DNA from: Opitutaceae bacterium
GTDB taxonomy: Bacteria; Verrucomicrobiota; Verrucomicrobiia; Opitutales; Opitutaceae
Assembly: GCA_014376585.1 (NCBI GenBank)
Contig: JACMRG010000373.1
Location: forward strand, 1 to 43,004
Length of the DNA stretch: 43,004 nt
Direction of reading: 5' to 3'
Shown: in pieces, positions 1-43,004 of the stretch
Numbering within the stretch: the stretch's first letter is position 1
Layout: each line of letters begins with the position of its first letter
Position numbers and translations under genes: made by a program
Notes under the pieces: generated by a model
What the model was told of the DNA's origin: nothing
What the model saw: the letters and a program-made list of their open reading frames with translations, nothing else
Database searches by the model: none

Positions 1-360
1 ATGCCCCCAAATGGAGCTGCGCACGAGCGGGCCGGTCGTGGTGTCGAAGGCGGATGAGACGTATACTTGGGCGCTGAGCGTCCACAGACCGGTGATACCG
101 CCGGGGCGCTGGTCGCCCTGGGTGTTATAGAACGGGCTGTTGAACGTTGGATCGCGATTGGCGGTGCTGCCGGTTTGGTCGATGCTGAGTCGCAGGCGGC
201 GGTCGCCGTCGAAGATCACCGAGGCGAAGCCGGCGGGTGCGTAGCGGTTGACGGTCCACGCGGGGTCGATCGTGTTGAACGGGTCGACAAACTGCGCCAC
301 CGCGGCAACGGGAAAGCCCGCCAGCGCGAGGGCGGCGAGGATAGCGGTTTTTAGTTTCAT
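1..360 (-). CDS. Secreted protein of unknown function (3' part outside window)
   Basis: An open frame of 120 codons starts with ATG at 358-360 and reaches the window edge without a stop. The first ~22 residues are a clear Sec signal peptide (MKLKTAILAALALAGFPVAA, then VAQ as likely cleavage site). The mature part (FVDPFNTIDPAWTVNRYAPAGF, then a run of alternating polar and hydrophobic residues) reads like the start of a beta-sandwich domain of the type common in secreted or anchored verrucomicrobial proteins. No catalytic motif is visible. The 5' region up to the mobile unit at 598 holds no other gene. A C-terminal PEP-CTERM-type sorting tail is possible but lies outside the window. The product family is not recognised; that the gene is real rests on the signal peptide and uninterrupted frame. 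Confidence 0.75.
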   Translation of the reverse strand, partial: MKLKTAILAALALAGFPVAAVAQFVDPFNTIDPAWTVNRYAPAGFASVIFDGDRRLRLSIDQTGSTANRDPTFNSPFYNTQGDQRPGGITGLWTLSAQVYVSSAFDTTTGPLVRSSIWGH

Positions 361-597
361 GGGCGGTTCTTGGCGGAGCGGAGTTGTGCGGCATGGCACC
401 GGATGGTGCCGGCCGCCCGGCGCCGGAGTTCTCCCGGGGCATGAAGGCTTTTCGTCGCCTGAGCATAGCGGACAAGCCGTGCCGGCGATATGGGGCCTTA
501 TCCCCCTGACGACAGTCGTGGCTACCGACTGACGACAACTGCACTTCCCTGAAATTGACCGGGGATTTGTGGGGGTGGTTGGTCTGCGAGATCGGCA
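361..597. other. Intergenic region upstream of the secreted protein gene
   Basis: No credible gene is seen here. The stretch contains an imperfect inverted repeat around 509-534 (cagtcg and cgactg as inner arms), upstream of the gene at 1-360. It could be an operator or a transcript hairpin, but nothing decides this. Open frames crossing it start inside the neighbouring inverted repeat and show no protein character. Confidence 0.35.
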
Positions 598-651
598 GGG
601 GAGAGCCAAAAGGGTCAGGAGAGCCAAAAAGGTCAGATTTTAACATTTAAT
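598..651 (+). repeat. Left inverted repeat of the transposase unit
   Basis: It contains tandem units at 601-618 (gagagccaaaagggtcag) and 619-636 (gagagccaaaaaggtcag), followed by attttaacatttaat. It pairs with 1651-1704. The last codons and TAA stop of the transposase (647-649) lie inside this arm. Confidence 0.85.
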
Positions 652-1615
652 AGTTTAACGTGCCGACTAATTTTTCAGCATCGGGCCGCAGCCCGCGCCG
701 AAGTTGGCCGACATGGTGGCTCACCGCCACGGGGGTGCCCAAATTGAGCTGGTCGGCCAGCCACCGATTGCCCGCCTGCGTGGTCTGTTTCATCCGCGCC
801 GCCAGCGCTACCTTCCAAGCGGCAGACTTGGGCTCTCCGACGATATCCGAGGCGCATTTTCCAAGCGCGGCCAGACCTTTGGCCAAAGCCTCGGACCACT
901 GCGCGGCCCCGATCTCCCGTGCGCCCGCCAGTTCCCAGGCACGGCTCGTTTGCGCCAGCACATGTTCTTGAATCAACGCCGTCTTGAAATCCTTGCTTCC
1001 GAGTGCCCAACCCCGGCTCATCGAGGCATACGCCTTCGTCCTGCCGGCCGGGCCCTCCTCCGCCTGCCACGCCAGATACCGCGCATACGCCTCTCGCCCC
1101 GCCGGCGTGTCCGTCAGGCCCCCCGCTTCCGCGAGCGCCGTCTCCATCCGCAACCACTTCGGCCGCTTTTTCTGCCAGAGGTGCCAGTAGCTCGACGCCC
1201 GATGCTCCCGCAACCGATCCACCGTCATCAGACCCGCCCGCACCGGATTGAGGTGAAGATAATGGCACAGCTGCCCGAGCGCCGCTCCTGGCTCCACAAG
1301 CAGGCTTTTGTAGCGCCCCTGAAAGAGATGCCCCCGCTCGCCTCTCAGCCGGTTAAACCGGTTCGCGAAGGTCGCCTGCAACCACTGCATCCCCTTCACC
1401 AGGTTCCCCGCCGGCGTTTCGACCGCCAGATGATAGTGATTGCCCATGACCACGTAGCTGTGGAGCAACCAGCCCGATTTCTCGCACGCCTCCCCGAGGC
1501 AGGTCTCAAACGCCGCCCGCGTTTTCTCCGTCCCGAACACCTCCGCCCGGTAGTTCCCCCGGTTGATCACGTGATAACACGCCCCCGGATATTCCAGCCT
1601 CAGTTTACGCGGCAT
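647..1615 (-). CDS. REP-associated tyrosine transposase (Y1/HUH, TnpA-REP type)
   Basis: This is a single-strand DNA nuclease of the Y1 transposase family (IS200-like fold). Family members cut REP-type hairpins with one catalytic tyrosine. The HUH metal motif is visible as GNHYHLAVE (His60, His62) and the tyrosine motif as LCHYLHLNPVRAGL (Tyr119 region). The N-terminus MPRKLRLEYPGACYHVINRGN is typical of the family. At 322 residues it is about twice the length of the minimal enzyme. The C-terminal half has a helix-turn-helix-like segment near its end (ADQLNLGTPVAVSHHVGQL), common in longer TnpA-REP proteins. The ATG at 1613-1615 fits the family N-terminus. The stop lies within the left inverted repeat, so the gene fills the unit almost completely. 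Confidence 0.92.
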   Translation of the reverse strand: MPRKLRLEYPGACYHVINRGNYRAEVFGTEKTRAAFETCLGEACEKSGWLLHSYVVMGNHYHLAVETPAGNLVKGMQWLQATFANRFNRLRGERGHLFQGRYKSLLVEPGAALGQLCHYLHLNPVRAGLMTVDRLREHRASSYWHLWQKKRPKWLRMETALAEAGGLTDTPAGREAYARYLAWQAEEGPAGRTKAYASMSRGWALGSKDFKTALIQEHVLAQTSRAWELAGAREIGAAQWSEALAKGLAALGKCASDIVGEPKSAAWKVALAARMKQTTQAGNRWLADQLNLGTPVAVSHHVGQLRRGLRPDAEKLVGTLNY

Positions 1616-1650
1616 TTTCTCAACCTGCCTTCGCGCCCCTAAGCGGCAAT

Positions 1651-1704
1651 ATTAAATGTTAAAACCTGACCCTTTCGGCTCTCCTGACCCTTTTGGCTCT
1701 CCCC
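1651..1704 (-). repeat. Right inverted repeat of the transposase unit
   Basis: On the minus strand it reads gagagccaaaagggtcag, then gagagccgaaagggtcag, then an AT-rich block gttttaacatttaat, mirroring 598-651. It lies 35 bp upstream of the transposase start and so may also carry its promoter. Confidence 0.85.
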
Positions 1705-1716
1705 CAAACCCCAAAG

Positions 1717-1753
1717 CCTGACCCTCTTTCAGGCCTTCTGACCCCCTTTCAGG
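1717..1753. repeat. Two degenerate copies of the unit-end motif
   Basis: Two 17-bp near copies lie here, cctgaccctctttcagg (1717-1733) and tctgaccccctttcagg (1737-1753). Both share the ctgaccc-yttt core of the inverted repeat units, and the first is also a small palindrome (cctga/tcagg). They lie outside the unit, between it and the stop of the candidate immunity gene. Confidence 0.6.
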
Positions 1754-1774
1754 CCTGACGGGCCCCAGAGGGCT

Positions 1775-2245
1775 TCAGGGCGCTTTAATGATCTCCAGCT
1801 CGATTGAATATCCTCGGTAGATCGAAGGCAGTAAAATCGACGACATTTCGTCTTCAGCCGTGACTACTTGCCAGATGTCCGAGCGCCTCCTTCCGTATTC
1901 CAAGTCATTAGCGACACCTCTAAAACGAAGTGCAAAAAACGCAGTTACCTCCTGTTTAGAAGCAAATTCGTGTTTAACCCAATCGCATACAACCGCTGAG
2001 GAAAATATATAATAAACGCCATCAACGCGCTTAGCCTTATATACTTCAAAAGCATATTGACCTGAAGAATCAATTCCACTGGAGCGGAATTCCACTGTCG
2101 CTTTAAAATCGCCCGAAATTCCCATTTTTTGAAGCATCTCCCTGCCCACAAAAAATTTCTCCGAAGTCGAGACATCGTCAGCATGAGAATAGGATGCTGT
2201 TAAGGCAGCAATAACCAAAGAGCTTAATATTTTCTGAAGTTTCAT
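1775..2245 (-). CDS. Small exported protein, candidate immunity partner of the Rhs tip
   Basis: The product is 156 residues and its family is not recognised. ATG at 2243-2245 is preferred over the upstream alternative at 2266 because it gives a proper signal peptide (MKLQKILSSLVIAALTASYSHA, cleavage before DD) and an ATGA overlap with the Rhs stop codon (2242-2244), implying translational coupling. The mature part is about 134 residues, mixed alpha/beta in character, with no catalytic motif and one cysteine (VVCDW). The gene is visibly AT-richer than the Rhs core and matches the AT-rich Rhs tip, the usual sign of a toxin-tip/immunity cassette exchanged as one piece. Position directly after an Rhs C-terminus is the classic immunity location; export would place protection in the periplasm. 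It could instead be an accessory secreted protein. Confidence 0.7.
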   Translation of the reverse strand: MKLQKILSSLVIAALTASYSHADDVSTSEKFFVGREMLQKMGISGDFKATVEFRSSGIDSSGQYAFEVYKAKRVDGVYYIFSSAVVCDWVKHEFASKQEVTAFFALRFRGVANDLEYGRRRSDIWQVVTAEDEMSSILLPSIYRGYSIELEIIKAP

Positions 2246-5200
2246 TTTTTTAGAATGCCTGGACATGCCCCATTGACCGAAGGATCAAAAAGCTTCTCTT
2301 TTGAGTCATCTGACAAATTCCTTAGGTAATTATTTTCATAATTACCTAGGTTATCGTTATTATTCGCCGTTCGGGCTGCGGACACATCAGTAAACAATGA
2401 TGATCTGGCGCTCTGACTCAAAGTAGTCGGATCAAAAAGATATATACCGCCATCAGCTGTGACCGCGCTTACCACTATGTTTCTGGCTAGAGCTGTATAG
2501 TAATCATTCAGACTCATCGGAGTATTATTCGGGTGACCATGAGCAGTCCCAACAAGCTGACCCCCGGCATGTTTTATTTCATTAAGCTGATCCGATGACG
2601 GGCGATAATAGTCACCATCATTATCTTGACCCCCATAGGATGGGCCGGTGTTTAAAAAGAGGGATCCCGCCGAGTAACTCAAAGCGCCCCATTCCTTACC
2701 TGTTTCGCCTGTTATTAATTGTTGATTGTATACGTCGACGGATGCCTTCAAAACCGCTTGACGAGGAGTGTCAGGATGTAACGCCGAACTCAGTGAATTT
2801 CTGATGGAATCGCAATCGATAGTATTGTTTGGGGCTACATTATTTGGGGTATCCTTGGGGTCACGCGGCTCAGTATTGCCCGTATTTCCGCTAGCCGGGT
2901 TGCGCGGGGGGGACAAACCCGGACCCGAAGCCGCTGTATTCGTGGGTTCTTTCCGCTCCGGAATTTCATTTACATAATAAGCGGCCATCATACGCCCCTT
3001 GCTGGCATTCTCGAAAGGATCGTCGATGAAGAGGTTTTTCACCCACCGGAAAAAAATCGAATTCCAGTCGAACATCCCGGCCACATCCCACCCGTTGATC
3101 CCGTGGTTGCCGATAAACGCGTAAAGGTGCAACCCGCCCTTTTCCTCGATGGGATCGCGGCCTAGCCAGCGGCCGAGGGTGGGATTGTAATATCTGCGGC
3201 CGTAGTAGAGCAGGCCGGTTTCACTATCCGTATATTTGGTCGAAAAACGGAAAGGATTCTTGTCGGCGAAGGGGCCCGTAGCGCGGAGGGTCTGGCCGAA
3301 GGCGTCGTATTCATAGGCGGCGGTGACGGCGCCGCCCGAACGGTTGACGAGCGCGTGGATATTACCGTTGCCGTCGTAGGCGGGGAGGTGGGTGGTGCCG
3401 TTGGGCTCGATCACGGCGAGGAGGCCGCCCACGCCGCCGCCGTCTTGCAGGGTCTTCGACAGGTCGAGGCCCCAGACATAGCTAGCGACCACGCCGAGGG
3501 TCGTCGCGTCACGCTCGGTGAGGAGGTTCCAGCCGTCGTAGATGAACTTGCGATCCACGGTGGCGATGTAGGCGGTGCCATTCCAGTTGGCCACTGTTTT
3601 CCGCACGCGGCGGCCGAGGTAGTCGTATTTGAAACTGATGTATTGGCGGGTGACGCCGGTGTTCAGCACGCTCGCGGCGAGGCTGGTCTCCATCGAAGTG
3701 AGCCGGTTCTCCGCGTCCCACGTGTAGTGCCAACGGCCGTCGTCGGTAAGATTGCCGTCGAGGTCGTAGGTGTAGCTTTCCGGCGTGGCGGCGAGAAAGG
3801 CATAGCGGGTGGCGGCGGGGCCGCCGAGAGAGCTGGTGGCGGCAAGGCTCTGCCACAGTGGAGTCGCGGAGGCGACGACGTTTTTGGCGTAATACTCGCC
3901 TTGGCGGGAGGAACCCGGGAGAGCGGTGCCGTTGATCGAAACGGTGGCGGCGGTGGGCGCGAGGCCGGTCACCCAGGTGGAAGCGGGCGCGGTGCGCGAT
4001 GTGAGTTGGTTCAGGGCATTGTTGGCGTAGGCGGTGGCCACGTTATCCACTTTGCTCTCAGTGCGGCTGCCGATGTTGTCGAAGGCGTAGCCGAGGTTGC
4101 GCGCGGGCACGGGCTGGCTGAGGTCGTTTACGTTTTGCCCAAAATAACTCTGCGCGACGGTAACTTCGCTGCGGTCGTTGTAGTCCCATTTGGTGACGAG
4201 GCCGGCGCCGGGGTAGCGCGCGAAGATTTCGCCGGATTCGACGACGGAGGTGCGCCGGCCGAGGGCGTCGTGCCCGTAGGCGAAACGCGCTTTCACGGCG
4301 CCCGTGGTAAAAGTGATCGAAGCGAGCAGGTCGCGGTTGGCCTCGTAGGTCGGGATGGTTCCATAGCTTGAGCCGTCCGACACCGAGGAGATCAGGTTCG
4401 AGTTCGGCGTCCCGTAGTAATACGTGTAGAGGCTGTTGCCGGGGCCGCCGACTTGGTTGAAGCGGCCCTTATCGTCGTAGCCATAGGTGACGGCGTAGTC
4501 GCTGCCGGTAGCGTTGGCCCCGCCCAGGGCGACGCCGGTGGTGCGGCCACCGACGCCCGACGCGAGGGCGGAGAGGGTGTGCGTGAGTTTACGGCCTTCG
4601 AAGTAAGCGGGGAACGTCTCGCCTACGATCTTACCGCAGACGCAATGGTCGAGGAGCCAAGTGCCGAGGGCGGCATCGGCGATCTGCGTGTTTTGCCCGA
4701 GGCGGTTGTAGGCGTAGCCGAGATTCGGCGTGGTATCGGAATAGCCGATGCCGGACTGCTCGGCGGTGGTAGGGGAATAGCTGTAGGTCGTGATGACTCC
4801 GCGAGCCCAGGTGCGGGTGGCGAGCTGGCCGCGGGCGTTGTAAGTGTAGGCGACGGTTTTATTGGCGGCGTCGGTTTTGGAGAGGAGGACGCCGCTGGCA
4901 GGGTCATAGTTCCAAAGGGTAGGATCGGCACCGCCGTGCGCCGTGAAGGGCCAAGTGGGGCCGTCCCAAGCCGTGCCATTGCGGAAGGTCTGTTGCTGGG
5001 TGAGTTCGCCGTAGTCGTTAAAGATTCGGCCGACGGGATAGGTGGCGGCACCCCATTGGGCGTTGTTTTGGCCGCGCAGATTATAGAGATGGCGGGTTGT
5101 TTTATTAAGGGGATCGGTGATCGAGTAGAGACGGCCGTCGGTCGTGTAGTAGGCGAAGTTCGTCTGGTTGCCGGCGGAGTCTTGTTGCCATTGGACTTGG

Positions 5201-8200
5201 CCGGTCTGGCCTGTGCCGCTGGCGTAGTAGCCGATGCGCAGGGGTGTGGGGTTGGGATCGGTGCGCGGGTCGGTCTGTTTTACGACGCGGCCGTAGCTGT
5301 CATAGTAAGTCCGGGAGAGAAGATTTTGTGCGGTCTGGGTGGTCTGGGGCAGGCCGTTGTAAGCGATTTTGATCTCGTTGACGGAAGAGTCAGGCGTGTC
5401 GGTCGTGGCAGTCGCGATTTTGTTGGCGCGGTCCACCACGAGGGTCTGCGTGGTGGCGTTGCCAAAGAGGTCGGTCGCGAAGGTTTCTTTTTGCTGATAA
5501 ACTTGCCCGGCAACAGTGAAGCCAGTGAGACGTTCTTTAGTAACGCCCTTAGTAAAGGAGGTTGCGACGTTGTCCTGATTGTAGCCGAGGGCGGTAGTGA
5601 CTTTCCACCATGCGGAATTTTCCTTCAGAAAAGTGACGGTGGTTTCGGAAAAGCGGTCAAGGGAGGCTGCGACGAGCGTAAGGTTTCCGTAAGAGTCGAT
5701 CGCCGTCCCGTCAATGTGGAGGCCAGAGCGATACGCCTCGCCCCAAGCGTTGTAGGAAACGAGCGTGGCGGCGAGGCCGGGCTCGGTCGTCTTCCAAAGG
5801 CGACCGATGGGGTTGTAATAATATTGTTTGGTGAAGATCGCGGGGGTCGCATTGGGCGGAGCGGGCTTTTCCTCCTTGAGGGTGCGGCCGGCCCAATCGG
5901 TAGTGACGCGGGCCCAGCGGGGCGCGGAGGTGGGGGCTGTTACATCCGACGTGCGGAGGGTGTAGGCGGTTTTGCTGAGGGTGCCGTCGGTGTTGACGGT
6001 GGTGGCCTGATAGGCGGCGACGACGCCCGTGCCCGCGGTGGATTTGGACGAACCGTCGCGGTAGGTTTCGGTGATTTGGGTCGCGCCGCCGGGGACGGTG
6101 ACGGTGGTGCGGCGGTTGGCCGCATCGTAGGCGTAGGTGGTGACAAGCCCGGCGGGATTCGTTTCCGAAGTGAGTCGGCCGGCATAATCGTAGGTGCGCG
6201 TGGTGAGAAGGTCCGAAGAACTCGGCGTGGAGGAAAGCGCCGTGCGCTCCGTGAGCACATGGCCCGCCGCGTCGTAGGTGTAGAGAGTGTATATCTCATT
6301 TTGGACGGGGTAACCGCCATAAGCCGCGGCGGAGTAGCGGCGTTTGCCGGTGAGTCGATTGAGGGCGTCGTAGCTCATGCCCGTGAGCGAGCCGTTGTTG
6401 GCGATTTCCAGATAGGGCACGCCGTCGGCCCACTGGCGGGTGGTGTCCGCACCGGTGAGGTAGTCGTGGTCGAAGATGTGGTAACTGCCGTCGTAGCGGG
6501 CGGCGGTATGACCAATCTGCTCCCACGTGCCGGTGAAGGTGTAAATCTCAGTGATGATATCGACGTAGCTGGTGCCGCCGATCGTCGTGGTCTGCGTGCG
6601 ACGCGTGGATCGGTTGGGAACAAGGTAGATGGGCTGGATGGTCTGGCCGGCGAGGGTGGAAACCTGCACGGCGTCGCCGGAGACGGCGGTGCTCCAACCG
6701 GAGACGGCGACTTCGGAATTATAATTGGCGCCGAGGAGAATGTAGGAGGAAATTTGCGTGCCGTCGGGATTGAGCTGGCTGTAAAGTTTGTTGGCGTGAT
6801 CGGGGTCGGCTGTGTTGTGGAAAATCTTTTTGATCGTCGTGAGGTAAGTGCCGGAGCCGGTGTAGGCTTGGACGGTCTCGGTGCGCAGGGGCTGGCCATT
6901 GGCGGTGGCGCCGAAAGCGGGATTGGAATTGGCGAGCGCAGCGGTGATGCCGAGAAGACGGGTTTCCGAGGTGGCCGCATTTTCCGCAAATACCGCGCGT
7001 TCGCCGACGTAGTCGAAGAGGGTGAGGGCGCAGTTGGTGAGCGTGGCGAGGTCGGGGGTGGCGGGACCGTCCTGCCAGGGTTTTTGGACGGACTTGAGCT
7101 GGCCCCAGCGGGCGTATTCGTAATCGGATGAGACGCTGGCGCCGTAGTAATCGTAGCGCGTCCACGAGCCATCGGGGGCGATAACGGATTTGAGCCGGCC
7201 CCAGCGGCCGGTGTTGGCGTCGCCTGTCGCGTAGTAGTAATCGTAGGTTGTGGTGAGCGCAGCGCCGGCGGGATCGTAGGTTGTGGTGAGCGCAGCGCCG
7301 GCGGGATCGGCGATTTCCTGGATGAGTTCCTCGGGAGTGACACCGGGAATTGCGCGGTAAATGCGGCGGGTTTTTAGCGCAATGCCGCTGGCGGCATCGG
7401 CCACGGTAACGTCTTCCTGACGGTCGCCGTTGCCGAGGGTCGTCGAGGCGTAGGTGCAGGTGCGGCCGAGTTCAATTTCCTCGACGTTCCAGCTTTTTGG
7501 CGTGGTGCCGGTTTGGGTGACACGCCACGTCTGGGTGCGGGCGCCGGTCTGGCGCGTGAGCAGCAGACGGCCGGCGTCGTTTTGGACGTAGATGGTGATA
7601 CCGCCGAAATCGAGTTGGTAGCCGTTCGCCAGCGTGGTCAGGGCGACGTAAGCCTGAGGTGCGTTGATGGAGGTAATGACACCGCTTCCGTTGCGGGTGA
7701 CCACCACGTCGTCGGTCAAGGCGTCAAATACCAGCGAAGCAGGATCGAAGGCCGCTGCGGAAAGGTCATTGAGCCGGAGCTGAATGTTACCCACCGGACG
7801 GCGAGAAAACGTGCTGCCGAGGCCGACCGACCAGATGAAGGCGCCGCGCACCTGTGGTGCGGCCATTTCCCCGACGGCAGGCGACAACGAGCCGTCTTCC
7901 GGGATCAGTGTCAGAAAGGCGTGGTGATGATCGTCGGTCACCGGGTAGGCAGTATACGTCGTGCGGTTCGTGCTGCCACCGGAAGCCGGTGCGCTGAGAT
8001 ACACGCGATACCCGGCAGGGGCGGAGACGCGGACCTCAGTCGAGTCCCAAGCCGCCGCGCTCGCCGCAAGGTGGATGTCGTAGGTCACACCGGGGATCAC
8101 GGTGAAGTCCATGGGGGCATTTCGATACCACTGGTTTTTGCCGTTGCCGAGCACTCCGGAGTCCAAGCCGGTGTTGGTGTTGAGTTCGTGAATCCCCAGA

Positions 8201-8358
8201 TAGCAGTTCACGTCCGATTTTACGGCGAAAAATAGTTGGATCGGCACCTGCGCCTGCAGGCGCGGCTTCACCTGCGCGTGGGCGGCGGGCGTCGCGACGA
8301 AGCAGGCCAGCGCGAGCGTGCAGCCGAGGATCAACGGAAGGGAGCGGCGACGGTTCAT
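2242..8358 (-). CDS. Secreted Rhs/YD-repeat protein with JAMM/DUF4329-like C-terminal tip
   Basis: The 2038-residue protein has a signal peptide (residues ~1-28, ending AAHAQ). A ~350-residue N-terminal region precedes many YD repeats (such as YDAANRRTTV, YDALNRLTG), which are expected to form the hollow Rhs shell. The conserved Rhs-associated core ends at residues 1718-1761 (YYGRRYYNPTLGRWLGRDP to WDVAG). A Pro/Asn-rich linker follows and then a tip domain. The tip has a Glu in KEWGALSY (~1889) and HGHPNNTPMSLND (His1940, His1942, Ser1949, Asp1952), which reads as a JAMM zinc-peptidase pattern with one fewer spacer residue than canonical, as in DUF4329-type Rhs tips. The tip DNA is AT-richer than the core. 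Start and stop both lie in ATGA overlaps with neighbours. The peptidase role is inferred. Confidence 0.88.
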   Translation of the reverse strand: MNRRRSLPLILGCTLALACFVATPAAHAQVKPRLQAQVPIQLFFAVKSDVNCYLGIHELNTNTGLDSGVLGNGKNQWYRNAPMDFTVIPGVTYDIHLAASAAAWDSTEVRVSAPAGYRVYLSAPASGGSTNRTTYTAYPVTDDHHHAFLTLIPEDGSLSPAVGEMAAPQVRGAFIWSVGLGSTFSRRPVGNIQLRLNDLSAAAFDPASLVFDALTDDVVVTRNGSGVITSINAPQAYVALTTLANGYQLDFGGITIYVQNDAGRLLLTRQTGARTQTWRVTQTGTTPKSWNVEEIELGRTCTYASTTLGNGDRQEDVTVADAASGIALKTRRIYRAIPGVTPEELIQEIADPAGAALTTTYDPAGAALTTTYDYYYATGDANTGRWGRLKSVIAPDGSWTRYDYYGASVSSDYEYARWGQLKSVQKPWQDGPATPDLATLTNCALTLFDYVGERAVFAENAATSETRLLGITAALANSNPAFGATANGQPLRTETVQAYTGSGTYLTTIKKIFHNTADPDHANKLYSQLNPDGTQISSYILLGANYNSEVAVSGWSTAVSGDAVQVSTLAGQTIQPIYLVPNRSTRRTQTTTIGGTSYVDIITEIYTFTGTWEQIGHTAARYDGSYHIFDHDYLTGADTTRQWADGVPYLEIANNGSLTGMSYDALNRLTGKRRYSAAAYGGYPVQNEIYTLYTYDAAGHVLTERTALSSTPSSSDLLTTRTYDYAGRLTSETNPAGLVTTYAYDAANRRTTVTVPGGATQITETYRDGSSKSTAGTGVVAAYQATTVNTDGTLSKTAYTLRTSDVTAPTSAPRWARVTTDWAGRTLKEEKPAPPNATPAIFTKQYYYNPIGRLWKTTEPGLAATLVSYNAWGEAYRSGLHIDGTAIDSYGNLTLVAASLDRFSETTVTFLKENSAWWKVTTALGYNQDNVATSFTKGVTKERLTGFTVAGQVYQQKETFATDLFGNATTQTLVVDRANKIATATTDTPDSSVNEIKIAYNGLPQTTQTAQNLLSRTYYDSYGRVVKQTDPRTDPNPTPLRIGYYASGTGQTGQVQWQQDSAGNQTNFAYYTTDGRLYSITDPLNKTTRHLYNLRGQNNAQWGAATYPVGRIFNDYGELTQQQTFRNGTAWDGPTWPFTAHGGADPTLWNYDPASGVLLSKTDAANKTVAYTYNARGQLATRTWARGVITTYSYSPTTAEQSGIGYSDTTPNLGYAYNRLGQNTQIADAALGTWLLDHCVCGKIVGETFPAYFEGRKLTHTLSALASGVGGRTTGVALGGANATGSDYAVTYGYDDKGRFNQVGGPGNSLYTYYYGTPNSNLISSVSDGSSYGTIPTYEANRDLLASITFTTGAVKARFAYGHDALGRRTSVVESGEIFARYPGAGLVTKWDYNDRSEVTVAQSYFGQNVNDLSQPVPARNLGYAFDNIGSRTESKVDNVATAYANNALNQLTSRTAPASTWVTGLAPTAATVSINGTALPGSSRQGEYYAKNVVASATPLWQSLAATSSLGGPAATRYAFLAATPESYTYDLDGNLTDDGRWHYTWDAENRLTSMETSLAASVLNTGVTRQYISFKYDYLGRRVRKTVANWNGTAYIATVDRKFIYDGWNLLTERDATTLGVVASYVWGLDLSKTLQDGGGVGGLLAVIEPNGTTHLPAYDGNGNIHALVNRSGGAVTAAYEYDAFGQTLRATGPFADKNPFRFSTKYTDSETGLLYYGRRYYNPTLGRWLGRDPIEEKGGLHLYAFIGNHGINGWDVAGMFDWNSIFFRWVKNLFIDDPFENASKGRMMAAYYVNEIPERKEPTNTAASGPGLSPPRNPASGNTGNTEPRDPKDTPNNVAPNNTIDCDSIRNSLSSALHPDTPRQAVLKASVDVYNQQLITGETGKEWGALSYSAGSLFLNTGPSYGGQDNDGDYYRPSSDQLNEIKHAGGQLVGTAHGHPNNTPMSLNDYYTALARNIVVSAVTADGGIYLFDPTTLSQSARSSLFTDVSAARTANNNDNLGNYENNYLRNLSDDSKEKLFDPSVNGACPGILKK
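7240..7305 (-). repeat. Perfect 33-bp tandem duplication inside the Rhs gene
   Basis: Two identical 33-bp copies (7240-7272 and 7273-7305) encode a doubled 11-residue segment, PAGAALTTTYD. The duplication keeps the frame and lies in the region where the YD repeats begin. Perfect identity suggests recent slippage. Confidence 0.9.
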
Positions 8359-10235
8359 GGCGCGGGAGTGAAGAGTTCGAAGGAGGCGAAGGTCGTGGCG
8401 GTGAGGGTCGCGACGGCGGAGACGTAGGCCGGCGCGGAATTGTCCACGGCTCGCACGGTGTAGGTGTAGGGCGTGCCGGGGGTCGCGGTGCTGTCGGTAA
8501 ACGTCGTCGCCGTAGTTTGGCCGATGAGGCTCGCGGTGGCCGGACCGTTCGAAGTGAGAAAGCGGAACACTTGATAAACGCCGATGCCGTTGGCCGAGGT
8601 CGAGGCGGCCCAGTTGAGGGCGACGAAGGTAGAACCGAGCGTGCCGGCCTGAAACGCGGTGGGCGGGGTCGGTCCGAGGACGGTGAAGGGCGCGGCGCGG
8701 ACGGTCGTGAGGTAGTTGGCGTCGCCGGGATAGACGGCATCGATCAAGCGCACGGTGCCCGCGGCTAGCGTCGTCCCGACAGTGACAGCGGTCGTGGTGC
8801 CGGTGAACCGGTAGGTCGCCCCGCCGGTGGGCGCGGCCACAGCGGTCGAAAACGGATTGGCGAAGGTGGCGTTAAGCGCGCCGGCGGCCACCGCGTAGGT
8901 GCCGGTAGCATCCGGCGCGACCGAGCGCGCGGCAAAGGTGCCGGTGGGCGTGGCTTTGTTGACGATGAGGGTGAAGCCGCGTTTCAGCCAGCCGTTGGTC
9001 CAGCCGTAATTCGACATCCAATGGTTGCCCGAGCCGACGCTGGCAGGCTGGTAAGTGAGCGCATAGGAATAAGTGCTTCGCGGGCTGAAGTAGGCCCAGG
9101 GTCCATACTCGACCAATGCGCCGTCGCCCTTGTAACCGTTGATCCCGGTCGCACCCATCTGGCCGGAAGGATCGTTGGCCGTAAAATTCACCGTTACCGA
9201 CTGACCAAAAGAAATCGAGGGATTGGTGGTCGGCCCGTCAAAGGTCTGTCCGGCACTCGTCGTGACAGTGACAGGATTCACATCCCCAACATAGAAGGTG
9301 ATCCACTGGTCCGCGTAGTTGGTGTAGCTGTCCACCAACCGATATTGATAGGCGTAGGTGCCGACGCCGCCGTCGGGAACGTAGGAGGAGGAACCAAGCG
9401 ACTGGATACCGACGCTCAGGCTCGATCCATTGGGGCGCCAAATCGCGCCATCGGTGAAGGCTACGCCGAAGTTGGCCGTGCCTCCGCGGTTTAGCGTCAC
9501 CGCTTGGCCCAGGTTCGTAACGACTGCGGCTACCGAACCGGTTGGCGTGATATTGGCGGCCGTCACATACCAGATGAGTTGCTTCACATCGGAGCCGTTG
9601 GCGTTGGCCACGCTGATCCACGAGTTCACATTGGCCGAGGCGGTGATACGACCTGAGACCAGACCGGTGGACGTGTTCACCGAGAGCCCGGCGGGGAGGC
9701 TGCTCGCGTTGTAGGCCGTCACCGGGCCGTTTACCGCGCCGATCTGATACGAAACATTCTGGCCCTGATTCACCGACACTCCGAGCGCCGAGGTGATCAC
9801 CGGCCCGGGCGGCGGCGTCGAGACGGTGATGGCGTAAGGACCGACACCGTTATACCACGGGCGGCCGTCCATCGCCGTGAAGGTCACATACCACGTGCCG
9901 GCCTGATTGAGCATCACGGAGGCGCTGGCGGAGGCGGGGCTCGTGAAGGCAGGCAACCAGTCATGGACGTTGGACGAGCTGCCATCCGGGGCCTGGACGT
10001 TGATAATAATCCGCAGGATGCTCAGACGACTGGGTGTGTTCCAATCGTTGCCGTCGGAGTTATCGGAGGCGGTCGCTTGCGCCGTGGCACCGATGGTCAC
10101 CGTCTGCCCTACCAGGGCCGTGGCAGGCACAGTGATGGCGGTGAACTCCGGTGGCGCGACCAACTGGGCACGGGCGGCGGTGAAGAGCGCGATGAACAGC
10201 ACTCCGACGCGGCAAAAACGGATCAGGGTATTCAT
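8355..10235 (-). CDS. Secreted multi-domain Ig-like/fibronectin III protein
   Basis: ATG at 10233-10235 gives a compact signal peptide (MNTLIRFCRVGVLFIALFTAARA). A TTG at 10253 would overlap the upstream stop (TTGA) and add six residues, so it cannot be excluded. The mature protein is a chain of beta-sandwich modules: two or three Ig-like domains, a putative-Ig (He_PIG-type) segment near LPAGLSVNTSTGLVSG, a further Ig/bacterial-repeat region, and a C-terminal fibronectin type III domain (ALNWAAS to YTYTVRAVDNSAP). There are no catalytic residues. Its stop overlaps the Rhs start by ATGA, so the two are probably translated together. It may act as adhesin, scaffold or carrier for the Rhs protein. 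That role is inferred from position only. Confidence 0.8.
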   Translation of the reverse strand: MNTLIRFCRVGVLFIALFTAARAQLVAPPEFTAITVPATALVGQTVTIGATAQATASDNSDGNDWNTPSRLSILRIIINVQAPDGSSSNVHDWLPAFTSPASASASVMLNQAGTWYVTFTAMDGRPWYNGVGPYAITVSTPPPGPVITSALGVSVNQGQNVSYQIGAVNGPVTAYNASSLPAGLSVNTSTGLVSGRITASANVNSWISVANANGSDVKQLIWYVTAANITPTGSVAAVVTNLGQAVTLNRGGTANFGVAFTDGAIWRPNGSSLSVGIQSLGSSSYVPDGGVGTYAYQYRLVDSYTNYADQWITFYVGDVNPVTVTTSAGQTFDGPTTNPSISFGQSVTVNFTANDPSGQMGATGINGYKGDGALVEYGPWAYFSPRSTYSYALTYQPASVGSGNHWMSNYGWTNGWLKRGFTLIVNKATPTGTFAARSVAPDATGTYAVAAGALNATFANPFSTAVAAPTGGATYRFTGTTTAVTVGTTLAAGTVRLIDAVYPGDANYLTTVRAAPFTVLGPTPPTAFQAGTLGSTFVALNWAASTSANGIGVYQVFRFLTSNGPATASLIGQTTATTFTDSTATPGTPYTYTVRAVDNSAPAYVSAVATLTATTFASFELFTPAP

Positions 10236-10249
10236 CGCCGGGAACGCGT

Positions 10250-11020
10250 TCAACCCTTCGTTCCGACGGTGCAGGTGATGACGGGAGTCGCACCCGGCAA
10301 GGCCGGCTCGAACTCCAAAAAGACCGGAAACGAAGCGAGCGCGGCGGTCGAGCGCGGCGTCACGCTGACCTGCACGCGCCCCCCGCCGAGGTCACTGATC
10401 GTCGCGGTCGCACCGGCCATAGCGCGGGCTCTCGTCAGCTTGGTCGCGGCCCCAGCGAGGGTAAGCACGGTTGACTTGGCCGACGCCGCCTCGCCGACGG
10501 CCCAGACCAGCTCGGACTGACTCAGGGTGGCCACCTTTTCCCTATCGTGGGTCACGATGATCGTCTTCTCTCCTTGATCGGTGAGCAGCCGGATCACATC
10601 GGCGTCGCTCCCGGTGCCGGGCTTGGCGTCGAAGAGGGTAGAGATTTCCGCGGTGCCCTGCGGTGGCACGGTCGGGGGATAGGACACGATGAAAAGGTCG
10701 CCGGAACTCTGGACGCCGTTGATTTTCAACGGACGATCAGAGGGATTTTGCACCGTGACACTGAACCCCCCTTTCGCGTCGTTCCACTTTAGCTTCAGCG
10801 CCACCCGCTGAGCCAAACTTACGGCCAGCGGCGTGGTCGGGATGGGACGGTCGGCGGCGGCAAGGTCGGTCGCCTTGACGGTCGTGAGGTCGATCTTGGC
10901 CCCCGGCGTGACCGGGGCCGGCTGGGCCGAAAGCGGAGCGGCGAGCGCCAGGAGCAAGGCGGCGATGAACGAAACGGGCAATTTTACGAGCGCCGAAAAC
11001 GGCGTGGAGCGGGTTTGCAC
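10250..11020 (-). CDS. Exported DUF1573-like (ASH/Ig-fold) protein
   Basis: The frame is open from 11104, but a GTG at 11020 (256 residues) is preferred because an intrinsic terminator lies at 11028-11048, between it and the regulator gene upstream. A TTG at 10981 is another possible start. After an N-terminal hydrophobic segment (PVSFIAALLLALAAPLSAQ) a domain reads KGGFSVTVQNPSDRPLKINGV to PQGTAEISTLFDAKPG. This is the pattern of DUF1573/ASH-type Ig domains, without the usual cysteines. The C-terminal half is a second beta-rich region. It is the first gene of the module leading to the Rhs gene and ends four bases into a possible TTG start of the next gene. Its function is unknown; a structural or assembly role in the envelope is plausible. 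Confidence 0.72.
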   Translation of the reverse strand: MQTRSTPFSALVKLPVSFIAALLLALAAPLSAQPAPVTPGAKIDLTTVKATDLAAADRPIPTTPLAVSLAQRVALKLKWNDAKGGFSVTVQNPSDRPLKINGVQSSGDLFIVSYPPTVPPQGTAEISTLFDAKPGTGSDADVIRLLTDQGEKTIIVTHDREKVATLSQSELVWAVGEAASAKSTVLTLAGAATKLTRARAMAGATATISDLGGGRVQVSVTPRSTAALASFPVFLEFEPALPGATPVITCTVGTKG

Positions 11021-11027
11021 GCATGGG

Positions 11028-11048
11028 AAAAAACCCGGCGAGGCCGGG
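11028..11048 (-). terminator. Intrinsic terminator after the response regulator gene
   Basis: On the minus strand, cccggc-ctc-gccggg (11034-11048) is followed by six T (11028-11033). It lies after the response-regulator stop and before the DUF1573-like gene, so it should separate the two transcripts. It could also act as an attenuator if transcription starts further up. Confidence 0.75.
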
Positions 11049-11141
11049 CGGGGAAATCCCGGCGTTTGGTGTATCGGCACAAAACGCCGCGCGGCTGCTG
11101 GCACGGGGCTTGTCCGGTCGCACGGGCGCGCGCGGCGCGGC

Positions 11142-11858
11142 CTACCGGCGCGGGCGCGGGTAGCGCGCGAAGCCGTGTTCGGCGAGCCACTCGAGCAACT
11201 CGGCGGCGCTGCGCAGACCGAGTTTGTGCATGATGCGGTGGCGGTGGTTGCGCACCGTCACCGGCTGCAACCTCAGCAACGCGGCGACGACCGCCGGGGT
11301 GAGATTATCCCCGAGCAGCGGGAGCAGCTCGAGCTCGCGGTCCGAGAGGAGCTTGGTGAAACCGTGCGGATCGCGCCGCAGCCGCGCCCGCGCGGCGGTA
11401 AACTCCGGGGAATAAAACTCCCGCCCCGCCAAAATCTCCTCGGCCGCGTGGGCGAAATCGCCGGCGTGCACGGAGAATTTATTCAGAATCCCCACCACGT
11501 TTTCGGCGACGGCCCGCATCACCATCGCCTCGTCGAAGCGCGCGGTGAACAGCAGCACGCGCGGTGGCGGGCGCAGGGCCCGGAGGACGGGGAGCAGGTC
11601 GAGCCCGCCGCCATCCGGCAGCCCGAGATCGAGCACCACCAGCGCCGGACCGTGCAGCCGGGCCAGATCGCGACCGCGCGCCAACTCCCCGGCCTCGTAA
11701 AAAATCGCCGCCGGGAACCGCGCGCGCAAGGCCCGCTTCACCCCCTCGCGCATCATCGCGTGCTCTTCAATCAGCAGAATACGGATGGGCTCCGGGGATT
11801 GGGGATTGGGGATTGGGGATTGGGGATTGGGGGCATCGCACGGGGTCGGGGAATTCAT
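11142..11858 (-). CDS. NarL/FixJ-type response regulator with LuxR HTH output
   Basis: The 238-residue DNA-binding regulator has a receiver domain at residues ~25-140, with acidic pair Glu31-Glu32, phosphoacceptor Asp77 (VVLDLGLPDG), Thr105 and Lys127 (NKFS). The LuxR-type helix-turn-helix spans ~172-232 (LSDRELELLPLLGDNLTPAVVAALL to VRNHRHRIMHKLGLRS). No histidine kinase is nearby. The ATG at 11856-11858 is the only usual start that includes the first receiver strand (IRILLIEEH). This forces the unusual N-terminus NPQSPIPNPQSPEP, encoded by five 7-bp repeats. Copy-number change there would alter the frame. It lies upstream of the DUF1573-Ig-Rhs module, in the same orientation but behind a terminator, so control of that module is possible but unproven. 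Confidence 0.88.
   Translation of the reverse strand: MNSPTPCDAPNPQSPIPNPQSPEPIRILLIEEHAMMREGVKRALRARFPAAIFYEAGELARGRDLARLHGPALVVLDLGLPDGGGLDLLPVLRALRPPPRVLLFTARFDEAMVMRAVAENVVGILNKFSVHAGDFAHAAEEILAGREFYSPEFTAARARLRRDPHGFTKLLSDRELELLPLLGDNLTPAVVAALLRLQPVTVRNHRHRIMHKLGLRSAAELLEWLAEHGFARYPRPRR
11794..11828 (+). repeat. Five tandem ggggatt heptamers in the regulator's 5' coding end
   Basis: There are five perfect 7-bp units, with further G residues after them. The plus strand has the form needed for a G-quadruplex. Because 7 is not a multiple of 3, gain or loss of one or two units shifts the regulator's reading frame. Confidence 0.9.
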
Positions 11859-12250
11859 AGTGCTATTGAAAGTAATTATCCGAAAAATACGTTACAACCG
11901 GCCGAAAATTCATTTAACCGCAGTTGAAGCCGAGGTGGACGAGGGAAAGGGCACATGCCTGCGAGTGAAACTGACCGGGCCGATGAGTGGAGAAAGTCAC
12001 CGGCCTGATGCTCGCAAATGATCGGAGAATCGAATTACCCCCGCTGGCGCCGGCCGGATTTTTTACCGCTGATAGCGGATGCGGCGGATGAAATTATAGG
12101 CCGCTTACCGCGTATCCGCGTTATCTGCGCGATCAGCGGTTAAGAATTCATTCATGGGAACTAGCGAGAAACCTGAAAACTCCGTGCAGCTCGACCCGTG
12201 GGCGAACTTGCCGGGAACTCTCCGGGCCGTTGGAGTGACCGTGTTTTCCC
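11859..12250. other. Intergenic region between divergent genes, with a dispersed-type repeat
   Basis: No gene is seen in these ~390 bases. An AT-rich patch at ~11861-11915 precedes the regulator and probably holds its promoter, although no convincing -35/-10 pair can be assigned. At 12065-12140 there is an inverted repeat with perfect 9-bp outer arms (accgctgat/atcagcggt) and partly matching inner segments rich in gcggat. It resembles dispersed intergenic repeats seen in many bacterial genomes. The rest, up to the esterase start, shows nothing clear. Confidence 0.5.
12065..12140. repeat. Imperfect palindromic repeat (accgctgat family)
   Basis: Outer arms accgctgat (12065-12073) and atcagcggt (12132-12140) pair perfectly. 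The inner parts (gcggcggat and atccgcg) pair approximately. It has no coding potential and is probably a dispersed repeat. Confidence 0.5.
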
Positions 12251-13870
12251 ATGCACCCGCTCCGTCGTCCCGTTCTCGCGTTCTGCCTCTTTGCTTTTGT
12301 TTCCTCCGCCGCGCGCGCCGACGTTATGCTCGCGCCGCTGTTCACAGATCACGCCATCCTCCAGCGCGACCAGCCGCTCCCAGTCTGGGGCATCGCCGAT
12401 GCCGGCGAAAAAATCACCGTCACCTTCCACGGCCAGCGAGCCGCCACCACCGCCGCGAACGACGGGCGCTGGATCGTCCTCCTCGAGCCGTTGCCCGCCG
12501 ATGCCGTCGGCGCCGAGCTCGTCGTCGCGGGGAAAAACACCGTCACGCTCAGCGACGTTCTCATCGGCGAGGTGTGGCTCTGCTCCGGCCAGTCCAACAT
12601 GGAATTCACCCTCGAGGCGCGGCCCGGCACCTGGCAGGCCAACAGTCGCGTCAACAACGCCGCCGCGGAAATCGTCGCCGCGAATTTCCCCCTGATCCGC
12701 CACGTGCGCATCGAGCAGACCGTCGCCACCGCCTCGGCCGATACCGTTAAAACATCCGGCTGGGTAGCCGCCTCGCCCGCGACCGTCGGCGGCTTTACCG
12801 CGGTCGGGTATTTTTTCGCCCGCGACCTTTTTCAGAAACTCGGCGTGCCCATCGGCCTCGTGCACGCCTCTTGGGGCGGCACGCCGGTCGAGTCATGGAT
12901 GAGCCCCGCCGCCATCGCGAGTTCGCCCGGCTTGGCGACTATCAACGAGCGCTGGACCCAAAACCTCGCCGATTATCCCGCGCGAAAAGCCAGGTTCGAC
13001 ACCGACATCGCGGCGTGGACCGCCGCCGAAGCCGCCGCCCGCGCCGCCACTCCCACCACTGCACCGACTCCGATCAAACCTTCCGCCAAGCCCGCGCCGC
13101 CCACACCGCTCGCTGCCTTCTTGAAGGCTAACCCCAAGCCCCGCCCGCCTCGGGGCGCCGGCGATTCCTGGACGCCCTCCGGCCTCTTCAACGGCATGAT
13201 CAACCCGCTCCTGCCCTACGCGCTGCGCGGCGCGATCTGGTATCAGGGCGAGAGCAACGCCGACCACGCCGCCGAGTATCACGCCCAGTTTTCGGCGATG
13301 ATCACCGCGTGGCGCGCGCACTGCGGGCAGGGGGATTTTCCTTTCTACTGGGTCAATCTCGCCCCTTACAAAAACTCCGGCGACAAGACCGCGCGCACCT
13401 ACGCTTTTCTCCGCGAGGCGCAGACCCAGGCACTCACATTGCCCAACACCGGTCAGGCCCTCGCCATCGACATCGGCAACCCGGAAGACATCCACCCGAC
13501 CAACAAACAGGACGTCGGCCGGCGCCTCGCACTGCTCGCGAAGAATCGCGTTTACGGATTCACCGCGGCAGATACCGGCCCCACCTTCGTGCGCGCCACG
13601 CGCGAAGGCTCCGGGCTACGCGTGACGTTTACCCACGCCGGCGACGGCCTCGTGGCGCATGACCGCCCCGCGCAAGCCCTCGAGATCGCCGGCGCCGACC
13701 GTGTCTTCCATCCGGCCACCGCCAAAATCGTGCGCGATACCCTGCTCGTCTCCGCGCCCGAAGTGAAAGAGCCGGTCGCCGTGCGTTACGCGTGGACGAA
13801 CGCGCCGCTCGCCAATCTTTACAACGGCTCCGGACTGCCCGCCGTGCCGTTTCGCTCGGACAGTTGGTGA
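12251..13870 (+). CDS. Exported sialate O-acetylesterase family protein
   Basis: This SGNH-type carbohydrate esterase is expected to remove O-acetyl groups from sialic acid or from acetylated plant polysaccharides. It has 539 residues with a signal peptide (residues ~1-23, ending AARA). An N-terminal beta-sandwich leads to the nucleophile motif LCSGQSNMEF (Ser115). A second block, WYQGESNADHAAEY (~residue 330), and DIHPTNKQDVGRRL (Asp/His dyad, His at ~415) complete the active site. A Pro/Ala-rich insert lies at ~255-295 between the motifs. The start is fixed by the signal peptide. A strong terminator directly follows the stop, so it is probably monocistronic. A sialidase at the far end of the window makes a sialic-acid role possible, but the family is broad. 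Confidence 0.9.
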   Translation: MHPLRRPVLAFCLFAFVSSAARADVMLAPLFTDHAILQRDQPLPVWGIADAGEKITVTFHGQRAATTAANDGRWIVLLEPLPADAVGAELVVAGKNTVTLSDVLIGEVWLCSGQSNMEFTLEARPGTWQANSRVNNAAAEIVAANFPLIRHVRIEQTVATASADTVKTSGWVAASPATVGGFTAVGYFFARDLFQKLGVPIGLVHASWGGTPVESWMSPAAIASSPGLATINERWTQNLADYPARKARFDTDIAAWTAAEAAARAATPTTAPTPIKPSAKPAPPTPLAAFLKANPKPRPPRGAGDSWTPSGLFNGMINPLLPYALRGAIWYQGESNADHAAEYHAQFSAMITAWRAHCGQGDFPFYWVNLAPYKNSGDKTARTYAFLREAQTQALTLPNTGQALAIDIGNPEDIHPTNKQDVGRRLALLAKNRVYGFTAADTGPTFVRATREGSGLRVTFTHAGDGLVAHDRPAQALEIAGADRVFHPATAKIVRDTLLVSAPEVKEPVAVRYAWTNAPLANLYNGSGLPAVPFRSDSW

Positions 13871-13875
13871 GGTGG

Positions 13876-13901
13876 AGCGCGTTGACCTCAACGCGCTTTT
13901 T
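13876..13901 (+). terminator. Intrinsic terminator after the esterase
   Basis: A perfect 10-bp stem, agcgcgttga-cc-tcaacgcgct, is followed by a short T tract (13897-13901). It begins five bases after the esterase stop codon. Confidence 0.85.
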
Positions 13902-13933
13902 GAGAACGACGTCCCTACGCGAGCCCGAGTCCG

Positions 13934-13985
13934 GCGGCTTGGGGTCAAGCCGCGCCACCCGCAGAGCGCGTTGGAGTCAACACGC
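13934..13985. repeat. Two further hairpins related to the terminator stem
   Basis: gcggcttg-gggt-caagccgc (13934-13953) is a perfect 8-bp stem, and gcgcgttg-gagt-caacacgc (13966-13985) has one mismatch. Both share the g..ttg/caa..c design of the terminator hairpin at 13876 but lack T tracts. They look like members of a REP-like hairpin family. Confidence 0.6.
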
Positions 13986-14057
13986 ACCACTTGCACACTC
14001 GTCACAGAGTGCGGCCTTGCACGAGGGCAATAAGTCTTCATCAAAAGCAACGCGTCC

Positions 14058-15062
14058 ATGACCACCCTCAAACCCCATGCGCCCCGGGCGAAGGTCGGCA
14101 CCGAGCTGATTTTGGCCACCAAGCCTTTCGCCACGGATGATACGCTGCGCAGTTGGTGGGTGATTTTATCGACGTTGGCTCTGCTGGTGATCGCGTTTGC
14201 CGGCACCTTCGCTCCGCTGCCCTACGCTGCTCGGATCGCGTCCAGTGTGATCGCAGGCCTGTTGCTCGTGCGGTTTTTTGTCATCTACCACGATCAGCAA
14301 CATCACGCGATTTTACCCCGCTCCAGAATCGCCGGGGGCCTGATGCGCGTGTTCGGCATCCTGGCGCTCAGCCCGAGCAGCGTGTGGCGCAGCTCGCACA
14401 ACCACCATCACAACCACAACTCCAAGCTGCGCGGTTCGCACATCGGCTCGTATCCGATCATGACCAAAGACCAGTTCCGCCGCAGCCCGCGCGGGAAGCG
14501 CATCATGTATCTCTTCGTGCGCCATCCGCTCACCATCCTCTTCGGTTACGTGTTCATGTTTCTCCAGGGGATGTGCATTTATCCGTTCTTCAATCACCCG
14601 CGCGAACATCTCGACTGCCTCGTGGCGGTGATCGTCCACCTCGCGATCAGCGTGACGCTCTGCATGCTGGGCGGCTGGCAGGCGCTGGTGCTCACGCAGC
14701 TGATTCCCCACTTCGTGATGGATGCGCTCGGCTCGTATCTGTTTTACGCGCAGCATAATTTTCCCGGCGTTTCCTTCAGCGACAAGGACGGCTGGACCTA
14801 CGAAAAAGCCGCCATGGAATCATCCAGCTACATGCGCACCGGCCGGCTCTTTGGCTGGCTCACCGCCAACATCGGTTACCACCACATCCACCACCTCAAC
14901 CACCGCATCCCGTTTTACCGACTGCCCGAGGTCATGGCGGCGATCCCCGAACTGCAGGCGCCGAAGACCACTTCGTTGTGGCCGTGGGATATCGTGCGCT
15001 GCCTGCGACTCAAAGTGTGGGATGTGGAAACCCAGCGCATGGTCGGTGTGCGGGGGCTGTGA
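14058..15062 (+). CDS. Membrane fatty-acid desaturase
   Basis: The 334-residue integral membrane di-iron desaturase introduces a double bond into acyl chains of membrane lipids. All three histidine clusters of the family are visible: HDQQHH (78-83), HNHHHNH (114-120) and GYHHIHHLNH (His275, 276, 278, 279). Hydrophobic segments lie at ~34-75 and ~155-225, with the histidine boxes facing the cytosol in the family model. Family members include omega-3/omega-6 acyl-lipid desaturases; the regiospecificity cannot be read from the sequence. ATG at 14058 fits the N-terminus. It lies 113 bp before lpxD, with a hairpin between, so co-transcription with lpxD is uncertain. Temperature-dependent control would be typical, but no signal is visible. 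Confidence 0.88.
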   Translation: MTTLKPHAPRAKVGTELILATKPFATDDTLRSWWVILSTLALLVIAFAGTFAPLPYAARIASSVIAGLLLVRFFVIYHDQQHHAILPRSRIAGGLMRVFGILALSPSSVWRSSHNHHHNHNSKLRGSHIGSYPIMTKDQFRRSPRGKRIMYLFVRHPLTILFGYVFMFLQGMCIYPFFNHPREHLDCLVAVIVHLAISVTLCMLGGWQALVLTQLIPHFVMDALGSYLFYAQHNFPGVSFSDKDGWTYEKAAMESSSYMRTGRLFGWLTANIGYHHIHHLNHRIPFYRLPEVMAAIPELQAPKTTSLWPWDIVRCLRLKVWDVETQRMVGVRGL

Positions 15063-15072
15063 AGTTGCAGAA

Positions 15073-15112
15073 CCGAGCGGTGGTCGGTTTTTCGCGCCCG
15101 ACCACCGCTCGG
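15073..15112. repeat. Perfect 15-bp inverted repeat between desaturase and lpxD
   Basis: Arms ccgagcggtggtcgg (15073-15087) and ccgaccaccgctcgg (15098-15112) enclose a 10-bp loop. There is no T tract after it. It may be a Rho-type transcript end, a REP element or a stabilising 3' hairpin. Confidence 0.75.
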
Positions 15113-15175
15113 GCCTGCAGTATGAATTGAAAATCACCCTTCAATCTCCGGTCCCTTGACGATACGCCCATTCCC

Positions 15176-16204
15176 ATGACCTTCACCGTCGCTCAAATCG
15201 CCGCCCAGCTCCAAGGTGAAGTCCGCGGCGACGGCACCGTGGTGCTCACCGGTTTCGCCGCCGCCGACCGGGCCCGAGCCGGTGATCTCACGTTTGCCGA
15301 AAAGGACACTTACTTCGCGGCGGCCGAGGCCAGTGCGGCATCGGCGATTCTTGTTTCGGGCCCCTTCACCTCGGCGACGAAGGCCGTCATTCGCGTGGCC
15401 AACTCCCGCGTGGCCGCAGCGCGAATGGTGGCGCTGTTTTTCCCGCCGGAAGAATTTGCACCCGGCATTCACGCGAGCGCGTTCATCGCGCCCACCGCAC
15501 AGATCGACGCCACCGCCCACATCGGACCCGGCTGCGTGATTGGCGCCGGCGTCAGCATCGGCGCGCGTTCCGCCCTCATCGGCGGGAATCACATCGGGGC
15601 CGACGCCAAGCTCGGCGACGATGTGCGGCTGTTTCCCAACGTCGTCATCTACGCACGCACGCAGATCGGACATCGCGTCGCGATTCATGCGGGCACCGTG
15701 ATCGGCTCCGACGGCTATGGCTACGTTTTCGATCAGGGTCGGCACGTCAAAATTCTCCAGGTGGGCAACGTGGTCATCGGCGACGACGTGGAGATCGGTT
15801 CCAACACCTCGATCGACCGCGCGGCACTCGGCTCAACCGTGATCGGCGCCGGCACCAAAATCGACAACCTCGTGCACGTCGCGCACAACGTCGTCTTCGG
15901 CAAACACTGCCTCGTGATGGGCCAGTGCGGTTTCGCCGGGAGCACGGTGTTTGGTGATTATTGTGTGATCGCATCGCAGTCGGGCGTCGGTGGACATCTC
16001 AAGATCGGGCGGCAGGTAACCATCGGCGCGAAATCCGGCGTGATGCGCGATGTCGGGGAGAAGGAAACGGTGCTCGGCTACCCCGCGGTGCCCGACAAGC
16101 AGGCGAAGCGGCAATGGATCGGCGTGCAGCGTTTGCCGGAGATGACAGTTAAATTGCGCGAACTCGAAAAACAGGTCGCAGCACTCACGGCGAAACTGGG
16201 TTGA
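15176..16204 (+). CDS. lpxD: UDP-3-O-(3-hydroxyacyl)glucosamine N-acyltransferase
   Basis: LpxD transfers a 3-hydroxyacyl chain from ACP to the 2-amino group of UDP-3-O-acyl-glucosamine, the third step of lipid A synthesis in the cytosol. The 342 residues match the family's usual length. The uridine-binding N-terminal domain (~1-95, [14 protein letters not shown]) leads into the left-handed beta-helix of hexapeptide repeats (~96-305; [34 protein letters not shown]). The catalytic histidine is His237 in NLVHVAHNV, and GSDGYGYVF is the conserved acyl/nucleotide loop. A short C-terminal helix follows ([15 protein letters not shown]). Neighbouring lpx or bam genes are absent, so the gene stands apart from the usual lipid A cluster. 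Its presence indicates a lipopolysaccharide-making, Gram-negative cell. Confidence 0.97.
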
Positions 16205-16228
16205 GCGTTTTGAGCGGAGTCCGTGCTG

Positions 16229-16251
16229 GACCGCGCGCTCCGCGCGCGGTC
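16229..16251. repeat. 9-bp stem hairpin after lpxD
   Basis: The arms gaccgcgcg and cgcgcggtc enclose a 5-bp loop, 25 bp after the lpxD stop. No T tract follows. It is probably a transcript-end hairpin or part of the repeat cluster that follows. Confidence 0.55.
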
Positions 16252-16278
16252 GGTGGGACGCGGTGAGACAAGACGGGG

Positions 16279-16342
16279 TGTAGCCGCGCCGCTGAGCCTG
16301 GACCGGGGTCGGCGACCCCGGCCACAGAGACCCCCGGCTACA
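16279..16342. repeat. Nested palindromic intergenic repeat
   Basis: Outer arms tgtagccg (16279-16286) and cggctaca (16335-16342) enclose an inner perfect hairpin ccggggtc-ggc-gaccccgg (16303-16321). There is no coding sense and no tRNA features. It is probably a dispersed repeat of the genome, between two convergent genes. Confidence 0.6.
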
Positions 16343-16437
16343 TGTGAAACGGGGCTCAACGAATCGGACCGCGGCTGGAGCCGGGGGTAAGCTGTAATTG
16401 CGCGCGGAGCGCACCGCCCGCCTCGGATTCCGCCCAT

Positions 16438-16468
16438 AAAAAAGAGCCGACCCTTTGGAATCGGCTCT
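16438..16468 (-). terminator. Intrinsic terminator of the delta-60 repeat gene
   Basis: On the minus strand an 8-bp stem (agagccga/tcggctct, loop of 10) is followed by six T. It lies 27 bp after the stop codon of the minus-strand gene at 16496. Confidence 0.88.
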
Positions 16469-16495
16469 GAATTTCTCGGGCGCGTAGCTTAACGC

Positions 16496-19400
16496 TTACG
16501 GCGCCGCGTAGAGGTCGGCGAGGGCTTCGCCCGTCGTGCCGTTGGCGCCCGTGATCTCGAAGGTGTAGCCACCGGGCGAGAGTTCGAGGAGGAGCGCGGC
16601 GTCCTTGCTGCCGGGCGCGAGGGCGAAGGCACCCGTCGCAACGGCCGCCGCGGCGACTTCACTGCCGCTCCAGTTGTCACTGGTCGCGATGAGCTCACCG
16701 GCGGAGTTGAAAACTTTGAGCACGGGATCGGCGAGGGTGTTGGCGATGTTGAACTGCGTGAGCGCGGGGCCGACACCGCGGATGAGCACGTGCTGCGTCG
16801 AGGTGCCATTGGCCGCGGAGATGACGAAGCCGCCCACGAGCGGGCTGCCGGGCTTCACGGGGGCGCGGGCGGAAAGATTGCTAAAGCGCGGGGCGGGCGT
16901 TGCACCGGCGGCGTCGTAGATCTCGGTAAGCACCACTCCGCCGCGGGCGGAGGTGTCGGTGATCTGGGCGGTGTAACCGCCGGCCGCGAGATCGAGGACG
17001 AGCGCGGCATCCTTGGAGCCGGCGGAAAGTGCAAACGCGCCGGTGGCGGCGGAGGTCGTCGAGACCTCGGTGCCGGTCCAATTGTCGCTGGTGGCGACGA
17101 TCACGCCGGCGGAGTTAAACACATTGAGCACGGGATCGGGAAGCACGCCGCCGACGCCGAATGCCGTCAGTCCGGGGCCAACGGCGCGGATGAGCACGCG
17201 GCCTCCGGCGCTGGAGAACCCGGTGATGGCCGTGCCGCCCGCCACGACTTGGGCGCGGGAGGAAAGATTGACGAGACGGATACCGTTGGCCGACACCGCT
17301 CCGCCCGAACCGACGGCGAGGGCGAACGTGGTGACGATATTACCACCGGCGCTCGTGGAGCTGATGGTGACCGTGTAATTGCCAACTGCCGCCGCAGTGG
17401 AGGAGCCCGTAATGACGCCCGTAACGGGATCGATCACGAAACCGGCGGGAAGGCCTTCGGCGCTGTAGCCGGCGACGGTGCTGTCGGCCATGGCGAGCCG
17501 GAATCCGCTGCCACTGGTGGTGCCGACCGCGGTGACGGGGTTGAAGACCGGGGCGACGGAATAATTGAAGGTCTGCACCCCGCGGAGGAGGCCCGCCGTG
17601 GTGCCCGAGGCGCGCACGTAGAACGAGTCCGTGGCCGGCAGGCTGAGACCGGTAATCTGCCAGTTGCCGGTGGTGCCGACGCGGGTGGCGTTGCCGGAGC
17701 CCAGCGCGATCCAGTTGGCGGCATCGGTCGAGGACTCGAAACGGGCGGAGGTGAGCTCCGGGCTGCTGCCGTTGCGGAGCCACGTGATCGAGGTGCGGTT
17801 GCTGGCGGCGACAATGGTCTGCGCGGCGGCCGCAGTCGGGGCGAGGCGCGCGAGGTTGTAACGGGCTTGGCCGCCCACGGTGGTGAAGGTGCCGGCGAGG
17901 ACGGGGGCGCCGTCAGCCTGCAGAATCGAGGCGTAAACCGTGCCGTTGGCCCCGGGATTAAAAGCAGTGTCCAACGAGCCATCGGCGTTGATGCGAGCGA
18001 CGTTGAGGCGGGCGCTGCCACCGACGGCGGTGAACGTGCCGCCGAGGATGACCTTGCCATCCACGGAAGCGGCGAGGCTGCGAACCGCACCGTCGTCCAC
18101 GCCGGTGGTGAAGCCGGCGTCGAGGGTGCCGTCGGCGTTGAGGCGGGCGAGGCGGTTGCGCGGGGTGCCGTTCACGGCGGTGAAGGCGCCGGCAATGAGG
18201 AGCTTGCCGTCGGCTTGAACGAGGACGGCGTTGACGGCGAAGTTCGTCGAAGTGGCGAACGCGGTATCAAGAGTGCCGGCGGGGTTGAGGCGGGCGACGT
18301 TGGCGCGGGCGGTGCCGGCGACGGTCGCAAAGGTGCCGGCGACGACGATCTTGCCGTCGGCTTGGAGAGCGAGCGCGGCGACGTTACCATCGACGCCGGG
18401 GTTGAAGGTGGTGTCGATCACTCCAGTGATCGAGAGGCGGGCGAGGCGGGCGCGGGGCAGGCCGGCGATGCTGGTGAAGTTACCGCCGACGACCACCCGG
18501 GTATCCGACTGCTGCACGAGGGTCGTGACGGTGGCGTTGGGGTTGGGCGTGAAGGTGGGGGAGGCGTTACCGTCGATATCGAGGAAGGCGAGGTTGGCGA
18601 CGGACGAGCCGCCGATGGTGCTGAAAGCGCCGCCGACGAGCACGCTGCCATCGGCCTGAAGGCCGCTGAATTTACCCGCGGCGAGCACACTGCCATCCGC
18701 GAGCGCGGTGACGGCGTAAACCGAGCCGGTGGGGCCGGGATTGAAACCGGGATTAAGCGCGCCGTCGCTGTTGAGGATCGCGAGGCGGGTGCGCGTGGTG
18801 CGGAAGGCCGCACTATTCGGCTGGAAGGTGGTGAAGTCGCCGCCGACCAAGATCGTGCCGTCGCCGAACGCCGCGATGGCGTTGACCGCCGCATTCGCGG
18901 ACGGGTCGAAGTTGGAATCGAGCGTGCCGTCGGTGTTCAGACGCGCGATATAGTTGCGCGGGTAAGTGGCGAGCTCGTTGGGGCGCACACCGGTGAAGAC
19001 GCCACCGATGATGGGCTTGCCGTCGGCGGGCTGGAGGGCGATGGCGTAAACGGCGCCCGTGGGGCTGGGATTGAAGCCGGTATCGAGGGTTCCGTCCGCT
19101 TTGAGGCGCGCCATGTAGCTGCGCGTGGTCGCAGTGCCGGTGGCACCGGGTTGGAAGGCGGTGAAGGCTCCGCCGACGACGAGTAAGCCGTCGCCCTGGA
19201 AAACCATCGTATAAACCGCGGCGTTGGCCGTGGGGTTGTAGGCGGTGTCCACGGTGCCGTCGGGATTCAGGCGGCCGATGTAATTACGAGCTACGGTCGC
19301 GGTGGCGCCGTTGGTTTGGAAGGTGGTGAAATCGCCGCCAACGATGAGCTTGCCGTCGCTCTGGAGCGCGAGGGCGCGAACCGCAGCGCTGGCTTTGGGA

Positions 19401-22375
19401 TCGTAGGCCGTATCGAGACTGCCATCGACGTTGAGGCGGGCGATGTAGGCGCGAGACGCGGAATTCACCGTGTCAAAGGAGCCACCGAGGATGAGCTTGC
19501 CGTCGCTCTGAAGCGCGAGGGAGTAGACTTCGCCGTTAATCAGGGGCTTGTAGCTGCTGTCGAAAGTGCCGTCGCGGTTGAGCCGGGCGAGATTGGAGTT
19601 GGTGAGACCGGTCTGGTTGGTGAAGGCGCCGGCGACGACGATTTTGCCGTCGGGCTGAACCAGCACGGCGCGGATCTGACCGGTGAGTTGACGGACGCTG
19701 TAGTGGTCGAAGCTGCCGCGCAGCGTGCCGTCGCGCTCGAACCAACCGAAGCTCCCGGTCTGGGCAAAAGCGGAGCCGCGGGCGGGCTGCACAAGGAGGG
19801 CGGAAACAGGGCCGTCGGGATTGGGGGCAAACGTGGTGTCGGCGGCGCCAGCGGCGGTGAAGCGGGCGAGGTTGCGGCTGGTGGCGCCGGCAAAATTGGC
19901 GAAGGTGCCGGCGACGAGGAGCTTCGTGTCGGGCTGGATGGCGAGGGTCGTCACCAAGCCGCCACTGCTCGCGGTGAGCGCGGGGTCGAAGGTGGGATCG
20001 GCAGTGCCGTTGGCGTTGAGGCGGACGATGTGGTTGGGCGTGAGCACGAGGCCCTGGCCAGCGGGCGCAATCGGGGTGAAGCCGCCGCTGACGATGATTT
20101 TACCCGTGGAGAGCACGGCGACCGCGTTGACTTGGCCACCGGCGTTGGGGTTGAACGTGGTGTCAACGGACCCGTCGGTGTTCAGGCGGGCGATGCGGTT
20201 GATATCGACGTTCTTGGTGAGATCATCGCCGTTGCGAAAGAAGCTGAAGAGGCCGCCGGCGACGACTTTGCCGTCGGCTTGGAGGGCGAGCGCGTTGATC
20301 GGCGAACTCGCGCGGGGGTTGTAGGCGGTATCGACCGTGCTGTCGGGATTGAGGCGCGCGATGAAGTAGCGGACGGTGAGCGAAGTGGCGGTCTTGGGCT
20401 GGAGGGTATTGAAGGCTCCCGCGATCACGATTTTGCCGTCGGTTTGGACAACCTGGGCGAGAACGTTGCCGTTGATGTTGGGTTCCCAAGAGGTATCGAC
20501 GGTGCCGTCGGCATTAAGGCGGGCGGAGTAAGCGCGGCCGGTGGAGGCGTTGCCGGCGTTGGGGGTGAAAAAAGTAAAGCTGCCGCCGAGGAGAATTTTA
20601 CCGTCGGACAGGACCGAGATGACGTTGGGCGCGCCGTTGGCACCAGGGTTGAAGGCGTCGAGCGATCCGTCGGTGTTCAGCCGGGCGACGTAGGTGCGTT
20701 GGGTGGTGGCGGAGGTGCCGTTGGGCTGGAAGGTGGTGAAGTTGCCGCCGAGCACGATCTTGCCGTCGCCTTGGAGCGCGAGCGCGCTGACTTGGCCGTT
20801 GGGGGCGGGATCGTAACCGGTGTCCACCGTGCCATCAGCGTTGAGGCGGGCGACGTAACGACGGGTGACGCCGCTGATGTTGGTAAACGCACCGCCGACG
20901 ATGATCTTGCCGTCGTTCTGCACGACGATGGCTGAGACGGGATCGTTAACGAGAGGAGCGAAATCGAGGTCAACCGTGCCGTCGGCCTTGAGCCGGGCGA
21001 GGTAGTTGCGGGTGAGGCCGCCAAAAATGGTGAAGTAACCGCCGACGATGATTTTGCCATCGCTCTGCACGGCTTGGGCGAGGATGCGACCGTTGGCGGA
21101 GGGATCGAGCGTGGTGTCAACGGAACCATCGGCGTTGAGGCGCGCGAGATGGTTGCGGTTGACCGGGACCGAAACGGTGTTGGTGCGAATCTGGGTAAAG
21201 TAACCGCCGGCGATAATCTTCCCGTCGGGCTGGAGGGCGAGGGCCGCCACCGAGCTATTGGCGTTGGTCAGGAAAGCGGGGTCGAGGGAGCCGTCCACAA
21301 AGAGATGGGCGAGGAAGGCGCGGCCGGAGGAAGTGGTATCGCTATTGGGACGAAGACTGGTGAACGCGCCGCCGACCACGAGAGAACCGTCGCTCAGAAC
21401 CAAGAGGGCGTTGACGGGCGCGTTGGCGTTGGGATTGAACGCGCCGTCCACCGAGCCGTCGGCATTGATGCGGGCGATGCGACTGCGAACCGTGACCGCG
21501 GTGCTGCCGATGGGCTGGACGTTACCGAACGTGCCACCGATGACGATTTTCCCGTCGGCCTGCACGACGACGACGTTGACGGAATTGTCGGGCTTGGGGT
21601 CAAATTCGGAATCGGGGAAGCCGTTGGAGTTGAGCCGCACGAGGCGGGAGCGCGTGGTGGTGGCGCCGCCCTCGGGGTTGAGCGCGGTGAACGAGCCGCC
21701 GGCGACCACCTTGCCATCGCCTTGGAGCGCGAGGCTCAGGACACCGGCGTTCGGGCTGGGGTTGTAGGTGGGGTCGAGCGAGCCATCGGCGTTAAGGCGC
21801 GCGATGTAGTTGCGCACGACCGAACCGACGGAGCGGAAGGTGCCGCCGATGACGATTTTCCCGTCGGCCTGCACGATAACCGAGGTGACTTGCGGGGCGA
21901 GACCACCGGCGACGTTCGGGTTGAAGGTCGTGTCGAGCGAACCATCGGCGTTGAGACGGGCGAGGCGGTTGCGCGTCGTGGCGGTGGGGGCGTTGTTGGG
22001 CTGGAGGGTGGAGAAGAGCCCGCCGATGATGATTTTGCCATCGGGCTGGAGCGCGAAGGCGTTGATCTGGTCGTTTGCGTTGGGGTTAAAGCTGAGGTCG
22101 AGCGTGCCGTCTGCATTGATGCGGGCGACGTAGTTACGGTCAATTTTGTCGGAGGCTCCGTTAGGTTGAACCGTGGTAAACGCACCGCCGATGAGGACCT
22201 TGCCATCTCGCTGCGTGGCGGCGGTGAGGATGGCGCCATTCACATTGGGGTCGAAACCGTCATTGGCGGAGGGGGTCTGCGCGAAGAAGGCCGGGGCGGC
22301 GGCGAAAAGGGCGGTGAAAATCAGGGCGAAACGGCGCAGGGAGAGCATGGGCAACGAGACGGGGACGGAATACAT
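16496..22375 (-). CDS. Giant secreted delta-60 repeat (beta-propeller-like) protein
   Basis: ATG at 22373-22375 gives 1959 residues with a signal peptide (LSLRRFALIFTALFAAAPAFFAQ); ATG at 22346-22348 is an alternative start. I count about 29 delta-60-type repeats of ~50-60 residues, each with a signature such as LQADGKIVIGGAFT and RLNADGTLD. They are expected to form stacked propeller blades. One repeat is degenerate (VQPARGSAFAQTG) and one is shortened by a deletion near 18640-18690. The C-terminus holds a putative-Ig domain (LPAGFVIDPVTGVITG) and two ~120-residue domains with LIRAVGPGLTAFGV / LIRGVGPALTQFNI and SKDAALVLDLAAGGYTAQI / SKDAALLLELSPGGYTFEI. These probably serve surface attachment or secretion. 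No enzyme motif is seen. A terminator follows directly, so it is probably monocistronic. Confidence 0.88.
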   Translation of the reverse strand: MYSVPVSLPMLSLRRFALIFTALFAAAPAFFAQTPSANDGFDPNVNGAILTAATQRDGKVLIGGAFTTVQPNGASDKIDRNYVARINADGTLDLSFNPNANDQINAFALQPDGKIIIGGLFSTLQPNNAPTATTRNRLARLNADGSLDTTFNPNVAGGLAPQVTSVIVQADGKIVIGGTFRSVGSVVRNYIARLNADGSLDPTYNPSPNAGVLSLALQGDGKVVAGGSFTALNPEGGATTTRSRLVRLNSNGFPDSEFDPKPDNSVNVVVVQADGKIVIGGTFGNVQPIGSTAVTVRSRIARINADGSVDGAFNPNANAPVNALLVLSDGSLVVGGAFTSLRPNSDTTSSGRAFLAHLFVDGSLDPAFLTNANSSVAALALQPDGKIIAGGYFTQIRTNTVSVPVNRNHLARLNADGSVDTTLDPSANGRILAQAVQSDGKIIVGGYFTIFGGLTRNYLARLKADGTVDLDFAPLVNDPVSAIVVQNDGKIIVGGAFTNISGVTRRYVARLNADGTVDTGYDPAPNGQVSALALQGDGKIVLGGNFTTFQPNGTSATTQRTYVARLNTDGSLDAFNPGANGAPNVISVLSDGKILLGGSFTFFTPNAGNASTGRAYSARLNADGTVDTSWEPNINGNVLAQVVQTDGKIVIAGAFNTLQPKTATSLTVRYFIARLNPDSTVDTAYNPRASSPINALALQADGKVVAGGLFSFFRNGDDLTKNVDINRIARLNTDGSVDTTFNPNAGGQVNAVAVLSTGKIIVSGGFTPIAPAGQGLVLTPNHIVRLNANGTADPTFDPALTASSGGLVTTLAIQPDTKLLVAGTFANFAGATSRNLARFTAAGAADTTFAPNPDGPVSALLVQPARGSAFAQTGSFGWFERDGTLRGSFDHYSVRQLTGQIRAVLVQPDGKIVVAGAFTNQTGLTNSNLARLNRDGTFDSSYKPLINGEVYSLALQSDGKLILGGSFDTVNSASRAYIARLNVDGSLDTAYDPKASAAVRALALQSDGKLIVGGDFTTFQTNGATATVARNYIGRLNPDGTVDTAYNPTANAAVYTMVFQGDGLLVVGGAFTAFQPGATGTATTRSYMARLKADGTLDTGFNPSPTGAVYAIALQPADGKPIIGGVFTGVRPNELATYPRNYIARLNTDGTLDSNFDPSANAAVNAIAAFGDGTILVGGDFTTFQPNSAAFRTTRTRLAILNSDGALNPGFNPGPTGSVYAVTALADGSVLAAGKFSGLQADGSVLVGGAFSTIGGSSVANLAFLDIDGNASPTFTPNPNATVTTLVQQSDTRVVVGGNFTSIAGLPRARLARLSITGVIDTTFNPGVDGNVAALALQADGKIVVAGTFATVAGTARANVARLNPAGTLDTAFATSTNFAVNAVLVQADGKLLIAGAFTAVNGTPRNRLARLNADGTLDAGFTTGVDDGAVRSLAASVDGKVILGGTFTAVGGSARLNVARINADGSLDTAFNPGANGTVYASILQADGAPVLAGTFTTVGGQARYNLARLAPTAAAAQTIVAASNRTSITWLRNGSSPELTSARFESSTDAANWIALGSGNATRVGTTGNWQITGLSLPATDSFYVRASGTTAGLLRGVQTFNYSVAPVFNPVTAVGTTSGSGFRLAMADSTVAGYSAEGLPAGFVIDPVTGVITGSSTAAAVGNYTVTISSTSAGGNIVTTFALAVGSGGAVSANGIRLVNLSSRAQVVAGGTAITGFSSAGGRVLIRAVGPGLTAFGVGGVLPDPVLNVFNSAGVIVATSDNWTGTEVSTTSAATGAFALSAGSKDAALVLDLAAGGYTAQITDTSARGGVVLTEIYDAAGATPAPRFSNLSARAPVKPGSPLVGGFVISAANGTSTQHVLIRGVGPALTQFNIANTLADPVLKVFNSAGELIATSDNWSGSEVAAAAVATGAFALAPGSKDAALLLELSPGGYTFEITGANGTTGEALADLYAAP

Positions 22376-22553
22376 GATGAAAAGGTGAAGCAGGCTAGTG
22401 AGCCGACGCGGCCAGAGCCAAGCCCGGAAGCAAGGCGGTGGAAGAATCGTTTCTGTCTCGGCGGGAGACGCGGAGGTTCCCGAAATGTTCCGGTCGGACC
22501 CGTTGATCCGGGGGCCGCAGGCACGAGCGTCGCTCAAGGCGGCGGCTGGGGGA
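22376..22553 (-). other. Probable 5' leader of the delta-60 gene
   Basis: No gene is seen. Read on the minus strand, the stretch contains several short complementary segments (for example ggatc-aac-gggtcc, and gggaacctccgcgtctccc) that could fold in the transcript. No known riboswitch consensus is recognised. Confidence 0.3.
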
Positions 22554-24011
22554 TTACGGAAGCGGCAAGGCGCTTTTTTCCGCGATCAGCATCGGCGAAT
22601 CGTAAATCGGCACCGCGCGAAACACCGCGCCCTTTTCACTCTGCGTCCAACTCCCCTTCGGCAGCGCGTAGACGGTGCTCGTGCGCACATCGACCAGCAC
22701 GGGCTCGGCAAACTTGCCGGCGCGCAGCGTTACGTTGGCGAGCGAGACCCCGTTGGCATCTGCCGGAGGCGCGTCGCTGAACCATAGCGCGACCACTTGG
22801 GCACCGTCGCTCGCGCGGCTGTAGCCGGAAAGCGCGACCTCGCGCACCGCCGTGGTGGCGGACGGATAGTCGGCGATGCGCGCCAGCGTGTCGTCAAAAA
22901 TGGCGAACACCGTCTGCGCCGCGCGGTAGGCGGGCTTCGCGTAGGCGACGGTCTGGTCGGCGTTGGTGGCGAGCAGGCCCTTGTGGTTCATCCGCAGCAC
23001 GCCGTCGGCTCCGCCCTGCGCGCTCGCGGTGGTGTAGTGCAGGTCGCACAGCGTGAAGAGATTCATCGGGACATCCTTCGCGTGATGCGCGAGCAGCCGG
23101 CGCAGGTCCCACTTGGCGTGCGTGGTCTCGGTGAACGAAAGTTTCGAGAGCGCGAAGTTTTCCTGATATTTTGAGGGCGCGCCGGTCTCACCCTGCCGCA
23201 GCGGGATCACGCGGCCGTATTTGGCGCCGATCGCACGCAGCTTGTCCACGCGCGTGGTGTCGTCTGGGTTGCGCGGATAGCCGTGGAAGGTGATCGCATC
23301 GATCAAGTCGAGTTTCCCCTTGGCCTGCATGCCCGCGAGAAACGTGTCCGCGTAGTCGGTGTTGCCGGCGAGCGCCAGCGCCCACACCTGGCCCTTGGGC
23401 TGAAGCTCGCGCACCATCATCGCGGTGCGGATGTAAAGATCGACGTAGGCGGCGGCTCCGGCGGTGCCGTCTTTGTTGAGGTCGGGCTCGTTCCAGACTT
23501 CCCACTGGTTCACGCGGTCCTTGTAACGTTCGACCAGCGCCCGGCACCAGCGGTCCCATGCCGCGAGCGCGTCGGGAGACGAGGGGAAACCGCCGCCGAG
23601 CCCCGTGTCACCGCCGCCGGGATAGATCGTGTTACCGTAGCTCATTTCCAGCCACGGCCGGACGCCCTGCGCGATGGCGTCGTCGATGACCGGATCGAGC
23701 CACGTGAAGTCGTAGGTGCCCTTCACTTTCTCACATTTCGCCCAACCGGCCTGCAGGCGAAGGCCTTTGGCACCGAGCGGACCAAGATAGGATTTGTATT
23801 TGGCATAGTCCGCGAAATCGCGGTCGAGCGTTTCGCCGCCGATCGACCAGCTCGACGACGCGATGGCTTTGGCCGCGCGCGGCGCCACTTGGCCGAGCAC
23901 CGGCAGATTGATGCCCGAGGTAGGCGTGATCCCTTGGGCCCGCGCAAAACCCGAGAGCAGCAAGGCCGCGGCGGATACGCCGATACGAATGGCGGAGGAA
24001 TATGATTTCAT
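22554..24011 (-). CDS. Exported clan-A glycoside hydrolase (GH39/GH5-like)
   Basis: ATG at 24009-24011 gives 485 residues with a signal peptide (residues ~1-25, ending GFARA). A TIM-barrel follows with typical clan-A motifs: WEVWNEPD (Asn174, acid/base Glu175) and RQGETGAPS (nucleophile Glu275). After ~residue 380 a beta-sandwich region closes the protein, as in GH39-type enzymes. The substrate cannot be read from the motifs; beta-xylosidase, beta-glucosidase and similar activities are possible. The start lies 8 bp after the MFS transporter stop, so the two are surely co-transcribed and probably act on, and take up, the same sugar or glycoside. It is the last gene of the minus-strand catabolic locus. 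Confidence 0.83.
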   Translation of the reverse strand: MKSYSSAIRIGVSAAALLLSGFARAQGITPTSGINLPVLGQVAPRAAKAIASSSWSIGGETLDRDFADYAKYKSYLGPLGAKGLRLQAGWAKCEKVKGTYDFTWLDPVIDDAIAQGVRPWLEMSYGNTIYPGGGDTGLGGGFPSSPDALAAWDRWCRALVERYKDRVNQWEVWNEPDLNKDGTAGAAAYVDLYIRTAMMVRELQPKGQVWALALAGNTDYADTFLAGMQAKGKLDLIDAITFHGYPRNPDDTTRVDKLRAIGAKYGRVIPLRQGETGAPSKYQENFALSKLSFTETTHAKWDLRRLLAHHAKDVPMNLFTLCDLHYTTASAQGGADGVLRMNHKGLLATNADQTVAYAKPAYRAAQTVFAIFDDTLARIADYPSATTAVREVALSGYSRASDGAQVVALWFSDAPPADANGVSLANVTLRAGKFAEPVLVDVRTSTVYALPKGSWTQSEKGAVFRAVPIYDSPMLIAEKSALPLP

Positions 24012-24019
24012 AAAATATC

Positions 24020-25270
24020 TCAGGCGGCGGTGATCGCGGGGACCGCCAAGGCCTTCGGCGGGCGCACGTAGAACCACCACAGCACGACCGCTCCCAGCGG
24101 GTAAAGCAGCCCGAGCAGCGCGAAGACCGTGCCGTAGCCGAACGCCTGGATCAGCGCGCCGATGACGAGATTCATCACCGCTCCCACGACGCCGATGAGG
24201 AAGTTCAATACCCCGAACGCCGTGCCGGTAAACTCACGCGGCAAGCTGTCGGCGATGAGCGCGGCCCCGAGATTGTTCCACTGCGTGTAGACCATGTGGA
24301 TGCAGGCAAACACCCCGATCGCGAGCGCCCAGTTGCGCGAATACGGCAACAACCAGAGCGAGGTGCCCAGCAGGGCAAACGTCTGCATCATCACCGTCCG
24401 GCTGCGCACCGGCGAGAAGCCGCTTTTGAACAACCGGTCCGAGGCCAGCCCGCCGAGGATCGCAAGCGCCGAACTCGCGATCGGCGGAATCCACGCGTAG
24501 CGGCCGACATCGGCGAGCGTGAGCCCCAAGCCCTCTTGGAGGTAACCCGGCTGCCAGTTGGTGTAGAAAACATAGACCGGCTCGGCGACGACGCGCGCCA
24601 GCAGGATGCCCCAGAGCGCACGATGGCCCAAAAGCTCGCGCCACGGCACCGTGCGGCGCGGCGCGGCCGGCTCGCCATAATCGGGCGGGTTGCGGTCCAG
24701 CCACCACCACACCGCGGGGACGAGCAGGCCGAAACCACCGGGGATGAAAAACGCGTAGTGCCAGTCAAAGCGCTCCGTGATCAGCGCGACGAGCGGCGGC
24801 GCCAGCACGAAGCCCATGAGCCCGAACGGGGTTTTGAACGAGATCGCCGTTGCCCGGCGCTCGGGTGGAAACCACCGCGCGACCGCGACCACCGCCGCCA
24901 CCGTCACGCCGGCATCGGCGAAGCCCAAAACCACCCGCGCCGCGAGCATCTCGTGGAGGTTGGTCGCCGTGCCGCTCAGGATGGCCGCCAGCGACATCAC
25001 CCCGATGGAAAGCGCGGCCGTGAGTCGCGTGCCCGCGCGGTCGATGAAGCGGCCCGCCACGAGCGCGCCCACGGTGTAGGCCGCGCTGAACCCCGTCACG
25101 AGCCACGAGTAATCGCGGTCGGTCCAGCCCATTCGCCCTTTCAGCGTGGTCTTGAGCACCGCGAGCACCTGCCGGTCGAGAATGAAAAGCAGCAGCGCGA
25201 GCGAGACGAGCATCACGATGCCCCAGGCACGCGCGGGGATTTTGTGCGGGACGCTGACCGGAGTCGTCAT
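24020..25270 (-). CDS. MFS transporter, anion:cation symporter (hexuronate/aromatic acid) type
   Basis: This inner-membrane transporter has 416 residues from the ATG at 25268-25270, with about 12 hydrophobic segments. The loop motif between TM2 and TM3 reads AGRFIDRAGTR, typical of the superfamily, and the start of TM1 has LDRQVLAVLKTTLKGRMGWTD. This resembles the ExuT/phthalate-permease (ACS) family, where substrates are hexuronates, glucarate or aromatic acids. It lies 8 bp before the glycoside hydrolase gene and 202 bp after the Rieske gene, with a palindromic repeat in that gap that may end or start transcription. An acidic sugar or an aromatic acid are both reasonable substrates given the neighbours. 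The assignment to ACS is by resemblance only. Confidence 0.85.
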   Translation of the reverse strand: MTTPVSVPHKIPARAWGIVMLVSLALLLFILDRQVLAVLKTTLKGRMGWTDRDYSWLVTGFSAAYTVGALVAGRFIDRAGTRLTAALSIGVMSLAAILSGTATNLHEMLAARVVLGFADAGVTVAAVVAVARWFPPERRATAISFKTPFGLMGFVLAPPLVALITERFDWHYAFFIPGGFGLLVPAVWWWLDRNPPDYGEPAAPRRTVPWRELLGHRALWGILLARVVAEPVYVFYTNWQPGYLQEGLGLTLADVGRYAWIPPIASSALAILGGLASDRLFKSGFSPVRSRTVMMQTFALLGTSLWLLPYSRNWALAIGVFACIHMVYTQWNNLGAALIADSLPREFTGTAFGVLNFLIGVVGAVMNLVIGALIQAFGYGTVFALLGLLYPLGAVVLWWFYVRPPKALAVPAITAA

Positions 25271-25325
25271 CGCGATGAGCGCCTGCCGGCGGTGCAATTC
25301 TGCCGACTGATCGGGGTGGCGCCGG

Positions 25326-25381
25326 GACCTCCGGGCCCGGCGGGCGGGCCGGATCGGTCTAACCCGGCGCGCCCGGAGGTC
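25326..25381. repeat. Palindromic repeat, gacctccggg family (copy 1)
   Basis: Arms gacctccgggc (25326-25336) and gcccggaggtc (25371-25381) pair perfectly over 11 bp around a GC-rich centre. A related copy is at 37027-37082. It lies between the Rieske and MFS genes. Confidence 0.75.
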
Positions 25382-25420
25382 GCGCCGCTACCCGCGAAAG
25401 GGAGAACCGTGGAGTTTATC

Positions 25421-25458
25421 GGGGGCACGGGGTGGGCGGGGTGGGCGGGGTTCGGGGG
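25421..25458 (+). repeat. G-run cluster with 9-bp tandem units
   Basis: Six runs of three or more G with short spacers include the tandem unit ggggtgggc twice. The form allows a G-quadruplex on the plus strand, 15 bp from the stop of the minus-strand Rieske gene. Confidence 0.6.
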
Positions 25459-25472
25459 CAAACGCGTTTGAC

Positions 25473-25889
25473 TCAGGGCCCGTCGCTCGGCGGCGCCGTC
25501 GGCAGAATCACCTGCAACGTGTCGCCCGCCCGCTCGACGGGAAATTTTTCCAGCGCCTCGCCGTCGATTTTCACGTCGATGCGTTTCAGCTTCGTCTCGG
25601 GATCGACGAGATGCTCGCCCGTGCGGAGATCGAACTCCCAGCCGTGCCACGGGCAGCGCAGAATGCAGCCTTCGTGGCCGTAGGCGTATTCGTAAACCGG
25701 CGAAGGCAGCGTCGTGCCCGAAATTCTCCCCACACACACGGGGGCGCCGGCGTGCGGACAGATGTTGCGGTAGGCGAAAAATTCCCCACCGACGTTAAAG
25801 ATGCCGAGCTGGATTTTTCCGACGGTCACCAGCTTGCGACCGCCGGGTGGAATCTCGCCGAGTTTGGCGACGGGATGAGCGTAGGCCAT
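25473..25889 (-). CDS. Rieske-type [2Fe-2S] ferredoxin
   Basis: ATG at 25887-25889 gives 138 residues; upstream in-frame codons lie inside the amidohydrolase gene and make no protein sense. The cluster ligands are Cys44 and His46 (NICPHAG) and Cys79 and His82 (RCPWHGWEF), in the usual two-motif layout, with a ~20-residue longer spacer than in the shortest ferredoxins. No signal peptide or membrane anchor is seen, so it acts in the cytosol as an electron carrier for an oxygenase or similar enzyme. The start lies 5 bp after the stop of the amidohydrolase, implying coupled expression. No Rieske oxygenase alpha subunit or reductase is in the window, so its partner is encoded elsewhere or the protein has another role. 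Confidence 0.92.
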   Translation of the reverse strand: MAYAHPVAKLGEIPPGGRKLVTVGKIQLGIFNVGGEFFAYRNICPHAGAPVCVGRISGTTLPSPVYEYAYGHEGCILRCPWHGWEFDLRTGEHLVDPETKLKRIDVKIDGEALEKFPVERAGDTLQVILPTAPPSDGP

Positions 25890-25894
25890 GGCGA

Positions 25895-27001
25895 TCAGGG
25901 GGCGACGACGGCCGGCGACGCGGGCGCGGTGTGGCCGTAGAGTTCGGCGGCGTTTTTCCAGAAAATGCGCTCTTTCCATTCCTTCGTGAGCGGCGGCAGG
26001 GCCATGCGCGGGTTGTCGAAATCCCAGTGCGGGTAATCGCTCGAAAACAGGATCATGTGCGGCGCGTTGATCATCTCGAGGATCTGTTGGAGCTGTTCGG
26101 GTTTTTCCGTCTCCTCGATGGGCTGCGTCGTGACGTAAAGGTGGTTGCGGATATACTCGCTCGGGAGTTTTTTGAGCCACGGCGTCTGCGCGCGCAGGGC
26201 TTTGTAGTTTTTATCCATGCGCCACATGAGGTGCGGCAACCAAGCGATGCCACCCTCGATGGCGACAAACTTGAGCGTCGGGAATTTCTCAAACACGCCC
26301 TCGCACACGAGCGAGTTGACGGTCGCCATGTAATTTATCGGGAGAATATTGTGCCACTCCATGTAGCGCGTGGGCCGGCCGGCCGGCGTCACGTTGGGCG
26401 CGGTGCCGGCGCCTTCGCTGCCGGGGTGAATCGCGACGGGCAGCCCCATCTCGGCGGCGGCCTCGTAGATCGGATGAAAAAAACGCTGGCCGAAAAGGCG
26501 GTTCGAACCGCTGGCCATCAGCACCTGCGAGATCTGCGGGTGCGCGCCCCATTTCCGGATCTCGCGCGCGGCATAGGCGGGGTCGCTGTGATTGATGATG
26601 ATGGAGCCGCGGAAGCGCGGGGAGAAGGCGAGCCACCTCGCGACCAGCCACTCGTTCAGCGCGGAGGAGAGCGCGTTGGCGTAATCGGGGTCGTTGTGCA
26701 GCGAGAGCGAGAGCATCCCCGAGCCGGTGAGGACCGCGTAGTCGATCTGGTAGCGGTCCATATGGTCCTTCATCAGGAACGCGGGGCTGCTGCCGGGGCC
26801 GCCGGCGTTGTCGTCGGGCCGCGCGTCTGCGCGCAGGACGCCGATGGGCGAAACGTAGCCGGCCCCGGGAATGTTCAGCCCCCCGCTCTTCACTTCCTCC
26901 CGCCAGTAAGCGGGCAGAAAGGGCAAGAGGTCCTGCGGCGACGCGAGGGCGTTGTGGACATCGGAGTCGATGAGCTTAAGCGCGGCGGGGGCGGAATTCA
27001 T
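25895..27001 (-). CDS. Amidohydrolase-2 (ACMSD-like) family metal enzyme
   Basis: The 368-residue cytosolic TIM-barrel enzyme belongs to the amidohydrolase-2 family, which includes decarboxylases of aromatic acids (gamma-resorcylate, 5-carboxyvanillate) and hydrolases. Visible metal-site pieces are LIDSDVHN at the N-terminus (Asp/His, in place of HxH), the His in VAIHPGSEG, and SSDYPHWD near the C-terminus (Asp). No signal peptide is present. ATG at 26999-27001 fits the first strand. It is followed after 5 bp by the Rieske gene and preceded by 77 bp and the propeller gene. The Rieske neighbour favours an aromatic or cyclic substrate over a simple amide. This is inference. Confidence 0.85.
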   Translation of the reverse strand: MNSAPAALKLIDSDVHNALASPQDLLPFLPAYWREEVKSGGLNIPGAGYVSPIGVLRADARPDDNAGGPGSSPAFLMKDHMDRYQIDYAVLTGSGMLSLSLHNDPDYANALSSALNEWLVARWLAFSPRFRGSIIINHSDPAYAAREIRKWGAHPQISQVLMASGSNRLFGQRFFHPIYEAAAEMGLPVAIHPGSEGAGTAPNVTPAGRPTRYMEWHNILPINYMATVNSLVCEGVFEKFPTLKFVAIEGGIAWLPHLMWRMDKNYKALRAQTPWLKKLPSEYIRNHLYVTTQPIEETEKPEQLQQILEMINAPHMILFSSDYPHWDFDNPRMALPPLTKEWKERIFWKNAAELYGHTAPASPAVVAP

Positions 27002-27078
27002 AGAAAGGAAAGATTACACGGACATTTCGGTGACGTTAACGCGGCGGCGAACCGGCCCCGAAGAACACGGCCACAGCT

Positions 27079-28413
27079 TCACGGTGCGGGCGGCAAGAGG
27101 GCGGTAAGGTCGGCGACGAAGACGCCACGCGTGCCGCCGGCAAATCCGTTGAACGCGACAAAGCGGCCCGTCCGGTCCCACGCGGGATGCGGGTCCACGC
27201 GAAACTCTCCCGCCGTCATCGAGACAAACATGTTCACGAGCGTGCGCTCGGTGCCGTGCGCGACATCGAGCAGGCGCAGCGGCGAGGTGCCGTCGTGGGC
27301 GGAGACCGGCTCGTCGGGGTAAGCGTCCGTGATAAAGAAGGGCACGCCGCCGGGGTGCTGCGACGGGTGGCCGGAACCCGGGGTGAAGATTACTTTCAGA
27401 TCGGTCCCGTCGGCGCGCACGGTGATCAGCTCCAAGCCGGGTTTACCGTCCACCTCCAGGTTCATGGAGAGGTGTTCGCCGTCAGGCATCCAGTTGACAT
27501 GGTGGCCGCCCTTCGCCCACTGCGCGGGCGTGATGGCGGTGCGCAGCTCGGAGCCGTCGGGCCGCATCGTGATGACGGCCCGTAAACGACCGAGGCCGGC
27601 CGCCGAGCGCACCGCGTTTCGGTCCGAGCGCGGGCTCCATTGCACGGTGGTGAGCAACCGGGTGCCCTGCGGATTCCATTTTACCTGGAAACAATAATAT
27701 TCGAAGTCCCCGGGATGGGAGATCGCGAGGCTCGGCTGCGATTTTTCGTAGATGTCGCGGAGGGTCACGATGCGACGGCTCACCCCCGAGGCGACATCAG
27801 TGAGATCGACTCCGTCGGTGGCGACGGGACCGAGGTTGCGCGCGGGCATCGCCGACTCGGGCACCACGACGCCGTAGCCGACCTGCGCCCGGCGCGAGGC
27901 GACCAGATTGTAGGAGGCCAGTTGCTTTCCGTCGGGCGACACCATGAACACCGTGCCGCCCAGGCGCCGGGAGGCACCGGTGAGCGGGTTGAGTTGAACG
28001 GCGAAGGCCGACCACGTCGCGGGATCGACGTCGTTGAAATACAACTCGGCGTCGGTGGCGCCCCATTGCACGTTGGCGCCCAGCTGCATCTCGTAACCGC
28101 GCGACTGGGCGACGACGCGCTCGCCCCCGTTCACCAAATCCACCAGCACCACCTCACCCACGTCGCCGGCCTGCGGCGAGCGGTCCTCGCGGGGAAAACG
28201 AAACAGCGCGAGATACCGGCCCGAGGGACTGAAAGGCGGGGTGTCGAAGAACCGGTGGATCGTGCGGCCCGAGCTGACTTTGATGATGCGGGCGCCCTCT
28301 ACCCTCGCGGGCAAAGCGGGGAACTTGTCCCAAGCGGGCGCCACCTTTGCCGGGACCGCCCCGGCGACGGCGCCCCCGAGCGCGCAGAGGATTGCGAAAA
28401 GCGAACGCTTCAT
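27079..28413 (-). CDS. Exported TolB/PL22-like beta-propeller protein
   Basis: The 444-residue protein has a signal peptide (MKRSLFAILCALGGAVAGAVPA) and several WD40-like/TolB-like blades (PPFSPSGRYLALFRFP, VQWGATDAELYFNDVD, FMVSPDGKQLASYN, VKWNPQGTRLLTTVQW, VNWMPDGEHLSMNLEVDG, DPHPAWDRTGRFVAFNG). The general pattern recalls oligogalacturonate lyases (PL22), with conserved His residues spread over blades (such as GHHVNW and ISHPGDF). The match is only by character, so a lyase activity is unproven. It begins 7 bp after the TonB-dependent receptor stop and is thus co-transcribed with it. It probably works in the periplasm on the imported compound, or as a binding protein. Confidence 0.78.
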   Translation of the reverse strand: MKRSLFAILCALGGAVAGAVPAKVAPAWDKFPALPARVEGARIIKVSSGRTIHRFFDTPPFSPSGRYLALFRFPREDRSPQAGDVGEVVLVDLVNGGERVVAQSRGYEMQLGANVQWGATDAELYFNDVDPATWSAFAVQLNPLTGASRRLGGTVFMVSPDGKQLASYNLVASRRAQVGYGVVVPESAMPARNLGPVATDGVDLTDVASGVSRRIVTLRDIYEKSQPSLAISHPGDFEYYCFQVKWNPQGTRLLTTVQWSPRSDRNAVRSAAGLGRLRAVITMRPDGSELRTAITPAQWAKGGHHVNWMPDGEHLSMNLEVDGKPGLELITVRADGTDLKVIFTPGSGHPSQHPGGVPFFITDAYPDEPVSAHDGTSPLRLLDVAHGTERTLVNMFVSMTAGEFRVDPHPAWDRTGRFVAFNGFAGGTRGVFVADLTALLPPAP

Positions 28414-28420
28414 GACGACC

Positions 28421-31400
28421 TTAGAACGAGAGTTTGGTGGAAAGGGTGAACTTGCGCCCTTCGGCGACCGACCAAACGGGAATCGTGCCGTCCGGGTTGA
28501 TCACCGCGGGCACAAGTTCGTTTTGGGTCAGGAGATTTCTCACATTGAGCTGAATCTTCAGGCCGAATTTCCCGCGAAGAATTTTGGTCTGGTAAGAAAT
28601 CCAGGCATCGTGGCGGGTTTCCGTCGGGCCGTAATACGGGCGCCTCACGTCCGAGATACGGATATCGCTGGGCAAGGCCGCCCCGCCGGCCGGCACGGGC
28701 GTCAGATCGGCCCGGAAACTGGCGATGGGATAACCCAGCGCGGCTTTGTCGAGCCAACGCACGCCGGCGCCCACGCCCCAGCCTTTGAGGCGTTCGCCCT
28801 GGAACTCGTAGTTGCCGACGAAATTCGCCCGCCACTGGCGCAGCTCGTGGACCACCGCGCCGTCGGCGGAAACCGCGGTATTAAAGGTGTTCAGCACCGT
28901 GCGCTGAAACGTCGGGCCGAACAGATTGGGCTCGGTCCGGACCCCGATCAGCGGGATGGCGGCCTGCGAGAGCGGGACCTGATACGTCCAGTCCTTGAGC
29001 CACTCGGTCGCGAGCGGCTGGCCGGAGGCGGTCGGGGTGTTGAACAGAAGCCGGCGCGTGGCCGACCCCGAGTTGCTTCGCACCGATTTCTGTTCGGATA
29101 CGTTAAATATAAACGACAGCCCGCGCGTGGGGCGGAACATGAGCTCGATCTCCTTCCCCTTGCTGACGAAGTCGCTCGTGTCCTGCACGCCCGGATTCGA
29201 GGAAGAGGGCGTGCCGTTTTGCAGTTTCCAACTGAAGAGATCGAGCAACTGCTGGGGCGGCGCGACATAGCCCACCGGGAAACCGCCGGGACCGGCTGGA
29301 ATCCAGCCGTTCTGCACGGCGCCATAGGCTTGCGAGTGCAGCGACACTACCTGGTTGGCGAGATTGCCGATGGTGGTGTTGAAGCTGCCCGTCTGTGTGG
29401 TCTCGAAGAAATTTACCCGCGCGCTGAGCTTGCCGTTGAACAGCTCGATGTAGATGCCCTGCTCTTTCGTGATGCCGGCGGGCGGCGCGATGGCTATGCC
29501 GAAGGCACTCACGGTTCGGCCCGAAGGCGGGCTGAAATTTTCGGACTCGCCGTAGTAGGCGTTGAAGGCGGACACCACCGGCACGCGCTTCAGCCAAGCC
29601 TTGGGCGTTTTCGCCACCGCGCTCCACGCAAAGAGGGTTTCGTCGAAATTCTGCGGGACGATGGCGGGGTTGCCGAGGGAGAAGGACGGATCGTCCACCA
29701 GTGCGTAGCCCTCACCATTGGCGATGATCGGGGCGTTGATGCCGCGGATTGCGGATTTTTCCTTACGCCAGCCCACGGTGGACACGAGGTGGTCCCAGAG
29801 CCAGTTGCTCTGCATCGTGAAAGCGCGCGAATCGAGGATGCGGCGGTTGAGCGTGCCGGAACCGGCGGTGTTCGACACGCGGTCATCGTCTCGCCGCAGA
29901 TCGATTGGCGTGTAGAACGGATTGTAGAGCGCCTGCTGCGCGACGGCGGCGGACGGTGCGGGCGTGCGCGTGAGGACCACGCCCTTACCGTTCACTTGGT
30001 TTTGGAAGTTCATGAGATCCTGCCGGAGCCCGGAGATGTGTGCGCCGGCCGGTGAGTTGGCATTGGCGAGCGAGGAACCGAGATAAACCCAAACCGCGGG
30101 CGGCTTACCCTGCGGCGCGAGACGGCTCTGGTTGTTGCCGTTGACCCAGGTGTCCGGAGTGTAAAAGAGCCGCCCGCCCGAGTGGGTGCGCGAGGTGAGT
30201 TCCTCCCGCTGGCCCAGCAACGAGAAGACGTGCTTGCCGAGGATGGACCCAAAGATGCCGGGGATTTTTTCATCGAGATTCAGCTCGTAGAACGCTTTCG
30301 CTCGTGAGGTCTCGATCTGCTGCTCGTTGTAGCTGGCGTTGCCGGTGGCCGAGATGAACGGGCGGCCGAAATTCGGATTGGCCTCTCCGGTCCACATGCG
30401 GGTGTTCACGTCGATCGAGATCCACGGGCTGCCTTCGGGCAGCAGGTTTTGCTGGCTCTCGGTCCAGCGCTGGCGGTCATAGGAAACCTCGAAGCCCGCA
30501 GTGCGCTTGAGCAGGAGCTGTTGCAACGATACATCCACGGCATCGAACCACGATTTCTGCCGCGAGTTGGGCCCGACGAGAATGTTGTCGAAGAAGTTGA
30601 AGACCGAGGGATCGGTAATGTTCTCCGCCGTATAAAAAGACTGGTCGGGAAAGGCGTAGTCCTGACGCACCCGGCTCATCTCACGAGAATAAGCGTGCTG
30701 CGCGGTGCTGGTGAGGCCCGACCACGGGAAATAGACGTTATTGGAAACCATCGCGCGGCCCAGCACCGTTTGGCCCATCGGGGAAAGCGGCGTGTTGTCG
30801 CGCGGCGCGAGATCGTAGGGCGTTTGAAACACAAACGTCGGCGAACGGTTGACGTTATCGACGGTGCCAATGGTCGCCGTCCGCGCCGCCGCGGTGAAAA
30901 TGCCGCTGGCCGCACCGGGATCATAGGTGACCTTACCGCGCGCGCCGAGCGCCCTCAGGTTGTCGGGCAAGGTCGCATCGAACCAGGAGGAAAGGCGGTC
31001 GGACGGCGGGAGCACGCGGGGATTGTTGGAAACGACGCGGCCGCGCTCATAGGAAGCACTGATCACGGTCGAATCCATAATACCGCGGTTACGCAGGGCT
31101 TTCAGGTCCCAGTTCGCGGCGGCGTAGCGGCGTTCCGAGTCGGTGAAGGCAAAGTCCTGTTGGTAGTTTTCGTTGTCCTTCACGGCCGAGACGCGAACGG
31201 CCAAGTTCCCCTTGCTGGGCACTAGGTTGACGTCGAGCATGCCGCGCCAACTGCCGTAACTGCCACCGGTCACGTTGACCTCGCCGCGCTGGCGCCGCAG
31301 ATCGGCGACCGTAGCGGAGGTATTGATGATACCGGCGGGGCTGCCCACGCCGAAGAGGAGCGCGTTGGCACCGCGGTTGATTTCAACGCGGTCGGTATTG

Positions 31401-31882
31401 TAACCGTCGATGGGGATAATGGAGCGGAAGAAATTCCTGGCTTGGGTCGCATCCGCCAAGCCGCGCACGCGCGTGCCCGTGGGACCGTTGCCCAGGGAGG
31501 GTTCGCCGCTTACGCCGCCGCCGGAGGGAGAAGCTCCGGAGAGATTTCCGCCGAATCCGCGCACTTCCATGTTCGTCTGATAGACGAGAATGTCGCTCAG
31601 GTTCTTCGAACCGGTATCTGTAAAAAATTTCGAGGTGACGACCGAGACCGATGCACCGAGATCGGTGAGCTTGGTCTTCAGACCGGTGCCGGCGAGCGAC
31701 TCGCTGGCTTCATAGCCGACATCGGTCGAGGTCTGCACCGTGAACGGCGACAACACCAAAACTTCCTCGGCGGGGGTCGAGGGTTTTTTCGGTAGCGTTT
31801 GCGCGCCCAAACGTAGCGCGGCGGACACGAGGAGAGCGGGCAGCAAACGGCGGAACGGGCCGCGCGAAGACGGAGATTTCAT
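28421..31882 (-). CDS. TonB-dependent outer-membrane receptor (Opitutaceae-type)
   Basis: The product has 1153 residues from the ATG at 31880-31882; the frame is open further up but lacks protein sense. A signal peptide (FRRLLPALLVSAALRLGAQ) is followed by EEVLVLSPFTVQTSTDVGYEASESLAGTG, a TonB-box-like segment and plug start. The plug domain runs to ~residue 230 (DILVYQTNMEVRGFGGN, EINRGANALLFGVGSPAGIIN). A long 22-stranded-type barrel follows and ends with KFTLSTKLSF, an aromatic C-terminus for BAM insertion. The ligand is unknown; the downstream genes suggest a glycoside or aromatic-sugar compound. It is divergent from an AraC-type regulator, which probably controls it, and heads the minus-strand locus. 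Confidence 0.93.
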   Translation of the reverse strand: MKSPSSRGPFRRLLPALLVSAALRLGAQTLPKKPSTPAEEVLVLSPFTVQTSTDVGYEASESLAGTGLKTKLTDLGASVSVVTSKFFTDTGSKNLSDILVYQTNMEVRGFGGNLSGASPSGGGVSGEPSLGNGPTGTRVRGLADATQARNFFRSIIPIDGYNTDRVEINRGANALLFGVGSPAGIINTSATVADLRRQRGEVNVTGGSYGSWRGMLDVNLVPSKGNLAVRVSAVKDNENYQQDFAFTDSERRYAAANWDLKALRNRGIMDSTVISASYERGRVVSNNPRVLPPSDRLSSWFDATLPDNLRALGARGKVTYDPGAASGIFTAAARTATIGTVDNVNRSPTFVFQTPYDLAPRDNTPLSPMGQTVLGRAMVSNNVYFPWSGLTSTAQHAYSREMSRVRQDYAFPDQSFYTAENITDPSVFNFFDNILVGPNSRQKSWFDAVDVSLQQLLLKRTAGFEVSYDRQRWTESQQNLLPEGSPWISIDVNTRMWTGEANPNFGRPFISATGNASYNEQQIETSRAKAFYELNLDEKIPGIFGSILGKHVFSLLGQREELTSRTHSGGRLFYTPDTWVNGNNQSRLAPQGKPPAVWVYLGSSLANANSPAGAHISGLRQDLMNFQNQVNGKGVVLTRTPAPSAAVAQQALYNPFYTPIDLRRDDDRVSNTAGSGTLNRRILDSRAFTMQSNWLWDHLVSTVGWRKEKSAIRGINAPIIANGEGYALVDDPSFSLGNPAIVPQNFDETLFAWSAVAKTPKAWLKRVPVVSAFNAYYGESENFSPPSGRTVSAFGIAIAPPAGITKEQGIYIELFNGKLSARVNFFETTQTGSFNTTIGNLANQVVSLHSQAYGAVQNGWIPAGPGGFPVGYVAPPQQLLDLFSWKLQNGTPSSSNPGVQDTSDFVSKGKEIELMFRPTRGLSFIFNVSEQKSVRSNSGSATRRLLFNTPTASGQPLATEWLKDWTYQVPLSQAAIPLIGVRTEPNLFGPTFQRTVLNTFNTAVSADGAVVHELRQWRANFVGNYEFQGERLKGWGVGAGVRWLDKAALGYPIASFRADLTPVPAGGAALPSDIRISDVRRPYYGPTETRHDAWISYQTKILRGKFGLKIQLNVRNLLTQNELVPAVINPDGTIPVWSVAEGRKFTLSTKLSF

Positions 31883-32035
31883 GGGTGCAGATAGTCGGGG
31901 TTGCGACCGGGCTTGCCTGAAGTTGACCCGGTCGGGGGTGAGGTCGGCAACTGGAGGCAAAAATATAGCGGCTAGGCGTGGCGGCGGCTATAGGTCAGCT
32001 TGACATTGCTTGTCTTAAATTGATTTCAACCGCCC
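31883..32035. promoter_or_regulatory. Divergent control region between the receptor locus and the AraC gene
   Basis: This 153-bp intergenic region separates the divergent genes. At 31998-32012 the unit gcttg occurs twice with 10-bp period (gcttgacattgcttg), a possible AraC-type half-site pair. A ttgaca sequence (32000-32005) overlaps it. No convincing -10 box can be paired with it, so no promoter position is claimed. Confidence 0.4.
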
Positions 32036-32938
32036 ATGACCTTCCACTCCATCGAGCGGCTCGGACACCCCTTCGCCAGCGTCTCGGAGCTGGGTCTCGT
32101 CATCCCGCGCGACAGTGAAATGCTCGTGCGCAACCCCGAGGTGAAGCTGCTGTTTTTCCTCCAGGCCGAGTGCGAGCAGGAGATCGACGGCGTCGGCCGT
32201 TTCCCGATGAAAGCCGGCGACATCTGTGTGGTCCCCCGCCTGTGCCTCCAGCACTACCGGCTCGTCCGCCCCCGCGACCTGCCCCGCATCCATGTGTTGA
32301 AAATATCCCTCGGCCTCCCGCCCCTCCCCGCCCCGGGCCAGCCCGCCGGCAAGTTCGCCGTGAAGGGCAATCCCGAATCCGACCTTGGCGCCTTCTGCCA
32401 ACACCACTTCACGGAGATCCGTCATCTGCCCGCCGCCCAGGATGCGCCAATGCAAGAGATCATGCTGGCGATCCGCCGCGAAGCCGAAGAACACCGCGCC
32501 GGCATTCGCCACCGCGTGCGTGCGCTCTGCACCAACCTCCTCGTGCATGTCGCCCGCCGCCTCCACGACAGCCCTGCGGTCGCCAAGGCCACCGCCGCCG
32601 GCCACGGCTTCGTGGTGAACCAGGCGAAAGAATTTCTCCGCCGGAATTTCGCCCAGGCGCTCACGCTCGGCGAAATCGCCTGGCACGTTAAAATGAGCGA
32701 AGAGCATCTCGCCCGCGTCTTCCGCAAGGTCACCGGCCAGACCGTCTTCGACTACCTGCGCACCGTCCGCCTCGAAAGCGCGAAGACCCTGCTCATCGAC
32801 TCCAGCCAGACGCTCACCGAAATAGCCGCGCTCACCGGTTTCGGCTCACTCTCGCTCTTCAGCCGCAACTTCAGCCAATACGTCGGCCAAAGTCCCTCCG
32901 CCTACCGGCAGGCCCGCGCCCAGAGTGTGCAATGGTGA
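32036..32938 (+). CDS. AraC-family transcriptional regulator
   Basis: The 300-residue DNA-binding regulator has a cupin-like N-terminal sensing domain (~1-90; EQEIDGVGRFPMKAGDICVVPRLCLQHYR). The C-terminal AraC/XylS double helix-turn-helix spans ~195-295: LTLGEIAWHVKMSEEHLARVFRKVTGQTVFDYLRTVRLESAKTLL, then LTEIAALTGFGSLSLFSRNFSQYVGQSPSAYR. ATG at 32036 is supported by the start of the cupin fold. It faces away from the TonB-dependent receptor operon, the usual arrangement for a local activator sensing the imported compound or its breakdown product. Control of the whole minus-strand locus down to 22554 is likely but inferred. Confidence 0.92.
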   Translation: MTFHSIERLGHPFASVSELGLVIPRDSEMLVRNPEVKLLFFLQAECEQEIDGVGRFPMKAGDICVVPRLCLQHYRLVRPRDLPRIHVLKISLGLPPLPAPGQPAGKFAVKGNPESDLGAFCQHHFTEIRHLPAAQDAPMQEIMLAIRREAEEHRAGIRHRVRALCTNLLVHVARRLHDSPAVAKATAAGHGFVVNQAKEFLRRNFAQALTLGEIAWHVKMSEEHLARVFRKVTGQTVFDYLRTVRLESAKTLLIDSSQTLTEIAALTGFGSLSLFSRNFSQYVGQSPSAYRQARAQSVQW

Positions 32939-33002
32939 ACGCCGCGTCTAATATTTCACGTCGCCGCACGTCTTTCGATCCAAGCTGTCCAAAATTTCCC
33001 GC

Positions 33003-34664
33003 ATGAAACCTCTCCAACCTCTTGCCGCGCTCGCGGCCCTTTTCCTCTCGGCCGCCGCCCTCCGCGCGATCCCCGTCGATTCCCGGCTCACCGCCGCCAC
33101 GGTCTATCTCGACCGCGCCGTGGTCACCCGCGCCGCCGCCGTTGAACTCACCGTCGGCGTGCAGGAACTCACGTTTACCGCGCTTCCCCCCAGTCTCGTG
33201 GACCAATCGCTCCAAGTCGCCGGTCGCGGCACCGCCACCGCCACAATCCTCGACGTGAGCGCCCGCCAAGTCTTCGTCGAACTCACCCCCGACGCCCGCA
33301 TCAAAAACCTCGAAGACGAACTCAACGTTCTCATCAAACAGCGCCGCAGCCTTGATGACCGCGGAAAACTCCTCGAAAGCCAGCTCGCGACCTTCGTCCA
33401 CATGGAGGCGGCTTTGATCGCCCCGCCCACCAAAGACGCCCCGCGCCCCACCCTGGCCGAACTCACTGCCACCCTCGCCTTCCTCACCGAACAACGCACC
33501 AAAAACACCGCCGACCAAGCCGCGCTCGACGAAGCCCGCGACGCCCTCGCTCCAAAAATCGCCGCCGCCGAGGCCCGCCTCAACGAACTCCGCGGCACCG
33601 CCCAACGCCGCGCCACCAAAACCGTCACGGTCCGCGTCAACGCCACCGCCGCCGGCCGCCTCGATATCACCCTCAGTTACACCGTCCCCGGCGCGAGCTG
33701 GACGCCCGCTTACGACGCCCGCGTCGCCGCCGCCGACCGCGCCGTCGAGCTGAGCTACTTCGGAGTCGTCCGCCAAAACACCGGCGAAGACTGGCGCGAT
33801 GTCGCCCTCACTCTCTCCACCGCGCGCCCCTCGCTCGGCGGCGGACCCGCGCCGCTCTCGCCGTGGACGTTGGATGTGTTCACGCCGCGCCTGCCGGTGG
33901 CCTACGCAGAACGCCGGGAACAGACTTTTGGCGGCAGAGCCAAATCCGTCGACGTAGTGATGCTCGAGATGCCCATGGCAGCCGCCAGCGCTTCCGCCCC
34001 GGCCGAACAAGACGCCGCCTTCTCCACCGCCACCGTCGAAACCGCCGCCACGAGCGCCACCTTTCGCATCGCCGCGTCCACCTCCGTTGCCAGCGACAAC
34101 GCCCCGCAAAAAGTCGCCATCACCACCACCAAGCTCGCCGCCACGTCCGAATACCTCGCCATCCCGAAGCGCCTCCCCGCCGCCTTCCTCACGACGAAGG
34201 TCATCAACACCTCCGAATTCCCCTTCCTCGCCGGCGCGATGAACGTCTTCCTCGACGGCACCTTCGTCGCCGCCAGCCAGCTGCGCGCCGTGCAGCCCGG
34301 CGAGAAATTCGACCTCGCCCTCGGCGTGGACGAGGGCATCGCCCTCAAGCGCAAACTCGTCAACCGCTTCGCCGAAGACACCGGCCTCACCAACGGCGGC
34401 CGCCGCGTCACCTACGAATTTCTCCTCAGCGTGCAGAACAATAAAAAGACCGCCGAGCGCGTCGTCCTCCACGACCAGCTCCCGCTCTCACGCAACGAGA
34501 AGATCGTCGTGAAACACCTCGCGCCCGACCCCAAGGACCTAAAGCCCGACGCCGAAGGCACGCTCAAGTGGACGCTCGACCTGAAGCCCGGTGAGAAACG
34601 CGACATCACCCTGAAGTTCAGCGTGGACCACCCCGCCGACGTCAACGTCACCGGCCTGCAGTAA
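33003..34664 (+). CDS. MuiA-like DUF4140/DUF4139 protein
   Basis: The 553-residue exported protein has a signal peptide (MKPLQPLAALAALFLSAAALRA). The N-terminal DUF4140-type domain (~25-125; AATVYLDRAVVTRAAAVELTVGVQELTFTALPPSL) is followed by a coiled-coil stretch (~100-200; EDELNVLIKQRRSLDDRGKLLESQL) and the beta-rich DUF4139 domain (~210-553; YTVPGASWTPAYDARV, GEDWRDVALTLSTARPS, FPFLAGAMNVFLDGTFVAAS). The family includes the so-called mucoidy inhibitor MuiA; its biochemical role is not established. The stop overlaps by 17 bp the 3' end of the convergent photolyase-like gene. It is probably monocistronic, 64 bp after the AraC gene. Confidence 0.9.
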   Translation: MKPLQPLAALAALFLSAAALRAIPVDSRLTAATVYLDRAVVTRAAAVELTVGVQELTFTALPPSLVDQSLQVAGRGTATATILDVSARQVFVELTPDARIKNLEDELNVLIKQRRSLDDRGKLLESQLATFVHMEAALIAPPTKDAPRPTLAELTATLAFLTEQRTKNTADQAALDEARDALAPKIAAAEARLNELRGTAQRRATKTVTVRVNATAAGRLDITLSYTVPGASWTPAYDARVAAADRAVELSYFGVVRQNTGEDWRDVALTLSTARPSLGGGPAPLSPWTLDVFTPRLPVAYAERREQTFGGRAKSVDVVMLEMPMAAASASAPAEQDAAFSTATVETAATSATFRIAASTSVASDNAPQKVAITTTKLAATSEYLAIPKRLPAAFLTTKVINTSEFPFLAGAMNVFLDGTFVAASQLRAVQPGEKFDLALGVDEGIALKRKLVNRFAEDTGLTNGGRRVTYEFLLSVQNNKKTAERVVLHDQLPLSRNEKIVVKHLAPDPKDLKPDAEGTLKWTLDLKPGEKRDITLKFSVDHPADVNVTGLQ

Positions 34665-35883
34665 ACTTCCCCTCCGCTTTCACTTTTTCCCAAAACGGAA
34701 AATATCCGTGCCCCGCGTGCGGAAACAGTTCCGCGTCCCACGCCCGCCGCCGCCAAATCACCGCCACGCCCGCCGCGCCCAGCGCCCGCTCCACGGCCGG
34801 CGCTTCGTCAAGCCACGGCCCGACAAACGGCCGATACGCCACCACGCGCCGCAGGTTTTTCTCCCGCGCCCACGCGACCAGCTCCGCCGCGAGGTCGTTG
34901 GTCGCGCCGGCCTTTGCCTCCGAGCCGAAGTGCCCGGTTGCGCGCACCGCACCGTCGGCCAGCGCCGCTTGCGTCCACGCCGTTACCCGCTCGCCCCAAC
35001 CGGCTCGCGCCGCGATCCCGGTCGGCCACGCCGCGTTCACCGCCACAAATTTATCCCCCGCCAGTTCGCCCACCTCGACCGCCAAATCCTCCGCGTGCAG
35101 CCAGAGGCCGACGCGGTCGCCCGACGCTCCCGCGCTCGCCGTCCTCCACCCGTCGTCGGTCCATGCATCCACCTTGGGCAGCGGCTGCTCGGTGATCGCA
35201 AATGCCGCCCTCGCGAGCTGTCCCGCCTCCGGCGCGCAACGTCCTTCCGTGTAGTGCGCGATGTTGTCCGCCCGCGCCGCATAGGTTTTCCCCGCCGTCT
35301 GCAGGCCCGCGACCCAGCGCCATGAGAGCGTGTTGCTCGCCGCGTCTCCGTCGAGGAGGTGCTCGTAGAAGAACGCCGCGCCCAGCTCCCACGGCAGTCG
35401 CAACGTGAAAATCCAGATCGAGGCGAACCACATCCGCGCGTGATTGTGGAGATAGCCCGTCGCTACCAGCTCGTGCGCCCAATCGTCAAAGCCCGCGATT
35501 CCCGTCTGCCCCGCGCACGCCGCCTCCCACGCATTGCTCTGCTCCCCGCGCAACCCGTCCCGCTGTCGCGGCACCGCTTCCACCCACCGCGCCCACGCCG
35601 CCGGCCGCTGTTCCAGCCAGCCTTTCCAATACGTGCGCCAGTAAACCTCCTGCACAAATTTCTCCACCGCCGGCCACGTCCAAGCCCCCAGCGCCGCTTC
35701 CACGACCTCGCGTTCCAACAGCAGCCGCTTCTGCACCCAGGGCGAGAGCCGCGCCACATGATCATGCCCCGGTCGCACGAAATTCCGCTGGGCCGCATAG
35801 TGCCCCGCCAGCGGCAAAAACCCCGCCAGCCGCGCCTGCGCCGCCGCCCGCGTGGGCGCGAAATTGATTGCCGATTGGTTCAT
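34648..35883 (-). CDS. Photolyase/cryptochrome-like flavoprotein with permuted domain order
   Basis: ATG at 35881-35883 gives 411 residues. Residues ~1-215 are the FAD-binding domain that normally forms the C-terminal half of DNA photolyases: TRAAAQARLAGFLPLAGHYAAQRNF, VARLSPWVQKRLLLEREVV, YWRTYWKGW, ATGYLHNHARMWFAS, LLDGDAASNTLSWRWVAG, ADNIAHYT. Residues ~255-405 look like the alpha/beta antenna-type domain that normally comes first: VGLWLHAEDLAVEV (compare WFRRDLR), LVAWAREKNLRRVVAY, DEAPAVERALGAAGVAVI, LFPHAGHGYFPFW. The order is thus reversed. FAD binding is well supported. DNA repair, photoreception or another flavin role is open. The FAD part resembles the stand-alone 'FAD-binding domain-containing' proteins of bacteria. 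The gene is convergent with the MuiA-like gene. Confidence 0.85.
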   Translation of the reverse strand: MNQSAINFAPTRAAAQARLAGFLPLAGHYAAQRNFVRPGHDHVARLSPWVQKRLLLEREVVEAALGAWTWPAVEKFVQEVYWRTYWKGWLEQRPAAWARWVEAVPRQRDGLRGEQSNAWEAACAGQTGIAGFDDWAHELVATGYLHNHARMWFASIWIFTLRLPWELGAAFFYEHLLDGDAASNTLSWRWVAGLQTAGKTYAARADNIAHYTEGRCAPEAGQLARAAFAITEQPLPKVDAWTDDGWRTASAGASGDRVGLWLHAEDLAVEVGELAGDKFVAVNAAWPTGIAARAGWGERVTAWTQAALADGAVRATGHFGSEAKAGATNDLAAELVAWAREKNLRRVVAYRPFVGPWLDEAPAVERALGAAGVAVIWRRRAWDAELFPHAGHGYFPFWEKVKAEGKFTAGR

Positions 35884-35964
35884 CCGCGCACGCAACACCG
35901 CCGCCCGCCGCGCGCAACCGTCCGCCCGGGATTTCATCGACGCCCGCCTCTCGGCGACGACCGA

Positions 35965-36819
35965 TTATTCTAACAACCCGCGCAGAAACGTCAGCCCTTC
36001 CCCCGCCAGCGCATCCTGTGTGACCGCCAGCGGCCGCCAGATCGCCGCCGCATCCGCGATGGCTTTGCACTCGGGCGTGAACGACTCGATCACCACCGCG
36101 CCGTTATAACCGATCTCGCGCAGGCCCTGTTGCACCTGATCCCATTTCACCAGTCCGGTGCCGGGCGCACCGCGATCATTTTCGCAGCCATGCACGTGGG
36201 CCAGCCGCGGACCCGTGAGCCGGATCGCCTCGAGTAGAGATTTTTCCTCAATGTGCATGTGGAACGTATCGAGATGGATCCTCACCGCCGGCGAACCCAC
36301 TTCATCGATGAGCCGCACCGCCTGCGCCGCCGTGTTGACCAGATCGGTTTCAAAACGGTTGAGCGGCTCCACCGCGAGCATCACCCCGGCGTCCGCCGCG
36401 ATCTTGCCCGCTTCGCGCAGCCCGACGACCGCGCGGTTCCACTCGATCTGCCGCTGCGCATCCGGCAACTGCCGGCGCTTGCCCACTGCAGAATAAATCG
36501 GCCCGGCGAGCAGGGTGCTGCCCCAGGCTTTCGCGAGCGCCAGCGTGTCGCGGATGTAGGCGATGCTCTCGCGGCGAAAACGCTCATCCTCATGTGTAAG
36601 ATCGCGCGACGGGCCAAACGCGCCGCACACGATGGGCTTCAACCCGGTTTCGCGCAGCGCACGAGTCACCGCACCGTCGGCCGCGAAATGCGCGGGATCT
36701 TCGACGGCGATTTCAAACGCATCGAAGCCCATGGCTTTGGCGCGATGAATGAGTTCGGCCGAGGCGTCGCTCATCGGCGACGTCCAGACCCAGGAATTGA
36801 TACCGAAGGCGATGCTCAT
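35965..36819 (-). CDS. Sugar phosphate isomerase/epimerase (ketose 3-epimerase-like)
   Basis: ATG at 36817-36819 gives 284 residues forming a TIM barrel of the xylose isomerase-like superfamily. The four metal ligands of D-tagatose/D-psicose 3-epimerases are present in register: Glu151 (LAVEPLNRFETD), Asp184 (IHLDTFHMHIEE), His210 (AHVHGCENDRG) and Glu245 (VVIESF). The Arg in DRGAPG is also typical. Length and ligand spacing match the epimerase subfamily closely, so interconversion of ketoses at C3 is a good guess; myo-inositol-type or other substrates are possible. No signal peptide, so it acts in the cytosol. It lies 81 bp upstream of the photolyase-like gene on the same strand, perhaps a short operon. 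Confidence 0.88.
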   Translation of the reverse strand: MSIAFGINSWVWTSPMSDASAELIHRAKAMGFDAFEIAVEDPAHFAADGAVTRALRETGLKPIVCGAFGPSRDLTHEDERFRRESIAYIRDTLALAKAWGSTLLAGPIYSAVGKRRQLPDAQRQIEWNRAVVGLREAGKIAADAGVMLAVEPLNRFETDLVNTAAQAVRLIDEVGSPAVRIHLDTFHMHIEEKSLLEAIRLTGPRLAHVHGCENDRGAPGTGLVKWDQVQQGLREIGYNGAVVIESFTPECKAIADAAAIWRPLAVTQDALAGEGLTFLRGLLE

Positions 36820-36921
36820 GATGGGTGGGGGCGGCAATGCCGGTCTTGGTTTGACCAAGCCCGTCACGTCACCCGCACATATGGCAGGCGAACCCGCAAC
36901 CTCGACAAGAGCGAAAAATTT

Positions 36922-36952
36922 AAGCCGCCGGTCATGGCCAGACCGGCGGCTT
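36922..36952 (-). terminator. Strong hairpin, probable terminator of the outer-membrane protein gene
   Basis: A perfect 12-bp stem (aagccgccggtc/gaccggcggctt) has a 7-bp loop. On the minus strand the stem is followed by aaattttt, a moderate T tract. It lies ~190 bp after the stop of the gene at 37144 and ahead of the epimerase gene. Confidence 0.6.
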
Positions 36953-37026
36953 GCGGAGGAGCGCGCGATTTCTCCGCGCAATTTTATCTAAAGCCTGTCA
37001 CGCACTTTTTCCAAAGGTCGCAGCGT

Positions 37027-37082
37027 GACCTCCGGCCGCGCTGGGGTTGGAGGCATGCGGCGCTTCGGCGGGCCCGGAGGTC
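37027..37082. repeat. Palindromic repeat, gacctccgg family (copy 2)
   Basis: Arms gacctccgg (37027-37035) and ccggaggtc (37074-37082) pair, with gcgt/acgc-type flanks partly pairing outside. They are the same arms and total length as the repeat at 25326-25381. Confidence 0.7.
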
Positions 37083-37143
37083 CCACGCCACCTTCCTCGG
37101 CGGAGGCCTTGGAGTGCATACAATCTCTAGACTCCAGCGTGGC

Positions 37144-37782
37144 TCAGAAGTGGAAGTTCACGCCCGCCGCGTAGCGGATGTTGTGGCTCTCATCCATCTT
37201 GGCGCCGAGCGACGCGCTCCACTCCTTCGTGAAGCGATAGTTGCCCTGCACGCCGTAGTTCCACTCCTGCTCATGGACTTTCGGTGCGTCTTCATAGCTC
37301 ACGTAGGGCGTGAGCACGAACTTTGGCGCGAGTTGGAACTCGATACCCGTCTTCGCCGAGTAGGCGAAACCGTTGTCGTGCCTGCCGCCGACCCTGTCCC
37401 ACGCCCAGCCTACATTGCCCTGGAGGAACGCTTTGCCCCAGCCCAGCGAGCGGTAACCGGTGAGACCGACGACGGCGAGCTGCTGCTTGGACGTCACGCC
37501 TTTGGCACTACCGGTGGCGTAGTCGTAGTTGAGGTTGAAATCGAGCCCCTCGGGCAGGGGCTGATTATAGACGAAGCCGTAATCGCGCACGACCCGCGGC
37601 CCGCCTTCGACCTGATGCGTATAGCCGAATTCGGCACCGGCGTAGGTCGCGCCGAGCAGGCCGACGCTCACGCCGACCGGACGCGGCGGCGCGAACGATT
37701 TGTCCTGCGCCGAGGCGCTGGCCGCCAGGCTCAGCAGCACGACGCTGGAAATAGAGAGAAACTTCAGTTGGGAGGTTTTCAT
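37144..37782 (-). CDS. Small outer-membrane beta-barrel protein
   Basis: ATG at 37780-37782 gives 212 residues. The upstream part of the frame overlaps the divergent gene and is not credible. A signal peptide (MKTSQLKFLSISSVVLLSLAASASA) is followed by alternating strands rich in Tyr, Trp and Gly (VSVGLLGATYAGAEFGYTHQV, LDFNLNYDYATG, KAFLQGNVGWAWDRVG, FVLTPYVSYEDAP, WNYGVQGNYRF, EWSASLGAKMDES). It ends with RYAAGVNFHF, the aromatic-ended signal for outer-membrane insertion. Size and pattern fit an eight-stranded barrel of the OmpA/OprF or porin-like type. The role is unknown. It is divergent from the peroxiredoxin gene, across 145 bp. Confidence 0.85.
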   Translation of the reverse strand: MKTSQLKFLSISSVVLLSLAASASAQDKSFAPPRPVGVSVGLLGATYAGAEFGYTHQVEGGPRVVRDYGFVYNQPLPEGLDFNLNYDYATGSAKGVTSKQQLAVVGLTGYRSLGWGKAFLQGNVGWAWDRVGGRHDNGFAYSAKTGIEFQLAPKFVLTPYVSYEDAPKVHEQEWNYGVQGNYRFTKEWSASLGAKMDESHNIRYAAGVNFHF

Positions 37783-37927
37783 GATTATTTTCTTTTTTGG
37801 TTTGGTGTTAGTTTCCCGCGACCCATGTCGGGGGAAGTTGTCAGACCGCCACGAACCGTTTAGTTCCGTGCCAAAAATTTGCGCCGGGCTTGCGGAATGC
37901 ACGGCACCCCGCATGTTCCGTCTCGCC

Positions 37928-38440
37928 ATGAAAATTCGCCCCCTCCTCGTGCTCTCCTCCCTACTCGCCATGTTTACTTCCGCGGCATCCGCCGAATCCC
38001 TCAAAGTCGGCGACGCCGCCCCCAATGTCACCGCCCTCACCGAAACCGGCGCCACGCTTTCGCTCGCCGATGTTTACGCTAAACAACCCTACACCCTCGT
38101 TTATTTCTATCCAAAAGCCGATACGCCCGGCTGCACCGCGCAGGGTTGTGCGCTGCGCGATGCCAACGACGAACTCGTCAAGAAGGGCGTCGCGATCATC
38201 GGCGTGAGCACCGACGACGTCGCCGCACAAAAAGCCTTCAAGGAAAAATATCACTTCCCCTTCACTTTGATCGCCGACAGCGACAAGAAAGTCGTCAAGG
38301 CCTTCGGCCAATCCGGCACGATGTTCGCCAGTCGCGAAGCCTACCTCATCAAGGACGGCAAGATCGTCTATCACGACACCAAGGTTACCGCGAAGCAGGG
38401 CGAAAACGTTCTCGCTTACCTGAACGCCCAAAAGGGCTGA
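37928..38440 (+). CDS. Exported peroxiredoxin, PrxQ/Bcp type
   Basis: The 170-residue thiol peroxidase reduces hydrogen peroxide and organic peroxides. The peroxidatic Cys69 and resolving Cys74 are in DTPGCTAQGCALRD, the five-residue spacing typical of PrxQ/Bcp; YFYPKADTPGC is the family signature. A signal peptide (MKIRPLLVLSSLLAMFTSAASA) places it in the periplasm, which is unusual for Bcp proteins but known in the wider family. The ATG at 37928 is chosen because it gives the shortest good signal peptide; ATG at 37913 would add five residues. It is followed by a strong terminator and is probably monocistronic. Confidence 0.93.
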   Translation: MKIRPLLVLSSLLAMFTSAASAESLKVGDAAPNVTALTETGATLSLADVYAKQPYTLVYFYPKADTPGCTAQGCALRDANDELVKKGVAIIGVSTDDVAAQKAFKEKYHFPFTLIADSDKKVVKAFGQSGTMFASREAYLIKDGKIVYHDTKVTAKQGENVLAYLNAQKG

Positions 38441-38482
38441 GCACCTCGCGTTCACTGCGGGGCCCGCCGCCCGCTCCTCCGA

Positions 38483-38509
38483 CGCCGCCCATTTCGGGCG
38501 GCGTTTTTT
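38483..38509 (+). terminator. Intrinsic terminator after the peroxiredoxin
   Basis: An 8-bp stem, cgccgccc-atttc-gggcggcg, is followed by six T, 42 bp after the stop codon. Confidence 0.92.
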
Positions 38510-38680
38510 ATGCGCCCAGCGGCCGTGCGGCCGGGCCACGCCAGACGCCATGGCTCGAAAAAAGAACCGGTGCTTTCGGTTTGAGCGCAGCGTATCACCG
38601 GCGAATGAAAAGAGCTCGACTCCTTTCCCAACCCCGTCGCCGCGACCCAAGCCTCCGCACGGCGCCGTCCTCCCGCTCCT

Positions 38681-41600
38681 ATGAACCCTGCCCACCCCGC
38701 TACCCTTCACCGCCGTCTGTTCCTCCGCTCCGCCCTGACCGCATGCTCCGTCCTCACCCTGTGGTTGTTCGCCACCGGTTCCCTGCGCGCCCAGGCTCAG
38801 GTCGCCACCGGGACGATCGAGGGTCGCGTATTTAATGCCGCCAGCGGCAACGCTCTCGTCAATGCCCGGGTCATCCTTGAAGGCACGGCCCGCGAGGTCA
38901 TCACCGATGAGGGCGGCTCTTATCGTTTCGCGGCCGTCCCTGCCGGACCCACGCAGCTCAGCGTCGTTTACGTCGGCATGGAGCACCAGGTGGCGACGAT
39001 CTCCGTGCCCGCCGGTGGCCTCGTGCAGCGGGAATTCGAACTTGTCCTGACGAGCTCCGCCCACGCCCGCGCCGTCAACCCTTCCGCCATCAAACTGGAT
39101 AAATTCTCCGTAGTGGAAGACCGCGCGATGAGCGCGCAGGCGATCGCGATGAATGAGCAGCGTAATGCCCCCAACATCAAAAACGTCGTCGCGATCGACG
39201 AGTTCGGCGATCGCGGCAACGAAAACATCGGCGAGTTCCTCCTCTTCCTTCCCGGCGTGTCGATCGCCACCTCCGGCTCCGAACCCACCACGGTTTCTCT
39301 CCGCGGTTTTCCCGGTAACAACACCGGCCTCACCGTCGATGGCGGCGAAACCGCAGGCTCCTTCAACGGCAACAGCCGCGCCCTCGATTTGCGCGAGGTC
39401 CCCATGAACAACGTCTCTCGCGTCGAGGTCACGAAAGTCCCCACGCCCGACATGCCCGCGAGCGGTCTGGGCGGCTCCATCAATCTCATCACGCGCAGCG
39501 GCTTTGAAGCCAGAAAACCGAAACTCTCCTTCAACGCCTACACGATGTTTCACGATCGCAACGGCTTTACCTTCGACGGCGGACCGCGCACCGCCGACTC
39601 CAGCACCAGTCCAAAATACGTCGAGCCGTCCTTTGATTTTAATTACCTCCATCCCATCAACAAAAACCTCGCAATCACCGTTGGCGGCTCACGCACCTGG
39701 CGCGCCAAACCGCCCGAGACCGGCACTAAAGACACCGACGAAAGCGCCACGTGGGATCTCGTCCGGTTGGTGCAAACGACGAGCCAGTGGCAGAGCCTCG
39801 CCCAGATTTTCAAAACGCTCCAGGGCCAGATCGGCATTGATTATCGCCTGAGCTCCACCGACTCCCTTTCCGTCAGCGCGCAATACCGCAAATACGACCT
39901 CCCCATCACGCGCAGCGTCCTCGGCTTCGCTTATGGCGCCGGCGCCACGGGAAACGAAAGTTTTTCGCAAGGCGCCGCCACTGGCGTCGGCACCGTCACC
40001 ATGAATGGCAGCGGTGAAAACGTCGAACCCATCACCCAGACCAAAAATTACACGCTGCGCTACCGCCATCGTGGCGACATCTGGCGCGCCGACGCCGGCG
40101 GCTACTATTCCACCTCCGCTTCCAACCGTCCCGACATCGATAACGGCTACTTCAACACCACGCCCTCGACCATCGCCAACGTCATCATCCGCGGCGAAAA
40201 CCTCCAGAAGGACAGCGGCATTATTCCCACGAGTTACTCCGCGATCGACCACGCCGGGCAGGCCGTCGACGTCTACGATGGCGCCAACTACGCGATCAAC
40301 AGCGGCAACACCAATCAGGTCGATTGGAACACCCAAAAGTATAATCTCCGCGGCGATCTCTCCCGCGATTTTGAAGGCCCGGTGCCTTTCACCCTGAAGG
40401 TCGGCACGTCGTTTGACACGATGCACAACGACCAACGCCGCTACCCGCGCACGTGGAGTTTCCGCCCCAATGGCGCGACCGACGCCACCTCGCGCCTCGC
40501 GGGCAAGTTCAACGTTTTTGATGAGGGTTTCAACGCGGACGGTCCTACGGTCTACGCCCGCAAAGTCCGCTGGATCAGCGGCACGAAACTTTTCGATTTG
40601 TTCCAGCAGCAGCCCGCGTGGTTCGTCTCCGACGAGCCCACCGCGTGGCAGGGCTACGTCACCAATTCCCGCTCGATCACCGAGCGCATTTCAGCCGCCT
40701 ACGTGCGCGCCGATGTGCGCCTCCTCAACAACCGGCTTTGGGTCGTGGCCGGCGTGCGGTTTGAACACACCGCCGACATCGGCGCCGGTCCCCTCGACGA
40801 CATTAACGCCCAATACCAGCGCAACCCCGACGGCACCTTCGTCCGCAACGCCGCCGGCGCGCGCGTCTTCCTTCCCGGTGATGCGCTCGCCCTGCGCAAA
40901 CTTCGCTACCGCGAGCGCGGCGCACGTTCGGACCGCACTTACAGCGGTTATTACCCGAGCGTGAATGCGAGCTATAACATGACCGAAAATCTCGTTCTTC
41001 GCGCCGCCTACGCCAAGACGATCGGCCGCCCCAACCTCAACTTCATCGTTCCCGGCACCACCGTTTCCGATCCCGATGTCGCAAACCCCACCATCACCGT
41101 TAACAACGTCGGCCTCAAGCCGTGGACCGCCACCAGCTACGATCTCTCCATCGAAAGTTATCAGATCAAAAACGGCTTCGGCTCCGTCGGCGTGTTTCAA
41201 AAAGACATCAAGGATTTCTTCGGCGTGGTCAGCACCGCAGCCACCCCCGCACTCCTCGAGCAATACGGTCTCGAAAACGATCCCACGTTGCTCTCCTACG
41301 ACATCACCACCCGCAATAATATCGGCGACGCCAAGATCACCGGCGTCGAATTCAGCTACCGGCAGTCGCTCACCTTCCTGCCCAAATGGGCGCGCGGGTT
41401 TCAGGTCTTCGTCAACGCCACGAAGCTTAATCTCAGTGGCGCCAACACGGCGGATTTTTCCGGCTACACCCCCAAGACCGCTGCCGGCGGAATCAACTTT
41501 GTCCGCGCGCGTTTCGCGATCAAAGGCACGCTCAGTTACATCGGCGACACCAACACCGCCGCCGTTGCCACCAGCGCCACCATTCCCGCGGGCACCTTTA

Positions 41601-41806
41601 ACTATCAAGCCAAGCGCACGCGTATCGGCCTCAATGCCCAATACAGCTTGAGCAAACATTACTCGCTCTACGGCTCGGTGGTGGACCTCGGTGGCTTCGT
41701 GCAAAACCTCCAGCGCTACGCGCCCAACACCCCCGACTACGCCAAAGGCATGCGCCGCCAAGAACTCGGTTTCTACACCAACACCGGCATCCGCGGGGAA
41801 TTTTGA
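38681..41806 (+). CDS. TonB-dependent receptor with N-terminal carboxypeptidase-regulatory-like domain
   Basis: The 1041-residue outer-membrane receptor has a long signal peptide (~1-38, ending GSLRAQA). A carboxypeptidase-regulatory-like beta-sandwich (~42-125; GTIEGRVFNAASGNALVNARVILEGT, EGGSYRFAAVPAG) precedes the plug (~150-275; RNAPNIKNVVAIDEFGDRGNENIGEFLLFLPGVSI, VSLRGFPGNNTGLTVDGG, MPASGLGGSINLITRSGFE). The barrel is of the TIGR01782 type and ends RRQELGFYTNTGIRGEF. Receptors of this subfamily import carbohydrate oligomers in Caulobacter-like and xanthomonad bacteria. The sialidase gene starts 97 bp downstream on the same strand, so the ligand may be a sialylated glycan or its fragments. 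ATG at 38681 fits the signal peptide; no regulator is adjacent. Confidence 0.93.
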   Translation: MNPAHPATLHRRLFLRSALTACSVLTLWLFATGSLRAQAQVATGTIEGRVFNAASGNALVNARVILEGTAREVITDEGGSYRFAAVPAGPTQLSVVYVGMEHQVATISVPAGGLVQREFELVLTSSAHARAVNPSAIKLDKFSVVEDRAMSAQAIAMNEQRNAPNIKNVVAIDEFGDRGNENIGEFLLFLPGVSIATSGSEPTTVSLRGFPGNNTGLTVDGGETAGSFNGNSRALDLREVPMNNVSRVEVTKVPTPDMPASGLGGSINLITRSGFEARKPKLSFNAYTMFHDRNGFTFDGGPRTADSSTSPKYVEPSFDFNYLHPINKNLAITVGGSRTWRAKPPETGTKDTDESATWDLVRLVQTTSQWQSLAQIFKTLQGQIGIDYRLSSTDSLSVSAQYRKYDLPITRSVLGFAYGAGATGNESFSQGAATGVGTVTMNGSGENVEPITQTKNYTLRYRHRGDIWRADAGGYYSTSASNRPDIDNGYFNTTPSTIANVIIRGENLQKDSGIIPTSYSAIDHAGQAVDVYDGANYAINSGNTNQVDWNTQKYNLRGDLSRDFEGPVPFTLKVGTSFDTMHNDQRRYPRTWSFRPNGATDATSRLAGKFNVFDEGFNADGPTVYARKVRWISGTKLFDLFQQQPAWFVSDEPTAWQGYVTNSRSITERISAAYVRADVRLLNNRLWVVAGVRFEHTADIGAGPLDDINAQYQRNPDGTFVRNAAGARVFLPGDALALRKLRYRERGARSDRTYSGYYPSVNASYNMTENLVLRAAYAKTIGRPNLNFIVPGTTVSDPDVANPTITVNNVGLKPWTATSYDLSIESYQIKNGFGSVGVFQKDIKDFFGVVSTAATPALLEQYGLENDPTLLSYDITTRNNIGDAKITGVEFSYRQSLTFLPKWARGFQVFVNATKLNLSGANTADFSGYTPKTAAGGINFVRARFAIKGTLSYIGDTNTAAVATSATIPAGTFNYQAKRTRIGLNAQYSLSKHYSLYGSVVDLGGFVQNLQRYAPNTPDYAKGMRRQELGFYTNTGIRGEF

Positions 41807-41903
41807 GCCGCGCTTCGCGTAGGGCGGATTGAAGTCCCCCCTACTCCAGAATCAGCCGTCACCCCGTTTTCCAAAGCTCAGTGAAAAAATTTCCCCACCA
41901 CCC

Positions 41904-43004
41904 ATGTCCACTCTCGCCCCCCGCTCGCGCCTTTTGACGCTCCTCGGCGTCCTGCTCGCCGTCGCCTCCACCTCGTCCGGCGCCGCGATCGCCGCCCCCG
42001 TCGCCATCGAAAAAACCGACGTTTATGTCTCCGGCGCCGACGGCTATCACACCTACCGCATCCCCGCGATCATCCGCGCGAAAAACAACGACCTCCTCGC
42101 CTTCGCCGAGGGCCGAAAATCGGGCGGCGGCGACGCGGGTAACATCGATCTTCTCCTCAAACGTTCCTCTGATGGCGGCCGCACGTGGAGTGCGCAAAAA
42201 GTAATCTGGGACGACGCCGACAACACCTGCGGCAATCCCTGCCCCGTCCTGGATGAGACCACCGGCACACTCTGGCTTTTCTCCACGCACAACCTCGGCA
42301 CCGACCACGAAAAAGATATCATCGCTCGCACCGTTCGAGGCTCGCGCACGGTGTGGGTCCTCAGTTCCAACGACCACGGCGCCACGTGGACCAAGCCCCT
42401 CGACCTCACCGCCACCACCAAGAAGCCCGACTGGACGTGGTATGCGACCGGCCCCGGCATCGGCATTCAGATTAAAAACGGCCCGCATACCGGCCGCCTC
42501 GTAATCCCGTGCGACTACAACGACAACGATCCCGCCGACCCTAAAAAAGCCCGCAAGGGCTCGCACGTCATCTTCTCCGACGACCACGGCAAGAATTGGC
42601 AACTCGGCGGCACCCTCGCACCCGGCATGAACGAATGTCAGGTCGCCGAACTCTTCGACGGTCGCGGCACGCTCCTCATCGACATGCGTTCCTACCTCGG
42701 CCGCGCCGTCCGCGCCCAAGCGCTCAGCACCGATGGCGGCGTCACGTGGGCCGCCCCCGCCGATGCGCCTGCGCTCATCGAGCCCGTTTGCCAGGCCGCT
42801 CTCCTGCGCCACGACGCGACCAAGCTCCTGCTCTTTTCCAACCCCGCTCACCCCAAGCAGCGCATCAATCTCACCGTCCGCGCCAGCGCCGACGACGCGA
42901 AGACTTGGCGCGATGTCGCCGTGCTCCACGCCGGCCCGTCCGCTTATTCGAGCCTCGTTTCTCTCGATGCCACCACCGCCGGGTGCTTCTACGAAAACGG
43001 CGAA
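41904..43004 (+). CDS. Exported sialidase (GH33, BNR/Asp-box), 3' end outside window
   Basis: An open frame of 367 codons runs to the window edge without a stop. After a signal peptide (residues ~1-30) the six-bladed sialidase propeller begins: HTYRIPAI (FRIP-type motif, Arg52 of the arginine triad), LAFAEGRKS (Arg71), and four Asp boxes SSDGGRTW, SNDHGATW, SDDHGKNW and STDGGVTW. The pattern NECQVAELFDGRGTLLIDMRSYLG carries the conserved Glu and Arg of the family. It releases terminal sialic acid from glycans in the periplasm or outside the cell. The Tyr/Glu nucleophile region near the C-terminus is probably beyond the window. It lies 97 bp after the TonB-dependent receptor gene and probably shares its transcript. 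Confidence 0.93.
   Translation, partial: MSTLAPRSRLLTLLGVLLAVASTSSGAAIAAPVAIEKTDVYVSGADGYHTYRIPAIIRAKNNDLLAFAEGRKSGGGDAGNIDLLLKRSSDGGRTWSAQKVIWDDADNTCGNPCPVLDETTGTLWLFSTHNLGTDHEKDIIARTVRGSRTVWVLSSNDHGATWTKPLDLTATTKKPDWTWYATGPGIGIQIKNGPHTGRLVIPCDYNDNDPADPKKARKGSHVIFSDDHGKNWQLGGTLAPGMNECQVAELFDGRGTLLIDMRSYLGRAVRAQALSTDGGVTWAAPADAPALIEPVCQAALLRHDATKLLLFSNPAHPKQRINLTVRASADDAKTWRDVAVLHAGPSAYSSLVSLDATTAGCFYENGE

Follow-up and report, generated by a model that had tools for sequence, protein, structure and literature searches.

A predicted NewPHL/SPL-type photolyase gene with inverted domain order in an Opitutaceae-like verrucomicrobium

The window analysed here, a stretch of 43,004 nucleotides from an Opitutaceae bacterium, carries a gene for a protein of 411 amino acids (aa) in which the two halves of a photolyase stand in the opposite order from that of textbook photolyases: the FAD-binding domain comes first and is followed by an alpha/beta domain of photolyase fold. 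This reversal had been proposed in a preliminary description of the sequence and is confirmed as a real feature. The inverted architecture is not new, as it matches that of a published class, NewPHL (also called short photolyase-like, SPL), of which Emmerich et al. 2020 and Xu et al. 2021 are said to be the founding papers. Judged by its architecture and by the published descriptions, the gene very probably encodes a NewPHL cyclobutane pyrimidine dimer (CPD) photolyase of an Opitutaceae-like verrucomicrobium, and it documents in Verrucomicrobiota a known class that is probably directed at single-stranded DNA. The class is described in passages of PMC13274461, PMC9426592, PMC9649867 and PMC9178010, the first of which contains an account of its inverted topology and names UniProt A8LJA9 (D. 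shibae), M7YZC8 (M. mesophilicum), Q2N8F4 and B6IPR5 as NewPHLs.

Table 1. Positions of the photolyase gene, its two domains and neighbouring genes in the window.
Feature	Position	Strand	Remarks and basis
Predicted NewPHL/SPL-type photolyase gene	34648-35883	-	411 aa, ATG at 35883; full-length homologues
N-terminal FAD-binding catalytic domain, residues ~8-212	35248-35862	-	Pfam FAD_binding_7 and PDB photolyases
C-terminal alpha/beta domain, residues ~256-405	34669-35118	-	AlphaFold2, Foldseek, and hhalign with shuffle control
DUF4139/DUF4140 gene	33003-34664	+	
Xylose-isomerase-like TIM-barrel gene	35965-36981	-	
Peroxiredoxin (AhpC/TSA) match	37700-38440	+	

The open-frame list also contains an earlier in-frame ATG at 35937, which would give a protein of 429 aa (18 additional residues). 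The FAD-binding half had been placed at residues ~1-215, and the searches agree: Pfam FAD_binding_7 (PF03441) matches residues 76-202 of the 411-aa protein (E = 1.1e-19), a phmmer search of the PDB aligns residues 8-201 with residues 200-395 of E. coli photolyase (E = 7.1e-12), and four NCBIfam matches to cryptochrome and photolyase models, all far under their cut-offs, lie within residues 4-208. The last 161 residues of the protein match no Pfam family. For the C-terminal half of the 411-aa protein neither Pfam nor NCBIfam supplied a family, and among the 79 members of our alignment (described below) the matches were only weak. We use for this half the name Z-domain, which is given to the C-terminal alpha/beta domain in a passage of PMC9426592.

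The FAD domain is shortened. In the 411-aa protein the match covers positions 1-127 of the 203 in the FAD_binding_7 profile, and coverage ends at 124-128 when four inverted relatives are included. Three ordinary photolyases of relatives match positions 2-202, 1-202 and 1-203 of 203 with an N-terminal PF00875 ahead; the profile's final third is therefore missing from the inverted proteins, and a linker and the Z-domain occupy the place after the end of the match. The 411-aa protein does not have the class I layout, in which an N-terminal PF00875 is followed by a complete PF03441. The earlier reading as a circular permutation thus stands as regards domain order, but the permutation is not a clean one because the match also stops short of the final third of FAD_binding_7.

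An AlphaFold2 model of the full protein, computed from the alignment of 79 proteins, has a mean pLDDT of 93.6 and a pTM of 0.92. A helical part extends to approximately residue 211 and is connected by a linker to an alpha/beta part, which has five strands (258-261, 281-287, 322-328, 346-350 and 374-378) and helices between most of them, in agreement with the alpha/beta fold suggested earlier for residues ~255-405. When this model was compared with the PDB, the best 50 of 831 matches were all photolyases or cryptochromes, with alignments of 210-262 columns, roughly one domain in length. Modelled alone, the C-terminal 190 residues gave a pLDDT of 88.3, and the best PDB match in Foldseek was Anacystis photolyase (E = 2.0e-4; TM-score 0.57 by query length). 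Photolyases and cryptochromes account for 43 of the best 50 of 1520 matches, including ranks 1-5, and universal stress proteins for the other seven, with the top one at rank 6. It is this retrieval that establishes the inverted order, and it also speaks against the objection, raised in the preliminary description itself, that the C-terminal model might be unrelated to the photolyase alpha/beta domain. The Foldseek output gives no matched range, and the region of the PDB photolyases concerned is presumably their N-terminal domain.

Descent of the Z-domain from the photolyase antenna domain is likely but not proven, since hhalign assigns the relationship a probability of only 21% (E = 0.001, with a 12-row profile of photolyase N-domains) and searches with single sequences are weak. 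The hhalign alignment is colinear as far as a closing F-x-P-F-W-K-like segment. In the control runs, for which the 11 good rows of the N-domain profile were used, the score was again 30.2, compared with a mean of 13.2 (sd 2.5, maximum 21.0) for 200 column shuffles and with 15.3 and 15.4 for reversed profiles; the shuffle control is lenient because column shuffles also destroy helix periodicity. In the profile search originally suggested for this part, PF00875 was matched by only 3 of the 79 C-terminal parts (best E = 0.0031). The phosphatase family PF04273 was matched by 8 of the 79 (best E = 9.7e-5). An hmmsearch of the PDB with the C-terminal profile returned four weak matches (best E = 0.0027), none of them to a photolyase.

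The Z-domain might alternatively be some other HUP or universal-stress-protein-like domain whose fusion to the FAD domain had nothing to do with the antenna domain, in which case the protein would nonetheless count as a NewPHL. We consider this unlikely. It would account for the universal stress proteins among the structural matches, for the failure of hmmsearch to retrieve a PDB photolyase, for the broader and stronger PF04273 matches and for the low hhalign probability under a lenient control, but it fits poorly with the predominance of photolyases and cryptochromes at the top of the structural search and with a colinear alignment that scores above every shuffled and reversed control. Because the single-sequence evidence is weak and mixed, a HUP fold of separate descent keeps a minor share of the probability.

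Antenna-domain descent may be extended to a fuller account, which we advance only tentatively: the antenna domain would have moved to the C-terminus, for example by tandem duplication and subsequent loss of the outer parts, and would have replaced the lost third of the FAD domain. If this is true, NewPHL/SPL arose by rearrangement as a derived class and the family does not descend from it, contrary to the ancestral position proposed for it in passages of PMC9498864 and PMC9649867. The sole point of wider interest here is whether the Z-domain is a transposed antenna domain, because this bears on the claim that photolyases and cryptochromes descend from this class.

Relatives of the gene are encoded by at least 592 genome-contig stretches, so the inverted arrangement is more than a chance product. 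The 80 loci kept are the most similar of these (41-84% identity in the best segment), and the search favours full-length matches, three of its six patterns having been drawn from the C-terminal part. Together with the 411-aa protein, 78 of the 80 loci make up the alignment of 79 proteins (L004 and L005 are incomplete and were excluded). All 79 span both domains and match FAD_binding_7; in this set, chosen for similarity, the C-terminal extension for which the preliminary description proposed a survey of homologues is thus present across four phyla, namely Verrucomicrobiota, Pseudomonadota, Actinomycetota and, by one contig binned as a cyanobacterium, a fourth. Rhodobacterales relatives among the 80 loci have 41-50% identity; the characterised D. 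shibae and M. mesophilicum proteins are not among these loci. A tree of 90 FAD domains, with groups labelled by architecture, separates the 79 inverted proteins from the 11 that have the ordinary order (support 100/100). The neighbour of the 411-aa protein in this tree is from the MAG Opitutus sp. GAS368 (100/94), which makes an Opitutaceae-like source organism probable.

A match was found in 42 of 57 genomes, the source genome included. It extends into the second domain in nine (G000, G001, G007, G009, G010, G030, G033, G038 and G056; in G001, to residue 297), seven of which (all but G000 and G007) also have a FAD-only match. In the remaining 33, the match ends at or before residue 223, and the frames that hold it are 476-559 residues long, apart from one of 883. 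A Z-domain profile, scored on up to 11 first-look candidates per genome, matches 15 of 288 genomes of the phylum, again including the source. Two candidates were set aside. An apparent fusion in G206 (a 731-residue frame) looks like an ordinary gene whose open frame runs upstream, the upstream part being judged by eye. A possible stand-alone Z-domain in G156 directly follows the frame of a FAD domain and is read in a different frame; in this relative (L109:1236-2424) the gene is either split into FAD and Z parts or interrupted by a frame break. The source assembly (91.5% complete) yielded a single FAD_binding_7 match, which is this gene. A PF00875 match in the same genome (contig C26, 13-351; E = 4.9e-40) stops at the contig end, and an ordinary photolyase is therefore probably present as well. 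Five plasmid records cover 80% of the query (four annotated 'FAD-binding domain-containing protein' and one without a listed gene); five phage records match, and in none of them does coverage of the query reach 80%.

Ten residues are identical in all 79 proteins: E79, W82, N147, R150, M151, D178, D180, N184, W188 and W190. In the phmmer alignment these correspond to E. coli PhrB E274, W277, N341, R344, M345, D372, D374, N378, W382 and W384 (E. coli numbering counted by hand), which we take to be positions of the CPD and FAD sites. N184 is the flavin asparagine, a residue conserved in NewPHL according to a passage of PMC12083526. W165 (E. coli W359) is kept in 78 of 79. In the alignment, R106 stands where the usual triad has its third Trp; with W100 nearby and some Trp within residues 98-118 in 16 of the 79 proteins, a Trp dyad in the 411-aa protein is possible but not settled. 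The D. shibae NewPHL has a dyad in place of the triad, as stated in part of PMC8948257. Three residues of the Z-domain do not vary (G355, D383 and G393), and eight others hardly do (D266, A307, R314, R380, P388, A390, F394 and F395); mean column identity is 27% in the Z-domain alignment versus 44% in the whole-protein alignment.

Beyond the domain content and order, truncation, conserved residues and predicted fold observed here, we propose a function drawn from the class. The N-terminal helical domain would bind FAD, which, reduced and excited by light, would pass an electron to a cyclobutane pyrimidine dimer in the conserved site and so split it; this light-dependent repair would show a preference for single-stranded DNA. 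The Z-domain is most likely related to the antenna domain that photolyases normally carry at the N-terminus, here placed at the opposite end. With the final third of FAD_binding_7 missing, it would most likely lie against the FAD domain and cap the flavin pocket. A cryptochrome-like flavin photoreceptor of the same architecture, with repair lost in favour of light signalling, is very improbable: the far greater variability of the Z-domain, the plant cryptochromes among the matches of both domains and an AraC-type regulator encoded at 32036-32938 would suit it, but the ten checked CPD- and FAD-site positions are identical throughout the alignment, and the regulator neither adjoins the gene nor, by tblastn on the fetched loci with their short flanks, lies beside any relative.

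The neighbouring genes point to no special function. The end of the TIM-barrel gene is 27 bases from the ATG at 35937, which it precedes, and 81 from that at 35883; as the two genes share a strand at this spacing, they may be co-transcribed, and L005 has the same order. At the other side, the 3' ends of the NewPHL and DUF4139/DUF4140 genes overlap by 17 bases (34648-34664), and L008 has a convergent DUF4139/DUF4140 neighbour as in the window. At L002 and L083 (apparently the same gene), L082 and L086, a divergently oriented peroxiredoxin match is beside the NewPHL match, with ~32-113 bases between match ends; in the window and L005, epimerase-like and outer-membrane-protein-like genes stand between the two. 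Shared light or oxidative-stress control of the peroxiredoxin and NewPHL genes is possible.

The 4Fe-4S cluster of FeS-BCP/prokaryotic (6-4) photolyases requires four cysteines. The 411-aa protein has only two (C123 and C216), too few for such a cluster; no cysteine column is common to more than 26 of the 79 proteins, and 15 have no cysteine at all. Published accounts of this feature disagree: a passage of PMC9426592 describes Phr7 as without Fe-S cysteines and sets it apart from Phr4 and Phr6, while part of PMC9649867 ascribes an FeS cluster to SPL proteins. The other inverted type, that of marine Synechococcus/Cyanobium (phr4/phr5 or phr6, with inverted FAD and photolyase domains), shares its domain order with the 411-aa protein, as can be seen from the former source, but is scarcely credible as an identification given the cysteine counts, the separation of Phr7 and the PDB matches of the profile, which are much better for class I/III chains (1owl, E = 3.9e-26) than for the FeS-type chain 4dja (E = 0.00095).

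Among known systems, universal stress proteins (7ji4, 2dum) share with the C-terminal domain a general alpha/beta fold but are far outnumbered by photolyases and cryptochromes in its structural matches. Class I/III CPD photolyases (1owl, 1dnp, 4u63) have in common with the 411-aa protein the FAD domain, the CPD-site residues and the alpha/beta fold; they differ in that their alpha/beta domain is N-terminal and that FAD_binding_7 is nearly complete (in the three relatives checked). The closest likeness is to NewPHL/SPL proteins: like these, the 411-aa protein has an N-terminal FAD domain, a C-terminal Z-domain, a flavin-facing asparagine and, as in Phr7, no Fe-S cysteines. The characterised members were compared by description, and verrucomicrobial origin is the only difference found. 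The Dinoroseobacter and Methylobacterium proteins have the same FAD-then-Z layout and repair CPDs in single-stranded DNA, as described in part of PMC9426592.
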